A stretch of 64,000 bases of DNA from Thiotrichaceae bacterium. Its GTDB lineage: Bacteria; Pseudomonadota; Gammaproteobacteria; Thiotrichales; Thiotrichaceae. The stretch's first letter is position 1, and each line of letters begins with the position of its first letter. A program made the translations under genes and the position numbers. The notes under the pieces are model-generated. The model was not told where the DNA came from, did not search any database, and saw only the letters and a list, made by a program, of their open reading frames with translations. The stretch spans positions 1 to 64,000 of the forward strand of contig JALSJN010000075.1 in NCBI GenBank assembly GCA_026989335.1, read 5' to 3'. Below are positions 1-64,000 of this stretch, piece after piece.

Positions 1-326
1 TATTTACAATCCCAAACTGTATGGCTTCCTCTTTTATAATGCTCCATACTCTGAGTATAGTGCCAATTCTAGTCCCTGACCGCCTAAAGGCGTGGGATTT
101 ACTGATCCCCTATAGGGGACTTTAAATGCGATTTATAAAGTGAATGTTACTTTGGTGTTCTATTTTTTAATGGGTAGTCAAATCAAAGTAACGCATTTAG
201 ATTATCATTTTAGCTTTCAATAGAAACCTGTAAGAAATGACAGGTTGTATGCGTACAATATTAGGAGTTAGAAAAGAGCAGTCATGAAAAAACAGGGCGA
301 ACCCTGCTTAAAATAAATCTTATAAA

Positions 327-965
327 CTAATCTGCAATAATAATTTTATCGTTTGATATATGATTTAACCGAATCCATTTCTTTAGGGCGCTTTGCTTCG
401 GTTGTCCCATCCCCTGTCTGCAGATCACCAATGCGTAATTTTCCTTGAGTGTCAGGCACACCAAATCATATCGGGGTAACGCATTACCAATATTAAGTGA
501 CACAAGTTTATCCCTAATTTTCTTATCAGTATTATTACCATCCGTATTTATTGTAATGATCTGATTTCCATCATTAAATGAGCCGAATTTGGTGTCTGTT
601 TTTATAGCAAATCCTTTTTTGCATAGGTTACTGGTAAGGGTGTGTCTATTAGAACTAAAAAAAACTGATTTTAAAACCACTGTTGAAGATGCCGCGTTTG
701 AGGGGCAGTTCGGTTGTTTCCATAATTTGATTTCAATATCACGATTTGTTGATCCAATAACCCATTCTTGTGTAAAGGAATGAGAATTACTTCCAGCTTC
801 ACATGCTCCCTTCCATTTCCCATGGAACTCTTTTGGTTGCTCAACACTCGTTTTATCATTACACGCGTTTAATCCGGTAATGGTAAAAACCGATACAATA
901 AACATATAAATCTTTTTCTTATCCATTTTCTTTCCTTCATAACTAAAAAAATAAACAGATGACAA
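327..965 (-). CDS. hypothetical secreted/lipoprotein-like protein
   Basis: ORF; hydrophobic N-terminal segment followed by a Cys (FTITGLNAC) suggests a lipoprotein signal; no family recognised. Confidence 0.5.
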   Translation of the reverse strand: MSSVYFFSYEGKKMDKKKIYMFIVSVFTITGLNACNDKTSVEQPKEFHGKWKGACEAGSNSHSFTQEWVIGSTNRDIEIKLWKQPNCPSNAASSTVVLKSVFFSSNRHTLTSNLCKKGFAIKTDTKFGSFNDGNQIITINTDGNNTDKKIRDKLVSLNIGNALPRYDLVCLTLKENYALVICRQGMGQPKQSALKKWIRLNHISNDKIIIAD

Positions 966-1016
966 CTAGGTTCATTTATCATCTGTTTACAGTACATTAC
1001 TTAATCGCTTGCCATC

Positions 1017-1349
1017 TTATCGAGCTACATGAAGACGCCAAAGCATTTTTTTAGCCCATACTACTTGACGAACATATGTATATTTGCCATCAGCAGATAC
1101 CGTCATTGAGCTTTTTGGACGATGCTTCTGCCACCTGACATGTACTCTACAACTTTTTGATGTCTGACCAGTCATATTGTTCACTGTAATATTACACTGA
1201 TACCATTCACCTCTGATTTTAGATGCTTCCGAACTAGACATCTTCTGAATTGAATCAGGTGAAACAGAAGAAAGAATACTTGGTGCAGCCTGTGCAGTGG
1301 TTGTAGCAAGTACTAACAACGTTGATGCTATAGCTAATTTTAATTTCAT
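1017..1349 (-). CDS. hypothetical exported protein (~110 aa)
   Basis: ORF with typical Sec signal peptide (MKLKLAIASTLLVLATTTAQA). Confidence 0.5.
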   Translation of the reverse strand: MKLKLAIASTLLVLATTTAQAAPSILSSVSPDSIQKMSSSEASKIRGEWYQCNITVNNMTGQTSKSCRVHVRWQKHRPKSSMTVSADGKYTYVRQVVWAKKMLWRLHVAR

Positions 1350-1482
1350 GGTAAAACTCCTTTTTAAAATGTGATTAATTAATTTAAATTGTTACTACAT
1401 TTGATTAATAAATAACCTCTGGTAGCAACGAAACTGAATCTAACATTCCCTAGATACTGCCGTAAGCTGTAATAAATAACAG

Positions 1483-1498
1483 CTGTCATATATGACAG
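1483..1498. promoter_or_regulatory. perfect 16-bp palindrome CTGTCATATATGACAG, candidate lux box 1
   Basis: exact inverted repeat about 100 bp upstream of the luxI-like start codon. Confidence 0.5.
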
Positions 1499-1510
1499 TT
1501 GAAATTTGTC

Positions 1511-1530
1511 AACTGTTATGTATGACAGTT
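1511..1530. promoter_or_regulatory. 20-bp imperfect palindrome AACTGTTATGTATGACAGTT, candidate lux box 2
   Basis: 8 of 10 symmetric pairs match; shares the half-site ATGACAGTT with the palindrome at 1483; centres 30 bp apart. Confidence 0.5.
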
Positions 1531-1593
1531 ATTTTATTCATAAAAAACAATTATCGTGCCCTTTCTTTTACATGAAAGAAAGGAGTAGAGATA

Positions 1594-2208
1594 ATGTCAA
1601 TTAATATTATTAACGCAAAAAGAAACAAGATGCCTGCATCATTACTTCGAGGAATGTATCATTTACGGCATAAAGTTTTTAATAAAAGGTTACATTGGGA
1701 AGTTCAGGACTTTGGTGATCTGGAAATTGATCAGTTTGATTACCGAAACCCTGATTATATTATTGCAAAAGACTTAACAGAAAAAATTATAGGTTGCTGG
1801 AGATTAATACCAACAGTTGAAAACTATATGTTAGAAGAAGTCTTTAATTTTATGTTAGGCAATTATCCGTTGCCAAAAGATGAAACGATATGGGAGCTAA
1901 GTCGTTTTGCAGTGATAGATAAAAAGCCAGTTGGACATACTTTGTCGGAAGCAACTGTTTTTATGATAAAAGAAATTATGGACTTTGCTTTAAAGAAAAA
2001 CATATCAGGTTACTTGGCAGTAACAAGTGTTGGAGTAGAACGCTTAATGAAATCTGCGGGTATCCCAATGGAACGTATCGGTAATAAAAAACCATTGATG
2101 ATTGGAAATGTAAAATCCGTATTATGCCTAATTCCAGTAAACGAACAGTTTATTGATACCACTAATAGCTTGATACAGGAATATGTATCTTTAGACGTTG
2201 CAGCTTAA
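1594..2208 (+). CDS. LuxI-family acyl-homoserine-lactone synthase
   Basis: autoinducer-synthase motifs: MYHLRHKVFNKRLHWEV, F-D-x-(R)NPDYIIAKD, GCWRLIPT, WELSRFAV; RBS-like AGGAG upstream. Confidence 0.92.
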   Translation: MSINIINAKRNKMPASLLRGMYHLRHKVFNKRLHWEVQDFGDLEIDQFDYRNPDYIIAKDLTEKIIGCWRLIPTVENYMLEEVFNFMLGNYPLPKDETIWELSRFAVIDKKPVGHTLSEATVFMIKEIMDFALKKNISGYLAVTSVGVERLMKSAGIPMERIGNKKPLMIGNVKSVLCLIPVNEQFIDTTNSLIQEYVSLDVAA

Positions 2209-2940
2209 GCTTTTATTTCACCGTTAAGTATCGCTATTATTGCTGCATTGGTACGGGATGTAGTATCCATTTTGGATGCTGCATTTTTTATATGAAACAC
2301 GATTGTCCGCTCTGATAAGCCAATAATTCTGGATATTTCCCAAGAAGTTTTACCTGTGGTTACCTGTGGCAACCCATTTTAAGCATTCTTTCTCACGTTC
2401 AGTAAGTGTTATTGTATTTTCTTTTTTGCCTTTTAAACTAACAACATCGAAAAGCGTAGAACCTAGTATCTGTAAGGAAAATAAATTTTCTGGATTACTA
2501 AATGCCGATTTTTGATAATCTTCTGAGGTACTAACAGCTAAAGCGCCATATTCTCCTGTGTCCGAGTGAAAAGGAAATGATATGCCAGATTTAACACCAA
2601 AATCAGCTGCTTCAGAAAAGATTTGCTTATTTATTTGTGATATTTCTTTATTTTGTGTTGGCCAGATAATGGGCGTGTTTTTTACTTTGCAATGAGCAAC
2701 GGTTAAATCTTTATCGAAATAGTTTTTATCATGATAACGTTTTTGCCATGAACTTGGGTATTCAGTTAATATGAAAATGTCAGGACAAGGCTTTAAATCA
2801 TGGTATAACGCAGAACCAAATAAGAAATTTTCGGCACCATATCGAGCACTATGTTTTTTAATAGTAGACATAAGTTCTTTATCGGATGATGAGTTACTTA
2901 TATCTGTAGTAATCTCTAAAATTATATCTTCTATTTTCAT
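2205..2940 (-). pseudogene. LuxR-family autoinducer-binding regulator, frameshifted within its C-terminal HTH
   Basis: ORF 2350-2940 has an autoinducer-binding-like N-terminus and LTEREKECLKWVATGN, then stops; removing one copy of a 10-bp duplication restores GKTSWEISRIIGLSERTIVFHIKNAASKMDTTSRTNAAIIAILNGEIKA*, a canonical GerE/LuxR HTH. Confidence 0.9.
2350..2369. repeat. 10-bp exact tandem duplication (TTACCTGTGG x2) causing the luxR frameshift
   Basis: read directly from the sequence. Confidence 0.95.
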
Positions 2941-3085
2941 TAATCACACCTAAATCTATAAGTTCTATTAGAACATTCTATCATTTTTTGTAGTTTATCA
3001 AAATAATTTATATGCTTCTTGATCCTACAATTAAATCATATCGTATTCAGGGACATCCATCCAAAAGCGGTATAAAAACAGCGAT

Positions 3086-3640
3086 TCATGATGATGCACG
3101 CTGTAGTGTATTGTTTATAATAAATTCTACTATTGTATGGGGTTGATTAAGGCCTAGCTGTGTTGGGGCTTGGTTGCTGTCATGACTCTTTTTATTCTCA
3201 GCGAGCGTGTGATCAAGGGCAATAGCAATGATGTTTTTATCAGTCGGGTAAAGATAGGGTTTATTTAAGGCTTTGCGGTGTAGTTCAATTTTTGGAAAGT
3301 CTGCTAACTTAAAACCTTCTACCAATATTAAATCACAACTCTCAATATTAACCTGTTTAAGTGTATTTTCTAGGCTGGGCTCTGTTTGGTTATCGGGGTG
3401 TTCAATAATTATTGCGGTACGTTTGCGTGAGGCAATGACAACATTACTCGCCCCTGATTCACGTAATTCGTAACTGTCTTTGCCAGGGTGGTCAATATCA
3501 AAATCATGATGTGTATGTTTAACCACAGCGACACGAATGCCTTGGGCGTTAAGTAAGGGGATAAGTTGGCAAAGTAGGGTGGTTTTCCCCGTGCCACTAT
3601 AAGCTGCAAACCCTAAAAGTGGCAATGGCGATTTAATCAT
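3086..3640 (-). CDS. mobB: molybdopterin-guanine dinucleotide biosynthesis adaptor MobB
   Basis: P-loop GFAAYSGTGKTTLL, VVKHTHHDFDIDHPGKDSYELRESGA; internal Met start preferred over the ORF start. Confidence 0.9.
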   Translation of the reverse strand: MIKSPLPLLGFAAYSGTGKTTLLCQLIPLLNAQGIRVAVVKHTHHDFDIDHPGKDSYELRESGASNVVIASRKRTAIIIEHPDNQTEPSLENTLKQVNIESCDLILVEGFKLADFPKIELHRKALNKPYLYPTDKNIIAIALDHTLAENKKSHDSNQAPTQLGLNQPHTIVEFIINNTLQRASS

Positions 3641-4235
3641 TGGTGGTGTGCTCGGACAGTTGTTCTCTTTTATTGATATTGAAAAAGGCACTAGGCTGAT
3701 CTGAAAAATCAACTAAAACAATCTTATGTTTCGTATACCAACGTTTGATTTTACGATCACCCGTTAATAAAAATGCCTTGAGGCTATCTATAAGGGTAAC
3801 AGGGATAAGTGCATGTGCGGGTTGCATTCGTGTCCCATCGTGTGCAACGACAATTCTGTCAGAAATTTCAGATGAACTATTCAATGCTAGAAGCATTCTG
3901 GCGACAAGATCAAGTGGCAGTGATGGGCCATCGCAGGGCAAGGTGATAATGTAGTCGGTTGTTACAGACTTCATCGCCGTAGCAAAGCCAGCCAAAGGCC
4001 CTTGGAAATCACTCATTTCATCACTCATTACTGAAAAACCAAAGCCTGCATAGGTTTTCTGGTTACGATTGGCATTGATGACGACATCAAAAGCTTGCGG
4101 TTGAATACGCTCAATTACATGCTGAATAAGCATTTTTCCTTGATAGACGACCAAGCCTTTATCTTGTCCCTCGAGCCGACGACCTTTGCCACCGGCGAGA
4201 ATGACTGCGGTAATACTGTTTTTATCTATTTTCAT
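3633..4235 (-). CDS. mobA: molybdenum cofactor guanylyltransferase MobA
   Basis: ITAVILAGGKGRRLEGQDKGLV nucleotidyltransferase motif; overlaps mobB. Confidence 0.92.
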   Translation of the reverse strand: MKIDKNSITAVILAGGKGRRLEGQDKGLVVYQGKMLIQHVIERIQPQAFDVVINANRNQKTYAGFGFSVMSDEMSDFQGPLAGFATAMKSVTTDYIITLPCDGPSLPLDLVARMLLALNSSSEISDRIVVAHDGTRMQPAHALIPVTLIDSLKAFLLTGDRKIKRWYTKHKIVLVDFSDQPSAFFNINKREQLSEHTTND

Positions 4236-4539
4236 GTTTTACGTTTCTTGCCACGGTGAATATGGCGATATTATCATGGGATGCCAACCGGATTATGATC
4301 CTTTTCTCAGTACGAAAGTGCATGGCGAAGGTATTGGTTGGGGTTTATCCAATTAGTTACAGTCTAATGCGCCGTTATGATGGTAATATTACGGTGAGCC
4401 TTGGTTTGGTGGGGCTGATGAGTTTTAGTATGCAATTTCTGAGCAGTTATCACGCCTAGAAAGGTGTGCATTATAAGCGACCTATCGTGTTATTTGATGG
4501 GTTTCTTTGAGTTAAATGAAGAAAAAAAGGATTTAAAAA

Positions 4540-6288
4540 ATGAGTAATTTGATGACATCTGAAAGGGCTGGTCTATTTCTAATATGCTTTTTTCTAAGTA
4601 CCGCTTCTATCGCAAAAGAAGCCCGCTACCCCGAATTTGGTAACGGGCGAATAGAGCAAGAACTCGTTGAAGCAAAAGAATATATGGTCTCATCGGCAAA
4701 TCCTTATGCCACTGAAGCAGGCATGAGAATTCTCGAAAAAGGTGGTTCGGCAATCGATGCCGCGATAGCTGTGCAAATGGTACTTAACCTTGTAGAGCCA
4801 GAATCAAGTGGAATTGGTGGCGGTGCATTTTCGCTGTATTGGGATAATAAAAATAAAAAACTCTCTAGCTATGATGGTCGCGAAAAAGCGCCTATGGCAG
4901 CCGACGGCAAACTCTTTCAAGAGAATGGCAAAAACATGAACTGGTGGGAAGCCTTAGCGGGTGGGCGTTCTGTGGGAGTGCCGGGTGTAGTTGCGATGAT
5001 GGAAAAAATCCATAAACAACACGGTAAACTTCCATGGGCAGACCTCTTTGAAGGTGCGATTAAATTGTCAGAGGAAGGTTTTGAAATATCGCCTAAGCTC
5101 GCTACATCAATTGCTAATAAAACCAACCCTGCGCTAGGACGTTATGAAAAGTCATGGGAATATTTTTTTCCCAAAGGTAAGCCCATTAAAGCGGGTGTTA
5201 GTAAGAAAAACCCTGAGCTAGCAATGACTTTTAGGCGTATCGCTTTGCTTGGTGCTAAAGGCTTTTACAAAGGTCAAGTCGCGCTTGATATTGTCGCTGC
5301 CGTGCAATCAGCTGCTGATAATCCTGGATTGTTAACAGCTCAAGATATGGCGATGTACGAAGCAATTGAGCGCCCTCCAGTTTGTGCTAAATATAAGGCT
5401 TATAAGATATGTGGAATGGGCCCTCCAACCTCAGGTGGGATGGCGGTTATTCAAATTCTTAAGTTACTGGAGGGAAAAAGCCTCGAAAATTATCAACCGT
5501 TATCGGTTGAAGCCGTTCATTTATTTACCCAAGCTGCAAAACTAGCCTATGCTGATCGTGGAAAATACATGGCAGATGCAGATTTTGTCAAAGTTCCTGT
5601 AGAAGGTTTAATCGATGAGGCTTACCTAAAACAGCGCTCAAAACTAATTAGTCTAGAAAAAGATATGGGAAAAGCAATCGCAGGTACTCCACCGAATGCT
5701 GATCAAAACTGGAAGACTTCAACATCACCAGAACAGCCCAGTACTACACATTTCAGTATTGTTGATAAAGAAGGCAATGGTTTTTCGATGACTTCAAGCA
5801 TCGAAATGGCATTTGGCTCAACGTTAATGGTTCGCGGTTTTTTATTGAATAATCAGCTCACAGATTTTTCTTTTAGTGAAGAAAAAGATGGGGAAAAAAT
5901 TGCTAATAGAGTCCAAGCAGGGAAACGCCCCCGTAGTTCAATGTCACCATTTATGGTGTTTGATAAAGACGAAAACCTAGTCATGTTAATAGGCTCGCCT
6001 GGGGGTAGTCGAATAATCAATTATGTAGCAAAAACCCTGTTAGGTGTTCTGGATTGGAAAATGGATATTCAAGCTGCCATTAGCCTGCCGCATTTTGTAA
6101 ACCGTAATGGCAATACGGATCTTGAACAAAATACCCGTGTTAGTAAATTAAGAAAAGCGCTTGAAGTAAAAGGGCATGAAGTTAGTGTGAGAGATTTAAA
6201 TTCTGGGCTTCACGGAATTGTAATTACAAAGGCAGGGCTAGAAGGAGGGGCTGACCCGAGAAGGGTGGGTCGAGTATTGGGAAAGTGA
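4540..6288 (+). CDS. ggt: gamma-glutamyltransferase
   Basis: NPYATEAGMRILEKGGSAIDAAIAVQMVLNLVEPESSGIGGG; STTHFSIVDKEGN autocleavage Thr; SPGGSRI. Confidence 0.93.
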   Translation: MSNLMTSERAGLFLICFFLSTASIAKEARYPEFGNGRIEQELVEAKEYMVSSANPYATEAGMRILEKGGSAIDAAIAVQMVLNLVEPESSGIGGGAFSLYWDNKNKKLSSYDGREKAPMAADGKLFQENGKNMNWWEALAGGRSVGVPGVVAMMEKIHKQHGKLPWADLFEGAIKLSEEGFEISPKLATSIANKTNPALGRYEKSWEYFFPKGKPIKAGVSKKNPELAMTFRRIALLGAKGFYKGQVALDIVAAVQSAADNPGLLTAQDMAMYEAIERPPVCAKYKAYKICGMGPPTSGGMAVIQILKLLEGKSLENYQPLSVEAVHLFTQAAKLAYADRGKYMADADFVKVPVEGLIDEAYLKQRSKLISLEKDMGKAIAGTPPNADQNWKTSTSPEQPSTTHFSIVDKEGNGFSMTSSIEMAFGSTLMVRGFLLNNQLTDFSFSEEKDGEKIANRVQAGKRPRSSMSPFMVFDKDENLVMLIGSPGGSRIINYVAKTLLGVLDWKMDIQAAISLPHFVNRNGNTDLEQNTRVSKLRKALEVKGHEVSVRDLNSGLHGIVITKAGLEGGADPRRVGRVLGK

Positions 6289-6463
6289 TTTAATGCTCCC
6301 CGTTTTTAATTAACAGGTTGAGGCCTTTACATGAGAGCGCTAAAAGGAAAATACTTCACCTCTTGGGTAAAGAAGGCTGGGGAGATTTATTTTTTCAGTT
6401 AGTATTTTAAATCCCCTCAAATCCCGCTTTCTCAGGAGTGATTATTCGATTTTTGTTTTTTCA

Positions 6464-7489
6464 TCAACCGCCTGTCGCGCTCATGTGGCGCATAATAATA
6501 GGTTGTTCATTAAGGTTAAAATCATGCCCTTTGGGCTTAAGCTTCATGGCACCAATAATGGCAGCTCTTAGTGCGTCATCATCTAATGGGTTAGCGCGAA
6601 CAACTTTACGTAAATCGAGAGAATGCTGTTGTCCTAAACAGAGTAACAACATGCCTTCGGCGGTGACACGAACGCGGTTACAATCATCACAAAAATTATG
6701 ACTGTGTGGGGAAATAAAGCCGATGCGTGATTGATCGTTATCGGTAAAGCGATAGTATTTGGCTGGACCACCTGTTTGCTCGGTGGTTGCGGTTAGTTGG
6801 TAATTGCTTTGCAAATATTCACGTAACTTGTCGCTGGAATAATAGGTTTTTGCACGATCATGGTCACCAATTTCACCCAGTGGCATTTCTTCGATAAAGC
6901 TGATATCCATATCGCGTGCGCGAATAAAATCAACTAAGTCAATAATCTCATCATCGTTGTAACCATTCATAATTACGGCATTAAGTTTGATTTTTTGAAA
7001 GCCTACTTGAAGTGCTGCTTCAATGCCTGCGAGTGTTTTTTCTAGCTTGCCGATGCGGGTAATCTTTTTGAAGCGATCCGTGCGCAATGTATCTAAACTA
7101 ATATTAATACGGGTTACACCCGCATTTTTTAGGGGTTGTGCGTATTTTTCTAGTAAGGTTCCGTTGGTGGTAACGGTTAAGTCTTTTAAGTTTTCTTGTG
7201 AGCCTAAAGCTTCAAACACACTAAGAATATTTCGGCGTGTGAGCGGCTCCCCCCCCGTGAGTCGAATTTTATTAACCCCCAAGTCTATAAACGCATTTCC
7301 AATACGGGTCATTTCTTCTAGCGTTAATAGTTGCTCACGTGGTACAAATTTCATATCTTCAGACATGCAATACACACAACGCAAATCACAACGATCAGTG
7401 ACCGATAAACGTACGTAGGTAATTTTACGACCAAAACGGTCGATGAGTTGAGGCTTGATGGCATCGGGAGTGCTGCTAAGGGATTTCAT
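6464..7489 (-). CDS. moaA: GTP 3',8-cyclase MoaA
   Basis: radical SAM motif CDLRCVYCMSE, RLTGGEPL, C-terminal FCDDCNRVRVTAEG; the C-terminal GG is retained (ATGG). Confidence 0.95.
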   Translation of the reverse strand: MKSLSSTPDAIKPQLIDRFGRKITYVRLSVTDRCDLRCVYCMSEDMKFVPREQLLTLEEMTRIGNAFIDLGVNKIRLTGGEPLTRRNILSVFEALGSQENLKDLTVTTNGTLLEKYAQPLKNAGVTRINISLDTLRTDRFKKITRIGKLEKTLAGIEAALQVGFQKIKLNAVIMNGYNDDEIIDLVDFIRARDMDISFIEEMPLGEIGDHDRAKTYYSSDKLREYLQSNYQLTATTEQTGGPAKYYRFTDNDQSRIGFISPHSHNFCDDCNRVRVTAEGMLLLCLGQQHSLDLRKVVRANPLDDDALRAAIIGAMKLKPKGHDFNLNEQPIIMRHMSATGG

Positions 7490-7816
7490 GGTTTAATCAT
7501 TCTTAAGGTTTATTCGCTCGTTTAGTTTTATAGTCTATGTTGCTTGTCATAGCAATATCCGTGTTTAACCCTAAACTGGGCAGTAATCATACTGCCAATT
7601 TTTGCCGGACTATTAATCAGCAGGTAAAGCCTAAGAGCATCTGCAAGTTTTTAGGTCTTGTACTTAGAGAGTGCGTTCTTAAAGCGGTAGCAAGGAATAC
7701 GTCGAAAATACCGTTAAAAGTTACGGTATGTCAATAGATGGAGTTAGATTAACTTAGATGATAATCTTGGCAGAACCCTTGTGCTTATGGGTTTTATTGG
7801 GTTCTGCTAGATTGTG

Positions 7817-7863
7817 TATGGCGCGCTGGGGAGGATTCGAACCCCCGACCCCCTGGTTCGTAG
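7817..7863. repeat. attachment-site repeat (tRNA-Arg 3' half duplicate)
   Basis: TATGGCGCGCTGGGGAGGATTCGAACCCCCGACCCCCTGGTTCGTAG identical to 13091-13137. Confidence 0.93.
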
Positions 7864-7972
7864 TCAAATAATACAAAAAACAAACAAAGACAACTATCAT
7901 CATTTAACCTACTTATTCATACACTTAACTGCTACAATAGCAACAAGTAACTACAAGCGAAACCAAGTACTG

Positions 7973-7991
7973 TGGTGACTCGGTGGTGACT
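7973..7991. promoter_or_regulatory. candidate integrase arm-type sites, left end (TGGTGACT x2, 11-bp period)
   Basis: TGGTGACTcggTGGTGACTCAcgAACAAC; same arrangement at the right end. Confidence 0.6.
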
Positions 7992-8018
7992 CACGAACAA
8001 CGGTAAAACAACCAAGCT

Positions 8019-9219
8019 ATGAAAACTAAAACTTTCAACCTCACAGCAAAAAGCATTAACGCCATGATCTTCGAAGATCGAGGCAATACAAAAGATATTC
8101 GATGGAGTAATAAAATAAAGGGCTTTGGTATTCGGCTCTATTCATCGGGAAATAAATCCTTTGTGCTTAGTTATCGTGTAAACAATCGCAAGCGGCTAAT
8201 GGTATTAGGTGACTTTGGGGTACTCACAGTCTCACAAGCCGAAGACAAAGCCAGAAAAGAGCTATCAAAAGTTATTGATAACATCGACCCAATGGAAGGG
8301 CGCGACATAAGGCGCAAGGCTGGCTCATTCGCACAATTAGCAGATGACTACTTAGAGCGATATGCAAAACCTAGAAAAAAGACATGGGAGCAAGATCAAG
8401 CCAGATTGAAAAAACACTTACTGCCAAAGTTTGGCACTTTGCCTGCTTTGAGTATCACCCATAACGATATTGCAAAGTTTCACAGCAAAATAGGAAAAAC
8501 CCGACCCTATGAAGCAAATAGACTCATTGAGTTACTAGCCGTCATGTTTAAAAAAGGGATTGTATGGGGCTTATTGCCTGATGACTTTAAAAACCCTGTT
8601 CTTAATATCGAAGCATTCAAAGAGCATAAGCGTGACCGCTGGGTAACACCCGAAGAACTACCGCGCCTTGCTGAATCCATAGATCAAGAACAATGCCCTT
8701 ATGTACGCGGTGCAATATGGCTTTACCTGCTAACAGGATTGAGAAAAAACGAGTTACTTTCTGCAAAGTGGGAATACATCGACTGGGATAGAAAAGAATT
8801 AAACCTACCCGATACCAAGTCAGGTAAGCCCTTGCACCTGCCATTAAGTAGCGAGGCAATAACTTTGCTGGAAGGCTTGCCACGACTGGAAAACAATCCT
8901 TACATTTTGGTTGGGATCAAAGAAGGTCAGCACCTAGTCAATATTAATAAACCGTGGGGACGTATTCGCGCACGCGCAAAGGTTGATGACGTAAGACTTC
9001 ATGATTTAAGACGTACAGTAGGCTCATGGCTGGCTCAATCGGGTAACAGCTTACACTTGTCGGTAAAGTTCTTAATCACAGCAACAGCGCAACTACAGAA
9101 GTTTATGCCAGATTCGCGCAAAATCATGTTAGAGACGCTTTAGAGTCACACGGCAAAAAGATCATGGGAATAGCTGGAAAACGTGACACCGCGCAAATAG
9201 TGAAGATTAACGAGGCATA
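8019..9219 (+). pseudogene. P4-type tyrosine integrase, frameshifted before the catalytic Tyr
   Basis: DUF4102-like N-terminus (GFGIRLYSSGNKSFVLSYRVNNRKRLMVLGDFG), core VRLHDLRRTVGSWLAQSG; the next frame continues LVGKVLNHSNSATTEVYARFAQNHVRDALESHGKKIMGIAGKRDTAQIVKINEA*. Confidence 0.88.
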
Positions 9220-9229
9220 GTAAATAGTT

Positions 9230-10225
9230 TTGCACTACCTACCGCGACGGTGGGAAAAGCTGGATACCTTTCAAGTCCAGTTTGGTAGTGCATTTTATTT
9301 TATTGAAAGGGAAGCATTGAAAGGATGCGATATGGGCTTTAACGTAGACGGAACTGATGAAGTGCGCGGATGGTGCTATTTAAAAAATATTACTATCGAT
9401 AGTTACACAAATTCTAAAGGTATTCATCGTTCCCCCTATGAGGGACAAGGCGTAAACGATAAATACAAACAACTATCAAAGCTTACAAGCCTTGAATGGT
9501 TTATGCCTGATGAACGCCTTAGTAAATACAAGGAAACAAGAGCTAAACAACAGAAAGCATTAGAAAACTACTTTGAAAAACAACTGCATAAAAAAGACCT
9601 TTTAAACAAAGCCCATTATGGCATTGCTGGAACGCCACAACTTAAACTACTACTAGACAAAAAGCGGAAAGAATTTGAGGTATTAGAAAAGTCGGGCTAC
9701 TTAAAAAATGTAAATCTTTACGCAAAGGCAATACCAGAAATAGGAAAACTAGCTGAACTAGTAAGAATAGAGGAGGAGAAAGAACGAAGCAGATCGCATG
9801 ACATTCATATCCCCCTACCTCTCCCAATTAACAAGAATAAAGCCGTAGAAGATAAGCTAGATGAACAAATACAGGAAACCAAAAAACTTAGAGAAGAATT
9901 AAAACAAACTAAAGAAAAGAGCCTAGTTAAAAACATTATTACAAGAGAGCCAAACGTAACACGCCCATCTACATTCATTCCCCCTGCATCACAGAATGAC
10001 GCGACAGAATTTGCGACTGAATGTGTTTATTGGTATGAAGAAGAACATAATCAGCTACCAACTCAAAAAGAGCTTTGGAGACTAATTAAAGCAATCGCTA
10101 CTGATGCCAATGTGGTTATTCAAGGTTATCGAGTGGAAATGAATGGAAGAAATACTGTAAAAATAGAAGAAAAAGAATGGACAAAAGAACAATGCAGGAA
10201 GTTTTTTAATTCGTATTTAAAATAA
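9230..10225 (+). CDS. hypothetical element-encoded protein, Lys/Glu-rich, coiled-coil-like centre
   Basis: 331-aa ORF; charged heptad-like region; true start may be the ATG at 9331. Confidence 0.55.
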   Translation: MHYLPRRWEKLDTFQVQFGSAFYFIEREALKGCDMGFNVDGTDEVRGWCYLKNITIDSYTNSKGIHRSPYEGQGVNDKYKQLSKLTSLEWFMPDERLSKYKETRAKQQKALENYFEKQLHKKDLLNKAHYGIAGTPQLKLLLDKKRKEFEVLEKSGYLKNVNLYAKAIPEIGKLAELVRIEEEKERSRSHDIHIPLPLPINKNKAVEDKLDEQIQETKKLREELKQTKEKSLVKNIITREPNVTRPSTFIPPASQNDATEFATECVYWYEEEHNQLPTQKELWRLIKAIATDANVVIQGYRVEMNGRNTVKIEEKEWTKEQCRKFFNSYLK

Positions 10226-10338
10226 AAACGGTAAACTACGGCAAAGTAGCGTCACTTTACGGAAAGATCGGAGAGATAGACAAAACACCATACTAATGAG
10301 CATTTAATAACGACTCCTTAAACAAACGGAGTCCTTAA

Positions 10339-10530
10339 ATGACTACTCAAACATTGCTAACACCAGGCGATACAGCTACTAAGCTAAAAGTCACAACACG
10401 CTTTCTATAGCACGACCGACTAAACAAGCGCACCATCCCATTCATCAAAATAAACCATTTAGTCCGTTATGATGAAAACGACCTAAACGCCTTTATTGAG
10501 AAATCAAAGATTGGTGGGGAGGTTGCTTAA
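10339..10530 (+). pseudogene. AlpA/excisionase-like HTH protein with in-frame TAG
   Basis: MTTQTLLTPGDTATKLKVTTRFL*HDRLNKRTIPFIKINHLVRYDENDLNAFIEKSKIGGEVA*; the IPFIK-x(4)-VRYDENDLNAFIE pattern is typical of HTH_17/AlpA excisionases. Confidence 0.7.
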
Positions 10531-10869
10531 ATGAAAGACACAAAAAAGACCACTCCCCGACAAGAGAACAGTCTCAAACGAGATAATATCATAGGTTCAA
10601 AACGGTTTAACCAGTTAAGCGAAGAAAAGCAAACAATAGTTATTCTTTACCATAAAGTGGAACTACCAAGAAAAGATATTGAGCCACTTATTCGCAATAA
10701 CTATTTTCCTAATCCAGCAAAAAGGTTAAGAGATATTCACGGCTTCGATATGAAATGGAAGCGATACGACTACATAAATGATCTAGGAAAACCAAAGTGG
10801 TATGGCATCTGGTATCTAACACCCGAAGATAAAAAGCGAGCGCGTGAGTTCGTTGGTGAGTTCATTTAA
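10531..10869 (+). CDS. hypothetical element-encoded protein
   Basis: 112-aa ORF starting immediately after the upstream stop codon. Confidence 0.5.
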   Translation: MKDTKKTTPRQENSLKRDNIIGSKRFNQLSEEKQTIVILYHKVELPRKDIEPLIRNNYFPNPAKRLRDIHGFDMKWKRYDYINDLGKPKWYGIWYLTPEDKKRAREFVGEFI

Positions 10870-11036
10870 TGCGCGCGCAACTCTCGCCAAATTGGCAGAA
10901 TACGCCCCCTGCCTATTTGGGTAATCCCAAGCCTGAAACTGGCATCAATTCGCACTTAAAAAGAGTACGGAGAAGCACTGAAAAAAACAGCGGTTTTCAT
11001 CCAAATTCTAAAAGCGGTTTTCATCCAAAATATTAA
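10869..11036 (+). CDS. small 55-aa ORF with internal SGFHP repeat
   Basis: start overlaps the previous stop (TAATG); encodes ...KNSGFHPNSKSGFHPKY*; below the ORF-track cutoff. Confidence 0.35.
   Translation: MRAQLSPNWQNTPPAYLGNPKPETGINSHLKRVRRSTEKNSGFHPNSKSGFHPKY
10989..11029. repeat. 17-bp direct repeat AGCGGTTTTCATCCAAA x2 (24-bp period)
   Basis: read directly (10989-11005 and 11013-11029). Confidence 0.85.
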
Positions 11037-11064
11037 GCACAAAACACCGCGCGCCCTCACTGCT

Positions 11065-11811
11065 ATGCGGTGCAGGGTGAAGCCTCGGAACTTAGGGGGC
11101 GGTCAAAATTCGCGGTTATTATTAATAGCCTCTAATCATTTAGATAAACCTTATTCCAAAACCAATAGGAAAAAGCCTATTAAAAAGAAGCTTAAACTTA
11201 ATCGAAAGTCTGAAAGTAAAAAAGGTTCTTTAAAATATCAAGGCATAACGTACAGGGTCAATACTGGAAGTGGTGAAGATAAGGGAATCTATTTAGTCAT
11301 GGTTAGAAAGATGATTGACCAATTAAATATCTGCCTTGATATGTGGGGAAGGATTTACGCGGTTAGATTAGACTTGCATCAAAAATACTACCGTGGAGAC
11401 AACAAGCTAATGAGTCGTTTTATCTGCAACTTTAAAAAGGCGATGCTCAAAGAATACGGTTTTAACAACTTTGGTTATCAGTGGGCGCGTGAACTAGAAA
11501 CATCGAAGGCTTGCCATTATCACTTAGTCATATTTTTTGATGGTTACAAAATAAAATCACATTGGAAAATAAGATAAATAGCCAAAGAAGTTTGGGAGAA
11601 AATAAAAGTCGGTAATACAGTCCCATACTGGAAGCCGAAGAAATACGGAAAAGTAGCGCATGACATACGAAAAAATGACCATGAATCGCTACTGGATGCG
11701 GTAGAACATTTCAGCTACTTAGCCAAAACCAGAGGCAAAGGATACCGCGACACACAAGCCAAAGACTACAGCACTAGTCGATTCACCAAGCCAGTGAGGT
11801 TATCAGCATGA
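11065..11811 (+). pseudogene. YagK/YfjJ (inovirus Gp2-like) replication-associated protein with in-frame TAA
   Basis: YAVRLDLHQKYY..., YQWARELETSKACHYHLVIFFDG; after the TAA at 11575 the same frame continues 77 codons to TGA at 11809 (IAKEVWEKIKVGNTVPYWKPKKYGK...RGYRDTQAKDYSTSRF-like). Confidence 0.75.
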
Positions 11812-11875
11812 TTGATTTAACAATGACCTTAAAACTAACCATCGTCTTATTAATATTGATTGGGAGTTCTTTACC

Positions 11876-12106
11876 ATGAGAGTGAAAGCATTAACTAATA
11901 TTGATCTATCTGGCAGTGAGAGCCTTGCAAGTAAAGAAGACATGCAACAAGCAATCAATAAAGCGTTTGTATGTGAGTATTTCAGGGTCAAGCCGAACAC
12001 TCCTGATGAGATACTCAAAGAAGCCATAAAACGTACTACAGGCTCAAATTTTAGCTTTGGGCAATTTAAGAGCAAGGTAGCATTTAGGAAAAGGGAAAAC
12101 CTATGA
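11876..12106 (+). CDS. hypothetical small element-encoded protein
   Basis: 76-aa ORF whose stop overlaps the next start (ATGA). Confidence 0.5.
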   Translation: MRVKALTNIDLSGSESLASKEDMQQAINKAFVCEYFRVKPNTPDEILKEAIKRTTGSNFSFGQFKSKVAFRKRENL

Positions 12107-12519
12107 GTAAATTAACAAACAAACAAAAGCGATTTATTGAAGAATATCTTATTGATCTTAATGCAACGAAAGCAAGTATTAGAGCTGGCTACAGTGAAGA
12201 TACAGCCCAGCAGATTGGCAGCGAGAACTTGTCAAAACTTGTTATTCAAAATGCAATACAGAAAGCTCAAAGAGAAAGCGCGCAACGTAATAGCGTTACA
12301 GTGGATGAAATAACAGAGATGCACAGAGAAGCTTACAGCGTGGCTAAGGAAGTTAAACAAGCCAGTGCAATGACAACTGCAGCACATAATCTTGCAAAGC
12401 TTCACGGATTGATAATTGATAGATCGAAGATAGAACAAGAAAAGCCAGAACCAATGACGTTTATTTTTGGATCAAGTGAACAAAAAGGCGATATTACAAT
12501 CACTAAAGGAAAAGGTTAA
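12103..12519 (+). CDS. terminase small subunit-like protein (copy 1)
   Basis: LTNKQKRFIEEYLIDLNATKASIRAGYSEDTAQQIGSENLSK is the signature N-terminus of Terminase_2-type TerS. Confidence 0.88.
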   Translation: MSKLTNKQKRFIEEYLIDLNATKASIRAGYSEDTAQQIGSENLSKLVIQNAIQKAQRESAQRNSVTVDEITEMHREAYSVAKEVKQASAMTTAAHNLAKLHGLIIDRSKIEQEKPEPMTFIFGSSEQKGDITITKGKG

Positions 12520-12521
12520 AC

Positions 12522-12911
12522 ATGAGTAAGCTAACAAACAAACAAAAGCGATTTATTGAAGAATATCTTATTGATCTTAATGCAACGAAAGCAAGTATTA
12601 GAGCTGGCTACAGTGAAAAAACAGCCTATTCAATAGGTAATGAGAACCTGAGCAAACCTGAAATACAAGAAGCGATACAGGAAGCACAAAAGGCATTAGC
12701 AGATAAAGCGGGTTTTAATCAGCAGCGCGCACGAGAAATGTATCTTGATGCTTTTGAGAAAGCTAAGGAGCAAGGGCAACCTAGCGCAATGAATCAAGCG
12801 ACTAGCGGACTATGTAAATTGTACGGGCTGAATGAACCTGATAAGAAAGATATTACTATGAATGGCGCGATGCCGATTACCCACATTGAAAGCGTGTATG
12901 TTGAACCTTGA
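12522..12911 (+). CDS. terminase small subunit-like protein (copy 2)
   Basis: same TerS N-terminus (94 of 96 nt identical to copy 1), divergent C-terminus. Confidence 0.88.
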   Translation: MSKLTNKQKRFIEEYLIDLNATKASIRAGYSEKTAYSIGNENLSKPEIQEAIQEAQKALADKAGFNQQRAREMYLDAFEKAKEQGQPSAMNQATSGLCKLYGLNEPDKKDITMNGAMPITHIESVYVEP

Positions 12912-12954
12912 ACGCAAGGATTACGCAAGGTTTACGCAAGGATAAATAAAATTA

Positions 12955-12983
12955 AGAGCCTCGTTAATATCGGGGCTTTTTTT
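12955..12983 (+). terminator. Rho-independent terminator after the TerS pair
   Basis: AGCCTCG-TTAATAT-CGGGGCT followed by T-run. Confidence 0.75.
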
Positions 12984-13025
12984 GTGCCTGAATGAAAAAT
13001 AAAATACTTAACAAATAGATTGTTG

Positions 13026-13044
13026 TGGTGACTTATTGGTGACT
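13026..13044. promoter_or_regulatory. candidate integrase arm-type sites, right end (TGGTGACT x2, 11-bp period)
   Basis: TGGTGACTtatTGGTGACTCAgaAACAAC, matching 7973-7991. Confidence 0.6.
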
Positions 13045-13090
13045 CAGAAACAACAAAGGAAACCCGAAGGCTTCCTAAGTCATTGAATAA

Positions 13091-13137
13091 TATGGCGCGC
13101 TGGGGAGGATTCGAACCCCCGACCCCCTGGTTCGTAG
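13091..13137. repeat. attachment-site repeat within tRNA-Arg
   Basis: 47/47 identical to 7817-7863. Confidence 0.93.
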
Positions 13138-13169
13138 CCAGGTACTCTATCCAACTGAGCTACCAGCGC
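13093..13169 (-). tRNA. tRNA-Arg (anticodon ACG)
   Basis: GCGCTGG...CTACGAA anticodon loop...GGTTCGAATCC...CCAGCGCGCCA; encoded CCA. Confidence 0.95.
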
Positions 13170-13255
13170 GTAGGTCGTGTAAAACGAGGTGGCGTATTCT
13201 GCTGTCTTCAATAAAGTAAGTCAAGAACTACCTTTGTTGAGGATACGCTAATAAA

Positions 13256-13347
13256 TGGCGGAGAAGGAGGGATTCGAACCCTCGACACGGGATAAACCAT
13301 GTACTCCCTTAGCAGGGGAGCGCCTTCGGCCTCTCGGCCACTTCTCC
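13256..13347 (-). tRNA. tRNA-Ser (anticodon GCT)
   Basis: GGAGAAG...CTGCTAA loop, long variable arm, GGTTCGAATCC, CTTCTCCGCCA. Confidence 0.95.
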
Positions 13348-13559
13348 AGATTTTAATTTTCTTAAAAAAATAATTGAATCATTTTAAGAAGGCGCAAGGA
13401 TACCTTCGCAATAGGTGAAGGTAAAGTGAGAAAGTTAAATAAATCCCTTTTTTAGAAAATAATTACTAATGAAGTGTTTTATTCTTGTTTCTCACTTGAA
13501 AAACAATAAATGAACAATATCTTTTGGAGTGATATTATTTTAATTTTAGGAGAAAAAAC

Positions 13560-13841
13560 ATGGCATCAGCAAGCGCAAGACACTTACTCGTTGAGACGGA
13601 AGAATTATGCAACGACATTAAAAAGCAAATTGAAGAAGGGGCAGACTTTGCCAAGATGGCTCAGGAGCACTCAAGCTGCCCATCAAAAGCGCAAGGCGGC
13701 GACTTAGGAAACTTTGGCCCCGGTCAAATGGTGCCTGAATTTGACAAGGTGGTTTTTAGCGCACCTATTAATACGGTACAAGGCCCTGTTAAAACACAAT
13801 TTGGTTACCATCTATTAGAAGTAACTAGCCGCGAAGATTAA
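13560..13841 (+). CDS. ppiC: parvulin-type peptidyl-prolyl cis-trans isomerase
   Basis: ASARHLLVETEE...GGDLGNFGPGQMVPEFDKVVF...VKTQFGYHLLEV. Confidence 0.93.
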   Translation: MASASARHLLVETEELCNDIKKQIEEGADFAKMAQEHSSCPSKAQGGDLGNFGPGQMVPEFDKVVFSAPINTVQGPVKTQFGYHLLEVTSRED

Positions 13842-14058
13842 TTTTACGGCTCGTTTTAAGGCTCGCTAAGAGGAGAATGAGGCACTTTTGTAATTGGCTC
13901 ATTCTCTTCTTTTTCAGAATATAAGCTTACAAAAAGTATGTAGAGCCTTCCGAAATAAAAAGTCGATCGAACCAATAATAAACCACTTTTAAAACAAACT
14001 AAAAAGGGTCTGAATAAATCAGTCCCTTTTTAGTTTTCACACTCTATAACTTTTCTTT

Positions 14059-15102
14059 TTATACAGGGTTCCTGTATGTATTTGTTCTGTTTCTCCAGCC
14101 AGGCAACCACTTTCTTTCGTTGCGGCTGGGTTTTGAATTCCTTACACGTCTTTCTAAAACACGCATAGCAGCATCGGCAAATTCATTAAGAGCAGGCTGC
14201 CCCATTTGAGTTGGACGCATTTCTTCAAGTACTTGTAACAAGCCCCAGTTTTTGCCTTTATAACCACCATGACGGTTTAAACCTTCACCTTTAAAGTTAA
14301 CATAATCGACTAATACATAACGACCACCGCGTGAGTTAGCGACATCGTTTAGGTTTTTAGCGACTTGCGCACGTAAATGCGATGGTGTCTTTTTTACTAA
14401 ACGTGGCATCGCACGCATCGCACGATCCATTATGTATTTAGCTTGCAGGTGACGTGTATCATATAAAAGTTGCGCAAATTGTTTTACTTCTGGCGTATTT
14501 TTAGCGCGCATTAATTCACCACGTGTACGCCAAGGTGCGCCTTCAAATCGTGCGCGTTGTATCCATGCGGGTAATTTAACACCGTTCTTTTGAAGGTGAT
14601 CTAATAAACCGGGGAAGGTATTACCAAAGCTTTGTCTACGACCTGCGGGGTACCATGTGAAATGGCCAATACCCATAGCGGCGAAATCTTCACGGTGATT
14701 CCAATGAACCAGTTGATCAATGCGACCCCCCGTTTCATTTTGAAATATCTTTGTACCAATGGCATATAACTCAGCTGTTTGTGCGTTTGCAGCGTTTTTT
14801 CTAGGTTGTATAGGTCTAGGGCGATTAACAACACGAGGAGCACGGCGTACTTCAACAGGGCGCTTAACTTGTGTGCGCCTTACTTGTTGATAAGGAGTGC
14901 GTTGGCGGTAAACAGGTCTTTTTGTAACGCGTGCGGGTTGACGATAAACAATGCGAGAAACGGTCGGTGCAGGGGGTTGGTTTTGCACGTAATAACTTTT
15001 GCTTGATTGTGCGCTTTGTGTCTTTGTTGGTATGTTTTGGCTGCAGGCAGACAGGCTTAATAAACCTACTGATACGAGCCCTAAAAGGGGGTATGTTTTC
15101 AT
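14059..15102 (-). CDS. hypothetical lipoprotein, Arg/Pro-rich N-terminal half
   Basis: lipobox LLSLSACSQ; basic RRTQVKRPVEVRRAPRVVNRPRPIQPR region; conserved-looking C-terminal half (FQNETGG...MGIGHFTWYP). Confidence 0.55.
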   Translation of the reverse strand: MKTYPLLGLVSVGLLSLSACSQNIPTKTQSAQSSKSYYVQNQPPAPTVSRIVYRQPARVTKRPVYRQRTPYQQVRRTQVKRPVEVRRAPRVVNRPRPIQPRKNAANAQTAELYAIGTKIFQNETGGRIDQLVHWNHREDFAAMGIGHFTWYPAGRRQSFGNTFPGLLDHLQKNGVKLPAWIQRARFEGAPWRTRGELMRAKNTPEVKQFAQLLYDTRHLQAKYIMDRAMRAMPRLVKKTPSHLRAQVAKNLNDVANSRGGRYVLVDYVNFKGEGLNRHGGYKGKNWGLLQVLEEMRPTQMGQPALNEFADAAMRVLERRVRNSKPSRNERKWLPGWRNRTNTYRNPV

Positions 15103-15354
15103 AGTTTTGTCGCTTTCTATTGTTATTATTTACGACCATCTTTCGTAGAGGTGGTTCGTTTTTTTTTAAAACTGCGACTATTATATTGAGTTATAAAGTT
15201 TTGTATAGTTTAAGGCGACGAAGTGACAAGTTAACTCCCCGTGAATCTTTTATTTCGATGAGTGGTGGTATTTAATTTTGTAAGTGTATTTGAAGGTGTT
15301 GTACTTTTTTCTGTATGATATGAAGGTGAATTGTCATTTTAAAGGAGAGTTAAT

Positions 15355-15603
15355 ATGCCACATCGTTCAAACCCCGTTGTTGCTAAGAAAGGCCCTTATG
15401 TTGTCGAGTTGGAAGCCGGTAAAGATTATTACTGGTGCAGTTGTGGGCGATCAAAAAACCAGCCTTTTTGTGATGGTTCGCATAAAGGGACTGATTTTGA
15501 GCCCGTGAAGTTTTCAGTCGATGAAGCTAAAAAAGCTGGTTTATGTGGTTGTAAGCATACTAAAAATGGCCCATTTTGTGATCGGGAACATTCGAAGTTG
15601 TAG
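15355..15603 (+). CDS. CDGSH iron-sulfur domain protein (two motifs)
   Basis: YYWCSCGRSKNQPFCDGSHKG and AGLCGCKHTKNGPFCDREH. Confidence 0.9.
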   Translation: MPHRSNPVVAKKGPYVVELEAGKDYYWCSCGRSKNQPFCDGSHKGTDFEPVKFSVDEAKKAGLCGCKHTKNGPFCDREHSKL

Positions 15604-15607
15604 GGTA

Positions 15608-15898
15608 TTAAGTTTTCTTGAGTAAATTTTCTTTATCAAAGTTACGTCGGTATAAGACTGCGATATTGCCAATACTTTGGACTAACTCTGCTTTATGGTG
15701 TTTGACAAAATGCACAATTAAGTCACCCCTGATGCCGCGATCACCCACATTAATTTTAACTTTCACTAATTGATGAAAGTCGATTGCAATGGCTAACTCA
15801 TCATTAATACTGTCTTTCATGCCGTTTTGGCCTACAGTAACAAGCGGTTTGAGTTTATGGGCTAATGCTTTAAGCTGTTTAATCTGTGATTTATCCAT
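15608..15898 (-). CDS. yhbY: YhbY-family (CRM domain) RNA-binding protein
   Basis: LKALAHKLKPLVTVGQNGMKDSINDELAIAIDFHQLVKVKI. Confidence 0.88.
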   Translation of the reverse strand: MDKSQIKQLKALAHKLKPLVTVGQNGMKDSINDELAIAIDFHQLVKVKINVGDRGIRGDLIVHFVKHHKAELVQSIGNIAVLYRRNFDKENLLKKT

Positions 15899-15927
15899 TT
15901 AAGGAATTGTAAAGAGAATGTTGGCCA

Positions 15928-16563
15928 ATGGCGAGAAGTAAAAGTAGCGGAACGTGGTTAAAAGAGCATTTTGATGATGAATACGTCAAAATGTCGCAAA
16001 AAGAAGGCTATCGTTCAAGGGCGATCTATAAGCTCAAAGAAATACAGCAAAAAGACCAACTCATTAAACACGGCATGCAGGTCGTTGATTTAGGCGCTGC
16101 GCCAGGAGGCTGGAGTCAATATGCGGTTGAGCTAGTTGGCGGGAGTGGCCGGGTCGTGGCAAGTGATATTTTAGCGATTGCCCCCTTACCATTTGTGGAA
16201 TTTATTCAGGGGGACTTCACCGAACAACGCGTCTTAGATGAAATATTGAGCGTATTAAATAGAGGTAATGAAGATTCGAAGGCGGATGTTGTAATCTCAG
16301 ATATGGCCCCCAATGTTACAGGTGTAGAAAGTATTGATCAGCCCAAGTCTATTTACCTCTGTGAATTATCGTTAGATATGGCTAGAACTATCTTGAAGCA
16401 AGGAGGCTCCTTTGTCGCTAAAGTGTTTCAAGGTGATGGCTCGGATGCGTTTGTTAATGATGTAAAAAGTAGCTTTAAGCAGGTCAAGATTCGCAAGCCC
16501 AAAGCATCACGCCCGCGTAGTCGCGAAGTTTATGTGGTTGCACTGGGCTTTAAAGGGCTTTAA
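15928..16563 (+). CDS. rlmE: 23S rRNA (uridine-2'-O)-methyltransferase RlmE
   Basis: RSRAIYKLKEIQQKDQLI...VDLGAAPGGWSQYA...VISDMAPNVTG; synteny with ftsH. Confidence 0.95.
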   Translation: MARSKSSGTWLKEHFDDEYVKMSQKEGYRSRAIYKLKEIQQKDQLIKHGMQVVDLGAAPGGWSQYAVELVGGSGRVVASDILAIAPLPFVEFIQGDFTEQRVLDEILSVLNRGNEDSKADVVISDMAPNVTGVESIDQPKSIYLCELSLDMARTILKQGGSFVAKVFQGDGSDAFVNDVKSSFKQVKIRKPKASRPRSREVYVVALGFKGL

Positions 16564-16666
16564 TAGTGCTTTTAAATCAGAGGTTCATTGAACTAAAAGT
16601 CGCCTGTGCTCTCAAAGAGATGATAAATTTAGTTGCAGGGTGTAAACTGTGATGATTAAAGTAAAT

Positions 16667-16827
16667 TGAGACCTTTGCACGAGTCAAATGACGAGCAAAA
16701 ATGACTGAAATTTTACTGATTCTCGTTGAAAAACTTGCTAATAATCCGTTATTAGCTGTATTTCAAGCCTTAATCAGTAAAATTTTAGCGTATTTTTCTT
16801 TTGCCACTGGCTCGTACAAAGGTCTCA
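16667..16827. mobile_element. MITE-like element, copy 1 (161 bp)
   Basis: terminal inverted repeats TGAGACCTTTGCACGAGTCA / TGGCTCGTACAAAGGTCTCA; internal inverted arms AATTTTACTGATT / AATCAGTAAAATT; central GCTAATAA-TCCG-TTATTAGC. Confidence 0.75.
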
Positions 16828-16857
16828 AACTAGTAAATTAAGAAAGAGGAAAACTTC

Positions 16858-18816
16858 TTGAACGATTTAAATAAAAATATAGTGATGTGGGCAGTGATTG
16901 CACTGGTACTGGTTGCAGTTTTCAGTAAATTTAATGTGCCACAAACACAATCACAAGGTTTGTCTTATTCAGACTTTGTTAAACGCGTTGAAAGTAAAAA
17001 CGTTAAAGAAGTAGAAATCAGTGGCCAAGTGGTAACCGGTATTGGTTCGAACGGTGATAAATTTCAAACCTATGCGCCCTATAATGACCCTAAAATGATT
17101 GATGAGTTATTATTAAATGACGTAAAAGTGAATGTGCGCGAACCCGAAGGGCGTTCAGTATTGGTTGATATTTTAGTCAATACTATCCCTTTCTTGTTGA
17201 TTATCGGTTTATGGATTTACATCATGCGCCAAATGCAAGGCGGTGGTGGTAAAGGCGGGCCGATGTCTTTCGGTAAATCAAAAGCGCGTATGATGACTGA
17301 AGATCAGGTCAAAGTAACCTTTGCTGACGTAGCAGGCTGTGAAGAAGCTAAAGCGGAAGTCTTCGAAATAGTGGAATTTTTACGTGACCCCAGTAAGTTT
17401 CAAAAGCTTGGTGGTAAAATTCCTCGCGGTATCTTATTAGCAGGTTCGCCCGGTACGGGTAAAACACTACTCGCTAAAGCCATTGCGGGTGAAGCGAAAG
17501 TACCGTTCTTTAGTATCTCAGGTTCTGACTTTGTTGAAATGTTTGTCGGTGTGGGTGCATCACGTGTGCGCGATATGTTTGAGCAAGCAAAAAAACACGC
17601 CCCGTGCATTATCTTTATTGATGAGATCGATGCGGTAGGTCGCCAGCGTGGCGCAGGAATGGGTGGCGGGAATGATGAGCGCGAGCAAACCTTAAATCAA
17701 CTATTAGTAGAAATGGATGGCTTTGAGGGTTCGGAAGGTGTCATCGTTGTTGCTGCAACAAACCGTCCTGATGTGCTTGATCCTGCCTTACTACGCCCTG
17801 GTCGTTTTGATCGTCAAGTGGTTGTGCCATTGCCTGATGTTCGTGGTCGTGAGCAAATTTTAAAAGTTCATATGCGTAAAGTACCGTTAGGCGATGATGT
17901 TAAAGCTAGAATCCTTGCGCGTGGTACGCCAGGGTTTTCAGGTGCTGATTTGGCTAACCTTGTTAATGAGGCAGCTCTATTTGCGGCAAAAGCAGATAAG
18001 CGCACCGTGAGTATGAAAGAGTTTGAGCAGGCTAAAGATAAAATCATGATGGGTTCTGAACGTAAGTCTATGGTGATGAGTGAAAAAGAAAAAGAAAACA
18101 CGGCATACCACGAAGCAGGTCATGCAATAGTTGGCTTAAGTGTACCTGATCATGATGATGTGTATAAAGTAACAATTATTCCGCGTGGTCGCGCCTTAGG
18201 TGTCACCATGTTTTTGCCTGAAGAAGATAAATACAGCGCAAGTAAGCAAAGTTTAGAAAGCCAAATCGCTACTTTATTTGGTGGTCGAATTGCAGAAGAA
18301 ATGATCTTAGGTAAAGATGGTGTAACCACAGGCGCATCAAACGATATTGAACGAGCAACCGCTATAGCGCGTAACATGGTGACCAAATGGGGCTTGTCTG
18401 AAAAGCTTGGGCCGTTGTCTTACAGTGAAGAAGAAGGCGAAGTTTTCTTAGGTCGCTCAGTAACGCAAACTAAATCTGTATCGGATGATACAGCGCATGA
18501 AATTGATGACGAAGTACGTCGAATTATTGATGCAAATTATGAGCGTGCAGAAACAATTCTTAAAGAAAAAATAGATATTCTACATGCGATGACCGCTGCT
18601 TTAATGAAATATGAAACCATTGATCGCGAGCAAATTACAGCGTTGATGAAAGGCGAGACACCACTTCCTCCAAAGGATTGGAGTGATGATGACTCATCTT
18701 CGGTTGATGGCGATGATGGTGGTGCAGCGGTTGAAGCAAATGATATCAGCGAGAAGGATAAGCCAAAAGATAAAGATGATAAAAATATTGTGGGTGATCC
18801 TGCTAGTTCGCACTAA
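16858..18816 (+). CDS. ftsH: ATP-dependent zinc metalloprotease FtsH (TTG start)
   Basis: [51 protein letters not shown]. Confidence 0.97.
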
Positions 18817-18839
18817 ATAGAATATTTCAGTTAAAGGAG

Positions 18840-18868
18840 AAAGGTGCCAGAAGTGGTGCCTTTTTTTT
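18840..18868 (+). terminator. probable terminator after ftsH
   Basis: AAGGTGCCA-GAAG-TGGTGCCTT stem (two G-U pairs) followed by T-run. Confidence 0.6.
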
Positions 18869-18972
18869 GTTTAATAGGTGTGAAAAAAAACTCATATTTT
18901 CGGCTTTTGTTAACTCTCTATTAAGATTGCGAGTGGTATGATGTGCTTAAAAATTAATCAATTAAGAAGTTA

Positions 18973-20316
18973 ATGACTATGAGCAGAAAATATTTTGGCA
19001 CGGATGGCATACGCGGTGAAATTGGCAAGGCGCCAATGACTCCAGATTTTGTTCTCAAGCTGGGTTGGGCAGCAGGAAAAGTATTGGCATCACAGGGTGT
19101 CCCACTGGTATTAATTGGTAAAGATACACGTATTTCGGGTTATATGTTAGAGACGGCATTACAAGCAGGCTTAGTGGCTGCGGGTGTTAATGTGCGGTTA
19201 TTAGGGCCGATGCCAACCCCCGCGGTTGCGTATTTGACACGCACTTTTCGTGCATCAGCGGGCGTGGTTATAAGCGCATCGCATAATCCTTATCAAGATA
19301 ACGGCGTTAAGTTTTTCTCTGCTGATGGTACTAAACTGTCAAATGAAACAGAGTTAGAAATAGAAAAATATTTAGATAAAGATTTAGTCACGGTTTGTTC
19401 AAAAAACCTAGGAAAAGTGGAGCGCATACAAGACTACTCAGGACGCTACATTGAATTTTGTAAACGTTCAATCCCCTCTGATGTCAGTCTTCAAGGTCTA
19501 CGTATCGTGGTTGATTGTGCTCACGGCGCAACCTATCAAGTAAGCCCAGAGGTTTTTACTGAGCTAGGTGCTGATGTTATTAAAATCGGTGTCGAGCCAA
19601 ACGGCACTAATATTAATAAAAACTGTGGTGCAACGTCATTGGCTTTTCTACAAGAAAACGTTAAACATTACCGAGCTGACTTGGGCGTTGCCTTAGATGG
19701 TGATGGTGATCGCTTAATGATGGTGGACGAAGGCGGTGAAGTCGTTGATGGAGACGAAGTTTTAGCAATAATTGCGGCTCACCGTCATGCAAATGGAACA
19801 TTAGGTGAGCATGTTGTTGGCACACTTATGAGTAACTTAGGTCTTGAAAAAGCCATCGAAGGCATGGGTCTAAAGTTTCATCGTGCCGATGTCGGTGATC
19901 GTTATGTCATGGAAATTATGCGTAAAACCGGCAGTATCTTAGGCGGTGAATCGTCAGGTCACACGATTATTAGAGATCGTATCGCAACGGGTGATGGAAC
20001 CATTGCGGCGCTTCAAGTTTTACACGCGATCATTGATAGTGGTAAATCGTTAAAAGATTTAAAACAAGTCATGTCAAAATATCCACAAACACTCGTCAAT
20101 GTGCGCATTAAAGCTAAAATTGATCTAGCGACCAATAGTGCTATTCAGCAAGCAGTTAAAGCGGCTGAAAAGCAAATGGGTGATCGTGGTAGAGTATTAT
20201 TGCGAGCCTCAGGTACAGAGCCTTTAATTCGTGTCATGATCGAAGCACAAGATGCGAATGAAACTAAGCAACTCGCTGATATGATTGCTGATGTAGTAAA
20301 GCAAGAAGCGGGTTAG
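18973..20316 (+). CDS. glmM: phosphoglucosamine mutase
   Basis: [39 protein letters not shown]. Confidence 0.97.
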
Positions 20317-20447
20317 TGCATTATGAGCAGTGACTTCTTTATCCTCGCAAAGACGCTTCAAAGCTAGAAAAAGATAAGCATAACCCTTGCTTTATCCCTG
20401 TCTACGCGTTAATCTTCCGCGATTCAAAAAGACTGGGAAACAACACT

Positions 20448-21194
20448 ATGCGTCAGACTTTAGTAGCAGGAAACTGGAAGCTTAACGGTTCAAAAGAAAG
20501 CATCAAAGCATTATTAGCTGGTATTCTTGATGGTATGTCAGAAGCCAAGACAGATGTTGCAGTTTGTGCGCCTTACATCTATCTCCCATTAGTCGAAGAA
20601 ATCCTCTCAGGAAGTAAAATTGGTTATGGTTCAGAAAGTATTTCTGAGCATGAATCAGGTGCTTTTACGGGTGAAATTTCAGGCTCAATGCTTAACGACT
20701 TTAATTGTCAGTACGCCATTGTTGGACATTCAGAACGGCGTTCAATATTTGGTGAGAAAGATGCCGATACCGCGAATAAATTTGCAGCCGCACGTAAGCA
20801 TGGCTTAAAACCTATTTTATGTGTTGGCGAGCTATTAGAAGAACGCGAAGCAGGTATAACAGAAGAAGTAGTCTCTCGCCAACTTGATGCCGTTATCGCA
20901 TTAGAAGGTATCGCCGCGTTATCGGATGCCGTTATTGCTTATGAGCCTGTTTGGGCAATCGGTACAGGCAAAACAGCCTCGCCCGAACAAGCACAAGAAG
21001 TACATGCCTTTATTCGTGCTAAAATTACTAAGCGTGATGCAGAAGTCGCGAAAAAAGTGCAAATTTTATACGGCGGTAGTGTCAACGGCGGAAATGCTGA
21101 TGAACTTTTCGCCATGGAAGATATTGATGGTGGTTTAATCGGTGGCGCTTCATTAAAAGCAGAAGACTTTCTCGCTATTTGTAAGGCAGGTTAA
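20448..21194 (+). CDS. tpiA: triosephosphate isomerase
   Basis: VAGNWKLNGSKES; IVGHSERR; AYEPVWAIGTGKTA; YGGSVNGGNA. Confidence 0.97.
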   Translation: MRQTLVAGNWKLNGSKESIKALLAGILDGMSEAKTDVAVCAPYIYLPLVEEILSGSKIGYGSESISEHESGAFTGEISGSMLNDFNCQYAIVGHSERRSIFGEKDADTANKFAAARKHGLKPILCVGELLEEREAGITEEVVSRQLDAVIALEGIAALSDAVIAYEPVWAIGTGKTASPEQAQEVHAFIRAKITKRDAEVAKKVQILYGGSVNGGNADELFAMEDIDGGLIGGASLKAEDFLAICKAG

Positions 21195-21244
21195 TATTAT
21201 TGGGAGCACGGCTCCCGTTAAGCGTTAAAAAATAAAGGGTTCAC

Positions 21245-21652
21245 ATGTTATATAACATCTTATTAATTGTTCAAATATTGGTTGCGCTAGGTATTATAGG
21301 TTTAGTACTTATGCAACACGGCAAGGGTGCTGATGCAGGCGCTGCTTTTGGTGGCGGTGCGTCGGGCACAGTTTTTGGTTCAAAAGGTTCGGGTAACTTT
21401 TTGACAAGATTAACCACGGGCCTAGCGGTATTGTTTTTTGCTAACTCACTGATGTTGGCGTGGTTAGTAGCGCATCCTGATAACATGCAAGGTGGTTCTA
21501 TCATACCTACTCAGGTTGCTGATCCTGCTAAAGCGAATACGCCTGCGGCAGTGGTTAATACAACACCTGTTGATGTTCCGGGCGGCGCTGCTCCCTCAGT
21601 AGAGGCTACAAGGCCAGTAAAAGAAGAATCCCCCTCAGATATACCCAAGTAG
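21245..21652 (+). CDS. secG: preprotein translocase subunit SecG
   Basis: LVLMQHGKGADAGAAFGGGASGTVFGSKGSGNFLTR. Confidence 0.95.
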   Translation: MLYNILLIVQILVALGIIGLVLMQHGKGADAGAAFGGGASGTVFGSKGSGNFLTRLTTGLAVLFFANSLMLAWLVAHPDNMQGGSIIPTQVADPAKANTPAAVVNTTPVDVPGGAAPSVEATRPVKEESPSDIPK

Positions 21653-21670
21653 CGTTTATTCGTTCTTAAA

Positions 21671-21755
21671 GCCGATGTGGTGAAATTGGTAGACACGCAC
21701 GCTTGAGGGGCGTGTTGCGCAAGCAGTGCCGGTTCGACTCCGGCCATCGGCACCA
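21671..21755 (+). tRNA. tRNA-Leu (anticodon GAG)
   Basis: GCCGATG...CTTGAGGGG loop...GGTTCGACTCC...CATCGGCACCA. Confidence 0.95.
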
Positions 21756-21787
21756 ATACAAGGTCCTATAAAGTATCATAGAAACCT

Positions 21788-21816
21788 ATTAAGCCCGTAT
21801 CTAGCGGGCTTTCTTA
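21788..21816 (+). terminator. probable terminator after tRNA-Leu
   Basis: AAGCCCGTATCTAGCGGGCTTTCTT. Confidence 0.6.
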
Positions 21817-21944
21817 TGCCTGTTATGTTATTATAAGGTTCTATAGAGTCCCTAATAATACCCCTGCAGCCTGTTATTTTCAGGGGTATTTACCGGGGTA
21901 TCGTAAAACGACTCATTAGGAGAATACCCCAGATGCTTACTGAT

Positions 21945-22404
21945 ACCGCAATACGATGGTAATGGTCGTATTGGGCGTTTGTGGCAAACACTAATTTTAA
22001 GTGAGTGGAAGCCAATTTTTAAATTCTTGCCTGTTGAAAGTCTGGTGTTTAATAACCAAGAAAAATATTACCAGGCGATTCGATAAAGCAAGGTAGAAAC
22101 AGATCCGCTCTGTTTATTGCTTTTATGTTATCTGTAATTTTAGAGGTGTGTAAAGCTATCTCTTTGCAAAAAGCACCGCAATCGACCCCCTTCAAGTACG
22201 CCCCAGGTCGCCCAATTAGTTAAAGTCTTGAAAGGCGAGATGAGCCGTGATGCGTTACAACAAGCGCTGGGTTTAAAAGATAGAAAATCATTTCGTGAAA
22301 GATGCCTGCAACCTTCGTTAGCACTAGGTTTGATTGAAATGACAATTCCTGATAGTCGAATAGTTCTTTGCAGAAGTATCGGCTTAGATAAAAAAGGAAA
22401 CTAA
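21945..22404 (+). pseudogene. Fic-family protein remnant with C-terminal winged-helix
   Basis: DGNGRIGRLWQTLILSEWKPIFKFLPVESLVF, then stops/frameshifts, then QVAQLVKVLKGEMSRDALQQALGLKDRKSFRERCLQPSLALGLIEMTIPDSR. Confidence 0.88.
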
Positions 22405-22424
22405 GTTTTTTGTTGTTCCATTGT

Positions 22425-23606
22425 TTACAGCGCGCGTAGCTCAATCCGACGGTTTGCTCTTCTGCCACTTTCGGTGCTATTGGTCGCACGCGGTTGTGAG
22501 TCACCTTGGCCTTCAGCCACCATGCGGCGTGCGTTTATGCCTTGTCTGATTAAGTAGGATTTTACAGCAGATGCCCGGGTTCTCGAAAGGAGTTTATTTT
22601 CCGCGGTGATGCCTAGGCTGTCGGTATGACCAATAATGGCTACCCGCATTTTTGGTTGGTTTTTGAGTTTTCTGGCAATACCGTTAAGTACGCCTTTGGC
22701 ATGTGGCGTTAAAATTGCGGTGCGTGGGTTAAAGTCAACGCCATTAAGTACACCAGCAAACGAGGGTTGTTTTACAATATTACTAATAATGTGCATTAAC
22801 TGCGGTGGTGCATTGTTGACCGTACGCCGAGGAGCTGCCCTTCTTTTTGCGGGTCTGGCTCTGCGTTTAACTGCTGTTGGTTTGCGCTTTGCAATACGTC
22901 TCGGCTTGGTGCGTTGCTTGTTTGGTTTAAGGGTGGGGTTTTTCTCGGGCGTATTAAATTTGTAGCCAAGTAGAATGTTAAGTCCTATTGCGTCGCTACT
23001 ATGGTAGTCGCCACTGATGCGAGTAAATAAACCATTTTTGGGTGATTGCCATTGCGCGCCAACTGAGAAGCTAGGCAGGACACTGTTTTGTTTTTTATAC
23101 GGAATTCTGTTCGAGCTTGCGCTATTTTGAATAAAGGATACGCCGCCCTTGGCAAAGTAATTAATTGTTTCTGAGGTGGGTTTTAAAAGGTAGCCAACGT
23201 GTAAACTGGGTATGCTATAGGAAATGCTTTCGATGCCTGTAATTGCTGGTGAGCTGTTCTTAAGTTCGGCCTTGCCTAGACTGTTAAAGGCAAGTTCACC
23301 AAACCAGTGAGGTTTTAGCTGGCTGCCGACAACAAGGTTATAACCAAAGCTGGAGCTGTTTGAGGTGCTCCAGCCGCCGACAACTCCCTTAGGAGAAACA
23401 TTGGCGCCTATTAATCCCCCAGCTACATAGAAACAAGGTGAGAAATTTGCTTGAGAGTTACATTTGATTGCTTTAGAAGGATTTTCTGCGCTAACTATTT
23501 GCGGGTTTAAAAGGCTTATCAACACCACTGTACTGAGTATTGTGCGGGGTAAGTTGATTTTTTTGAACCTGTTGGTTTTTGAGTGTGTGGATACGGAAAG
23601 TAACAT
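22425..23606 (-). CDS. OmpA-family outer membrane protein (beta-barrel plus OmpA C-terminal domain)
   Basis: C-terminal VAIIGHTDSLGITAENKLLSRTRASAVKSYLIRQGINARRMVAEGQGDSQP...ANRRIEL; Arg/Lys-rich linker. Confidence 0.85.
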   Translation of the reverse strand: MLLSVSTHSKTNRFKKINLPRTILSTVVLISLLNPQIVSAENPSKAIKCNSQANFSPCFYVAGGLIGANVSPKGVVGGWSTSNSSSFGYNLVVGSQLKPHWFGELAFNSLGKAELKNSSPAITGIESISYSIPSLHVGYLLKPTSETINYFAKGGVSFIQNSASSNRIPYKKQNSVLPSFSVGAQWQSPKNGLFTRISGDYHSSDAIGLNILLGYKFNTPEKNPTLKPNKQRTKPRRIAKRKPTAVKRRARPAKRRAAPRRTVNNAPPQLMHIISNIVKQPSFAGVLNGVDFNPRTAILTPHAKGVLNGIARKLKNQPKMRVAIIGHTDSLGITAENKLLSRTRASAVKSYLIRQGINARRMVAEGQGDSQPRATNSTESGRRANRRIELRAL

Positions 23607-24082
23607 TCATGTGTACCGATGTTAGTATAATAATTAAGCAGATAATACCTAAACTTTTTAAGTGTTGCATTAGTATTAGAAGTATTAGATTTTTAATGAC
23701 TATCTTTTAAAGTAAAACTTTAAGTTTGTAGGTGCTGATAAGATTTCTTTTACGGGTAATTATAGATTATTTTTTTTTTAGCAATGCTAGATCATTTCTT
23801 TAAAACGAGAGTAAACATTTCGATATTTTAGTTAATCGTAATATTACTTTCCAAAAATAATCGTGTACGATTGTGCGTGTACGCAAGTTTAATAATAACT
23901 TGTGATAGATTGTTATTAATATTTATTATATATGCATTTGAATTAATACTGTTTTATTGTTGAAGTTTTGTTGCGAATAGCTTTGAAATAAGTGTATATT
24001 CGAGATGTGGATATTACGTTTCCCCCGCTAAATTGTCGTAATTCATTCATGTGTCGCCCATTAACATATAACTGGAGAAAGT

Positions 24083-24439
24083 ATGCTCGCAGAATATCTA
24101 CCTGTGCTGGTTTTTTTAGCCGTTGGTTTCGGGCTGGCTATTATGATGCTAATGCTCGGCAGCTTACTTTCGCCACGCCGCCCAGACGCAGCGAAAGACT
24201 CACCTTTTGAATGTGGGTTTGAAGCATTTGATGATGCGCGTATGAAGTTTGATATACGTTACTATCTAGTTGCAATTCTTTTTATTATTTTTGATTTGGA
24301 AATTGCTTTTCTTTTTCCATGGGCGATTACACTCGATAAAATTGGTTTGTTTGGTTTGATTTCGATGGGGTTATTTCTCGCTATTTTAATAGTTGGTTTT
24401 ATTTACGAATGGAAAAAAGGAGCGCTTGAGTGGGAATAG
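24083..24439 (+). CDS. nuoA: NADH-quinone oxidoreductase subunit A
   Basis: [42 protein letters not shown]. Confidence 0.96.
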
Positions 24440-24918
24440 AAGGTGTTCTAAAAGAAGGTTTTGTCACGACTTCGGCCGATAAACTAATCAATTGGGCGCG
24501 CACAGGGTCTATGTGGCCAGTAACGTTTGGCTTGGCATGTTGTGCGGTTGAGATGATGCAGGCGGGCGCTTCGCGCTATGATATGGACCGTTTTGGAATC
24601 CTGTTTCGTCCCAGTCCGCGACAATCCGATGTGTTAATTGTGGCGGGCACGCTTACCAATAAAATGGCACCTGCGTTACGCAAAGTGTATGACCAAATGG
24701 CAGAGCCGCGTTGGGTTATTTCAATGGGTTCATGCGCAAACGGTGGTGGTTATTATCATTATTCTTATGCCGTGGTACGTGGTTGTGACCGTATTTTGCC
24801 TGTTGATGTTTATATACCAGGCTGTCCGCCTACAGCAGAGGCCTTGCTGTACGGTATTATTCAGTTGCAAAATAAAATAAGAAATACTAATACCATTGCT
24901 CGACAGGATACAGCTTAA
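24430..24918 (+). CDS. nuoB: NADH-quinone oxidoreductase subunit B
   Basis: [10 protein letters not shown]...[36 protein letters not shown]. Confidence 0.96.
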
Positions 24919-25619
24919 TGAGTGTTAACTTAGATGTATTGCAAGCTCATTTAGAGTCGGCGTTGGCTGGGAAAATTGAATCTTCGGTGATTGCTCTGGG
25001 TGAATTGACTGTTGAGGTTGCTTCGCAAAATTGGCTCGAAGTCGCTGCATTTTTGCGCGATGACTCTGTGACTTCCTTTGAGCAGCTGATAGATGTTTGT
25101 GGTGTTGATTATTTAGCCTACGGTGAGTCTGAATGGGATAACAGCGGTAGCGGTTTTTCCCGTGGTGTGAAACGTGAATTTTCTTTTGATGGCTCGGATG
25201 ATCCAGCTGAAGCGGTTGAGTTTGAGGGTAAGCGTTTTGCTGTGGTGATTCATTTGTTATCTATAAAGCACAATCACCGCATCCGTATTAAGTCTTACTG
25301 TGATGATAATGAATTTCCAGTGATGGATTCGGTGGAAGGCATTTGGAATGTGGCGAACTGGTTTGAGCGTGAGGCTTTCGACTTGTTTGGTATCATGTTT
25401 AATAATCACCCTGATTTACGCAGAATTTTGACTGATTATGGTTTTGTGGGGCATCCCTTTAGAAAAGATTTCCCGCTTATTGGGCATGTGGATATGCGTT
25501 ATGATGAAGAGTTAAAGCGTGTGGTTTATGAGCCTGTTTCTATTGAAGATCGAACGTTGGTGCCACGTGTTATACGTACCGATCAACGTTTTTCCCCAGC
25601 AGTTGAGGGAAATGACTAA
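24918..25619 (+). CDS. nuoC: NADH-quinone oxidoreductase subunit C
   Basis: [41 protein letters not shown]. Confidence 0.96.
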
Positions 25620-26872
25620 TGCCTGAGATTAAGAATTTCACGTTAAACTTCGGGCCTGCTCATCCTGCGGCGCATGGTGTATTGCGACTCATTCTTGAAA
25701 TGGATGGCGAGGTGATTCAACGTGCTGACCCGCATATTGGCTTATTGCACCGTGGTACTGAAAAACTCGCTGAAAGCAAACCCTATAATCAGAGTATTGG
25801 TTATATGGATCGGCTCGATTACGTTTCTATGATGTGTAATGAGCATGGCTATGTGTTGGCGCTTGAAAAAATGCTGGGTATCGAAGCACCGATTCGCGCG
25901 CAATACATCCGTACCATGTTCGATGAAATTACCCGAATTTTAAATCACCTATTATGGATTGGCGCACATGGCTTAGATGTTGGTGCGATGACCATGTTTT
26001 TGTATGCGTTTCGTGAGCGCGAAGATTTAATGGATGTTTACGAGGCGGTTTCAGGCGCACGTTTACATGCGACCTATTATCGTCCGGGCGGAGTTTATCG
26101 TGATTTACCCGATACTATGCCGCTGCATGAAAAATCGAAATGGTATAGCGATGCCGATATTAGGCGCTTAAATAAAAATCGTGGCGGCAGTGTTTTAGAT
26201 TTTATCGAAGATTTCACTCAACGCTTCCCGCATTATGTGGATGAATACGAAACACTATTAACCGATAATCGTATTTGGAAACAGCGCTTGGTTGATATTG
26301 GTATCGTATCACCAGAGCGCGCTTTGCAACTGGGTTTAACCGGTGCGATGTTACGTGGTTCAGGTATTGAATGGGATTTGCGCAAAAAGCAACCTTATGC
26401 GATGTATGATCAACTTGAATTTGATATTCCAGTTGGTACAAATGGCGATAGCTATGACCGTTACTTAGTGCGCATGGAAGAGATGCGCCAATCGAATAAA
26501 ATCATCAAACAATGTGTTGATTGGTTGCGTGTTAATCCTGGTCCAGTCATGCATGAAGATCATAAAATTACCCAGCCAAAACGCGAAGCAATGAAAGGTG
26601 ATATGGAAGCCTTAATTCATCACTTTAAATTAGCGACAGAAGGTTATTGTTTGCCAGAAGGTGAAGCCTATGCAGCGATTGAGCATCCTAAAGGTGAGTT
26701 TGGTTGTTATATTGTTTCGGATGGTGCTAATAAACCTTATCGTTTAAAAGTGCGTGCCCCAGGTTTTGCGCATATGTCAGCGATGGATGAACTCACTAAG
26801 GGTCATATGTTGGCGGATGTAGTGACGATTATTGGTACGATGGATATTGTATTTGGTGAGGTGGACCGCTAA
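25619..26872 (+). CDS. nuoD: NADH-quinone oxidoreductase subunit D
   Basis: [15 protein letters not shown]...[15 protein letters not shown]-terminal VFGEVDR. Confidence 0.97.
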
Positions 26873-27474
26873 TGTTTGTTGATAATAATTCCTTAGAAAG
26901 TGTCACAATACTAACTGAACATGAGCTTCATGAGATTGATGGTTGGTTAAAGCGTTTTCCAGAAGATCAAAGGCAATCGGCGTTATTAGGTGCATTACGT
27001 GCGGTGATGCATGAAGATCATTATCTTTCTTATGAAAAAATGGATGCAGTGGCTGAATATTTAGGTATTCCAAAAGTTGCCGTTTATGAAGTAGCTAGCT
27101 TTTATTCTATGTACGAAATGGATGAAAAAGCAGCAGGTAAAAATACCATTGCGGTATGTACCAACATTTCCTGTATGTTAAATGGCTCAGATAAAATTGT
27201 TAAGCATATCGAAAGTAAGCTAGGTATCAAACATGGTGAAACAACGCCTGATGGTGAGTTTTACTTTAAAATTGAAGAAGAATGTTTGGCTGCTTGTTGT
27301 GGTGCGCCGATGATGCAGTTAAATCATGTTTATCATGAACATTTAACCCTTAGTAAAGTTGATGAACTGCTTGATACCTGCCTCCCGAAACGTTCGGATG
27401 ATGATGTCGGTGAATCTGAATCTGCTGCTGTTAAATCCACTGATAGCATTGTTGATAAAAAAGGAGGCAAATAA
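26872..27474 (+). CDS. nuoE: NADH-quinone oxidoreductase subunit E
   Basis: [15 protein letters not shown]...[16 protein letters not shown]. Confidence 0.95.
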
Positions 27475-28754
27475 TGGTTGATCAAGTTTGCTTCATTACA
27501 AAAAAGTATGGAGATGACTCTCATACCTTAGAAAATTACCTCAAAGAAGGTGGTTACGAATCATGGAAAAAGATTCTTAAAGACGATATCGAAGTTGACG
27601 ATATTATTGATGAGGTGAAAGAATCTGGTTTACGTGGTCGTGGTGGGGCTGGTTTCCCGACTGGTTTAAAGTGGAGCTTTATGCCACGCAATATGCCAGG
27701 TCAAAAATACATCGTGTGTAACTCAGATGAGTCAGAACCGGGTACGTGTAAAGATCGCGATATATTACGTTTTAATCCACATGCCTTAGTCGAAGGTATG
27801 GCCATTGCGGGCTATTGTATTGGCGCAACCGTAGGTTATAACTACATGCGTGGCGAGTTTATGGATGAACCTTCCATTCGTTTTGAACAAGCGGTTAAAG
27901 AAGCCTACGAAGCAGGGCTGTTAGGTAAAGATATTTTAGGCAGTGGTGTTGATTTTGATCTGCACGGCGCCCTGGGTGCGGGCGCTTATATTTGTGGTGA
28001 GGAAACTGCGCTACTGGAGTCACTTGAAGGTAAGATGGGTCAGCCGCGTTTTAAGCCTCCTTTTCCTGCTAGCTTTGGTTTGTATGGTCGTCCGACCACC
28101 ATTAACAATACCGAGACTTTATCGTCTATCCCGAAAATATTATCAGGTGGTGGAGAGTGGTTTAAAGATATGGGTGTTGAAGGTTCTGGCGGAGAAAAGC
28201 TATTCTCAATGTCGGGTCACTTAAATAACCCCGGTAACTTTGAAGTGCCGATGGGAATCCCTTTTAAAGACTTATTAGCGTTAGCAGGTGGTGTGAAAGA
28301 CGGTAATAAACTCAAAGCCGTAATTCCTGGTGGCTCGTCTGTACCTGTTTTAACCGGTGATCAAATGATGGCATTGACGATGGATTACGATACCATCGCA
28401 AAAGCAGGCTCTTATCTAGGTTCTGGGGCAGTCATCGTTATGGATGAAACCACCGATATGGTCAAAGTGTTACAGCGAATTTCTCAATTTTACTTTTCTG
28501 AATCCTGTGGGCAATGTACGCCTTGTCGCGAAGGTACGGGTTGGTTGTATCGTTTGGTGACTCGTATTGTAGAAGGTAAAGGAACGCTCGAAGATATTGA
28601 TCGCTTAGAAGATGTTGCGCATAAAATAGAAGGCAGAACCATTTGTGCCTTGGGTGAAGCAGCCGCCATGCCTGTGTGGAGCTTTGTAGAAAACTTTAGA
28701 GAAGAATTTGTTCATTATGTCGAACACGGTTACTCAATGGTAGGTGCGAAATGA
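27474..28754 (+). CDS. nuoF: NADH-quinone oxidoreductase subunit F
   Basis: [21 protein letters not shown]...[15 protein letters not shown]. Confidence 0.97.
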
Positions 28755-31150
28755 GTGACAAGATTGAAACTATAAAAATCACGGTTGATGGCAAAGAGCT
28801 AGAAGCTAAACCAGGTGCAATGTTAATTGAGGTGACGGATCAAGTCGGGATTCATATTCCACGCTTTTGTTACCATAAAAAGCTGACTGTTTCTGCCAAT
28901 TGTCGGATGTGTTTGGTTGAAGTTGAAAAAGCGCCTAAGCCGATGCCCGCTTGTGCAACCCCTGTAACAGAAGGAATGACAGTCTGGACGCGTTCTGAAA
29001 AAGCACTTACTGCACAAAAAGACACCATGGAGTTTTTGTTAATTAATCATCCGCTAGATTGCCCTATCTGTGATCAAGGTGGTGAGTGTGAATTGCAAGA
29101 TTTGTCGGTGGCATTTGGTGGCTCATCGTCTAATTATCATGAAGTCAAACGCGTCGTAGTTGATAAAAATATTGGCGAATTGGTTTCTACAGAGCTTACT
29201 CGTTGTATTCAATGTATGCGCTGTGTGCGCTTTGGTGAAGAAATAGCAGGGATGCGTGAGCTTGGAGCAATGGGGCGGGGTGATCGAGTTGAAATCGGTA
29301 CTTTTGTGCAGAAAAGCCTTTCTTCGGAGCTGTCAGGAAATATTATTGATATTTGTCCTGTGGGTGCGCTTACAGCAAAGCCCTCACGCTTTACATCGCG
29401 TGCGTGGGAAATGATGCAAACCGCTGCAGTCGCTTCACACGATTGTGTTGGCTCGAATACTCATATTCATACTTTCAAGAAAAAACTAGTGCGCGTTATT
29501 GCGGGTGATAATGAAGCTATTAATGAATGCTGGATTTCTGATAGAGACCGTTTTAGTTATCAAGGAATAGAGTCCAAAGATCGTGCAGAAGTACCGATGA
29601 TCAAGAAAGATGGTAACTGGAAGCGAGTGAGTTGGGAAGATGCCCTAAATGCGGTTGCTGAAAAACTGAAGGCTGCTCACCCTGATAATATTGGTGTGTT
29701 AGCGTCGCCCAGAGCAACGATTGAAGAGCTTTATCTGTTGCAAAAATCCATGCGTGCTATTGGTGTGAACAGTCTTGATCACCGTTTACGTCAAACTGAT
29801 TTCAATCAGCAAGAAAGCATGGGTTTATTCCCTTGGCTGGGAATGTCGTTAAGTGATATCGAGGCACAAGATGCAATGTTGTTAGTGGGCTCAAATGTTC
29901 GTAAAGAACAGCCAATGATTAATCACCGAATTCGCAATGCGGTTAACAATCAAGCTGCCAAAGTGTTTACGGTGAACCCTAGGCATTTAGAGTTTAACTA
30001 CCCTGTTGAATTACAGTTTGTTAGTGACCCTTTGGAAATGGTGAATACCTTAGCAGGCGTTGCAGCAGCAAGTTTTAAAATTAGCAAAGCAACAATTCCT
30101 GCAGGATTGAAAGATTTATTAAATGCCGTTGAGGTAACTGCTGAAAGTAAGTCACTTGCCAAAACGTTAAAAGATGCAGAAAATGCAGTCGTGTTTTTAG
30201 GCAGTATTGCTGTGCAGCATCCGGGCTATTCGACGTTACGCGCCTTATCATCTGTGATTGCCGATAATACTGGGGCGACTTTAGGTTATTTTGCAGAGTC
30301 TGCAAATACCGTTGGCGCGTGGTTAGCAGGTATGGTTCCGCATCGTACCCAAGCTGGTGGCGTGGTTGAAGAAGTAGGTAAAAGTACGGCACAAATGCTT
30401 GATAAAGGCATGAATACTTTTGTACTACTTGATGTTGAACCAAGCTTTGATTGTGATGATGCTGTGTTAGCTAATGAAACAATGAAAGTGGCAGACTGTG
30501 TGATCTCTATTTCGCCTTATCTTAGTGGCTCGATGTTAGAACAAGCCGATATTATTTTGCCCAGTGCGGCTTATACAGAAACATCAGGAACTTTTGTTAA
30601 TGCAGAAGGTGTTTGGCAAAGCTTTAATGCCGCCTCACAAAGCTATGAAGAGGCGCGACCTGCATGGAAAATATTACGCGTATTAGGTAATGTGCTCGGT
30701 CTTGATGGCTTTGATTATGTCTCTTCTAGTGATGTGCGAGATGAGCTGAAGAAAGCTTGCGGTGGCGTTAGTGAGGTTAATAATAGTTTTGAAGTCGTTG
30801 GTATTTATACAACGTTAGATAAGCTGGCGGTTACTAATAATGTACTGCAACGCATAGGTGAAGTGGCGGAATTTTGTGGGGATGCCTTGGTGCGGCGGGC
30901 AGAAGCATTACAAAAAAGTGCACCGCAACAAGATGCGATCCAATTAAATTCGGCGGAAGTCACCCGCATGGGTTTACAAGTATCGCTGGATGAAAATCAA
31001 TTAGTAGATGTAAAGCAGGGTGTTGAAACTGTTTCAATGCCTTTAATTCTCAATGATGCTATTCCCGATGGTTGTGTTTTATTAGCTTCTGGAACAGAAT
31101 CAAGTAGTTTACTTGGTTCAGCATTTGGCTCAGTGGAAATAACAAGTTAA
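28751..31150 (+). CDS. nuoG: NADH-quinone oxidoreductase subunit G
   Basis: [52 protein letters not shown]. Confidence 0.96.
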
Positions 31151-32211
31151 TGGATAGTGTAGCAACATTTTTGAATGGCTTTTTGCCAGAAGGTTTAACC
31201 ACCTTGATCGTGATTATGATAAAAATAGTCGCTATTCTGTTGCCGTTAATTTTAGCCGTTGCTTACACAACCTTTGCAGAAAGAAAAATTATCGGTTATA
31301 TGCAGGTGCGTATGGGGCCAAATCGTGTCGGGCCCAAAGGTTGGTTGCAACCGATTGCAGATGTTGTAAAGCTGATGTTCAAGGAGATTATATCTCCCAC
31401 CAAAGCCAGTACCGTTGTCTTCTTTATTGCTCCAATGTTGGCATTAGCACCTGCCTTAGCGGTTTGGTCGGTAATTCCATTTTGGGATGGCGGTGTGCTT
31501 GCTGATGTTGATGCAGGGTTGTTATTGATTTTAGCGGTAACCTCGCTGGATGTGTTTGGCATTATTTTGGCGGGTTGGGCTTCCAACTCTAAATATGCAA
31601 TTTTAAGTTCTCTGCGAGTGGGTGCGCAAGTAGTTTCCTACGAAATTGCGATGGGCTTTGCCTTGGTCGGTGTATTGATGGCCGCCGGGAGTATGAATTT
31701 AAGTGAAATTGTACGCGCTCAAGAGGGTGGGATCTTTAGCTGGTTTGCATGGCCGTTATTCGGTTTGCTCGTGGTATTTTTTATCGCCGGTGTAGCTGAG
31801 ACTAACCGTGCGCCTTTTGATGTGGCAGAAGGTGAGTCAGAGATCGTCGCAGGTTTTCATGTTGAATATTCGGGTATGGCATTTGCATTATTTTTCTTAG
31901 CAGAATACGCCAGTATGATTCTGGTTTCTGTGTTAACCGCTTTGTTATTTTTAGGGGGCTGGTTATCACCTTTTGGACATGCTTTAGATGATGTTCCTGT
32001 GTTGGGTTCGGTATTAGGTGATGGTTTTCACTGGTTATTTATAAAATCATTCTTCTTCTTATTTTGTTATTTATGGTTCCGTGCCACATTCCCGCGCTAT
32101 CGCTATGATCAGATTATGCGGCTGGGTTGGAAAATACTCATCCCAGTAACATTGGTTTGGATATTTGCTGAAGGTGTTGCGATTGCATTCGGGTGGAAAC
32201 CATGGCTTTAG
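31150..32211 (+). CDS. nuoH: NADH-quinone oxidoreductase subunit H
   Basis: [32 protein letters not shown]. Confidence 0.97.
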
Positions 32212-32221
32212 GATATTGAGT

Positions 32222-32713
32222 ATGATTAGAAATATTAAACATTTTATTAAGTCATTTACCTTGTTTGATTTACTTCAAGGTTTGGGTGTAACGGGTAAGT
32301 ACTTCTTTAAGCGTAAAATTACGATTCAATACCCTGAGCAAAAAACACCCATGTCGCCACGTTTCAGAGGGCATCATGCATTGCGTCGTTACCCTAATGG
32401 GCAAGAGCGTTGTATCGCGTGTAAATTATGTGAGGCGGTTTGCCCAGCGTTAGCGATTGATATTGAATCAGAAGAACGTGCTGATGGAACACGCCGTACC
32501 ACCAAATACGAGATTGATTTTTTCAAATGTATTTATTGCGGCTTTTGTGAAGAAGTGTGCCCTGTTGATGCCATTGTCGAAACCCATATCTTTGAATACC
32601 ATTATGAAGAAAGGGGCGGAAATCTTATTAGCAAACAAGAGTTACTCGCTTTTGGTGATAAACATGAAACTGAAATTGCTAAACGAAAAGCTGCTGATGC
32701 ACCTTATAGATAA
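32222..32713 (+). CDS. nuoI: NADH-quinone oxidoreductase subunit I
   Basis: [16 protein letters not shown]...[16 protein letters not shown]; start set at the internal Met (MIRNIKHF). Confidence 0.96.
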
Positions 32714-32729
32714 AAACTAGAGACGACTA

Positions 32730-33326
32730 ATGACCTTTCAACTATTTGTTTTTTACTTTTTTTCTGCTGTGACTTTGCTCTCTGCAGTGGCAGTTGTGAC
32801 GGTGCGTAACCCTGTTTTTTCTGCCTTATTTCTTATTTTAGCCTTTTTTAGTAGCGCTGCGACTTGGGTATTACTAGAAGCTGAGTTCTTAGGTGTGGTT
32901 TTAGTGTTGGTTTATGTCGGTGCAGTGATGGTGCTTTTTTTGTTTGTTATCATGATGTTAGATATTCAAATTGACACGCTACGAGAAGGGTTTATTCGTT
33001 ATCTACCTGTCGGGCTAATAGTGGCAATAGCGATGGCTGTTGAATTGATATTGGTGATGAAGTCAGGGGTATTCAATCGAGATATACCGGAACCCGCGCC
33101 ATTAAGCGTGAGTAATACAGAAGCACTGGGTGAAATCCTTTATACCGAGTATGTTTTTCCGTTTGAAATTGCTGCCGTTATTTTAGTGGTTGCGATCATC
33201 GCTGCTATCGTATTAACCCACCGTCGTCGTACTGGTGTTAAGAAACAGGATCCTTCAAAGCAGGTACGTGTTCGCAGTGAAGACAGAGTACGTCTAGTGA
33301 AAATGAAATCTGAGGAAAGACAATGA
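32730..33326 (+). CDS. nuoJ: NADH-quinone oxidoreductase subunit J
   Basis: [27 protein letters not shown]. Confidence 0.95.
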
Positions 33327-33628
33327 TACCGTTATCCTACTTTCTAGTTGTTAGTGCCTTACTATTTTCAATAGCGGTTGCGGGGATTTTCTTAAACCGT
33401 AAAAATATGATCATTTTGTTGATGTGTATTGAACTAATGCTATTAGCCGTTAATCTTAACTTTATCGCTTTTTCACATTACTTGGGTGATATGGCGGGGC
33501 AAGTTTTTGTTTTCTTTATTTTAACGGTAGCAGCGGCAGAAGCAGCTATTGGCTTGGCAATTTTAGTGACGGTGTTCCGTAATCGACGCACTATTAATGT
33601 CGAGGAACTTGATGAGATGAAGGGTTAA
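33323..33628 (+). CDS. nuoK: NADH-quinone oxidoreductase subunit K
   Basis: [24 protein letters not shown]...[13 protein letters not shown]. Confidence 0.96.
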
Positions 33629-33630
33629 GT

Positions 33631-35622
33631 ATGGAAATTATCTATTTACTCATCCCATTTTCTGCTTTGTTGGGTTCTATTATTGCGGGCTTATTCGGTG
33701 CAAAAATTGGTCGTAAGGGTGCGCATAGCGTAACCATTGCAGGTGTAGGAATTGCTTGTATTTTATCGTTTGTTGTTTTGTTTGACGTTTTAGCAGGTAA
33801 TACCTTTTATGGTGATTTATATACATGGGCGCAAATAGGCAATACAAAAATAGCGGTGGGTTTTAAAATAGACCAATTAACCGCGATGATGATGGTTGTG
33901 GTGACGTTTGTATCATTGATGGTACATTTTTACACCATCGGTTATATGGAAGATGATAAGCATAATTGGCCAGAAGATAGTCGTGGTGGGGAAAATAGTT
34001 ACCAACGTTTCTTTGCTTATATTTCTTTATTTACGTTCTCCATGCTAATGCTAGTTATGTCGAATAACTTTATGCAGTTATTCTTCGGCTGGGAAGCTGT
34101 GGGGCTTGTGTCTTATTTGTTAATCGGTTTTTGGTCAACAAGAGACACCGCAATTTTTGCGAATATGAAAGCATTCTTGGTAAACCGTGTCGGTGACTTT
34201 GGTTTCTTACTGGGTATCGCCGCGATTTGGACATACACCGGCTCACTCGATTACCACGAGGTTTTTGCTCGCTTATCAGCGATTGAATTTACAACTGTTT
34301 CCATTATACCTGGGCAAGATTGGTTATTGGTTTCTGTTATTGCTATCTCACTATTTGTCGGCGCAATGGGTAAATCTGCTCAGGTTCCACTGCATGTTTG
34401 GTTGCCTGACTCTATGGAAGGTCCTACGCCAATTTCTGCATTAATTCATGCGGCGACGATGGTAACGGCAGGTATCTTTATGGTATCTAGAATGTCGCCT
34501 ATTTTTGAAATGTCCGATACTGCTCTGAGTATGATTTTAATTATTGGTGCGACCACAGCATTTTTTATGGGTTTGATCGGGGTGGTGCAAAACGATATAA
34601 AAAAGGTAGTCGCCTATTCGACCTTGTCGCAATTAGGTTATATGACCGTAGCCTTAGGAGCGTCGGCATACAGCGCGGCAGTGTTTCATTTAATGACGCA
34701 TGCATTCTTTAAGGCATTATTATTTTTGGCAGCGGGTTCGGTGATTATTGCGATGCACCATGAACAAGACATTCGTAAAATGGGTGGCTTGAAAAAGTAC
34801 TTGCCGATAACCTATTGGACCTCATTGATCGGCTCATTGGCTTTGATTGGATTTCCGTTCTTTTCAGGATTTTTCTCAAAAGATTTAATTATCGAGTCGG
34901 TACATGCGTCTGAATTATACGGTGCGCGTTATGCATATTGGATGGTTTTATTGGGGGTGTTTGTTACTGCACTTTATAGTTTCCGAATGTTCTTTTTGGT
35001 CTTCCATGGAGAAGAGCGGATGGATAAACACACCAAAGATCACTTACATGAACCAGGCAAAGTAGTTACGTGGCCGCTAATCGCACTGGCTATTCCTGCA
35101 GTACTTTCAGGATATTTGATTGACCCGATGGTCGTGGGTGATTTCTTCAAAGGAGTACTGCATTTTGATGAGTCACATAAGGCCATTGAAATTATCAAAG
35201 AAGAATATCATGGCATCTTTAGTTTTGTGGGTCATGGATTGATGATGCCACCTTTCTGGTTAGCAATGGGCGGATTAGGCAGCGCATGGTTTATCTATAT
35301 GAAGAAGCCTTTAATCGCACAGTGGGGGTATGACAAGCTTCGCCCGATTCATACCTTATTAGATAAAAAATACTTTGCCGATGAATTTAATATGGCAGTA
35401 TTTGCAGGTGGTGCTTTAGCCTTGGGCAAAGGTTTATTGGCAGTAGGAGACCGTTTCCTTATCGATGGCTTAATGGTTAATGGCTCGGCAAAACTGACAG
35501 GCTGGTTTGCATCGGTATTCCGGCATGTGCAAACAGGTTATTTATATCATTATGCCTTTTCAATTATTGTCGGTGTTTTAGCAATAATGACTTGGTTAGT
35601 CTTTGGCATGGGGCGCATTTAG
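33631..35622 (+). CDS. nuoL: NADH-quinone oxidoreductase subunit L
   Basis: FFGWEAVGLVSYLLIGFW; VPLHVWLPDSMEGPTPISALIHAATMVTAG. Confidence 0.97.
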   Translation: MEIIYLLIPFSALLGSIIAGLFGAKIGRKGAHSVTIAGVGIACILSFVVLFDVLAGNTFYGDLYTWAQIGNTKIAVGFKIDQLTAMMMVVVTFVSLMVHFYTIGYMEDDKHNWPEDSRGGENSYQRFFAYISLFTFSMLMLVMSNNFMQLFFGWEAVGLVSYLLIGFWSTRDTAIFANMKAFLVNRVGDFGFLLGIAAIWTYTGSLDYHEVFARLSAIEFTTVSIIPGQDWLLVSVIAISLFVGAMGKSAQVPLHVWLPDSMEGPTPISALIHAATMVTAGIFMVSRMSPIFEMSDTALSMILIIGATTAFFMGLIGVVQNDIKKVVAYSTLSQLGYMTVALGASAYSAAVFHLMTHAFFKALLFLAAGSVIIAMHHEQDIRKMGGLKKYLPITYWTSLIGSLALIGFPFFSGFFSKDLIIESVHASELYGARYAYWMVLLGVFVTALYSFRMFFLVFHGEERMDKHTKDHLHEPGKVVTWPLIALAIPAVLSGYLIDPMVVGDFFKGVLHFDESHKAIEIIKEEYHGIFSFVGHGLMMPPFWLAMGGLGSAWFIYMKKPLIAQWGYDKLRPIHTLLDKKYFADEFNMAVFAGGALALGKGLLAVGDRFLIDGLMVNGSAKLTGWFASVFRHVQTGYLYHYAFSIIVGVLAIMTWLVFGMGRI

Positions 35623-35623
35623 T

Positions 35624-37135
35624 ATGTTTGATGGTTACTTGTTAAGTGTCTTGATTTGGCTGCCAATACTCGGCGGTATCTTAACTCTTTTTGCGGGCGA
35701 TAAAGTCGCAGCTCGCCCAGTAGCATTAGTGGTCAGCGTACTTACTTTTGCAATTAGCCTACTGCTATGGACGGGCTTTAATGCTGAAGGGTATCAATTA
35801 CAGTTTGTCGAACTAATTCCGTGGATTGAAACCTTCAAGATAAATTACAGTTTGGGTGTTGATGGGATATCAATGCCGCTCATCCTATTGAATACTTTTA
35901 TCACGGTATTGATTGTTCTAGCAGGTTGGGAAGTTATTCAGAAAAAACCGTCACAATATATGGCAGCCTTCTTAATTATGGAAGGTATTATTAATGGCGT
36001 ATTTGCAGCTCAGGATGCCATGCTGTTTTATGTGTTTTTTGAAGCAATGCTAATTCCAATGTTTATTGTGATTGGTATTTGGGGTGGCGATAACCGTATT
36101 TACGCGACCATTAAGTTCTTTCTATATACCTTCTTCGGCTCGGTATTTATGTTGGTTAGCTTAATTTACATGTACACACAGGCAGGTAGTTTTGCGATAG
36201 CTGATTTGCATAATGTAAAGTTAGGGCTAACGCCGCAAATTTTAATCTTTTTATCATTCTTAATCGCCTTTGGTGTAAAGGTGCCGATGTGGCCAGTCCA
36301 TACATGGTTACCCGATGCTCACGTTCAAGCGCCTACGGGCGGCTCGGTAATTTTGGCAGCGGTTATGCTTAAAATTGGTGGCTATGGCTTTTTACGATTT
36401 TCGTTGCCAATGGTGCCAGATGCTTCAGCAGAGCTAGCTTGGCTTGTGATTTTTATGTCACTAACTGCTGTAGTTTACATTGGGTTTATAGCTTTGGTTC
36501 AAAGTGATATGAAAAAGTTGGTGGCGTATTCATCCATTGCTCATATGGGTTTTGTAACGTTAGGCTTCTTTATTTTATACCCTATATTGAAAAATACTGG
36601 TAGTACCGAAGGCTCATTAATGGGCTTGCAAGGGGGGATGTTGCAGATGATATCGCATGGTTTTATCTCCGGTGCGATGTTCCTAGCTATTGGTGTTTTA
36701 TATGATCGTATGCACACCCGTGAGATTTCTGCTTACGGTGGTGTTGCAAACCGAATGCCTTGGTTTGCGGGTTTCTTTGTGCTCTTTGCCATGGCGAATA
36801 CGGGTTTACCAGGTACCTCAGGTTTTGTTGGTGAGTTCATGGTTATTCTTGCCAGCTTTAAAGCTAATTTCTGGATTGCTTTTTTAAGTGCGACAACCTT
36901 AATAGTGGGAGCAGCTTATACTTTATGGTTAGTTAAACGTGTCATCTTTGGTGCTGTTACGAATGATCAGGTATCTGAACTCACCGATATAAACAAGCGT
37001 GAAACGTTTATATTAAGCGTATTAGCCGTCTTTGTATTGTTACTAGGGTTATGGCCAGAGCCATTGGTACATGTAATGAATGATTCGCTCGTTCATGTTA
37101 TTGAACAAGCAACAACCAGCAAGTTGGTAAAGTGA
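35624..37135 (+). CDS. nuoM: NADH-quinone oxidoreductase subunit M
   Basis: WPVHTWLPDAHVQAPTGGSVILAAVMLKIGGYGFLRF; start set at ATG 35624. Confidence 0.96.
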   Translation: MFDGYLLSVLIWLPILGGILTLFAGDKVAARPVALVVSVLTFAISLLLWTGFNAEGYQLQFVELIPWIETFKINYSLGVDGISMPLILLNTFITVLIVLAGWEVIQKKPSQYMAAFLIMEGIINGVFAAQDAMLFYVFFEAMLIPMFIVIGIWGGDNRIYATIKFFLYTFFGSVFMLVSLIYMYTQAGSFAIADLHNVKLGLTPQILIFLSFLIAFGVKVPMWPVHTWLPDAHVQAPTGGSVILAAVMLKIGGYGFLRFSLPMVPDASAELAWLVIFMSLTAVVYIGFIALVQSDMKKLVAYSSIAHMGFVTLGFFILYPILKNTGSTEGSLMGLQGGMLQMISHGFISGAMFLAIGVLYDRMHTREISAYGGVANRMPWFAGFFVLFAMANTGLPGTSGFVGEFMVILASFKANFWIAFLSATTLIVGAAYTLWLVKRVIFGAVTNDQVSELTDINKRETFILSVLAVFVLLLGLWPEPLVHVMNDSLVHVIEQATTSKLVK

Positions 37136-37136
37136 T

Positions 37137-38651
37137 ATGCAATTAATTCCAATGGGCTTTGAAGTCCCTAATTTCACCCCCGCTATACCAGAGATATTTT
37201 TATTAGCAGGTGCCTGTTTTGTGTTACTCGCTGATTTATTCATAAGCGATAAAAATCGCTTTATTACCTACTTAATGGCGCAAGTCGTACTCTTAATAAC
37301 AGCAGGTTTAGTTTTAACTAACTTTGGCAGTGCTACTGTTTCTACATTTAGCGATATGTTTGTACTTGACCCAATGGCACAAGTCTTAAAAGTAGCATTG
37401 ATATTGGTTACAGTGGGTGTCTTTGTGTATTCACGTGATTATTTGCGTGATCGTCAAATGTACCGTGGAGAATATTTCACGCTTGGTTTATTTACCGTAT
37501 TGGGCATGATGATCATGGTGTCAGCACAAACCCTATTGCTAATTTACTTAGGCTTAGAGCTACTATCACTTGCAATGTATGCCCTAGTCGCCTTTAGACG
37601 TGATGACGGGCGTGCATCAGAAGCCGCAATGAAATATTTTGTACTCGGTGCTATTGCATCCGGTATGTTGCTGTACGGTATGTCGTTTATTTACGGTATA
37701 ACAGGTAGTTTATACCTTGATCATATCGCAACTTATATGTCATCAAACCCCGTTATGCAAAATGTTGGTTTGTTACTTGGCTTGTCATTTATCATCGTAG
37801 GGCTTGGTTTTAAACTGGGTGCAGTGCCTTTTCATATGTGGGTGCCAGATGTTTATGACGGCGCTCCAACATCGGTGACTATGTTCCTAGGTACGGCACC
37901 AAAAATTGCCGCGTTTGCGATGATTATCCGCTTGTTAGCTGAAGGCTTAGGCGACATGGTGCAAGGTTGGCAACAAATTTTAGCGATTCTCGCGGCGCTC
38001 TCTGTTGTGCTGGGTAACATCATAGCTATTGCCCAAACCAATATAAAACGAATGTTCGCGTACTCAACTATTTCACATATGGGCTTTGTCTTAATGGGGG
38101 TTCTTGCAGGTACGCAAGCAGGCTATGCTGCTTCAATGTTTTATATTATCACCTATGCCATCATCTCAATGGGCGGCTTTGCAGTCATTATTTATTTAAG
38201 CCACAACGCTAAAGAAGCGGATCAATTGGATGATTTAAAAGGCTTAAGCAGTACGCATCCTTGGGTGGCCTTTATGATGATGCTATTTTTATTTGCAATG
38301 GCTGGCGTACCACCAACCGTTGGCTTTTACGCTAAGTTATCGGTGATAACTGTTGTGGTTGATGTGAGTTATACTTGGCTGGCGGTACTGGCCGTGGTGA
38401 CGTCAGTGATTGGTGCTTACTATTATTTACGCGCTATAAAACTGATGTATTTTGATAAGTCCGATGAAAATACAAGTACAGAAACAATTGCTGAAAATAA
38501 TTTGGATGGGGCTAAGCCATCTGTGGCTAACAATAACTCATTAGACTTTACTGTGTTATTAAGCATTAATGGTTTCGCGGTATTACTGCTAGGAATATTG
38601 CCAGGTGGGCTGATGGCGCTTTGCTTGCGTGCAATACAGTCAAGCTTATAA
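37137..38651 (+). CDS. nuoN: NADH-quinone oxidoreductase subunit N
   Basis: FKLGAVPFHMWVPDVYDGAPTSVTMFLGTAPKIAAFA. Confidence 0.96.
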   Translation: MQLIPMGFEVPNFTPAIPEIFLLAGACFVLLADLFISDKNRFITYLMAQVVLLITAGLVLTNFGSATVSTFSDMFVLDPMAQVLKVALILVTVGVFVYSRDYLRDRQMYRGEYFTLGLFTVLGMMIMVSAQTLLLIYLGLELLSLAMYALVAFRRDDGRASEAAMKYFVLGAIASGMLLYGMSFIYGITGSLYLDHIATYMSSNPVMQNVGLLLGLSFIIVGLGFKLGAVPFHMWVPDVYDGAPTSVTMFLGTAPKIAAFAMIIRLLAEGLGDMVQGWQQILAILAALSVVLGNIIAIAQTNIKRMFAYSTISHMGFVLMGVLAGTQAGYAASMFYIITYAIISMGGFAVIIYLSHNAKEADQLDDLKGLSSTHPWVAFMMMLFLFAMAGVPPTVGFYAKLSVITVVVDVSYTWLAVLAVVTSVIGAYYYLRAIKLMYFDKSDENTSTETIAENNLDGAKPSVANNNSLDFTVLLSINGFAVLLLGILPGGLMALCLRAIQSSL

Positions 38652-38867
38652 GTATTTATTAAAGTCTTTTCTCGCTTAGAATAGTCTAGCTATTGTTTTT
38701 TTAGGGAATAGACGGTTGAAAATTTCAGATGAATGGATTATTCTTCGTTCATCTAGGGTTCAGTTATGTTCTTCGAAAAAGCGAAAAATAGGAAACTGAA
38801 AGCTGTTTGTTTAAGCTGTGACAACACTTACTGTGGCTATCACAATAAAAAAAATTAGGAGTTTCAA

Positions 38868-40277
38868 ATGTTTATTAAAAGTTTTTCATCCATAGCTGTA
38901 TTGGCTTTTCTACTTCCCACTACGCAAGTAATGGCAGCACAACATGAAAAAGCCGAAGGTCGTGTCGATGCTACGGCAACATTACCTAATGCAAAAGCCG
39001 GTGAGTGTTTTGCGAAAGTGATTGTACCGGCTAAATATGATGTGAAAACAGAAGAGGTTTTGGTTAAGCCTGAATCTGAAGAAGTCACCATTAAAGCCGC
39101 TATTTTCGATACAGCTGAAAAACCAGTAATTGTTAAAGCGGGTTATACAAAAATAAAAGTGGTACCTGCAAAATTCAGAGAGGAAATAGAAGAAGTTGAA
39201 ACCTCGAAAGCCGGAACAGCATGGTTAACTGGTCTCGGAAAAGGCGGTATTCCTGCTAGCCCTGCGCTTTTAGCGGGAGCTAAAACCAGTGGGATTGAAA
39301 TTGAGAAGGCTGCGCCAGGGCAGTGTTTTAAAGAGTATTTTACATCTGCTAAATTTGAGCAAACAGAAAAACAAATCTTAGTTAAAGAAGAGTCAGAAGA
39401 AATTAAGGTTATCGCACCACAGTTCGAAGGTGGTGAAGAATTGGTTATTGTTAAGCAAGCGAGTAAAAAGAAAATTTATAAGCCAGCGGAATATGAGATT
39501 GTAGAAGAGAAAATTGAGATTGAGCCAGCTAAAGCTGTTTGGAAAAAGGGTGATGGCCCAATCACTAAGATCGATAATTCTACAGGCGATATTATGTGTT
39601 TGGTACAGGTGCCAGCAAAATACCAAATCTTTAAGAAAACGGTTCTTAAAAATAAATCAAGCATTGAGTTAGTGGATGTTCCTGAGGCAACTAAAGCCAT
39701 TAAAATTAGCAAGCTGGTTACGGATACTTCTGTTGATAAAGTAAAAATTCCTGCTGAATACAAGACAGTATCCATTAAAAATAAAGTATCTGATGCAAGT
39801 TTCTCATGGAAGGCTGCCGGAGAAAAAGGGGAAGGGACTTACACAGGTAATCAAATTTGTTTAAAAGAGATACCTGCAAAATTCACCAAAGTGAAGAAGC
39901 TTGTGGTTGATGCAGCAGCAGCAGTTGAAGAAGAAAAAATTGACCCAGTATCTCAGATTATTAAAGTCAGTAACGTAGCGACAGAGTCTGAAGAAATTCG
40001 TACAAAAGTACCTGCTGTTTATAAAACTGTTGAGAAAAGAATTAAAGTTAGCCCTGAAAGCCTGGTATGGCGTCAGATATTATGTCGTACCAATATGGGT
40101 CCTGGAATTAATAAAAAGATTCAACAGGCGCTTAAAGATGCGGGTGTTTACACCGGTGTTGTTGATGGTAATATCGGTCGTGGTACAATGAAGTCACTTG
40201 AGCAGTACCAGAAAGATAATGGAATGGCTACTGGCGGAATCACTATGGATGTATTGAAGAAGTTGGGTGTTCGTTAA
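38868..40277 (+). CDS. exported internally repetitive protein with C-terminal peptidoglycan-binding domain
   Basis: signal peptide; about four degenerate repeats containing C-x(3-6)-PAKY/F and PAxYxxV...W; C-terminal IQQALKDAGVYTGVVDGNIGRGTMKSLEQYQKDNGM. Confidence 0.7.
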   Translation: MFIKSFSSIAVLAFLLPTTQVMAAQHEKAEGRVDATATLPNAKAGECFAKVIVPAKYDVKTEEVLVKPESEEVTIKAAIFDTAEKPVIVKAGYTKIKVVPAKFREEIEEVETSKAGTAWLTGLGKGGIPASPALLAGAKTSGIEIEKAAPGQCFKEYFTSAKFEQTEKQILVKEESEEIKVIAPQFEGGEELVIVKQASKKKIYKPAEYEIVEEKIEIEPAKAVWKKGDGPITKIDNSTGDIMCLVQVPAKYQIFKKTVLKNKSSIELVDVPEATKAIKISKLVTDTSVDKVKIPAEYKTVSIKNKVSDASFSWKAAGEKGEGTYTGNQICLKEIPAKFTKVKKLVVDAAAAVEEEKIDPVSQIIKVSNVATESEEIRTKVPAVYKTVEKRIKVSPESLVWRQILCRTNMGPGINKKIQQALKDAGVYTGVVDGNIGRGTMKSLEQYQKDNGMATGGITMDVLKKLGVR

Positions 40278-40301
40278 AAACATCTACTTCTATTAAAAAA
40301 A

Positions 40302-40329
40302 AGAGCCACGGTCGTGGCTCTTTTTTTTT
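40302..40329. terminator. bidirectional terminator between 38868 CDS and tgt
   Basis: AGAGCCAC-GGTC-GTGGCTCT flanked by A-run and T-run. Confidence 0.9.
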
Positions 40330-40356
40330 GCTCAATTTTTCAATGCTCAGGTTTTC

Positions 40357-41493
<1,137 letters not shown>

Positions 41494-41592
41494 TCACCGA
41501 TATGGTAGTGCTGATTGATTGAATACACAATCAGCTTTTAAATTAATGACAGGAAAAGCGTAATAAATAAGTAATTAATTATATAATAATAC

Positions 41593-41632
41593 ATTAAATC
41601 AAATTAAATCAAATTAAATCAAATTAAATCAA
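41593..41632. repeat. 10-bp tandem repeat (ATTAAATCAA)x4
   Basis: read directly, upstream of tgt. Confidence 0.95.
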
Positions 41633-42024
41633 AGGCTTATAAAATAATTGTATTGACATTAGTGGCTTTATTCTGTCATATTGCAATAAAACTGTTTGAT
41701 AATTATCAAGAGCGAATAGTGGATTTTCAGAGTGATGCAATTTTAGTGTTGTTACTTTGAGGTGAAGTTTTTGAGTAATTTTGTTAGGCAGTCATTTTTA
41801 AAACCTGAATCTGTGACTTTAATGCGGATACGGGGCGTAAGATATTGGTTTAGTACGTGACTTATACAAATATTAGCTTCAGCCATAGCTTAAGCGGATA
41901 TTTTTTAAACCCGTGATGAATCTATAGCTTGTTGTTCAGTGTTGTAGTGCAGTCACGGGTTTAGGTTAAAGTTAGAACCAGTTATTGGTTTATTTTTTTT
42001 GTTTGATCTCTAGGAGGATTAATA

Positions 42025-42552
42025 ATGTTTAAAAAGACAGGAATAGTTGTCTCAACAGTTTTATTAACTAGCTCAGTGATGGCGGCTGATTTTATGGACG
42101 CAACATGGGCAAAGCAAGCTTGTAACGCATGGAATGCGAATGCAACACTCACCACTCAGTTAGGCAGTAAAAGTAGCTCTAAATGGATTTCAAATGATGC
42201 GGGAAGAGGCTTCAAAGTTTTACAAATGTACCGTAGCCAATGTGGCGCTAAATCAAAAGTGCAATTAACAATCGCTGACAAAGGCGGCAAGGCCATGTGT
42301 ATTTACGGTGGTAAGCCAGATGGAAAAAAATTAAATATGGCAGTTGATTATCTTATGCATGCATCGGATAAAAATTGGACTTGTATGGGGAAAGCCTCAT
42401 GGGGTTGTGGTGCAATGGGTGCGATGGGTACGGGTAAACTAAAGTTTAGCGGTCCAAAGGTTGAAGCCATGAAAGTTATGGGGCCTTTTGGTAGTTTTTT
42501 AAAGTTGGCAGGTGCTGTGCCAGGGAATAAGGGTGCTACTTGTCCTAAGTAA
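42025..42552 (+). CDS. exported SCP-2 sterol-transfer-like protein
   Basis: signal peptide; KVQLTIADKGG...GKPDGKKLNMAVDY...GAMGTGKLKFSGPKVEAMKVMGPFGSFLKL resembles SCP2 domains. Confidence 0.55.
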   Translation: MFKKTGIVVSTVLLTSSVMAADFMDATWAKQACNAWNANATLTTQLGSKSSSKWISNDAGRGFKVLQMYRSQCGAKSKVQLTIADKGGKAMCIYGGKPDGKKLNMAVDYLMHASDKNWTCMGKASWGCGAMGAMGTGKLKFSGPKVEAMKVMGPFGSFLKLAGAVPGNKGATCPK

Positions 42553-42607
42553 CTTTCTTATTTTCATATAATTAGAGAGCCTTAAGCGGTATTACTTGAG
42601 TTCGCTA

Positions 42608-42643
42608 AATAAAAAAGCCACAAAATATATGCGGCTTTTTTAT
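42608..42643 (+). terminator. probable terminator after 42025 CDS
   Basis: AAAAAGCCAC...GCGGCTTTTTT. Confidence 0.7.
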
Positions 42644-42789
42644 TTGGGGTAGCTTTTGTTGAGTTGGTCGCTATTATTCACGAATGAGTCGTAATAGTTA
42701 TTCTATTCGCCGATCTTCGTGGATAATATCGGTAGATTTGGTAAGCTAAAAATCATTGGGCTTGATCAGGTTTACCCTCCGTTCATAGT

Positions 42790-43644
42790 TTAAAACTGAT
42801 GTTTTTCACAAGCCGTTAAAGTATTTTTCATTAGCATAGCCACGGTCATTGGTCCGACACCACCAGGCACGGGGGTAATCCAAGCTGCGCGTTGTGAGGC
42901 TTTTTCAAATTCCACATCACCTGCCAATTTTCCATCCTCTAAACGATTGATGCCAACATCAATAACCGTAGCGCCTTTCTTAATCCAATCCCCTTTTACT
43001 AGGCCTGGCTTGCCAACAGCAACAACTACAATGTCGGCTTGCCCTACAAGTTCTGGCGTATTTTTAGTAAAACGGTGGCATACGGTAACTGTTGCGCCTG
43101 CAAGTAGCAGTTCGAGCATCATAGGTCGTCCGACAATGTTAGATGCTCCAACAATAACAGCATGTTTACCATAAAAGGTTTCATCTATAGATTCAAGCAA
43201 GCGAATAATGCCAAACGGTGTGCAGGGACGTAAGCTAGGAATACGTAGAGCTAAGCGGCCAACATTGATTGGGTGAAAACCATCCACATCTTTATCGGGG
43301 TGGATTTGCTCGATAACCAGCGAAGCATCCATATGTTGTGGAAGCGGTAGCTGCACTAAAATACCATCAATGTCACTGTCATTATTGAGCTTTTCAATTA
43401 ATGTAATGAGTTCGTATTGTGTCGTTTCAGAGGCTAAATCATAAGAGCGAGAGTAAATGCCAACTTCTTTACAGGCTTTGCGTTTATGTCCAACATAGAT
43501 TTGTGATGCAGGGTCTCCGCCAATCAAAATTACTGCTAATCCCGGTGGGCGCTTTTCTAGTCTGGTTCGCTCTTTAATTGCTACTTTCACCTCACTTCTG
43601 ACTTTTACTGCAACTTTTTTTCCATCAATAATTTTTGCGCTCAT
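42790..43644 (-). CDS. folD: bifunctional methylenetetrahydrofolate dehydrogenase/cyclohydrolase
   Basis: [51 protein letters not shown]. Confidence 0.96.
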
Positions 43645-43810
43645 AATAATCCTTACTTGATGCTTGTGATTGAATCTTCTCATGGGTGTAGGCAACGAAC
43701 AAGGGTGCTGTTATTTAAATCATGAAAATAGCAGAAATAACAAACTTACATGCTTGACGAGAATAACTTAGATGCGTATTATTCGCGCTCTGTCATTTAT
43801 GGCAGTACGT

Positions 43811-43887
43811 CGGGATATAGCGCAGTCTGGTAGCGCGCCTGCTTTGGGTGCAGGATGTCGGGAGTTCGAATCTCTCTATCCCGACCA
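43811..43887 (+). tRNA. tRNA-Pro (anticodon TGG)
   Basis: CGGGATA...CTTTGGGTG loop...AGTTCGAATCT...TATCCCGACCA. Confidence 0.95.
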
Positions 43888-43918
43888 TTTTTATTTTTTA
43901 GTTGGTCGTACTTGATAT

Positions 43919-43995
<77 letters not shown>

Positions 43996-44025
43996 TTAAG
44001 TTTTTTGGTTAGCTTTTTTATTATG

Positions 44026-44101
44026 GTGGGTATAGCTCAGTTGGTAGAGCCCCGGCTTGTGATGCCGGTCGTCGTGGGTTCGAGTCCCATTATCCACCCC
44101 A
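44026..44101 (+). tRNA. tRNA-His (anticodon GTG)
   Basis: GTGGGTATAGCTC...TTGTGAT loop...GGTTCGAGTCC...TATCCACCCCA. Confidence 0.94.
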
Positions 44102-44191
44102 GTTATTTTAGTTGCTTGTATCTAAAAACAAGTGATTTTTTCCATATCCGGTTATACACAAGCAGAAATGCACTGTATAATCGCGTTTTTT

Positions 44192-44276
<85 letters not shown>

Positions 44277-44386
44277 TTATTTTTAATTCTATTGTTGGCA
44301 ACACTAGTTGCTGGCTATGGTTTTACCAATCATTTATTACTTTGAAAAACTTGGCTCTTTCTAAATAGCTGAGGTGAGGTTATTAC

Positions 44387-45679
44387 ATGCAAGTTTCAGT
44401 TGAATCTACAGGAAATATCGAACGAAAACTAACTATTATAATCCCCGCGGAGCGTGTTGATGGCGATGTTGAAAGTCGCTTAAAGACAATGCGAAGCAGG
44501 GTTAAAATTGATGGTTTTCGTCCTGGGAAGGTGCCCATCAGTGTGGTGGCTCAGCAATATGGAGATTCTGTTTATCAAGAAGTGGTGGGAGAACTCTTTC
44601 AATCTACTTTTTATGAAGCTGCGGAGCAAGAAAAACTACGTGTAGCTGGAATGCCTAAAATCGAAGCGACAACGGTAGAAGCTGGTAAAGATTTAGAATA
44701 TACCGCTACTTTTGATACCTATCCTGAGTTTAAAATCGCGGATATTTCTAAAATGGAAGTGAAGCGTCCTGTCGTTAAAGTGATGGCAGCGGATGTGGAT
44801 GAAATGATTGAAACGTTGCGTAAGCAACAAAAAGATTGGAAAGAAGTAAAGCGCAAGGCAACAAAAGGTGACTTACTTTCAATTGACTTTGATGGAAAAC
44901 TCAACGGTGAGGCTTTTGATGGCGGTTCATCAGAGGATTTTTCTGTTGAGTTAGGCGCTGGTCGCATGCTTAAAGATTTTGAAGATGCTCTTGTTGGTGT
45001 TAAAGCGGGTGAAACAAAAGATGCTGATGTCGCTTTCCCTGAAGATTATCCAGCAGAGAATTTAAAAGGTCAAAAAGCACAATTCTCCTTAAAGGTAAAA
45101 AGTGTTAGTGAACCTGCTTTGCCAGAAGTCGATAAAGAATTCATCAAAAAATTCGGCGTTGAAGATGGTACTCAAAAGAGTTTTAAGGCCGAGATTAAAA
45201 CGAATATGGAGCGTGAGTTAGAGCAGCGCATTAAAAGTAGTGTTAAGCAGTCTGTTATGGATGGTTTGCATGAAATACATGAAATTGATCTTCCTGAAGC
45301 ATTGGTCACTGACGAAATTCAGCAAGTTCGAAATGAGATGGCGCAGAACTCACAAGGTGCGGATTTATCAACATTACCTGATGATATGTTTAAAGACCAA
45401 GCAGCACGACGCGTAAAATTAGGCTTGATCGTTGGTGAGATTATCAATGGCAACAAGCTAGAAAAAGACCCAAAGCGTGTTGATGATATGCTCGAGTCCC
45501 TTGCTGCAAGCTATGAGGACCCAACGGCTCTATTGGAATATTACCGTAGCACACCAGAGGCTATGCAAACGATTGAAGCGGCGGTGATGGAAGAAATGAT
45601 TGTTGATTGGGTTATGGAAAAAGCCAAGGTAAAAGACCAAAAAATGAAGTTCACTGAGTTAGTTAACGATAAACGATAG
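44387..45679 (+). CDS. tig: trigger factor
   Basis: KIDGFRPGKVPISVVAQQYG; synteny with clpP-clpX. Confidence 0.96.
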   Translation: MQVSVESTGNIERKLTIIIPAERVDGDVESRLKTMRSRVKIDGFRPGKVPISVVAQQYGDSVYQEVVGELFQSTFYEAAEQEKLRVAGMPKIEATTVEAGKDLEYTATFDTYPEFKIADISKMEVKRPVVKVMAADVDEMIETLRKQQKDWKEVKRKATKGDLLSIDFDGKLNGEAFDGGSSEDFSVELGAGRMLKDFEDALVGVKAGETKDADVAFPEDYPAENLKGQKAQFSLKVKSVSEPALPEVDKEFIKKFGVEDGTQKSFKAEIKTNMERELEQRIKSSVKQSVMDGLHEIHEIDLPEALVTDEIQQVRNEMAQNSQGADLSTLPDDMFKDQAARRVKLGLIVGEIINGNKLEKDPKRVDDMLESLAASYEDPTALLEYYRSTPEAMQTIEAAVMEEMIVDWVMEKAKVKDQKMKFTELVNDKR

Positions 45680-45727
45680 CGCGAACAAATACTATGATCA
45701 ATACAGTGATTAAAAAAGGATAACAAA

Positions 45728-46357
45728 ATGTTTGAAAATAATAACGCAAAGAACATTGAGCCACTATCAGCCTTAGTGCCTATGGTGGTTGAACAAACCT
45801 CACGTGGTGAGCGCTCGTATGATATTTATTCACGCTTATTAAAGGAGCGTGTAATTTTTATCGTGGGTCAAATTGAAGACCATATGGCAAATTTGATTAT
45901 TGCTCAGCTGTTGTTTTTAGAATCTGAAAACTCTGAAAAAGATATTCACTTATACATTAATTCACCCGGTGGTGTTGTGACGGCTGGCATGGCAATTTAC
46001 GACACCATGCAGTTTATCAAACCTAAGGTGAGCACGCTTTGTATCGGACAGGCTGCGAGTATGGGTGCAGTGCTGTTAGCAGGCGGTGAGAAAGGTATGC
46101 GTTATGCATTGCCACATTCACGTGTGATGATTCACCAGCCTCTGGGTGGTTTTCAAGGTCAGGCTTCTGATATTGATATACATGCCAAAGAGATTCTGAA
46201 AATCCGTGAAGAACTTAATAAGGTGTTGGCTCATCATTCTGGTCAATCTTTGAAGACTATTTCAAAAGATACAGATCGTGATAACTTTATGGATGCAGAA
46301 ACTGCTATGAAATATGGCATGATTGATGAAGTTTTGAATAGTCGGTCAAAAAAGTAG
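45728..46357 (+). CDS. clpP: ATP-dependent Clp protease proteolytic subunit
   Basis: [41 protein letters not shown]. Confidence 0.97.
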
Positions 46358-46382
46358 CCAATTATTTGAAATTATTTTATAG

Positions 46383-46408
46383 AGCCTGATTTATTCAGGT
46401 TTTTTTTA
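46383..46408 (+). terminator. probable terminator after clpP
   Basis: CCTGA-TTTAT-TCAGG followed by T-run. Confidence 0.65.
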
Positions 46409-46463
46409 TGTATTCAGCATCAGTAAATGACTTACTGGGTAAAGTGTTATTTTATAATGAAAG

Positions 46464-46587
46464 GCTGGAATTTTACTGTTTAAGTTAGAAAAATGAAGCT
46501 AATAGCTGGTTATTAGCAATTTCCCCAACGAAAAGCAGTGAAAATTTAGTCATTTTTATTCGTCATCTGATTCGTACAAAGGCTTCA
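46464..46587. mobile_element. MITE-like element, decayed copy 2 (inverted relative to copy 1)
   Basis: right part CAACGAAAAGCAGTGAAAATTTAGTCATTTTTATTCGTCATCTGATTCGTACAAAGGCTTCA aligns with the reverse complement of the left half of copy 1; GCTAATAGCTGGTTATTAGC centre. Confidence 0.6.
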
Positions 46588-46690
46588 CATTACTTTATTT
46601 ATTCTTAATGTACTTTTTTCCTATTAAATATTATTGTATGCTGAGGTATCAGCAAGTAAAACGATTGAATAACGAGGTTTTTTTAAGCAA

Positions 46691-47980
46691 ATGAGTAAAG
46701 ATAAAAGCACGAGTAAAAGTGATGGTAAATTACTGTATTGCTCTTTTTGTGGAAAAAGCCAGCATGAGGTGAGGAAACTAATTGCAGGTCCTTCAGTTTT
46801 CATTTGTGATGAATGTGTTGATCTGTGTAACGATATTATTACAGAAGAATTACAAGAGAGTAGCGATGTTGAGCAAAAAGGCTTACCCGTTCCTCAAGAA
46901 ATTAATGAATTACTTAATGATTATGTGATTGATCAAGAGACAGCCAAAAAAGTACTTTCAGTCGCGGTCTACAACCATTACAAGCGCATGGAAAGTAATA
47001 CCGGTAAGAATGATAATATTGAACTTTCTAAAAGTAATATTCTATTAATTGGCCCAACAGGTAGTGGTAAAACACTGTTAGCTGAAACATTAGCAAGAAC
47101 CTTAAACGTACCCTTTGTGATGGCAGATGCAACCACATTGACCGAAGCTGGTTATGTTGGCGAAGACGTTGAAAACATCATTCAAAAGCTATTGCAAAAA
47201 TGTGACTATGATGTCGAAAAAGCACAAACTGGTATCGTTTACATTGATGAAATAGACAAAATATCTCGAAAGTCAGATAATCCATCTATCACTCGCGATG
47301 TATCTGGTGAAGGGGTTCAACAAGCTCTGTTAAAGCTTATAGAGGGAACGATAGCGGCAGTTCCTCCCCAGGGGGGGCGCAAGCACCCTCAGCAAGAATT
47401 TTTGCAAGTCGATACCAAAAATATCCTCTTTATTTGTGGTGGCGCCTTCGCAGGGTTGGATAAAGTTGTTCTCGATCGCACTGAAAAGGGTGGTATTGGC
47501 TTCTCGGCAGAAGTGAAAGCCCCTGATGATAACAAGCTGTTTGGTGAAGTGATTAAAGGTATCGAGGCTGAAGACTTAGTACGCTATGGCTTGATTCCTG
47601 AGTTTGTCGGTCGTTTACCGGTTATTGCAACCTTAGAAGAACTTAATGAAGATGCATTGGTACGGATTCTTACCGAACCCAAAAATGCTTTAACCAAGCA
47701 ATATTCTGTATTATTTGATATGGAAAATGTTGAAATTGATTTCCGTGAAGAAGCATTACATGCTATCGCACGTCAAGCGATGGAGAGAAAAACCGGTGCG
47801 CGTGGCTTGCGTTCAATTATGGAAAAAGTATTATTGGATACCATGTATGACTTACCTTCGTTGGAAGGCGTAACTAAAGTCGTCGTGGATGAGTCTGTGA
47901 TTAATGGTGATTCACAACCTTACTTAATCTATGAAAATAAAGAGGTTAAAAAGAAAAAAAGTGCCTCGGCTAAGGGTTAA
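46691..47980 (+). CDS. clpX: ATP-dependent Clp protease ATP-binding subunit ClpX
   Basis: [46 protein letters not shown]. Confidence 0.98.
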
Positions 47981-48001
47981 CTAGGTTTACTTTTCTTAAT
48001 T

Positions 48002-48040
48002 AAGCCCTGCTAATAAGCTACATTGCAGGGCTTTTTTATT
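48002..48040 (+). terminator. terminator after clpX
   Basis: AAGCCCTGC...GCAGGGCTTTTTT. Confidence 0.8.
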
Positions 48041-48068
48041 GCTAATCAAAGTAGGTGCGGAGCTATAA

Positions 48069-48853
48069 ATGCATAAACAGAGAAGTAATGAATATACGTG
48101 TGTTCTAACGAGCTGCAATCGTTTTGACCTTTTAGAGAAAACATTACGCTCTTTTTTCAAAAATGTAGATATTCAACCAAAAGAGTTTATCATTATTGAA
48201 GATTCTGGAAATAAAAAAGTTCACGATGTCTTAAGTTATTTAATTATCCTTTCAAAGTTACGGTTAATCCAACGAACTTAGGCCAAGCTAAATCAATAGA
48301 TATAGGCTATTTACAAGTTAAAACCCCTTATATTTTCCACTGTGAAGACGATTGGGTTTTTACTCGAAGTGGGTTTATTAAGGAGTCTTTGAAAGTTTTA
48401 AAAAAACACCATAATGTGTCTATTGTTCAGCTAAGAGGGCGCGGGGAGTCAGTTAAATTGAAGCACTTAGTTACAAAGAACCTTCAAGTTACAGAATACT
48501 TTCTTGCGAATACGAAGACGGATAAACGCTATTTTAGTTATGGCTATAACCCGTCACTTAGAAGACTTTCCGACTATCAGATGCTTGCACCTTTTTCAAA
48601 AATTGGTGGGGAGCGTGAGGTTTCTTGGGTTTTTAAACAGCTTGGTTTTGTGACTGCACATCTAGAGATCCCAGCGGTTAGGCATATCGGAGATAAAAGA
48701 CATATTAATGATATAACAGCCGCTAAAATAGGTTTGCAGAAAACCTTCAGATCATGGGGGAATATTCTTAAGAGATTAAAATGGAAGGTGACAGGTTTCC
48801 CGCATAATCGTTTAAAGGCAAGGATAGGCATAGATGAAAACACTGGTGATTAA
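48069..48853 (+). pseudogene. family 2-like glycosyltransferase, frameshifted near 48245
   Basis: MHKQRSNEYTCVLTSCNRFDLLEKTLRSFF then, in the shifted frame, YPFKVTVNPTNLGQAKSIDIGYLQVKTPYIFHCEDDWVFTRSGFI joining ORF 48389-48853. Confidence 0.75.
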
Positions 48854-49631
48854 TCTTGATCTAGAAAAAGACAGAATGAACTTTCAAAGAAAGCAACTCG
48901 GTAATTTAGGTGTCGAGTTTGAGAGGTTGTCCGCGGTAAGAATTGAAAGTAAAGATGAATTATCATATCAGACGTTATCCCAAACATGGGAAAGACCGCT
49001 GAGAATATCCGAAGTTAGTTGTTTTTTGAGTCATAAAAGAGCATGGAGTAAAGTAATAGATTACCAGCAGCCCATGCTTATTTTGGAGGATGATGCTTAT
49101 CTTACTTCGAATATTTCATGTGTGTTGCAAGAATTAGAGCGATTAGATAATTTAGATTATGTTTGTCTAGAAGTTAGAGGCGAAAAACAGAAAAAGCTGG
49201 TTGCGCAAAAGGTGCGTAAATTTTTTTGTGAGTCATCGTTGTTCAGGCTTTATCAAGGACGATCAGGCGCTGCTGCTTATGTTCTTTGGCCGAGTGGGGC
49301 AAAGATACTTATGGAAGGAACGGGGAAGGGAAGTAAAGCGGGGTTGGCTGATAAGTTTATAAATGCCACTTACTTACTGCGTGCTTACCAATTAGAGCCA
49401 GCAATTGCAATACAATTAGATCAATGTCACTTCCATCAAATATCTCCGCCAATTGATGTTTCAAGTTCTATATCTTCTGTCTCTGTACCCAAAGAAAGAA
49501 ATGTACTTCGTTATTTTATTTTCAAAGGTAGAAGAGTACTTGGTGAACTTAAAATTTTATTTAATTACTTAAAGTATAGAAAGGTAGCCATTAAAAGAGA
49601 AGTTCAATTATCTCGTAGGTTTAGTCAATAA
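48834..49631 (+). CDS. glycosyltransferase family 25 (LPS-type)
   Basis: VINLDLEKDRMNFQRKQLGNLGVEFERLSAV; EVSCFLSHKRAWSKV; PMLILEDDAYL. Confidence 0.82.
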   Translation: MKTLVINLDLEKDRMNFQRKQLGNLGVEFERLSAVRIESKDELSYQTLSQTWERPLRISEVSCFLSHKRAWSKVIDYQQPMLILEDDAYLTSNISCVLQELERLDNLDYVCLEVRGEKQKKLVAQKVRKFFCESSLFRLYQGRSGAAAYVLWPSGAKILMEGTGKGSKAGLADKFINATYLLRAYQLEPAIAIQLDQCHFHQISPPIDVSSSISSVSVPKERNVLRYFIFKGRRVLGELKILFNYLKYRKVAIKREVQLSRRFSQ

Positions 49632-49820
49632 TAATCTCGTTGAGAAAAAAGTGCTGTTTGAAGGTGCTATTTCGGAAGATCTACTGATCGAAAAGTATAA
49701 CAAATAATTTAATGAGCTTGTTGCTTTTATCTAAACAGTCAATTCAATTATTGCATCTTTTGTGAAGGCTCGGTGTAGCATGACACCGTCGCTCATTTTC
49801 ATCGAGACATGCCTAGATCA

Positions 49821-50477
49821 TCAGATATCTAGGCAATTATTATCACGATAAAAAACTGTGCTACGATCCATTATTTTTCCTTTCGGCTTTAATCCTTCAA
49901 AATGTATTCTTTTAAAGCCTTTATTCTCCAATGAGCTAATGCTTTTTGCGTAACTTTCTCTCTGAGAATCATCAAGCACAATGACCCCCGTTTTACTCAA
50001 TGAAACAAGGCACTGTTGCATGCAGTTTTCTCTATCATCACCATCAATGACGATCATTTCGTATTTAACATCATTTTGTTGAATTACCCGACAATACTTA
50101 CCGTTTATATCCGTTTCTTGAAACAAAAGAGTGACATTATCCGGCAGTGTTTGTTTTACTTTCTCATACCAGAAAGAATTATATTCTAACGATGTGACAT
50201 GCTTAACACGGGTTGCATAAAAACGGGTTGAAAACCCACTACCATATTCAAAAATAGTAATCTCTTTGTTAAGGCGCTCCTTTAAAAACGCGATGACGGG
50301 GTAATTCATCCACGGTAGTACTTCTCCTTTTTCATCACAGGGGTAGCCATTTTTAAAACTATTAAGATAACCAGTTGATCTTAAATAAGATTTTTTGTTA
50401 ATCAGCAGCGTATTAATCGTTAATAAACTAGGAACAAAAGGAACTTTCTTTGCGATTTTTTTGAGACTTTTTAACAT
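49821..50477 (-). CDS. SAM-dependent methyltransferase-like protein
   Basis: TIFEYGSGFSTRFYATRVKHVTSLEYN...YEMIVIDGDDRENCMQQCL...GVIVLDDSQRESY. Confidence 0.6.
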   Translation of the reverse strand: MLKSLKKIAKKVPFVPSLLTINTLLINKKSYLRSTGYLNSFKNGYPCDEKGEVLPWMNYPVIAFLKERLNKEITIFEYGSGFSTRFYATRVKHVTSLEYNSFWYEKVKQTLPDNVTLLFQETDINGKYCRVIQQNDVKYEMIVIDGDDRENCMQQCLVSLSKTGVIVLDDSQRESYAKSISSLENKGFKRIHFEGLKPKGKIMDRSTVFYRDNNCLDI

Positions 50478-50859
50478 AGCAATTCCATATTTCTTTTAGG
50501 CGCACAAATTATAACTTAGCGCCACATAGAATAGATACATTCGAGTAACTCTCTGGGAAAAACAATTTCTGACGTAGTCCTAAACAGGCTACATTGGGTA
50601 TTCATATTCATCAAAAGGGTCAATGTTTTAAAATACCATAATCAACAGGTGTGCATGATCCTGGATGAGAAAAGGGCTCAAAACAACCATAGGTAGCTTA
50701 AAGCGAGCGTGCAGGTTAACAAAATAATTGCGATAATCATGCTTTGGTTCATATAATAATCCTTTGGTAACACTGTTTTTAACTCATGGTAAGGAGAGCG
50801 TGATCCAGTCGATTATAAATTAGCTAGTTAAAATAATCGGACTTGATACAAATTTCTTC

Positions 50860-52245
50860 TTAGGTGCGTCGCCAAATAGTCTCAGCACCACTGTCTTCTA
50901 ACGAAATACCTTGTTCTTGTAAATCATCTCGAATTTTATCGGCTAGGCTCCAGTCTTTATCGGTTTTGGCATTAAGTCGTTGTTGCACCAGAGCATCTAC
51001 TGCACCATTGCTTAGTTCGCCCTCGGTGTTTACACCTTTAAACCAAGCTTCTATATCGCCTTCTAGCAGCCCGATGCCATTCGCTAGTTCTAGTAAGAGT
51101 GCGCCAAGCTCGCTTGTTTTTTTGTGATCCTTACTATCACGTGCAATATTAATATCACGCGCTAGGTCGAAGAGGGCAGAGAGTGCCTCAGGTGTATTAA
51201 AATCATCATTCATCGCGTTAATAAAATGCGTTTCGTAACTACTGTTTTTTGGTGCTGTACCTAGCTTTAGTCCACGCATAGCGGTGTATAGTCTATCCAG
51301 TGATGCACCGGCAGCATCGAGTTGCTCGGTGCTGTAATTGAGTGGGCTGCGGTATTGGCTGGTGAGCATAAAGTAGCGAATTTCTTCGGCCTTGTACTTT
51401 TCTAAAACTTCACGAATAGTGAAAAAGTTGCCTAAAGATTTAGACATTTTTTCTTCGTCTATACGGATAAAACCATTATGCATCCAGTAGTTGGCGAAGT
51501 GTTCACCCGTACAAGCCTCTGATTGTGCGATCTCATTTTCATGATGCGGAAACTGTAAATCATGCCCGCCGCCGTGAATGTCAAAATGATTGCCGAGTAT
51601 TTTAGTTGCCATGGCTGAACACTCTATATGCCAGCCGGGGCGGCCTTTTCCCCACGGTGACTCCCAGTATGGTTCGTTTTCTTTTGCCATTTTCCAGAGT
51701 ACAAAATCAAAGGGGTCATTTTTGTCTGTGTTGACAGCAACACGGTCGCCAGCACGTAAATCGTCTAGATTTCTACCTGATAATTTTCCGTAGTCAGCAA
51801 ATTTTGCAACGGCATAATAGACATCGCCGCTGTCTCCTTGATAGGCAATACCCTTATCAATAAGTGTTGTTATCATATTGATAATTTCTTCAATATTATC
51901 GGTTGCTTTAGGCTCGGCAGAGGGTGGTTTAACACCTAGTGCACGCTCATCTTCATGCATTGCATCAATAAAGCGCTCGGTAAGTGCTTGAAAGTTTTCA
52001 CCGTTTTCATTAGCACGTTGTATAATCTTGTCGTCAATGTCAGTGATGTTACGTACATAATTTACATCATAACCCTGTGATATTAAGTAACGATAGACCA
52101 CGTCAAAAGCAATCATCACTCGTGCATGCCCAAGGTGGCAATAGTCATACACCGTCATGCCACACACATACATGCGGATTTTATTGGCTTTGATGGGTGT
52201 AAAGGTTTCTTTTTTATTGGTGAGGCTGTTGTAAATTTTTAACAT
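50860..52245 (-). CDS. cysS: cysteinyl-tRNA synthetase
   Basis: YVCGMTVYDYCHLGHARVMIAFDVV; KMSKSLGNF. Confidence 0.97.
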   Translation of the reverse strand: MLKIYNSLTNKKETFTPIKANKIRMYVCGMTVYDYCHLGHARVMIAFDVVYRYLISQGYDVNYVRNITDIDDKIIQRANENGENFQALTERFIDAMHEDERALGVKPPSAEPKATDNIEEIINMITTLIDKGIAYQGDSGDVYYAVAKFADYGKLSGRNLDDLRAGDRVAVNTDKNDPFDFVLWKMAKENEPYWESPWGKGRPGWHIECSAMATKILGNHFDIHGGGHDLQFPHHENEIAQSEACTGEHFANYWMHNGFIRIDEEKMSKSLGNFFTIREVLEKYKAEEIRYFMLTSQYRSPLNYSTEQLDAAGASLDRLYTAMRGLKLGTAPKNSSYETHFINAMNDDFNTPEALSALFDLARDINIARDSKDHKKTSELGALLLELANGIGLLEGDIEAWFKGVNTEGELSNGAVDALVQQRLNAKTDKDWSLADKIRDDLQEQGISLEDSGAETIWRRT

Positions 52246-52348
52246 AAAGGCTGGCTTATTGGCTATGTTTGGTTGCGCGCAATACTAGCAGAAGGGATCT
52301 AATTCCGCTATGATTCGGCTTTCGAAAAATCACTCGGTTTATAAAAAA

Positions 52349-53044
52349 ATGAACTCACTCACTAAAACCTTTCAATTTTCATCTACAGCTTTTGTACTCT
52401 CTTTATTAGTTGCCTGTGGTGGCGGTAAAACGAGTGAGATAAAAGCGGTAGAAGCAAACGATACCTCTACGATTAAATCAGTTAATATTGAAAAAACACC
52501 TAATACGGATAAATCCACTAATACTACAGGAGCTACTATGTCTAACCCAATCATTAAAATGGAAACTAGCAAAGGAACCATTACTTTAGAACTGGATGCT
52601 AAAAATGCACCACTTTCAACGGCTAGTTTTGTATCGTATGTTGAAGATGGTTTCTACGATGGCATTATTTTTCATCGTGTGATACCAAACTTTATGATTC
52701 AAACAGGTGGTATGAACCCTGATATGAGCGAAAAGCCAAATAAAGGTCATGTGCAAAATGAAGCCAACAATGGCTTAAAAAATGACCGTGGTACTTTAGC
52801 TATGGCGCGTACGCCAGACCCACACTCTGCTAGTTCACAGTTTTTTGTTAACTTAAAAGATAATGACTTTTTAAACTTCACTAGCGAAACTTCAGCAGGT
52901 TGGGGTTATGCCGTATTTGGTAAAGTCACTGATGGCATGGATGTAGTTGATGAAATTGCTAAGGTTAAAACGGGTAATCACGGTGGTCACGGTGATGTTC
53001 CTTTAGAAGCGGTTACTATTATTAAAGCATCTGTTGAAAAATAA
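52349..53044 (+). CDS. cyclophilin-type peptidyl-prolyl isomerase with lipoprotein leader
   Basis: lipobox LSLLVACGG; IFHRVIPNFMIQTGG; ASSQFFVNLKDNDFL. Confidence 0.9.
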   Translation: MNSLTKTFQFSSTAFVLSLLVACGGGKTSEIKAVEANDTSTIKSVNIEKTPNTDKSTNTTGATMSNPIIKMETSKGTITLELDAKNAPLSTASFVSYVEDGFYDGIIFHRVIPNFMIQTGGMNPDMSEKPNKGHVQNEANNGLKNDRGTLAMARTPDPHSASSQFFVNLKDNDFLNFTSETSAGWGYAVFGKVTDGMDVVDEIAKVKTGNHGGHGDVPLEAVTIIKASVEK

Positions 53045-53100
53045 TGGCTAACCCCCCTTTGCTTATTATTCGATAATAAACAGAGGGGTTTAAGTTTAAA

Positions 53101-53856
53101 ATGCGTAAGCTAGAAATAAATAACAATAAAAGCACTTACTTTATATCTGATCTTCACCTTATACCTTCACAGCCACAATTATTTACACTCCTTTATCACT
53201 TTTTAAATTCAATAAAAAATGATGCTGAAGCACTCTATATTGTGGGTGATTTGTTTGAGTTTTGGATAGGCGATGACATTATTAAAAAAGATGCAGGTAA
53301 GCCTTATTTGCCTGTTATTCAACAACTAAAATCACTGTCTGACTCTGGAGTGAAACTATTTTTTACTCAAGGGAACCGTGATTTTCTTGTTAAACAACAA
53401 TTTGCAGATGCCATTGGTGGAATGCTATTGCCGGATGAAAAAATTATTGACCTTTATGGTACGCCAACCTTATTAATGCATGGCGATACATTGTGTACAG
53501 ATGATGTGTCTTACCAGCGCTTAAGACGTGCTTTTCGTAATAAAGTCATTCAAAAAATCTACCTCTCACTAAACCCTGAAAGGCGCTCACGTATTGCAGG
53601 AAACACGCGAAAAATAATCAAAAACAAAACCCCTAAAAAAGCTTACAAAATAGTTGATGTTAATCAGCAAGAAGTTGAACGAGTGATGATAAATGCAGGG
53701 GTGCAGCAATTAATTCATGGACACACGCATCGCCCGGCAATACATGAATTTTATCTAAATGAAGTTACTGCTAAACGGGTAGTGCTGAGTGATTGGAGCG
53801 ATAAAGCTTGTTATTTACGCTTCGATAATAAGGGTTTCGAATTAGTTAATAACTAA
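53101..53856 (+). CDS. lpxH: UDP-2,3-diacylglucosamine diphosphatase
   Basis: YFISDLHL; VGDLFEFWIGDD; TQGNRDFLV; LIHGHTHRPAIHEF. Confidence 0.95.
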   Translation: MRKLEINNNKSTYFISDLHLIPSQPQLFTLLYHFLNSIKNDAEALYIVGDLFEFWIGDDIIKKDAGKPYLPVIQQLKSLSDSGVKLFFTQGNRDFLVKQQFADAIGGMLLPDEKIIDLYGTPTLLMHGDTLCTDDVSYQRLRRAFRNKVIQKIYLSLNPERRSRIAGNTRKIIKNKTPKKAYKIVDVNQQEVERVMINAGVQQLIHGHTHRPAIHEFYLNEVTAKRVVLSDWSDKACYLRFDNKGFELVNN

Positions 53857-54630
53857 TGATTGTTGTGTGTTCTGTTGTGCCCATGGATTACTTTTAATAA
53901 TACCTACGGGTAAATTTGTTTTACGGCTAAACGCCCAGATGACATTTTCTTTATTATTTCCTCGTAAGGGGAAAAATGCATAATCAGAAAGTTTCCCTTC
54001 TTGTTGTTCTAGAAATCGCTGTAACTTTTGTTTAGCCGAGTCATTACTAAATATCACATCAGCTTGCAGATTTTTTGTAAAAACAGTGTCTATGTGTGTT
54101 GTAAAGGGTTGATAAAACTGTGGTCTTTTATCAATATCAGGTTGTTGGTTTAGCACGATATCCAGAATAAGATCTGATTTTTTCTGTTCATTTTCAGGTA
54201 ATTTAGCAACAACGAGTTCGGGGGAGGATAAAAATAAACGATTAAAGTCTTTATACCAAGGTTGATAAGGGAAAATTTCACTGACATTGGTTAATGTAAA
54301 ACGATCACCTGTAAATACGGCATAGGCGGGATGTTTTAAGAATAAGGAATAAGCGCCAAAAACAAACGCAATAATTTGTATGCCTAACAGCACATTGATA
54401 TCAAATTTCAGATATTTTTTTCCTTCTTTAAAGACAATAAAAACCAGCAGAGGCCCTAAAATAAGGTCAGCAAAAATCAACATTAGAGCGGTTTTAGTGA
54501 AACCACCTAGCGTAGAAAATGAATAAGGAAACCAAGTAAAGTAAGCAAATATTAAAAATAATATGATGAGCGCTTGGCTAATAATTAGGTTTCTTAAAGC
54601 TACTTTAGTTCTCAAACTTAGTCCATGCAT
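53842..54630 (-). CDS. TfpX/TfpZ-type type IV pilin accessory protein
   Basis: multi-TM N-terminus FTKTALMLIFADLILGPLLVFIVFKEGKKYLKFD...AYAVFTGDRFTLTNVSEI. Confidence 0.65.
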   Translation of the reverse strand: MHGLSLRTKVALRNLIISQALIILFLIFAYFTWFPYSFSTLGGFTKTALMLIFADLILGPLLVFIVFKEGKKYLKFDINVLLGIQIIAFVFGAYSLFLKHPAYAVFTGDRFTLTNVSEIFPYQPWYKDFNRLFLSSPELVVAKLPENEQKKSDLILDIVLNQQPDIDKRPQFYQPFTTHIDTVFTKNLQADVIFSNDSAKQKLQRFLEQQEGKLSDYAFFPLRGNNKENVIWAFSRKTNLPVGIIKSNPWAQQNTQQSLVIN

Positions 54631-54779
54631 AGTAAAAAAGTGTACTTTACAGAGGTGTTCAAAACAAGGTTATAAACTTCTTGATCAAAGGTTAAGAATA
54701 ACTGAGCGTTAGATATATCGTGTTTAGAATCTAATGACTGTGTTATCGTCATCGTCGTGTTTTTATTGAGGCTGAAGTT

Positions 54780-55415
54780 ATGCAACAAAGAGTCATTACA
54801 ACTTTATTGGTGAGTATTTTCTTACTGCTCAGTGCTTGCAGTCAAAATGCGAGTCACCTACCTTCATTATTTGATATTCCCAGTACGATTGGTTCGGTGT
54901 TTGAGAATGCAAACTATAATGCGAAACGTAAAAAGGTTGCTGCTTATGTCACAAAGCATTATCTAGCGTTGAGGAAAGATGTTTCAAGCGAAGGTGGAGA
55001 GGTTTTAGAAGGGGCTTTCGATGTTGCAGACATTAAACAATCGAAACGTAAAAAAGCTAGACAAATACTTTATTCAAGCAAAAAAACGACCTATGAAAAT
55101 GCGGGTTTAGTGGCAGATTCTTTAGTGCAAATTTTTGCTGCATTATATGTTAATGAAAGTAGTCCAAAAGATAAAAGGATTAATGGATTAAGTTACTTTG
55201 ATGCACAACAACTAATCACACAATATGCAGAAAAAAACTTTGACTCACTGCGAATCGTGATTAAGGAAGGGCGGGGCGCTGTTTTAGAGGGTTTAATGCA
55301 GACGTTAAATATTAATAACCCTGCTAAGCAAAGCATTTTTAAAACCAAGGCAAAAAGTCAGTACTATAGAATTTATCTCGATATTGTTGTTACCAGTATT
55401 ATGATAAATACCTAG
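54780..55415 (+). CDS. hypothetical lipoprotein
   Basis: lipobox LLLSACSQ; 211-aa ORF. Confidence 0.5.
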   Translation: MQQRVITTLLVSIFLLLSACSQNASHLPSLFDIPSTIGSVFENANYNAKRKKVAAYVTKHYLALRKDVSSEGGEVLEGAFDVADIKQSKRKKARQILYSSKKTTYENAGLVADSLVQIFAALYVNESSPKDKRINGLSYFDAQQLITQYAEKNFDSLRIVIKEGRGAVLEGLMQTLNINNPAKQSIFKTKAKSQYYRIYLDIVVTSIMINT

Positions 55416-55487
55416 TATTTATTTCATGCTGCACTGTGGCAATATTTTCTTTAGTGATTTATTTGTTAGTGGCATGTGGTTAAGTCG

Positions 55488-55793
55488 TCAATTTTTTATT
55501 TGTTTACCAGAGTGCTCTTCTATTGCTTTTGCGAGAATAAAGTCTCGCTCGGTAATAGCATTGACTTCGTGAGTGGTTAAATCAATTATAACTTTGTTAT
55601 ACACATTAAACCACTCTGGGTGATGTTTAAAGCGCTCGGCAGTTAGGGCAACTTGTGTCATAAAATCAAATGCTGTGACAAAGTCTGTAAATTGGTATTT
55701 CCGATGAAGTTTTTTATCTTTAAGCGCCCAGCTTTTATACTGTGTAAGAAATAGTTCGATTTGATGTGTTGTAGCTGGTTTGATTATTGGCAT
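55488..55793 (-). CDS. pterin-4a-carbinolamine dehydratase
   Basis: [50 protein letters not shown]. Confidence 0.9.
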
Positions 55794-55801
55794 CGTATTG
55801 T

Positions 55802-57070
55802 TTAAAGCCCAAATTCACTAAAAGGTATAAAAGCTACATTGTCACCTTGTGTCACCGTAGTATCAAAAGGAATAAATACTAAGCCATTTGCCCAAGTGGT
55901 CGAACTTAGAACTCCAGAACCTTGCTGCGGGTAGAGTTCAATTTGACCATTTTCAATACGCCCCCTTAAATATTCATTACGAGACCCAGCTTTACTTCGA
56001 GTAAAATTAGCGGGTAACTGAAACTCAGTAGCTTCTGTGTTATTACAGCCTTGAGCTTTTAATATAAAGGGGCGTGCAAATATACAAAAGGTGGCAAATA
56101 CGGATACAGGGTTGCCTGGCATTCCTAAAAATACGGTATCTCCTTGTGCAGTTTTGATGTTGCCAAATGCTAATGGTTTACCCGGTTTAATATTAACGCG
56201 CCATAATTCAAGTTGGCCGAGTGCCTCAACCGCCACGCGGATATGGTCTTCTTCACCGACGGATACACCGCCGCTGGTGATGACTAAATCAGCTTGTTCG
56301 GCAGCTTTTTGTAAGGCGCTCTTAGTCGCTTTTAAACTATCTTCAATAATACCTAAGTCAATAATCGTGCAACCAAGGCTTTGCAGTAAACCGGTTATAG
56401 TGTAACGATTTGAATTGTAAATCTCACCACTTTCTAGTGGCTCATCGGGTTCACGAAGCTCATCACCGGTTGAAAAAATGGCCACTTTCAAAGGCTCGTA
56501 AACGGGGATTTTACTAATCCCAACGGAAGCCGCTAAACCAAGCTCTTGTGGGCGAACTTTTGTGCCGGCCTGTAAGATGATGTCGCCTTGATTAATATCC
56601 TCACCTGCTTTTCGAATATTATTGCCAGCAGTAAGTGAGCCCATTATTTTGACAGTGTCGTTATCACGCTGACAAACTTCCTGCATGACAACGACATCTG
56701 CTCCTACGGGTATAGGTGCACCTGTAAAAACGCGCGCAGCTGTACCTTTTATTAATGGTTTGCCGATGCTTCCCGCAGGGATTCGTTGGCTAACTTCAAG
56801 GCTATTTTCATGCGCATCTAACAGGTCGCTACTATTAACCGCATAGCCATCCATCGCGCTGTTATCGAATGGCGGTACTTGAATGTTTGAGGATAAATCA
56901 GTAGCTAAAACTCTTCCCAAGGCTTTATTTAGAGGCAGGGCCGTTATTTTGGCAGATTTAGCAATGCGCTCTGCTTGCTCTAACAATTGTTTTAAAGTTT
57001 CATCAATAGAAAGTAATGTTTGTCCAATATCACAATTTTGATCAGTTGGATTATTATCGGTGTTTGCCAT
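55802..57070 (-). CDS. moeA: molybdopterin molybdenumtransferase
   Basis: [55 protein letters not shown]; internal Met start. Confidence 0.96.
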
Positions 57071-57071
57071 G

Positions 57072-57581
57072 CTACTTCTCCAAAAAACGTGGCATGATTT
57101 CGACCAAATTACACGGTTGGGTTGTTGCATCAAGCTGGTGTGAAATAATTCCATCCCAAGCGTCTTTGCAGGCCCCAGGTGAGCCCGGTAACGTAAAGAT
57201 TACCGTGCCATTGGCAAGCCCTGCAATTGCGCGCGACTGTATGGTTGAGGTTTTAATTAAGTCATAAGAGAGTTGACGAAAGATCTCACCAAAGCCATCA
57301 ATTTCTTTATCGTATAGCGGCTTCATCGCCTCTGGCGTTACATCACGCCCCGTTAAGCCGGTGCCACCAGTAGTAATAATTACTTGTACTTCTGGGTTGG
57401 CAATCCATGTTGATACCACCGCACGCATTTGGTAAATATCATCAATCACTATGTTCTTTTCGAATAAAATATGCCCAGCATTTGTGAGGCGATCTACTAG
57501 AAGATTTCCTGACTTATCATCAGCCTTGGTACGAGAATCCGAAACAGTCATTATGGCGATGTTTAGTGCTTTAAAATCCAT
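57072..57581 (-). CDS. moaB: molybdenum cofactor biosynthesis protein B
   Basis: NIAIMTVSDSRTKADDKSG; VIITTGGTGLTGRDVTPEA; FTLPGSPGACKDAWD. Confidence 0.93.
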   Translation of the reverse strand: MDFKALNIAIMTVSDSRTKADDKSGNLLVDRLTNAGHILFEKNIVIDDIYQMRAVVSTWIANPEVQVIITTGGTGLTGRDVTPEAMKPLYDKEIDGFGEIFRQLSYDLIKTSTIQSRAIAGLANGTVIFTLPGSPGACKDAWDGIISHQLDATTQPCNLVEIMPRFLEK

Positions 57582-57776
57582 TTATTGTCCTGCTATAAGT
57601 TATATCGAGTGAGTTGATTATAAGGTAAATATTATCAAGCGCTAATAATAAGACTATTTTTAACGATTGATGAGTTTATTAATCTAAAAAATAGAACGTA
57701 ATAATAAAAACAAACTATTTTACAGAATATAAAATCAGACTTACACTGTAAGACTAACAGTAAATAGGAGAATAAA

Positions 57777-58064
57777 ATGTCAAACGAAGGCTACCATGAA
57801 CCCATCAGTGAATTAACCGATGAAACCCGCGATATGCACCGCGCTATAACATCTTTAATGGAAGAGCTAGAAGCAGTTGATTGGTATAATCAACGTGTTG
57901 ATGCGTGTAAGGATGCAGAGCTAAAGGCGATTCTTGAACACAACCGTGATGAAGAGAAAGAACATGCCGCAATGGTATTGGAATGGATACGTCGTAAAGA
58001 CTCTGTTATGGATAAAGAGTTAAAATATTATTTATTTACGGATAAACCCATCGCACATAAATAG
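57777..58064 (+). CDS. encapsulated ferritin (EncFtn)-like protein, no C-terminal cargo peptide
   Basis: HRAITSLMEELEAVDWYNQRVDACKDAELKAILEHNRDEEKEHAAMVLEWIRR is diagnostic of EncFtn; protein ends shortly after the core. Confidence 0.88.
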   Translation: MSNEGYHEPISELTDETRDMHRAITSLMEELEAVDWYNQRVDACKDAELKAILEHNRDEEKEHAAMVLEWIRRKDSVMDKELKYYLFTDKPIAHK

Positions 58065-58118
58065 CGGTTAACGGTATACTGCGTCTAAATTAACAGAATT
58101 AAAATTTAAGGAATACAC

Positions 58119-59519
58119 ATGAGCAAACATTACGACCTAATCGCAATCGGTGCCGGCAGTGGCGGGCTATCAATAGCGGAGCGTGCCGCATCTTACGGCG
58201 CAAAAACAGCAGTGATTGAAGCGGGCGAACTGGGCGGCACTTGTGTGAATGTCGGTTGTGTTCCGAAAAAAGTGATGTGGTACGGCGCGGGCGTAGCGCA
58301 AGGTTTGAAGGATGCACAAGATTATGGTTTTAATATCGACTTAGAAGGTGACTTTGATGGTAAAAAATCAGGGAAATTAAACTGGGAAAAGCTAGTCATG
58401 AAGCGAGAAAACTTCATCGGTGGAATCTTAGACTGGTACGATGGTTACATGGGCGAAGCAGGGGTTGATGTTATTAATGGCTACGCTAAGTTTATTAATA
58501 ATACGACCATTTCTGTCGATGGCGAAACCTATACCGCCGATAATATTGTGATCGCAACAGGTGGTCGCCCAATCATCCCGAGTGATATTGAAGGCGCGCA
58601 GCTAGGTATGACATCAGACGGATTTTTTCAAGATTTAGATGAGGTTCAACCGCAAAAAGTTGTCGTCGTTGGTGGCGGTTACATAGCCCTAGAACTCGCC
58701 ATGTTGATGGATGGTTTAGGCTCAGATGTATCGGTGCTTCACCAGGGTTGGCCAGTGCTAGAAGGCTTTGATGGCACCATCCAAAAAGCACTACGCAAAC
58801 AGATGGAAGACGATAAAATTGCACTTTATGACGACGAAATTATTGCCAAGGTGGAAGAGCAATCAGACAGCAGTGAAGATAAAAAACTGCTGACTATTCA
58901 TTTTAAAGACGGCAGTAGTATCAACGATGTAGAGGCGCTAATTTGGGCCATCGGGCGTAAGCCTAATACAGATACTATTGGATTAGAAAATACCGATGTA
59001 CGATTAGACCCGCGCGGTATGGTAATAGTCGATGACTTTGAGAAAACCAGCGTTGAAGGCATCTATGCGATTGGCGATATTATCGGCAAAGCACCACTAA
59101 CACCCGTAGCAATCGCCGCAGGGCGTCGCCTAGGTGATCGCTTATACGGCGGCAAGCCCGAGCGTAAAATGTCATACGACAATATCGCTACCGTCATGTT
59201 TACCCATCCGCCAATAGGCACGCTAGGCATGAGTGAAGAAAAAGCACGAGAAGAGCATGGCGATGTCGTAAAAGTTTACCAAACCGACTTTGTGCCGCTG
59301 TATCACCAAATGACACGTCATAAAGCTAAAACGCATATGAAGTTGATCGTACTAGGTGAAGAAGAAAAAATTATCGGCTGTCACGTGATTGGCTTAGGTG
59401 CAGATGAAATGCTGCAAGGATTTGCTGTGGCGATTCGTATGGGGGCTACTAAGGCAGATTTTGATGATACGATTGCGATACATCCGGTGAGTGCGGAAGA
59501 GTTAGTTACGCTTAAATGA
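58119..59519 (+). CDS. gor: glutathione-disulfide reductase-like flavoprotein
   Basis: IGAGSGGLSIAERAASYGAKTAVIE; GGTCVNVGCVPKKVMWY; VVVGGGYIALELA; C-terminal AIHPVSAEELVTL. Confidence 0.88.
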   Translation: MSKHYDLIAIGAGSGGLSIAERAASYGAKTAVIEAGELGGTCVNVGCVPKKVMWYGAGVAQGLKDAQDYGFNIDLEGDFDGKKSGKLNWEKLVMKRENFIGGILDWYDGYMGEAGVDVINGYAKFINNTTISVDGETYTADNIVIATGGRPIIPSDIEGAQLGMTSDGFFQDLDEVQPQKVVVVGGGYIALELAMLMDGLGSDVSVLHQGWPVLEGFDGTIQKALRKQMEDDKIALYDDEIIAKVEEQSDSSEDKKLLTIHFKDGSSINDVEALIWAIGRKPNTDTIGLENTDVRLDPRGMVIVDDFEKTSVEGIYAIGDIIGKAPLTPVAIAAGRRLGDRLYGGKPERKMSYDNIATVMFTHPPIGTLGMSEEKAREEHGDVVKVYQTDFVPLYHQMTRHKAKTHMKLIVLGEEEKIIGCHVIGLGADEMLQGFAVAIRMGATKADFDDTIAIHPVSAEELVTLK

Positions 59520-59738
59520 AATTGCTTTCTAGAGCGCCCTAGGCGCTAGAAAGTACATCGCTACACCTTCCGTAGGTAAGTGTCGATGTTGGTTACAGCA
59601 AGGGAGACGCTAGTTAATTCTACAATGCGTTGCCGACTGTACTAGAGTGCATCATGTACTGATTGTACGCTCAGACATTCGCCGTGCAGTCGCACGCCTT
59701 GATATGAGCCAATAATATAAGCACTCTAAGCAATTTTA

Positions 59739-59765
59739 GCCATTTTCACTCGTCATCTGAGGTAT
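59739..59765. repeat. short remnant of the MITE-like family
   Basis: TTTTAGCCATTTTCACTCGTCATCTGA resembles the right end of copy 2. Confidence 0.35.
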
Positions 59766-59879
59766 GCTGAGCTCTCAGGTAGTTGCAAAGTTAATTATTT
59801 TTTCTTTATTGTTCTCAAAGGGAGTTACTTGTACGCCAAGCCCAATAGTTTGTAGAGCAAGATGTTGGGCTTCATACTC

Positions 59880-60283
59880 AGCGTCAAATCATATCCCAAC
59901 ATTTCAGTCGAAATAAGCTTAAAATCAGCTTCGCTAATTTTTAAATGCCCAAAACGAAAGGCGTAGCCCCAGTTTTTTATTTTTTATAAAGTCTAACTGT
60001 TCTATTAAGGGTCTAATGGGCATCTTTACATGCTAGAAGTTCAATGTCGCGGCGAAAGGGAATAAAGCCTAGAAACATTTCGAACTCGTATGCCTCATCC
60101 CCCGTTACTTTGCCTATGGCAGTAAACTTCTGGCAGGGTGTTTTTTCTTCAAACACTTCTTTGGGTGAGTAATAAATTATTCAGCCGCTTGTTTTCATGC
60201 GTTTTAGGGGGAGGGCTTTGCCGTGACAAAGCTGGCAAAAACCGCCTTCTACGCCTCGTGTAATATGATCTCTGGAGGCTACG
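59880..60283 (-). pseudogene. EVE-domain protein remnant
   Basis: ASRDHITRGVEGGFCQLCHGKALPLKRMKTSG*IIYYSPKEVFEEKTPCQKFTAIGKVTGDEAYEFEMFLGFIPFRRDIEL..., then frameshifts, IRPLIEQLDFIKNKK / WGYAFRFGHLKISEADFKLISTEMLG. Confidence 0.88.
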
Positions 60284-60335
60284 CCTATTCAGTAGCTCAT
60301 TAGTGGCTCTTTTATATTATTGTGAGGTCTGTATA

Positions 60336-61670
60336 TTATTTAATCGCTAAACGTAAGTTTGTTTTAATCTCTTGGGTTAATTGCTCAAATACGCCCGCTT
60401 GTTCTGCATAGTTTTGCCAGTTTTTGACCACATCCATGACTTGATCAAAAATCTGCTGTGATTCTTTTTTGAAATTGCCAATCAGTTCTGCCACGACGAA
60501 TAGGTCATCGCGGCTAAAGTTATCGCGTTTTCCGTTGATGCTCATTTGGTGGGCATTGACCCACGGTGAGTCTTTTTTGTAGCTGTAGGCAATGTCAAAA
60601 GCGGGTGACAGTCGCCAAGCTGCTTTGGGATTGTCTAAAATAAAGCCGGTGTTTTTGGTGTGGTCGTCGTGGTTGCGTGCAATCACGTTAAAGACCATAC
60701 GGCGGTATATTTCGATGGCATCTTGTCGTGGTAGTTTGAGTTGTCTTGCGACGCTGAGCAGTTGTTCATAGCTGTAGCTGCCGGGTTGTTTGTAGTCGGC
60801 GTGGTCAATGGAACAGAGTGAGGCGTAGTGTTTTTTACGGTTAGGATTTTTGTCACTGCCACGGTCGAAGCGTTGGGTGATAAAGTGAGCGCGTTCGCCA
60901 TCGATGAATAATTCAGAATGCGAGATATTGATGCCAGCATCTTTTGCCATTAGGTAGTAGGCGTATTCCATGCGGCCGTATCCTTGCGGATCACCAAACA
61001 CTTCGCTGTCGGTTTTGTGTTCTTCCATCCCGTCAAATTTTAATAAGAAATGCTCAAAACCGGCGGGCATATCCACCTGACCTGAGCGTAATTCGGTGCG
61101 ATCTTTATTGATGGCAACCAGCGCTTTGGCACGCGCGCCACCCGCTGATGTGCCAACTTGAAACAGTGCGGACATGGCATCGTCGTTATCATCTTTGATA
61201 TTTTTTGCAAGCTTGCTACGCTGATCTAAAATTGTCTGTGCCATTTGGATTAATGAATTCAGCTCAAGTTGTTGGCTGGTGCTTTTGGCTCTAGCGATGG
61301 CAGGTTCAAACTCCAGTGCGCCCATGCCGCGGTTGCCGATATACAATAGGCGTTCCAGCGCATTGAATGAGTTGCTATCCCGTCCATTTCTTGCCAGCCA
61401 TGCGTTGATGACGGCATTACCAAAGTCATCGGGCAGGGTATCGGCAAATAGGGCAGGTAGCCCGTGATAGGTTGTGGGACTTAAGTTAGGAAATTGATAT
61501 TTTCGAGAGGCAGATGAACTAGTAGGTAGCGGCATATGGATGGGCGCAATTTCAACGCCGCTCTGAATCCAGTTGGATGAATATTCAAAGCGACTTATTT
61601 GGCTTGCAGGGTCATAGACCAGCGCGCCAACTAATTTCCCCCAAAGATGAATTTCCGCAAGATTTTGCAT
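60336..61670 (-). CDS. hipA: HipA-type serine/threonine kinase toxin
   Basis: NAWLARNGRDSNSFNALERLLYIGNRGMGALEFEPA; VIARNHDDHTKNTGFILDN...WRLSPAFDIAYS. Confidence 0.93.
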   Translation of the reverse strand: MQNLAEIHLWGKLVGALVYDPASQISRFEYSSNWIQSGVEIAPIHMPLPTSSSASRKYQFPNLSPTTYHGLPALFADTLPDDFGNAVINAWLARNGRDSNSFNALERLLYIGNRGMGALEFEPAIARAKSTSQQLELNSLIQMAQTILDQRSKLAKNIKDDNDDAMSALFQVGTSAGGARAKALVAINKDRTELRSGQVDMPAGFEHFLLKFDGMEEHKTDSEVFGDPQGYGRMEYAYYLMAKDAGINISHSELFIDGERAHFITQRFDRGSDKNPNRKKHYASLCSIDHADYKQPGSYSYEQLLSVARQLKLPRQDAIEIYRRMVFNVIARNHDDHTKNTGFILDNPKAAWRLSPAFDIAYSYKKDSPWVNAHQMSINGKRDNFSRDDLFVVAELIGNFKKESQQIFDQVMDVVKNWQNYAEQAGVFEQLTQEIKTNLRLAIK

Positions 61671-61684
61671 CGTTTACGAGTACC

Positions 61685-62023
61685 TCACCAGCCTAAATCA
61701 GGCTTGGGTTCATTAACTTCATTATTGTGTTTTTTAGAGGCACGCTTGCGTTGTTTGCCTTTTAGCTTGAGTTGTTGCATTGGGCTAAAGCCTGTTTCGG
61801 GGATGAATTTTTCGAGTTGATCAAGCTGGTTTAGCACCCGTAAAACGGCAATAATATTTTCAAACTTGCCCGAGCCTTTAACCAAATTACGATACGATAC
61901 ACGTGACAAACCAATCTCATCAGCCAATTGTTGTTGAGTGAGATTTTGCTCCAAGCGGAGTCGCTCAATACGCTCACCAAGCTCTGCCGCAATCGCTTTG
62001 TTTGTCATGCCAGTAAAATTCAT
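61685..62023 (-). CDS. hipB: HipB-like HTH antitoxin
   Basis: RIERLRLEQNLTQQQLADEIGLSRVSYRNLVKGSGKFENIIAVLRVL; directly upstream of hipA. Confidence 0.88.
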   Translation of the reverse strand: MNFTGMTNKAIAAELGERIERLRLEQNLTQQQLADEIGLSRVSYRNLVKGSGKFENIIAVLRVLNQLDQLEKFIPETGFSPMQQLKLKGKQRKRASKKHNNEVNEPKPDLGW

Positions 62024-62038
62024 AATGATAATATAACT

Positions 62039-62060
62039 ATACTTTAGAAGATTAAAGTAT
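62039..62060. promoter_or_regulatory. candidate HipB operator ATACTTTA-N6-TAAAGTAT
   Basis: 8-bp perfect inverted repeat 16 bp upstream of the hipB start. Confidence 0.55.
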
Positions 62061-62252
62061 GATTAATGTATAATAATATTGTCATAATAATGGTGTATTT
62101 TTGTATAAGTTGCAATAGTTTTTTGATGGTGGGGTGTTATCACACGATATGATTTGTATCTGAATCCTGATTTCGATACGGAAAACAATGCGGATAACAG
62201 AGTGTAGGAAATTGGTTTAGCACGGGGTTTAACTCTACTGTATTATCACCCC

Positions 62253-63218
62253 ATGACAGATAAATTAAGTGACCAGAATAGTAAAAAATTTATAACTGAA
62301 CTGAAGCAACGCCTTAGATTAGTTAACAGGAGTTCAAATAGTTCGATAGATAATCGTTTAAAGCTCATTCTACATGTCGGCACACCTAAAACAGGAACAA
62401 CAAGTGTGCAGGTCTATTTAGATAAAAAACAACGTAAACTTCGCTTACAGGGTATTCTCTATCCGACTCGTTTTCATAACCCGAATGCGCCAAGACATCA
62501 GTGGTTTGAGCGAAACTTAGTAAGCAGTAATTTCGAAAGCTTGCTAGAGAATTTTGTAGATATTTTAAATCATGTTGAAGAACACACGCATACTATCTTG
62601 TTATCATCAGAAGGCATTTACAATCATTGGTGGGATTTTCCAGAAGAGTCAAAAGCTTTATTGCTTGAGTTAAATAACTTATTTGATGTTGAAGTATGGG
62701 CATGGTTTCGTGAGCCGCTAGTGTTTGCTGAGAGCTTTTATAAACAGTGTCTGCGTAACCCTCAGGTTGGTCATATCAGTTGCTATGGCAGGGACTTATC
62801 CTTTGCCGAGATGTTAGCAGACCCGTGGTTTAGTCAGCATTTAGATTATATTGGTTTTGTAAATGAGTGTGATGAGTTGTTTGGTAAAGACTCAGTGAGT
62901 GTATTTGATTGTCAAACGGACACAGTAAAAACAGTGATTAATCTTTTGGGTTTAACGACACCGCATGATAACCCTACACCACGTAAAAATAACTGCATGA
63001 CTTCGGTAACTGCGGAGTTGTATCGGGTGATTAATCGTTTGCCTTTAGCCGCGAAAGAGAAAGAGAAATTAGTGCCATTTGTTAATGAGTTGGACTCCGC
63101 GCTAATGCTATATAGTGATAGAGAAAATAACTCTTTAATTGATAATGAATCGAGAGATAAAATCATTAAAATGACGTCTGAAGGGATGTTGGGGATACAG
63201 AAACGTTTTGTTGTGTAG
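62253..63218 (+). CDS. sulfotransferase-like protein
   Basis: LILHVGTPKTGTTSVQVYL PAPS-binding-like 5'PSB loop. Confidence 0.65.
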   Translation: MTDKLSDQNSKKFITELKQRLRLVNRSSNSSIDNRLKLILHVGTPKTGTTSVQVYLDKKQRKLRLQGILYPTRFHNPNAPRHQWFERNLVSSNFESLLENFVDILNHVEEHTHTILLSSEGIYNHWWDFPEESKALLLELNNLFDVEVWAWFREPLVFAESFYKQCLRNPQVGHISCYGRDLSFAEMLADPWFSQHLDYIGFVNECDELFGKDSVSVFDCQTDTVKTVINLLGLTTPHDNPTPRKNNCMTSVTAELYRVINRLPLAAKEKEKLVPFVNELDSALMLYSDRENNSLIDNESRDKIIKMTSEGMLGIQKRFVV

Positions 63219-63268
63219 CCCTTCCTTTGTTAGATAATAACGATAAAAGTTACTTATATTTAGTAAAC

Positions 63269-63404
63269 TGAGACTTTTCACGACTAGGATGACAAGTAAA
63301 AATGGCTGAAAGCGCACTAGTTTTCGTTGAAAAACTAGCTAATAACGCAATCAGTGAAAACTCATCCGATTTTTCTTTCGCTATCGACTCGTGCAAAGGT
63401 CTCG
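63269..63404. mobile_element. MITE-like element, copy 3 (136 bp)
   Basis: TGAGACTTTTCACGACTAGG...CGACTCGTGCAAAGGTCTCG termini; CTAGTTTT/AAAACTAG internal hairpin; preceded by AGTAAA as in copy 1. Confidence 0.65.
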
Positions 63405-63456
63405 GATTATGTTAATTATTAGATGTTTTTATTCAAAAGGTATTAAATAAAATGTT

Positions 63457-64000
63457 ATGAATTTTAATAAAGCTAGACTAAAACTACTTAAAATTATTAG
63501 CCTTGCTCTTTTATTACTGGGTTGTACTCCTGAGCAAAAAAACACAGGTGGGGTTGACGAGCCAGAAATAACAAATGGTGTCAGCTTTTATAAAGAAACG
63601 CTAAGGCGAGTTGGTACTGGCGGGGTAGCAGGTGATAATTGGTGCGTAACATGGGCTAATGATGATAGTCAGATAATATCGATGGATGATGGCTCATGGC
63701 TGGATCCAACGGGAAGCTATCATAACCGCCTTTATAAAATAACAGGCTCCAGTGATTTTAGACATAATAGCGATGTAACTGAGATTGAGAACTATCCTTA
63801 TTTTAGAGATGGTGGTGGCGAGCGTGGCTGGTATGGCTATGGCGTTGTCTCTATTGGCAATACACTTTATACCACGCTGTCTTTGACGCCGAATACCAAG
63901 TTTAATCCCTTTATAGGTGTGAAAATATTGAAATCACCAGACAACGGTGAAAATTGGTATCGAGTTAATAAACAGGGCAAAGAAAGAAAACTATCAACTG
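63457..64000 (+). CDS. hypothetical lipoprotein, truncated by window end
   Basis: MNFNKARLKLLKIISLALLLLGCTPEQ lipobox; open to the window end. Confidence 0.6.
   Translation, partial: MNFNKARLKLLKIISLALLLLGCTPEQKNTGGVDEPEITNGVSFYKETLRRVGTGGVAGDNWCVTWANDDSQIISMDDGSWLDPTGSYHNRLYKITGSSDFRHNSDVTEIENYPYFRDGGGERGWYGYGVVSIGNTLYTTLSLTPNTKFNPFIGVKILKSPDNGENWYRVNKQGKERKLST

Follow-up and report, generated by a model that had tools for sequence, protein, structure and literature searches.

The window, a stretch of 64,000 nucleotides from a Thiotrichaceae genome, carries two paralogous terminase small-subunit genes, terS1 and terS2, lying side by side at the 3' end of a 5.27-kb element that is inserted in a tRNA-Arg gene and bounded by perfect 47-bp repeats (Table 1). 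We consider it fairly probable that the pair represents the two packaging selectors of a phage satellite, diverged from one another in the recognition helix and in the C-terminal tail. An earlier note on this DNA had proposed two tandem terS paralogs at 12103-12911, and this was confirmed: both ORFs are intact, both match PHROG 51 (terminase small subunit), and in the profile search terS1 scored 84.3 bits and terS2 scored 93.4 bits against Terminase_2 (PF03592), for which the curated cut-off is 26.1.

Table 1. Features of the tRNA-Arg element, in window positions
Feature	Positions	Strand	Remarks
attL, 47-bp copy of the 3' part of tRNA-Arg	7817..7863	.	Longest exact flank-to-flank repeat; identical to 13091-13137
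Tyrosine integrase	8019..9143	+	Frameshifted near 9055-9062; PF00589 match ends at 148/172
297-aa ORF, function unknown	9332..10225	+	In the ORF list it starts at TTG 9230 (331 aa)
HTH/AlpA-like regulator	10339..10530	+	Interrupted by TAG at 10408-10410; weak profile matches
112-aa ORF	10531..10869	+	Also present, conserved, in the tRNA-Ser element of this genome; lies within a 1588-bp block of 91.5% identity
Rep, replication initiator (YagK_YfjJ/inovirus Gp2-type)	11065..11811	+	In-frame TAA at 11575-11577; PF11726 E 8.8e-9
76-aa ORF	11876..12106	+	Overlaps the terS1 start by ATGA (from sequence)
terS1 (copy 1, 138 aa)	12103..12519	+	PF03592 E 1.6e-23; Foldseek top match 3zqq E 2.7e-5
Tract most likely converted, copy 1, codons 1-32	12103..12198	+	94/96 identical to 12522-12617
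terS2 (copy 2, 129 aa)	12522..12911	+	PF03592 E 2.5e-26; Foldseek top match 3zqq E 5.4e-4
Tract most likely converted, copy 2, codons 1-32	12522..12617	+	Comparison with copy 1
Intrinsic-terminator-like hairpin and T-run 3' of terS2	12948..12985	+	Near-invariant in G005, where the flank has otherwise diverged
attR, 47-bp repeat	13091..13137	.	Within the intact tRNA-Arg(ACG), 13093-13169 (-)

All genes of the element are on the plus strand, in the order integrase, 297-aa ORF, HTH/AlpA-like regulator, 112-aa ORF, Rep, 76-aa ORF, terS1 and terS2, and neither the ORFs nor the profile search revealed a terL, portal or capsid gene between the att sites. In most of the surveyed annotated phages that carry such a terS, terL comes immediately after it; Aeromonas phage Avpx2 is an exception within the stretch seen. 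The gene order integrase, HTH/AlpA-like regulator, Rep and terS was compared with the layout of Gram-negative PICIs (PMC6092414), and the resemblance suggests that the unit is a PICI-like phage satellite with the terS pair as its packaging module. As in the Gram-negative PICIs that bear terS, there are att repeats, an integrase, a tentatively AlpA-like regulator, a putative replication gene and terS, and no structural genes; the differences are the two paralogous terS genes, the Rep of inovirus Gp2/YagK type, the size of ~5.3 kb and the decayed state. The features by which PICIs are recognized include an integrase with att sequences at a specific site, here a frameshifted gene and the 47-bp repeats at tRNA-Arg; a satellite terS without a structural operon, here two terS genes as judged by gene content alone; an AlpA/Stl-type regulator, here an interrupted HTH gene with weak profile matches; and a replication module of primase/Rep and ori, for which the candidate here is a Rep of the YagK_YfjJ/inovirus Gp2 type that contains a stop. 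PICIs further rely on a helper phage for induction, transfer and interference. The element was also likened, by gene content, to the PICMIs, minimalist satellites of the Vibrionaceae (PMC10803314), which are likewise very small and without capsid-remodelling genes and have an integrase, AlpA and a replication gene. PICMIs are recognized by the absence of terS, integration at fis and the combination of alpA and prim, and PICMI115 has no terS homolog and is located at fis (PMC10803314), whereas the window element has the terS pair and a tRNA-Arg site and falls outside that group.

Derivation of the unit from an ordinary prophage, and not from a satellite, is very improbable. Although terS, integrase and Rep genes occur in prophages too, the perfect att repeats enclose the unit and leave no space for structural genes, and related integrase-regulator-Rep elements without recognizable structural genes are found near tRNA-Ser in the same genome and near tRNA-Leu and tRNA-Arg in G042 and G045.

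Two of the genes upstream of the pair are less readily assigned. When the stop in the HTH/AlpA-like gene was read as X, weak matches were obtained to PF12728 HTH_17 (E 4.7e-5, which does not reach the curated cut-off) and to phrog_66 excisionase/regulator (E 0.007); the AlpA identity of this regulator is tentative. The 297-aa ORF matched no family above the cut-off in the profile search; it has a C-terminal relative with 36% identity at a contig end in another genome (G008:C251; L021/L024), which probably belongs to another such element.

The element in the window is a decaying remnant, probably incapable of its own integration or of starting its own replication. The frameshift in the integrase lies upstream of the catalytic Tyr, and the end that holds this residue (VGKVLNHSNSATTEVYARF...) is out of frame, the remainder being readable in the +2 frame to ~9220; further stops are the TAG at 10408 in the AlpA-like gene and the TAA at 11575 in Rep. 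A sibling element located at tRNA-Ser in this genome (G000:C58, at ~5422-12331 of L042, locus G000:C58:12000-30000) shares 1588 bp at 91.5% identity with the window element, comprising the 112-aa ORF and Rep. Its Rep is 94% identical to the window Rep, contains no internal stop and might serve the window element in trans. The homology ends at window position 12092, just 5' of terS1, and the terS pair is absent from this sibling, which also differs from the window element in its intact integrase, in the identity of its integrase and regulators and in a resolvase at its 3' end. The 76-aa ORF is broken in the sibling, which is without terS, hinting that this ORF may be linked to the packaging module. 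In other Thiotrichaceae integrase-AlpA-Rep elements (L044 2885-3400, L045 7332-7850) a single TerS-like HTH protein is encoded directly after Rep; it belongs to another family (PHROG 1206, E 2.4e-6), is present in one copy, and is followed on its 3' side by a ~1080-aa restriction-modification-like cargo gene. Judged from these sequences, terS may be an exchangeable 3' module among such elements.

The same terS pair was found in an independent MAG (G005; JALSJU01) from another Thiotrichaceae species of the same genus, where it adjoins tRNA-Met and is followed by the same terminator. Misassembly or collapse of the pair was ruled out because this MAG also has it with both C-terminal parts conserved, and also because the U-R-c1-R-c2 path should have a single linear solution. 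Comparison of the window and G005 orthologs, at dS 0.57-0.63, gave an omega of 0.13 over 100 codons of terS1 and of 0.07 for terS2; purifying selection acts on both genes between the species. In a TerS tree built without the first 31 residues, so as to leave out the converted tract, the terS1 orthologs grouped at 99/96 and the terS2 orthologs at 98/95, with the two clades as sisters at a moderate 85/86. Since the orthologs cluster by copy and omega is low, the duplication predates the species split and both copies have been useful for long; terS duplicated, in all likelihood inside this satellite lineage, before the elements of the two species separated. Each daughter gene then acquired a recognition helix and a C-terminal tail of its own while purifying selection acted on it. 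A 53-bp match at G005:C94 was dropped, there being only unrelated chromosomal genes at that place.

A neutral history, in which a tandem duplication was partly homogenized by recombination while one copy is redundant and being lost, is rather unlikely. The decay of the window element would fit such a history, as would the state of terS1 in G005, the 5' end of which has been replaced by unrelated sequence at a contig end (L003 1-122); neither known pair-bearing element is intact, with three broken genes in the window and a truncated terS1 in G005. However, omega is well below 1 for both copies across a dS of ~0.6, and both terS1 and terS2 are open in the window despite three broken neighbours (integrase, AlpA-like gene and Rep). 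The sequence that replaces the 5' end of the G005 gene is transposase-like and has one copy only in that assembly, so that an IS insertion is no more than a candidate cause of the truncation.

Over their first 96 nt, the two window genes are identical at 94 positions; the differences, at nt 9 and nt 10, are both synonymous (AAA/AAG for Lys and TTA/CTA for Leu), and nt 11-96 form an identical run of 86 bp. Alignment thus bore out the two synonymous differences and the run length that the earlier note had described. The sharp divergence that it placed after this tract was seen at the DNA level, where identity falls abruptly at nt 97, but not for the proteins, which remain homologous to ~residue 105 (57% over 122 aa) and lack a sequence relationship in the last ~25-33 residues. 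Chance or protein constraint alone was ruled out as the source of the run: none of 20,000 codon-column shuffles reached that length, and over the same 96 nt the orthologs of the window and G005 differ at 13 sites (dS 0.92) as against 2 sites between the paralogs within the window (dS 0.12; binomial P 1e-4 under the ortholog rate, Fisher P 0.005). Since the paralogs are closer than the orthologs, which common descent and constraint leave unexplained, the sequences provide good support for the 5' tract having most likely been copied between the terS copies after the species split. The claim of a recent gene conversion of the N-terminal HTH was thus upheld as to conversion but not as to the HTH, because the tract ends before alpha-3. 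In this reconstruction, recombination between the tandem copies later overwrote the first ~96 nt in one lineage, and the identical first 32 residues would have arisen as a side effect of this event within a constrained region.

The identical 5' ends could instead represent the packaging start site of the satellite in duplicate, homogenized since both need recognition. In SPP1, pac overlaps the promoter, the RBS and the DBD-coding DNA of gene 1, i.e., terS (PMC6316719), and the tract in the window begins at the start codon with an RBS-like context that is also repeated (12086-12100 and 12507-12521). This explanation is nevertheless improbable: at silent sites the terS2 tract is among the least conserved parts between the window's genome (G000) and G005, with 10 synonymous changes at 18.8 sites (dS 0.92 versus 0.56 in the remainder), and a pac would need to co-diverge in each element. 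For the conversion, the sequence comparison mildly suggests, post hoc and not conclusively, that terS2 may have been the recipient in the window lineage. Nucleotides 88-149 of terS2 (12609-12670 in the window; L003 530-591) are identical between the species over 62 nt amid ~12% divergence (shuffle P 0.006); the stretch corresponds to the recognition helix region, and protein constraint, a cis element and recombination are candidate causes.

Models of TerS1 and TerS2 were built from an 11-sequence alignment and reached a pLDDT of >90 over residues ~11-50. Helices were predicted at residues 6-18, 21-27 and 35-44 (alpha-3 of the HTH), followed by a long helix from residue 46. Both models matched the DNA-binding domain of SF6 TerS (4zc3; rmsd 0.7, TM 0.93), and the best overall structural match of both was the SPP1-like TerS 3zqq. 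The two proteins share with TerS of the SPP1/SF6 type (gp1; 3ZQQ, 2CMP, 4ZC3) a four-helix N-terminal DNA-binding domain with an HTH and a predicted helical oligomerization core, both copies having PF03592 scores above the cut-off and, as modelled, the SF6 gp1 HTH fold; they differ from this type in the absence of terL downstream, in being tandem paralogs and in having different C-terminal tails.

According to the models, codons 1-32 extend from the N-terminal arm through alpha-1 and alpha-2 into the turn and stop short of alpha-3. Past the tract, the two proteins differ at D/K33, QQ/YS36-37 and S/N40 and also at 46-47. In SF6 TerS, DNA elicits a response in the N-terminal arm, in the turn between alpha-2 and alpha-3 and at the beginning of alpha-3, Lys48 is indispensable, and individual domains lack useful sequence specificity (PMC4737164); the equivalent of Lys48 is Lys45, common to TerS1 and TerS2. 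The proposal that a conserved HTH would direct both proteins to the same pac-like site found no support, since the tract stops at codon 32 and the copies differ in alpha-3. With different recognition helices a common pac does not follow from a common HTH, and on the modelled structures a differing DNA preference of TerS1 and TerS2 would be at least as likely as the same pac. The combined reading of the earlier note, in which both TerS proteins recognize one pac-like site but engage different TerLs, is accordingly not supported in that form.

The last ~30 residues of both proteins were modelled at low confidence (pLDDT ~45). For the C-terminal part of terS2, the nearest phage relatives came from Mannheimia phages and Vibrio breoganii phages, with 93% of the query covered, while that of terS1 gave short weak matches only, to Aaphi23 and a faecal phage. 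Such distinct nearest relatives may point, if weakly, to different partners.

It was also considered that the two proteins might act jointly, either by forming mixed TerS rings through a shared oligomerization core or with one copy interfering with the helper TerS in the manner of Rpp. The core motif AKE..Q.SAM..A..L.KL.GL is present in both copies and absent from the aligned phage TerS proteins, and there is a precedent in the PICIs of Escherichia coli, where Rpp-TerS heterocomplexes redirect packaging (PMC6739421). Both proteins, however, resemble in their models complete TerS and not truncated modulators, and we regard joint action as unlikely.

Tandem terS genes appear to be rare. No second terS place was found in any of the 286 phage records matching terS2 or the 230 matching terS1. 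In a sample of 369 genomes from the class, 22 had PF03592, with two genes in tandem only in the genome of the window and no such pair in the other 21 TerS-bearing genomes. Plasmids gave terS matches at 42 places in 39 records; the two inspected records with two places each (H84 and H90) were rejected as tandem cases, having no second terS within 3 kb. The peptide AYSIGNEN served as a search pattern, and its conservation among the database matches was therefore not counted as evidence. No report of tandem terS was found in searches of an open-access library of papers. With its two side-by-side paralogous terS genes, the element is an unusual variant of an otherwise known kind of satellite.

The idea that a resident prophage donates TerL or acts as the helper was rejected, none with a Terminase_6N or Terminase_3 TerL (PF03237, PF04466) being found in the host genome, a 95%-complete MAG, which also contains no other PF03592 gene. 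The data support a satellite together with the paralogy, age, selection, conversion and context of its terS pair, and from these we infer how packaging might proceed. Infection by a helper would lead to excision of the satellite and to its replication by the satellite Rep; each TerS would form a ring and bind satellite concatemers, and its C-terminal part would recruit the helper TerL, bringing satellite DNA into helper capsids. The differing alpha-3 helices and tails would probably provide two alternative packaging specificities, with different helper TerL proteins and/or pac sites, and dual-helper packaging by the two TerS proteins is plausible. It is doubtful that the satellite deliberately keeps two selectors, in which a 5' module present in both genes (the same N-terminal arm, a duplicated pac-like site, or both) would be combined with two recognition-helix/TerL-contact modules to reach two incompatible helper motors while recombination reshuffles specificity.

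The terS-bearing PICIs in the surveyed literature use either their own TerS or a modifier acting on that of the helper, and the pair described here bears on the question of how a satellite keeps pace with changing or multiple helpers. Conserved TerS paralogs with identical first 32 residues and different helices and tails amount to a natural domain-swap experiment, and the pair would allow the specificity for DNA to be separated from that for TerL.
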